Source: JBFJWU01 sp041623475 [NCBI: bacterium] (GTDB lineage: Bacteria; J088). From it: 8,166 nucleotides of DNA. The notes beneath the pieces were generated by a model, which was given only the letters and a program-made list of their open reading frames with translations, was not told where the DNA came from and did not search any database. A program made the position numbers and the translations under genes. Numbering within the stretch: the stretch's first letter is position 1; every line of letters starts with the position of its first letter. Shown here piece after piece: positions 1 to 8,166 of this stretch. The stretch covers positions 1 through 8,166 of the forward strand of contig JBFJWU010000138.1 in assembly GCA_041623475.1 (NCBI GenBank), written 5' to 3'.

Positions 1-699
1 CCGGCTTGAATGGGAACCGAAGGCTTCCGCCCATCCACCTGTTGCGTAAACGACGACGTTGCCCATTTCGGCAGTCAAGCGTTCAAGCATACCTTCGACA
101 AGCGCCAGAAACCCCCAGAAAATTCCTGATTGCAGGCTTTCGACGGTTGTCCGGCCAATAATCTGTTCCGGTGGAGTCGGATCGATACGGGGCAATTTTG
201 CCGTATTCCTGAACAATGCTTCTGTCGACACATGGATGCCAGGGCTAATGGCCCCGCCGAGGTAGCTTCCATCCGGCCCAACACAGTCAAATGTGATCGC
301 AGTGCCAAAATCAACAACAATCAGCGCGTCCTGTGTCTGTTCATAAGCGGCCACGGCATTCACGATCCTGTCGGCACCAACTTCTTTTGGGTTTTCGTAA
401 CGTACTGCGATTCCTGTTCGAACGCCGGGCCCGACCACAAGTACCGGCACATCGGGAAGGAGTTCCCGACAGGCATCCTGAAACAGGTGCTCAAGCGGCG
501 GCACGACAGAACAGATTACGATACCGGACACGGCGCTGATCCCAGATGTTTTCTGGTTAATCCACTGGTACAGGGTGATGCCCAGTTCGTCAGGAGTCCA
601 GTCACGGCGACTGCTGAAACGCCCGTGTACGATCAGTTCGGTTCCGTCAAACAGGCCGCAAACGGTTTGCGTATTTCCGATGTCAACTGCCAGCAACAT
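1..699 (-). CDS. coaX: Type III pantothenate kinase, partial (3' end outside window)
   Basis: Phosphorylates pantothenate with ATP, the first step of CoA synthesis, in the cytoplasm. The reading frame is open from ATG 699 to base 1 without a stop, giving 233 codons; the family is usually about 255-260 residues, so roughly 20-25 C-terminal residues lie outside. Visible motifs are the N-terminal phosphate-binding DIGNT (residues 6-10), NPKEVGADR (103-111) with the presumed catalytic base D110, VVDFGTAITFD (128-138) with D130, and GGAISPGI (148-155). These mark the CoaX (Bvg accessory factor-like) fold, not CoaA or CoaW. The ATG was chosen because homologues begin MLLAIDIGNT. An in-frame GTG at 720 would add seven residues but lies inside birA. 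The gene starts 4 bases after the birA stop with no clear Shine-Dalgarno, so translation is probably coupled to birA. Identity is secure. Confidence 0.95.
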   Translation of the reverse strand, partial: MLLAVDIGNTQTVCGLFDGTELIVHGRFSSRRDWTPDELGITLYQWINQKTSGISAVSGIVICSVVPPLEHLFQDACRELLPDVPVLVVGPGVRTGIAVRYENPKEVGADRIVNAVAAYEQTQDALIVVDFGTAITFDCVGPDGSYLGGAISPGIHVSTEALFRNTAKLPRIDPTPPEQIIGRTTVESLQSGIFWGFLALVEGMLERLTAEMGNVVVYATGGWAEAFGSHSSR

Positions 700-703
700 A
701 CGG

Positions 704-1483
704 CTATTGTTTGTCCCCACTCACGATCGGTTGGTCCTGAAGAATCAGTTCGCCGGCGCCGATCAACACAACACGGCCATCCTGTTGGCGCAGTTTCAGC
801 TGGCCCAGGTGATTGATGCCTTCAATGTAACCCGTGAATTTTGGCGTTTCAACCCCTTGCACACTGCAAATTCGCGCTGTCGGGTGCAGTGCCCGGTTAT
901 ACCGCTGAACAAAATCCTCCATATTGCCGCCGCGGATCAAGGCAAGTTCGTGGTTCAACTGGATCCACCAGTCGTGAATCAAAGTTGATGCGGGCAAGTC
1001 AGGATTCGCAACATGATCGGCAAGGCAAGTCGCAGATTCGGCGATTTCCGCTGGTGGTCCTTCAGCAGGCCAACGAATATTTACACCGGTCCCGACAATT
1101 ACGCCAGCCGGTTGGTCGCCCTGCCAGATGCCTTCACAGAGTATTCCGGCAAGTTTCTTCAATCGGCTGTCAAGGATGTCGTTTGGCCATTTGAGGTGGA
1201 TTTGAAGGTGATCTGCAAGCACTTGTTCGAGCGCGAGACCGGCGGCCAGTGAAACCAGATGAATTTGATCGGCGCTAAGTCCCGGGGCCACGAACGTAGA
1301 CCACATTGCAGTCTTGCCAGTATCCAGCCACTGGCGTCCCAGGCGTCCCCGTCCGCCAGTCTGGCGACTGGCGACAATGGTCGTTCCGTGGGGCAGGTCC
1401 TGCAATTCCAGGCGGCGATGCAGTTCAGCCTGTGTGCTGTCCAGTTCCTCGAACTCTTGAATATGTAATTCCGGGACGATCAT
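704..1483 (-). CDS. birA: Biotin--[acetyl-CoA-carboxylase] ligase, without DNA-binding domain
   Basis: Activates biotin as biotinyl-AMP and transfers it to the lysine of a carboxyl carrier protein, such as that of acetyl-CoA carboxylase. At 259 residues it is a group I ligase: the catalytic domain starts almost at residue 1, with no N-terminal helix-turn-helix, so it should not act as the biotin repressor known from E. coli BirA. Motifs are DST (15-17), the biotinyl-AMP loop GGRGRLGR (43-50), KWPND (98-102), KKLAGIL with probable catalytic K110, and VGTGVNI (130-136). A small C-terminal SH3-like domain follows from about residue 215, with the GxL...GxxxLIGAGE pattern. Its ATG overlaps the nadC stop in ATGA (1483-1480), the upstream sequence has only a poor ribosome-binding site, and TAG at 706-704 is followed after 4 bases by coaX. 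The overlap supports ATG 1483 as the start and implies translational coupling. Confidence 0.95.
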   Translation of the reverse strand: MIVPELHIQEFEELDSTQAELHRRLELQDLPHGTTIVASRQTGGRGRLGRQWLDTGKTAMWSTFVAPGLSADQIHLVSLAAGLALEQVLADHLQIHLKWPNDILDSRLKKLAGILCEGIWQGDQPAGVIVGTGVNIRWPAEGPPAEIAESATCLADHVANPDLPASTLIHDWWIQLNHELALIRGGNMEDFVQRYNRALHPTARICSVQGVETPKFTGYIEGINHLGQLKLRQQDGRVVLIGAGELILQDQPIVSGDKQ

Positions 1484-2331
1484 TGGATAATGTCCAGGCC
1501 AATGTCCAGTGGGGCCGCTGACAGGACGGTCTGGCTGGTGCTGATGTAAATGGTTCGCGGCGGTTCGGGGATAGAAGAAATAACGTCAAACCGGATACCG
1601 CCGCTGAATTCCAATGTAATATCGTCTGATATTGCGTTCCAGAATTTCGGCCAGTCCGCTATTATCTGGTTGTCGATCAGTAGATGAGTCGCGCCGGCGT
1701 CGATCGCCTGTTCAGCCGCATCGAGCGATTCCACTTCACAAATCAGGTATAAACCCGGGAATGCGTTTTTGGCGGCAATTACGGCCGCACCGACATTCTG
1801 GTGCATCGCCAGGTGGTTATCCTTGATCATGATCGCGGCGGCCAAATTATACCTGTGGTTGCATCCACCTCCGTCGGCTACGGCTCGTCGTTCCCAGGCA
1901 CGCAGTCCCGGGTGGGTCTTGCGAGTATCCAGGATCCGGATCCGATCGGGAAGTTCAGATACCCAGCGACGAGTTTCAGTTGCGATCCCGCAAAGGATCT
2001 GCAGTCCATTCAATAACGTTCGTTCCAGCCCCAGCAAATGGCGGGCGTTGCCACCGATCGCAGCAATGGGCTGGCCTGTTGTGACAACCTCGCCGTTCTT
2101 GCAGTAGATTTCGGTTTCCAGATCCAGGTCAAGGGCCCGGATCAGCCCGGGCAACAACTCAATGGCAGTCAGAACGCCGTCATGTCTGAATCGCAGATGA
2201 CCGGACATCCTGGCATCGGCCGAAATGGTTGCCAGGGACGTTGCGTCACCGGTTCCGATATCCGCGCGATATTCGTTGACAAACAGATCCAAAGTCGGAT
2301 CGGATTCATTGACCAGTAATCCAATGGCCAT
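1480..2331 (-). CDS. nadC: Nicotinate-nucleotide pyrophosphorylase (carboxylating), quinolinate phosphoribosyltransferase
   Basis: Converts quinolinate and PRPP to nicotinate mononucleotide, CO2 and pyrophosphate, in de novo NAD synthesis. The 283-residue length is normal. Motifs in order are DIGTGD (24-29), ERTLLN (103-108), GIAT (115-118), DTRKTHPGLR (135-144), GGGCNHR (154-160), IKDNH (169-173), EVES (199-202), LIDN (218-221) and EFSGGI (241-246). R104, R137, K138, H159, R160, K170, E199 and D220 fit the known active-site set of the family. The N-terminal AEDIG pattern is RADIG here, a small departure. ATG 2331 is the first ATG, GTG or TTG after the in-frame TGA that ends valS, and leaves a short N-terminus before the conserved block, so it is preferred. 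A weak GGGA lies 4 bases upstream. The 3' end overlaps birA. No nadA or nadB partner is visible in the window. Confidence 0.96.
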   Translation of the reverse strand: MAIGLLVNESDPTLDLFVNEYRADIGTGDATSLATISADARMSGHLRFRHDGVLTAIELLPGLIRALDLDLETEIYCKNGEVVTTGQPIAAIGGNARHLLGLERTLLNGLQILCGIATETRRWVSELPDRIRILDTRKTHPGLRAWERRAVADGGGCNHRYNLAAAIMIKDNHLAMHQNVGAAVIAAKNAFPGLYLICEVESLDAAEQAIDAGATHLLIDNQIIADWPKFWNAISDDITLEFSGGIRFDVISSIPEPPRTIYISTSQTVLSAAPLDIGLDIIQ

Positions 2332-2391
2332 CAGGTCCCGACGATACAGAATCGGCTGACCGACCTGCGGGGGGGCGAATGTCCAGCCAAG

Positions 2392-5037
2392 TCAGACAAA
2401 GCGTCGCAGCTCATCCAGGTGTGACATGGATTTGTCAACCAGGTCCTGCAATTCAGATTGTCGTGCGCGTTCCTTGGCAACCACTTCTGCCGGAGCCTTG
2501 TCGACGAATCCCTGATTGGATAATTTCCCATTTACCTTGCCCAGGTCAGCCTCTGCCGCCTTCAGCTGTTTCTCGACGCGTTCAAGTTCTGACTCAATGT
2601 CGACCAGGCCGTGAAGCGGAACCCAAATCTGGAATTCTGCGGACGAAACACGGGCTCCGTAGATTGTTGGATCCGGTTCCACCAGCAATTTGTCGACCTT
2701 GGCAAGGGACGTAAACAGTGGCAGCCATTCAGGGGATACCAGAGTTGAGTCTTCCGCCACATTCAGGGCGACGTCCAGTGGCTTGCCCGGTGGTAACCCG
2801 TTTTCCGCGCGAATGTTGCGAACGCTCCGAACCGATTGATAAAGAATATCGAATTCGGCGATCAGCCCATCGTCACCAGCAAATGCAGATCCGGATGGGA
2901 ACGACTGCAAAGCAACCGGAGATTTGCCGGAACCCGGTAATGCGGCCGACAGTTCTTCCGTCAAGAAAGGCATCGCCGGGTGTGCAAGTCGCAGGAGTTC
3001 GCGAAACGCGTATACGAGCGTAGCGTGGGTTTCGCGGCGAAGCTCTTCGGATTCATCGGCCAGCGTCTTGCTTCCCTCGATGTACCAGTCACAAAAACGG
3101 TTCCAGGCCAGATCATAGACGGTCTGGGCGTAATCATTGAATGCAAAGTTTTCGAGCTGGTTGGATGCTTTGCCGGATGCGGCACGAATTTCAGCCCAGA
3201 TCCAACGGTTAAACGGATGACTTGGCTCGACGGGAACGACTTCTTCATCACCGACTGTGCGCAACACGAATCGTCCGGCATTCCAAAGCTTGTTTGCAAA
3301 ATGCCGATATCCTTCGATTCGGTTTGTATTTAGACGAATGTCTCGTCCCAAAGTTGTCATCGCTGTCAACGTAAATCGCAGAGCATCAGCGCCGTACTGG
3401 TCTATCAGCTCAAGGGGGTCGATAACATTACCCTTGGTCTTGCTCATCTTTTCGCCATCTTCGTCCCGAACAATGGCGTGCAGGACCACATTGGAAAATG
3501 GGACTTTACCTGTGAAATGGACACCCATCATCATCATCCGTGCAACCCAGAAAAAGAGGATATCGAACCCGGTGACAAGGGTCGAGGTCGGGTACCATTT
3601 GTCGAGTTCTGGCGTCTGGTCCGGCCAGCCCAGTGTGCTCATCGGCCACAAACCGCTGGAAAACCAGGTGTCCAGAACGTCCGTGTCCTGTTCATACAGG
3701 CCACGGCATTCCGGGCACGATTCAGGATCTTCGCGGTGGGCCTGCTGGTGGCCACATGATTGGCAGGTCCATACAGGGATTCTGTGACCCCACCAGATCT
3801 GCCTTGAGATACACCAATCGCGAATGTTTTCCAGCCATTGGCGAAAGACTTTTTCCCATTGGTCTGGCTGGAATTCAGTTTCTTTGTTGTCGACGCGTTC
3901 CAGTACGGCCTGTGCCAATGGTTCTGTTTTGACAAACCACTGGTCAGATAGAAATGGTTCGACGATTGTCTGGCACCGGTAACAGTGGCCAACCGCGTGT
4001 CGCAGCGTCTCGGTTTCTCCGCGAAGGCCTTTGGATCCCAGCAATTCCAGTACTTTCTTTCGAGCCGCAAACCTGTCAAGTCCCGACAGTTCCCCGAACC
4101 CGTCAACGATCGTCGCATTTTCGTCAAGAACTGAAATCAATGGAAGGTCGTGTCGGCTGCCGATTTCGTTGTCATTGAAATCGTGTCCCGGAGTGACTTT
4201 CAGCACGCCTGTCCCGTACTCCGGGTCTACGTGGTCATCGGCGATAACCGGGATTTCCCGATCAACAATCGGCAGTACCAAGGTTGTCCCGATCAGGTGT
4301 TTGTAACGATCATCATCGGGGTGCACGGCGACGGCTGTATCACCAAGCATTGTTTCTGGTCGTGTTGTGGCAACCGTCAATGTCATCGATCCGTCGGGAA
4401 CGGGGTAATGCAGTTCGTATAATCCGCCGTCGATTTCTTCCATTTCGACTTCCAGGTCGCTCAGTGCCGTCTTGCAGGACGGGCACCAGTTGACCAGGTA
4501 CGTTCCCCGATAAATTAAACCTTGTTCATACAGCTGCACGAAAGCCTCGCGCACCGCTCGACTGGAATGGACATCCATTGTGAACCGAAGTCGGTCCCAG
4601 TCACAGCTTGCGCCCAGACGTCGCAGTTGGCCGACGATCTGGTTGCCACTTTGCTCTTTCCAGCGCCAGACTTCTTCCAGAAATGCATCACGGCCGATTT
4701 CCAGTCGCTCTTTTCCCTGTTTTCGAAGATTGCGCTCGACAACCGTTTGCGTGGCGATCCCGGCGTGGTCGATACCGGGCTGCCACAGTACGGATTGACC
4801 GCGCATTCTGTGGTATCGAATCAAGACATCCTGGATAGTGCTGTTCAAGGCGTGCCCCATGTGCAGGGCACCTGTGACATTCGGTGGTGGCAGGATTATG
4901 CAGAATGGGTCGCCGGCTTCAATGCGGGCGACTGAATCGAACACACCTTGCTGATGCCAGGTGTCCAGCCAGGATGGCTCGATTTCAGAAGGTTCGTACG
5001 CGCCGTCAAGGACGCGGGTTCTATGATCCACGATCAT
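2392..5037 (-). CDS. valS: Valyl-tRNA synthetase
   Basis: Charges tRNA-Val with valine and edits mischarged threonine. The 881 residues match the family's usual length. The class I signature PPPNVTGALHMGH ends in HMGH at 59-62, and the second signature is KMSKT (530-534) where KMSKS is usual, a conservative change. The editing domain shows TTRPETMLGDTAV (224-236) and YGTGVLKVTPGHDFND (274-289). Cysteine pairs at 185/188, 352/355, 425/428 and 441/444 look like intact zinc knuckles. WWGHRIPVW (415-423) and DTDVLDTWFSSGLWP (451-465) are also typical. Residues from about 810 to the end form the charged C-terminal coiled coil that contacts tRNA in bacterial ValRS. The start is uncertain by two codons: GGGGA (5042-5038) abuts ATG 5037 directly, but lies a favourable 6 bases before an in-frame GTG at 5031. 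The gene sits 65 bases after the response regulator and 60 before nadC. Confidence 0.97.
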   Translation of the reverse strand: MIVDHRTRVLDGAYEPSEIEPSWLDTWHQQGVFDSVARIEAGDPFCIILPPPNVTGALHMGHALNSTIQDVLIRYHRMRGQSVLWQPGIDHAGIATQTVVERNLRKQGKERLEIGRDAFLEEVWRWKEQSGNQIVGQLRRLGASCDWDRLRFTMDVHSSRAVREAFVQLYEQGLIYRGTYLVNWCPSCKTALSDLEVEMEEIDGGLYELHYPVPDGSMTLTVATTRPETMLGDTAVAVHPDDDRYKHLIGTTLVLPIVDREIPVIADDHVDPEYGTGVLKVTPGHDFNDNEIGSRHDLPLISVLDENATIVDGFGELSGLDRFAARKKVLELLGSKGLRGETETLRHAVGHCYRCQTIVEPFLSDQWFVKTEPLAQAVLERVDNKETEFQPDQWEKVFRQWLENIRDWCISRQIWWGHRIPVWTCQSCGHQQAHREDPESCPECRGLYEQDTDVLDTWFSSGLWPMSTLGWPDQTPELDKWYPTSTLVTGFDILFFWVARMMMMGVHFTGKVPFSNVVLHAIVRDEDGEKMSKTKGNVIDPLELIDQYGADALRFTLTAMTTLGRDIRLNTNRIEGYRHFANKLWNAGRFVLRTVGDEEVVPVEPSHPFNRWIWAEIRAASGKASNQLENFAFNDYAQTVYDLAWNRFCDWYIEGSKTLADESEELRRETHATLVYAFRELLRLAHPAMPFLTEELSAALPGSGKSPVALQSFPSGSAFAGDDGLIAEFDILYQSVRSVRNIRAENGLPPGKPLDVALNVAEDSTLVSPEWLPLFTSLAKVDKLLVEPDPTIYGARVSSAEFQIWVPLHGLVDIESELERVEKQLKAAEADLGKVNGKLSNQGFVDKAPAEVVAKERARQSELQDLVDKSMSHLDELRRFV

Positions 5038-5042
5038 TCCCC
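5038..5042 (-). promoter_or_regulatory. valS: Ribosome-binding site that questions the valS start
   Basis: The minus strand reads GGGGA directly followed by ATG ATC GTG. With zero spacing to the ATG and 6 bases to the GTG, the normal spacing rule favours GTG 5031 (879 residues) over ATG 5037 (881). Either way the conserved part of ValRS is unaffected. Confidence 0.4.
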
Positions 5043-5051
5043 GGTAAGTGG

Positions 5052-5080
5052 GTCTGTCCAGGCCGGAAGCCAGGACAGAC
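5052..5080 (-). promoter_or_regulatory. Stem-loop between response regulator and valS
   Basis: GTCTGTCC (5052-5059) pairs perfectly with GGACAGAC (5073-5080). Inside, after one A.A mismatch, GGC (5061-5063) pairs with GCC (5069-5071) around a 5-base loop. In minus-strand RNA it ends 14 bases before ATG 5037, just ahead of the GGGGA ribosome-binding site. No U-run follows, so it is not a standard Rho-independent terminator. It could separate the expression of the two genes by pausing, by an RNA end or by affecting initiation. The structure is seen; the role is inferred. Confidence 0.55.
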
Positions 5081-5102
5081 AGATGGTCGTCCAGTTGCCG
5101 CG

Positions 5103-6998
5103 TCAGGTAAGACGCGATCGAATACTTTCGAGAACTTTTTCCAGCGCATCGGCAACTGCACGGTCAACAGCCTGGGGCAGGACCTCGTTCAGGACTGCGT
5201 TAATCCTGGCTTCAATTTCAGCAGGGTCGACAACGCCACCCGGTTCAGATTCGTCTGGATCGGCCGTGGCCACTGGCGTGTCATCTGGATGCTGCTGATC
5301 GGCATCGATGAAGTCCTCAGGTACCCCATCCTCGATTACCGAATCGTTTGCTGCTATGACATCGGATTCGCCAACGGCGCTTTCCTGAACATCGTCGTCA
5401 GCTTCCATCGCAGCGAACTGGGCAAACACATCGTCGCCACCGGCCGCTGGATCTTCGACCGGGGCGGACTCTGGCTGGGGTTCGATCGACGGTTCAGCCG
5501 GGATGTCGTCAAAATCGGAGACAGGCTCGATTTCCTCTGCAGCTTCGTACTGTGCCGCTGGGACCGAATCTGACGATTCCAGCCCGAACGCATCGGACTG
5601 AGACTCGACAGGCTCTGTTTCGATGGATTCGACCGAGTCGACACCCGCAACGGGTTCCGGCTCGGAATCATATGACATCGGGTCGGCTGACGTTTCCGCA
5701 ATCGGCCCGATATCGGATTCGTTGTTAACCGGTGCGTCGTCGAGCACGAGTTCACCTGAGTCGACGGTTCCGTCATAGCCGTCATCCGACTGGGATTCGG
5801 CGTATTCCGAATCTGCAACTGGCGGCGCCGCGCTGGTCACGTCATCGAGACCCTCGTCGTTAGCGGCAACAGACCCGCCAGGCATTTCGCTGTCACCAGG
5901 AATTCCTGCGCCAGGATCCGAAACAATGTCTGAATCGCCGAATTCGTGGGCGGTCGGTTCTGGCTCCGGCTCAAAGGACGCATCTGAGCCGTCGAAACTC
6001 TCGAAATCCTGACTGGCTGCGGGAGTCTCTTCAACCGGTTCTATTTCGTCCGCGGGTCCAAATTCTTCGAACGGTTCCAGATCTTCGACCGGCTCCAGAT
6101 CCTCAACCGCTTCAAGATCTTCTACTGGCTCCGGGGCAATGCCTCCAGTGTCGAATTCGGGCTCGGCAGCAGGTGTGTCGGTAGCGAACTCGTCTGCGGG
6201 AGCCATCGAAATTTCTTCCGTCTGGTGCGCTTCCGGGGCAACCGGGGCCTGGGCACCCTGGTCATCGTTTCCTGCAAAGCTTTCGAATTCATCCATGTCC
6301 CAGTCCGAGCCAGCATCGGCGGGCTCAGGCGAAGCCTCTGGGCCAGGTTCGCCAAATGACGTTGCTGTTGCTGGCTCGAGGTCTTCAACGGACTCCAGGT
6401 CCTCGACTGGTTCCACGCCGGTCAGGTCGTCTTCGGGCAGCGACGTAACAGTCTGCAGATCGTCAATTGCGCTCGAAGGTGGGGCAGTTGCCTCCTCTGC
6501 CGATACGTCACCAAAGTCCATGGGGTCGGCAACAGCAGGAACTGCTTCTGCCTGCGGGGGCATCTCGGCGGGTTGCGGGTCCGATTCAATTGCAGAAGGT
6601 TCAGGAGTCGCGCCGGCGTCCGGTGCCTGTGCCGACTCAATCAGGGAATTGACTTTGTCGATCAAAGCCTGGCTTTCAAAAGGTTTGGTCAAATAGTCGT
6701 TGGCACCAACCTGGTTCGCTCGTTCTTCGTCAAAAACCTCATACGTTCCAGTCAGCAGGATCACGGGAATAGACTGTAACTCGGGAGTCGCGCGAATCTT
6801 TTCGCACAGGTCGTAGCCACTGAGGCCGGGCATATTGGTATCCGCTATGACAAGGTCCGGCGGGGAGGCGGCGGCCATCTGGAAGGCTTCGTCCCCGTTG
6901 TCCGCAGACTCAAGCTCGACATCCTCGTTAGCAAAAGTAAGGCCAATGACTTTCTGGATGGTGATGCTGTCATCAGCGACAAGGATCTTGCGGGTCAT
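5103..6998 (-). CDS. Receiver-domain protein with long acidic K/R-free linker and helical C-terminal tail
   Basis: A 631-residue cytoplasmic protein. Residues 1-121 are a CheY-like receiver with all key residues: acidic pair D9/D10, phosphoacceptor D53 (IADTNMPG), T83 and K105 (TKPF). The sequence ADDSITIQKVIGLTFA and the ending GANDYLTKPFESQ place it, from memory, with response regulators common in Geobacter, Myxococcota and Acidobacteriota. Residues 122 to about 588 are a low-complexity linker rich in D, E, P, A and S, with no lysine or arginine from 116 to 597, and with VEDLE(P/A/S) hexads and four FxxF motifs. Residues 591-631 form a predicted amphipathic helical tail in which K/R reappear. 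There is no DNA-binding, kinase or enzymatic output domain, signal peptide or membrane segment, so output is probably by protein-protein contact. No histidine kinase is nearby. ATG 6998 is preferred over an in-frame ATG at 7034 because AGGAGGAG lies 6 bases before it and it begins at the conserved MTRKILVADDS. The target and phenotype are unknown. Confidence 0.9.
   Translation of the reverse strand: MTRKILVADDSITIQKVIGLTFANEDVELESADNGDEAFQMAAASPPDLVIADTNMPGLSGYDLCEKIRATPELQSIPVILLTGTYEVFDEERANQVGANDYLTKPFESQALIDKVNSLIESAQAPDAGATPEPSAIESDPQPAEMPPQAEAVPAVADPMDFGDVSAEEATAPPSSAIDDLQTVTSLPEDDLTGVEPVEDLESVEDLEPATATSFGEPGPEASPEPADAGSDWDMDEFESFAGNDDQGAQAPVAPEAHQTEEISMAPADEFATDTPAAEPEFDTGGIAPEPVEDLEAVEDLEPVEDLEPFEEFGPADEIEPVEETPAASQDFESFDGSDASFEPEPEPTAHEFGDSDIVSDPGAGIPGDSEMPGGSVAANDEGLDDVTSAAPPVADSEYAESQSDDGYDGTVDSGELVLDDAPVNNESDIGPIAETSADPMSYDSEPEPVAGVDSVESIETEPVESQSDAFGLESSDSVPAAQYEAAEEIEPVSDFDDIPAEPSIEPQPESAPVEDPAAGGDDVFAQFAAMEADDDVQESAVGESDVIAANDSVIEDGVPEDFIDADQQHPDDTPVATADPDESEPGGVVDPAEIEARINAVLNEVLPQAVDRAVADALEKVLESIRSRLT
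6027..6131 (-). repeat. Main block of 18-bp / hexapeptide repeats in the acidic linker
   Basis: Coding for residues 290-324 of the response regulator. After EP, the protein reads VEDLEA, VEDLEP, VEDLEP, FEEFGP, ADEIEP, VEETPA: six hexads of decaying similarity. The first three are close at DNA level (18-base units built on GAAGATCTGGA with third-position changes), which suggests tandem duplication by slippage followed by drift. Confidence 0.75.
6372..6413 (-). repeat. Second copy of the VEDLE hexad repeat
   Basis: Residues 196-209 of the response regulator read EP, VEDLES, VEDLEP, matching the start of the larger block about 280 bases downstream in the gene. The same module therefore occurs twice in the linker, 94 residues apart. 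Confidence 0.7.
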
Positions 6999-7004
6999 CG
7001 GATG

Positions 7005-7012
7005 CTCCTCCT
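7005..7012 (-). promoter_or_regulatory. Strong ribosome-binding site setting the response-regulator start
   Basis: AGGAGGAG on the minus strand, 6 bases before ATG 6998. It lies inside the extended reading frame that would begin at ATG 7034, which argues that the extra 12 codons are leader and not protein. Confidence 0.85.
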
Positions 7013-7025
7013 GAGCCATTCCCAG

Positions 7026-7042
7026 TGCGGTCACAAACCGCA
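7026..7042 (-). promoter_or_regulatory. Leader hairpin upstream of the response-regulator ribosome-binding site
   Basis: TGCGGT (7026-7031) and ACCGCA (7037-7042) form a perfect 6-bp stem with a 5-base loop. In the minus-strand transcript the stem ends 13 bases before the AGGAGGAG. No U-run follows. It could affect translation or RNA stability; no known riboswitch is recognised. Confidence 0.4.
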
Positions 7043-7080
7043 GTAAGATTGTGCCTTTCCAACCGTGCCAACACGATGAT

Positions 7081-7104
7081 CCAGTTGCCGGACAGCGAAA
7101 CTGG
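7081..7104. promoter_or_regulatory. Inverted repeat in the divergent region
   Basis: CCAGTT (7081-7086) and AACTGG (7099-7104) are a perfect 6-base inverted repeat separated by 12 bases. It lies in the predicted leader of the response-regulator transcript, about 70 bases upstream of mutM's nearest promoter-like sequences on the other side. It may be an RNA stem or a dimeric protein site; chance is also possible. Confidence 0.25.
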
Positions 7105-7150
7105 TGAAATCGTGCCTGCGGGCCGGGGAAAAGCGGTTTTCAGTGGGCCT

Positions 7151-7180
7151 AGTCTAACGCAGTTCTATCAAGCGTGTCAA
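7151..7180 (-). promoter_or_regulatory. Sigma-70-type promoter for the response regulator-valS-nadC-birA-coaX run
   Basis: On the minus strand a perfect -35 TTGACA (7180-7175) is followed after 18 bases by TAGACT (7156-7151), which matches TATAAT at four of six positions including the key T1, A2 and T6. Transcription would begin near 7144, giving a leader of about 145 bases to ATG 6998. It is the best promoter match found in the window and faces the five minus-strand genes. Confidence 0.65.
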
Positions 7181-7250
7181 CCCTTTGCGGACTTTGCCGG
7201 GTGTCTGATTGCCACCAGATTGTTGAAGGAATGGCGGTCGTTTGATCCGG

Positions 7251-7256
7251 TATGAT
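7251..7256 (+). promoter_or_regulatory. mutM: Possible -10 element for mutM
   Basis: TATGAT matches the -10 consensus at five of six positions, and would put the transcript start about 20 bases before the GTG. The only -35-like sequences upstream are badly spaced: TTGAAG at 7223-7228 is 22 bases away and TTGCCA at 7209-7214 is 36. The call is therefore weak. Confidence 0.3.
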
Positions 7257-7270
7257 AACGGCCGTTGGCC

Positions 7271-7276
7271 AGGGGG
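7271..7276 (+). promoter_or_regulatory. mutM: Ribosome-binding site fixing the mutM start
   Basis: AGGGGG lies 5 bases before GTG 7282. It falls inside the longer frame opening at ATG 7252, so the upstream ATG is unlikely to be the real start. Confidence 0.75.
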
Positions 7277-7281
7277 TAATC

Positions 7282-8103
7282 GTGCCAGAACTTCCAGAGG
7301 TGGAAACAGTTGTCCGGGACCTGCGTGATCGCGGGTTGATTGGGCAGGTCCTGGTGAATTTGCGCGTGGTCGATGACCGACTGCGTTTGACCGCCGACGG
7401 GGATCTGAGCAGGTACGACGGTCAACGGCTGGTGAGCATTCGGCGGCGCGGCAAATTCATTATTTACGAGTTTGACAATGGTTACCTGGTTCAGCACCTG
7501 CGAATGACCGGCAAGATGGTCCCGTGGCTGGATGGAACGCCGGCGAGCATGCCAATTCGGTTTGTTGCCGAATTCGAAAATGGTGCCGTTGCATTTCACG
7601 ATGTACGCCGTTTTGGAACCCTGGATGCCCCGACGGATATTGAAGACTGGGACGCGGCCAGGAATATGGCACCGGAAATGATCGGGGTCGACGACATTTC
7701 CCCGGCGCGCAGCCACTTTTTGACCCGGTTGCGTGCGACAGGGCGGCCGGTCAAGTCTGCCTTGCTGGATCAATCAATTGCCTGCGGGGTCGGGAATATT
7801 TATGCCGACGAAGGCTGTCACGCCGCGGGTATTCATCCCCGCAGAGCCGGCAACAGGATTTCGGAGCGTCGCGCGACCCGGCTGTTTGACGAGGTTAGAA
7901 ACGTGATGCAGCAGGCGATCGACAAACGAGGGACGACAATGTCCGACTATTTTGATGTTAACGGCAACCCCGGAGTGTTTCGCAAGTACCTGAATGTGTA
8001 CAAGCGGGCGGGACTGCCGTGTAAATCGTGTGGTCATGCGGAGATCCAGCGGATCGTCGTCGGTGGGCGCTCGACCCATTTTTGCGGGAGTTGTCAAAGA
8101 TAG
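7282..8103 (+). CDS. mutM: Formamidopyrimidine-DNA glycosylase (GTG start)
   Basis: Removes 8-oxoguanine and formamidopyrimidines from DNA by base excision, with AP-lyase activity. The start is GTG 7282 and not ATG 7252: the next codons give PELPEVET, and the family requires that the N-terminal proline, freed by removal of formyl-Met, be the nucleophile. Counting that proline as 1, E2, K57 (RRRGK), the HLRMTG loop (71-76), R108-R109-F110 (DVRRFG) and the H2TH segment GVGNIY with N171 fall at or near the E. coli positions. The C-terminal zinc finger is C246, C249, C267, C270 with R262 in GGRSTHFC. The 272-residue mature length is normal and the active site complete. The gene is divergent from the response-regulator run. 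MutY or MutT are not in the window. Confidence 0.97.
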   Translation: MPELPEVETVVRDLRDRGLIGQVLVNLRVVDDRLRLTADGDLSRYDGQRLVSIRRRGKFIIYEFDNGYLVQHLRMTGKMVPWLDGTPASMPIRFVAEFENGAVAFHDVRRFGTLDAPTDIEDWDAARNMAPEMIGVDDISPARSHFLTRLRATGRPVKSALLDQSIACGVGNIYADEGCHAAGIHPRRAGNRISERRATRLFDEVRNVMQQAIDKRGTTMSDYFDVNGNPGVFRKYLNVYKRAGLPCKSCGHAEIQRIVVGGRSTHFCGSCQR

Positions 8104-8166
8104 TGTTGAAACCGGCAAAACACGCGAATGTGTCGCTTGCGCACAGGCCTGGAATTACGCATCATA
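8103..8166 (+). CDS. Possible start of a further plus-strand gene, truncated by the window end
   Basis: A GTG at 8103 overlaps the mutM TAG by one base and opens a frame to the window end (21 codons, beginning VLKPAKHANVS). A TTG at 8106 is in the same frame. GGGAG at 8087-8091 lies 11 bases before the GTG, rather far. A second open frame begins at ATG 8128. The fragment is too short to recognise a family or choose between frames. Confidence 0.2.
   Translation, partial: MLKPAKHANVSLAHRPGITHH

Follow-up and report, generated by a model that had tools for sequence, protein, structure and literature searches.

FrzS and other receiver-plus-coil polarity regulators of Myxococcus join a receiver domain to a long non-enzymatic output region. 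In the available parts of the publications cited here, RomR of Myxococcus xanthus (MXAN_4461) is described as a receiver followed by an unstructured linker, which varies in length and make-up with taxonomy, and by a C-terminal region, RomR-C, that has a conserved Glu and an invariant Trp and Pro and is not homologous to characterised domains (PMC3441718). Its phosphorylation residue is D53 (PMC3441718, PMC6428892), and the linker alone or RomR-C alone suffices for polar targeting (PMC3441718). The C-terminal helix, in which residues E390, K391, W394 and E402 are named, is trimeric, and the W394A substitution abolishes MglC binding (PMC12719032). RomR of Bdellovibrio (Bd2761) has been termed a polar hub that probably binds a wide variety of partners directly (PMC11025332), and activation of its receiver is reported lost (PMC6428892). 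PopZ carries self-associating C-terminal helices preceded by an acidic, Pro-rich disordered region, and a popZ-valS neighbourhood is stated for Caulobacter, Agrobacterium and Magnetospirillum (PMC5686542, PMC6414705), again in the available parts of these sources.

Receiver and gene neighbourhood

We analysed an 8,166-nucleotide stretch of DNA (the window), in which the minus-strand open reading frame 5103-7034 holds a romR-like gene. The ATG at 6998 (protein start MTRK) was taken as the start because homologues align from there, giving a protein of 631 amino acids. The gene, its receiver and its neighbours are arranged as follows.

5103..6998, minus strand: RomR-family response regulator, 631 aa, MTRK start, stop included (family receiver model, homologue alignment)
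6636..6998, minus strand: receiver domain, residues 1-121, with D9/D10, D53 and K105 intact (Pfam PF00072, E 3e-26; pLDDT ~96)
6840..6842, minus strand: D53 codon, expected phosphorylation site (alignment; same number as D53 of M. xanthus RomR)
2392..5037, minus strand: valS, directly downstream of the romR-like gene (Pfam)
1480..2331, minus strand: nadC (Pfam)
704..1483, minus strand: birA-like biotin ligase (Pfam)
1..720, minus strand: coaX, type III pantothenate kinase, cut by the end of the window (Pfam)
7252..8103, plus strand: mutM, divergent neighbour (Pfam/NCBIfam)

By its receiver, architecture and gene order, the 631-residue protein is a predicted member of RomR. Residues D9, D10, D53 and K105 fall in invariant columns of a 32-row alignment, and AlphaFold2, run on a 22-row alignment, is confident over residues 1-124. 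Pfam and NCBIfam models returned generic receivers and nothing more specific for this protein, PADLOC gave no match on the window, and the top plasmid and PDB matches were likewise generic receivers, all below 60% identity among the 5000 plasmid matches listed. A receiver-based genome scan yielded at least 80 loci, of which L001-L038 were read as one family because beyond L038 identity falls from 47% to 37%; the record titles of these 38 mention Desulfuromonas and Geobacter relatives, other Deltaproteobacteria, Nitrospirae, Acidobacteria, Myxococcales, Anaeromyxobacter and Nitrospina. Thirty-four of these 38 loci, those readable to the stop, have the same plan of receiver, low-complexity linker and C-terminal helix. 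The 631-residue protein scores 174 bits on a family receiver model whose rows include it, and its receiver is 63% identical to that of L160, 62.5% to L163, 46-58% to 31 relatives, ~50% to L223 and as little as 38% to some members in the phylum of the Nitrospina genome G021. By receiver identity the nearest relatives form a class of two genomes, whereas comparison of ValS singled out no genome: long matches were mostly 43-51% identical, shorter pieces reached 59%, and one distant genome gave 28%.

The receiver model sets the family apart from other regulators. Within the phylum of G021 it recovered the gene in 65 of the 77 genomes at E <1e-36 (next match 5e-32) and, with one gene each, in 132 of 145 genomes of the order of the Anaeromyxobacter genome G008 at 1e-34; in the phylum of the alphaproteobacterial genome G033 it matched none of 299 genomes at 1e-36. 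The link to RomR comes from L223 and L224, both of 420 aa, in which 12 of 13 published M. xanthus RomR residues, drawn from the available parts of PMC12719032, PMC3441718 and PMC6428892, are present and position 326 alone differs; the family is therefore RomR. Like the RomR proteins of M. xanthus and Bdellovibrio, the protein combines a receiver bearing D53 with an unstructured linker and a helical C-terminus, and it is unlike them in that its linker is all-acidic and free of Lys and Arg and its tail has diverged strongly, with the equivalents of W394, E390 and K391 replaced. An earlier note, made from the letters of the window, had described the architecture as a receiver, a long disordered spacer and a short helical tail, and the same plan appears in the AlphaFold2 model and in RomR.

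Gene order points the same way. Of the 114 relatives' loci with enough sequence, 95 have valS next after romR on the same strand, and in the order of G008 (L223/L224 type) valS follows in 19 of 20. The full order romR-valS-nadC-birA-coaX recurs in L013, L018, L030, L184 and L185; a stricter automatic gene-order listing flags L018 alone, L184 and L185 having been excluded there as duplicates. The romR-valS neighbourhood is identified here and is absent from the RomR criteria in the available parts of the cited literature. The gap between the romR-like gene and valS (5038-5102) contains an inverted repeat, CTGTCC ... GGACAG on the minus strand, a possible transcript hairpin.

A linker without lysine or arginine

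Between the receiver and the tail lies the part of the protein that attracted attention at the outset.

5208..6653, minus strand: run without Lys or Arg, 482 codons (sequence)
5235..6626, minus strand: acidic, Pro-rich disordered linker, residues 125-588 (AlphaFold2 pLDDT mostly <50; charge-hydropathy score negative)
6372..6410, minus strand: VEDLE-type short repeat, residues 197-209 (sequence)
6276..6320, minus strand: residues 227-241, ADAGSDWDMDEFESF, with the sole linker Trp (resembles by eye the acidic Trp motif of L160, L163, L168 and L173)
6072..6128, minus strand: VEDLE-type short repeat, residues 291-309 (sequence)

The claim of the earlier note that K115 and R598 enclose no Lys or Arg proved exact: with K115 encoded by codon 6654-6656 and R598 by codon 5205-5207 on the minus strand, the intervening 482 codons contain neither residue and three His. 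Its description of very frequent Asp and Glu and prominent Pro, Ala and Ser is borne out by the counts (140 D+E, 29%; 68 A, 14%; 58 P, 12%; 45 S, 9%), and the net charge of the run is -140. The run also lies beyond chance, as had been proposed. With K+R as frequent as in the five neighbouring proteins (190/1936, 9.8%) its log10 P is -21.6, and when the protein's own composition was shuffled 20,000 times the longest K/R-free run to appear was 375. The linker's own codon-position base composition leads to an expectation of 18.7 K/R codons, for which the probability of observing none is, by simple arithmetic, ~5e-9, and 73 of 73 Glu codons are one base away from Lys. We considered an overlapping antisense gene over the linker and rejected it, since the antisense frames hold 5-7 stops and a longest open stretch of 213 codons.

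The spacer had been taken to be disordered, and prediction agrees: on the 22-row alignment AlphaFold2 gives pLDDT mostly <50 in the linker, the few helices there being short and of low confidence, and no confident second folded domain within residues 125-588, and the charge-hydropathy score is negative. Within the linker, short VEDLE(P/A/S) repeats occur at 6372-6410 and 6072-6128. The setting of W233, SDWDMDEFESF, resembles, as judged by eye, EEEWNMEDFEEL of L160, among the closest receiver relatives. Of 119 proteins examined, a set in which some loci from outside the family (L045 and L053, for example) remained, 77 have a Trp in the linker, frequently within acidic surroundings like D-D-L-W. 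A second recurrent linker motif besides the acidic DxW, GSQW[IV]PVEExTF, is seen in L007, L014, L015, L019, L020, L036 and L178.

Comparison of 185 distinct complete members, the 631-residue protein included, showed that it is the sole case with a linker free of Lys and Arg; its run of 482 is the longest, followed by 331 (L254) and 316 (L002). Linker K+R is below 2% in 24 of the 185, among them eight loci titled as Desulfuromonadales or Geobacter-type genera or families, and linker net charge is zero or above in 39. Median linker K+R differs between the sets: the scan set (n=31) has 2.9%, the G002 phylum (n=49) 5.4%, the G021 phylum (n=59) 7.2% and the G008 order (n=45) 6.6%. In this order median linker D+E is 3.9%, and the L223 and L224 linkers are Pro/Arg-rich and barely acidic. 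Given this spread of medians and net charges, depletion of Lys and Arg is lineage-specific and graded, strong in some lineages, for example Desulfuromonadales, and no family rule, with the 631-residue protein at the extreme. Exclusion of Lys and Arg as a conserved requirement is not supported, and the homologues with K/R-containing linkers that the earlier note had named as evidence against its reading do in part exist, because linkers of the Anaeromyxobacter order contain Arg and have zero or positive net charge.

The C-terminal tail and its possible relation to PopZ

5109..5225, minus strand: C-terminal helix, residues 592-630, diverged RomR-C with Pro608 kept (AlphaFold2 helix, pLDDT 73-81)

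In the relatives, the C-terminal helix mostly follows a consensus like E-[KR]-x-x-W-E-V-V-P-x-L-A-E (34 loci readable to the stop). The tail of the 631-residue protein, anchored on Pro608, reads L-N-E-V-L-P-Q-A-V-D-R-A-V-A-D-A-L-E-K-V, so that at the M. xanthus positions E390 is replaced by N, K391 by A, W394 by N and E402 by D; it thus lacks the Trp called invariant in the available part of PMC3441718. The tail is barely recognisable by HMM: it scores 2.5 bits with a model of tails, built from a set in which some loci from outside the family, L045 for one, remained, and 1.3 bits with a narrower RomR-C model. Ranked against 53,422 control segments, the Pro-anchored 22-mer nonetheless falls in the top 0.022% on the RomR-C profile and in the top 0.011% on the PopZ profile; among 1,940 helix-like controls none reaches its RomR-C score, and a fraction of 0.0005 does so on the PopZ profile. 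A frameshift within the tail was rejected as an explanation, as the other two frames past the stop contain no RomR-C.

Of the 185 members, 113 carry the tail Trp: 30 of the 31 from the scan set, 44 of the 45 from the G008 order, 38 of the 49 from the G002 phylum and one of the 59 from the G021 phylum. In the last (e.g. L034, L085-L153), 58 of 59 complete tails are without the Trp...Pro motif, many having Arg instead. The RomR-C helix motif apparently stands in tandem, in at least two copies, at the C-terminus of L038, L008, L262 and L266. Eight loci with RomR-like receivers (L244, L246, L247, L249, L250, L253, L256 and L257) have tails without the Trp motif, most of them ending in a different final helix with Leu-Val-Arg.

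Several lines of evidence bear on whether RomR and PopZ share an ancestor. A search with PF10691 (DUF2497) in 120 genomes of the alphaproteobacterial phylum of G033 matched 28, the Caulobacter control being positive. In 19 of 24 popZ loci popZ stands directly before valS on the same strand, 58-246 bases apart, and in the remaining five there is no valS within ~1.5 kb. PopZ is thus like the 631-residue protein and its gene in adjoining valS from directly upstream on the same strand, and in having an acidic, Pro-rich disordered region followed by C-terminal helices, whose patterns, e.g. P-x-L-[VA]-E-x-[LI]-[VI]-R-E-E-[IL]-E-R, can be likened to RomR-C. It is unlike RomR in that 24 PopZ open reading frames gave no significant receiver match (best E 0.17) and in that its N-terminal 26 residues hold ParA/ParB sites (PMC5182065, available in part).

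Profile comparison gives these likenesses a measure. An hhalign comparison of a RomR-C block of 113 sequences with a PopZ block of 20 reaches a score of 23.2 at probability 77 and P 2e-5, and 19 of the columns stay in register. Controls with 82 natural segments reached at most 11.9 and 13.2, reversed ones at most 10.6 and 11.8, and 200 column shuffles had a maximum of 21.1, so that one came close to the real score. When a PopZ model was run on 13,232 open reading frames, the next 21 matches after PopZ itself were all RomR, some loci being counted twice, and 52 of 52 RomR matches (E up to 10) fell within the last 40 residues; these matches are individually insignificant (best E 0.3, 10.5 bits) and the RomR rows are not independent. 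On reversed open reading frames the best match had 10.3 bits and the next 7.3, and six of the top 50 were RomR, versus 41 of the top 50 in the forward direction. The RomR-C model, run on the same 13,232 frames, found as its best non-RomR entries L232, L226, L228 and L098, then PopZ. In L226, L228, L232 and L098 RomR-C lies in a different frame from the receiver, as expected of frameshifted romR genes or of sequencing errors. With these four read as frameshifted RomR tails, RomR-C and the PopZ helix are mutual best matches in this set of frames.

The Pfam evidence is weak or negative. On 80 RomR genomes PF10691 gave 39 weak matches in 29 genomes, none above the cut-off; three of the 39 lie on romR tails (G006, G018 and G105; E 2.5 to 5.8), and at the same loose limit the model also matches four of 14 control genomes. 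Run via Pfam, it matches one of 22 RomR members (E 1.9), and the 631-residue protein has no match at E up to 10. The PopZ resemblance in the earlier note, which had claimed no homology, therefore gains a shared valS-linked locus and a C-terminal helix pattern and receives little or nothing from PF10691.

Because gene position and helix pattern are shared, we regard common ancestry as somewhat favoured: RomR and PopZ may descend from one ancestral valS-linked gene for a disordered spacer and a C-terminal helix that self-associates, the N-terminal receiver having been either acquired or lost. If so, and we lean towards this only slightly, the 631-residue protein would keep the receiver together with a PopZ-like all-acidic spacer and a generic tail. 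No proposal of a relation between the two, either in the available parts of papers that name both or elsewhere, was found in the literature searched, a body that leaves out most subscription papers and preprints and in whose available parts PopZ and RomR are treated as separate systems.

Probable function and rival explanations

The 631-residue protein, an extreme variant of the known RomR family, is probably a RomR-family cell-polarity hub, judging from sequence, model and analogy. By analogy with RomR of M. xanthus and Bdellovibrio its most likely function would be that of a phosphorylation-tuned, self-associating polar hub. The C-terminal helix would self-associate into trimers and together with the linker would place the protein at a pole as clusters. 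These clusters would recruit partners, which in Myxococcus are those of the MglA/MglB/MglC/RomX module, and D53 phosphorylation would alter the switching state and not localisation, given the D53-dependent switch described for RomR (PMC3441718, available in part). Going a step further, the linker might serve as a polyelectrolyte spacer whose self-repulsion sets reach and the density of clusters, and its at least one short acidic Trp motif may dock partners. With the equivalents of W394, E390 and K391 replaced, the protein is predicted to have lost or altered any docking to an MglC-like protein.

The occurrence of Mgl partners varies among relatives. The MglB-like family PF03259 was found in 17 of the 21 RomR genomes first checked, 16 of them above the curated cut-off, and in a sample of the phylum of G002 it occurs in 50 of 56 RomR genomes versus 66 of 241 others (Fisher p 6e-18). 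In the phylum of G021 65 of 77 genomes have a RomR-type gene (E <1e-36) and six of 77 have PF03259; by sequence search, RomR there often occurs without an MglB-like protein, and an Mgl role is therefore not assumable for every member. A rule that loss of the tail Trp tracks loss of MglB was suggested by the first 21 genomes, in which L017, L034 and L035 have neither tail Trp nor PF03259; G017 (L030), also in that set, already has the Trp and no PF03259. Wider data broke the rule: G105 likewise has the Trp alone, G101 and G103 have PF03259 alone, and in the phylum of G002 several genomes combine PF03259 with Trp-less RomR tails.

Replacement of the MglC-binding residues is also what one would expect if the protein were a putative phosphorylation-gated condensate scaffold of PopZ type that no longer serves the Mgl module, its tail assembling and its acidic linker setting fluidity. 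The linker's net charge per residue, -0.29, is near the -0.28 reported for the PopZ linker (PMC9512792, available in part), and the Pro-anchored tail scores alike on the PopZ (10.4 bits) and RomR-C (10.6 bits) profiles. Yet RomR has other known partners, the linker here has five times the length of the 93-residue PopZ linker of Caulobacterales (a value taken from a source available in part), and a condensate scaffold would be a special case of a polar hub and no exclusive alternative to it. We hold this idea tentatively, as a possibility on the weaker side.

The linker could instead be an unconstrained long spacer in which acidity and lack of Lys and Arg arose by compositional drift, under loose selection for solubility alone. 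Consistent with this, linker charge differs widely between groups and the invariant columns of the 22-row full-length alignment are confined to the receiver and Pro608, bar one chance-like linker Pro; drift is nevertheless unlikely in view of the 18.7 K/R codons predicted from codon-position composition, the Glu codons all one base from Lys, and the K+R content below 2% in 24 of 185 members, including the eight Desulfuromonadales/Geobacter-type loci. The net charge of -140 would also suit a nucleic-acid mimic or polycation binder, like DNA-mimic proteins, and this we judge very improbable: AlphaFold2 predicts no folded mimic domain, Pro and Ala are high, and relatives have net-neutral or positive linkers at the same gene position. 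The RomR-like polar hub thus stays the preferred reading, and for it the protein offers a natural extreme, 482 residues with no Lys or Arg, for probing the effects of linker charge.

The comparison with PopZ yields a testable link between two polar hubs. If RomR and PopZ were one family, the condensate physics of PopZ and the GTPase switching of RomR would become mutually testable, and valS-linked genes would provide a handle for finding polar hubs in phyla that have received little study, among them that of Nitrospina. Receiver-controlled, condensate-type polar organisation would then be ancient and spread over several phyla.
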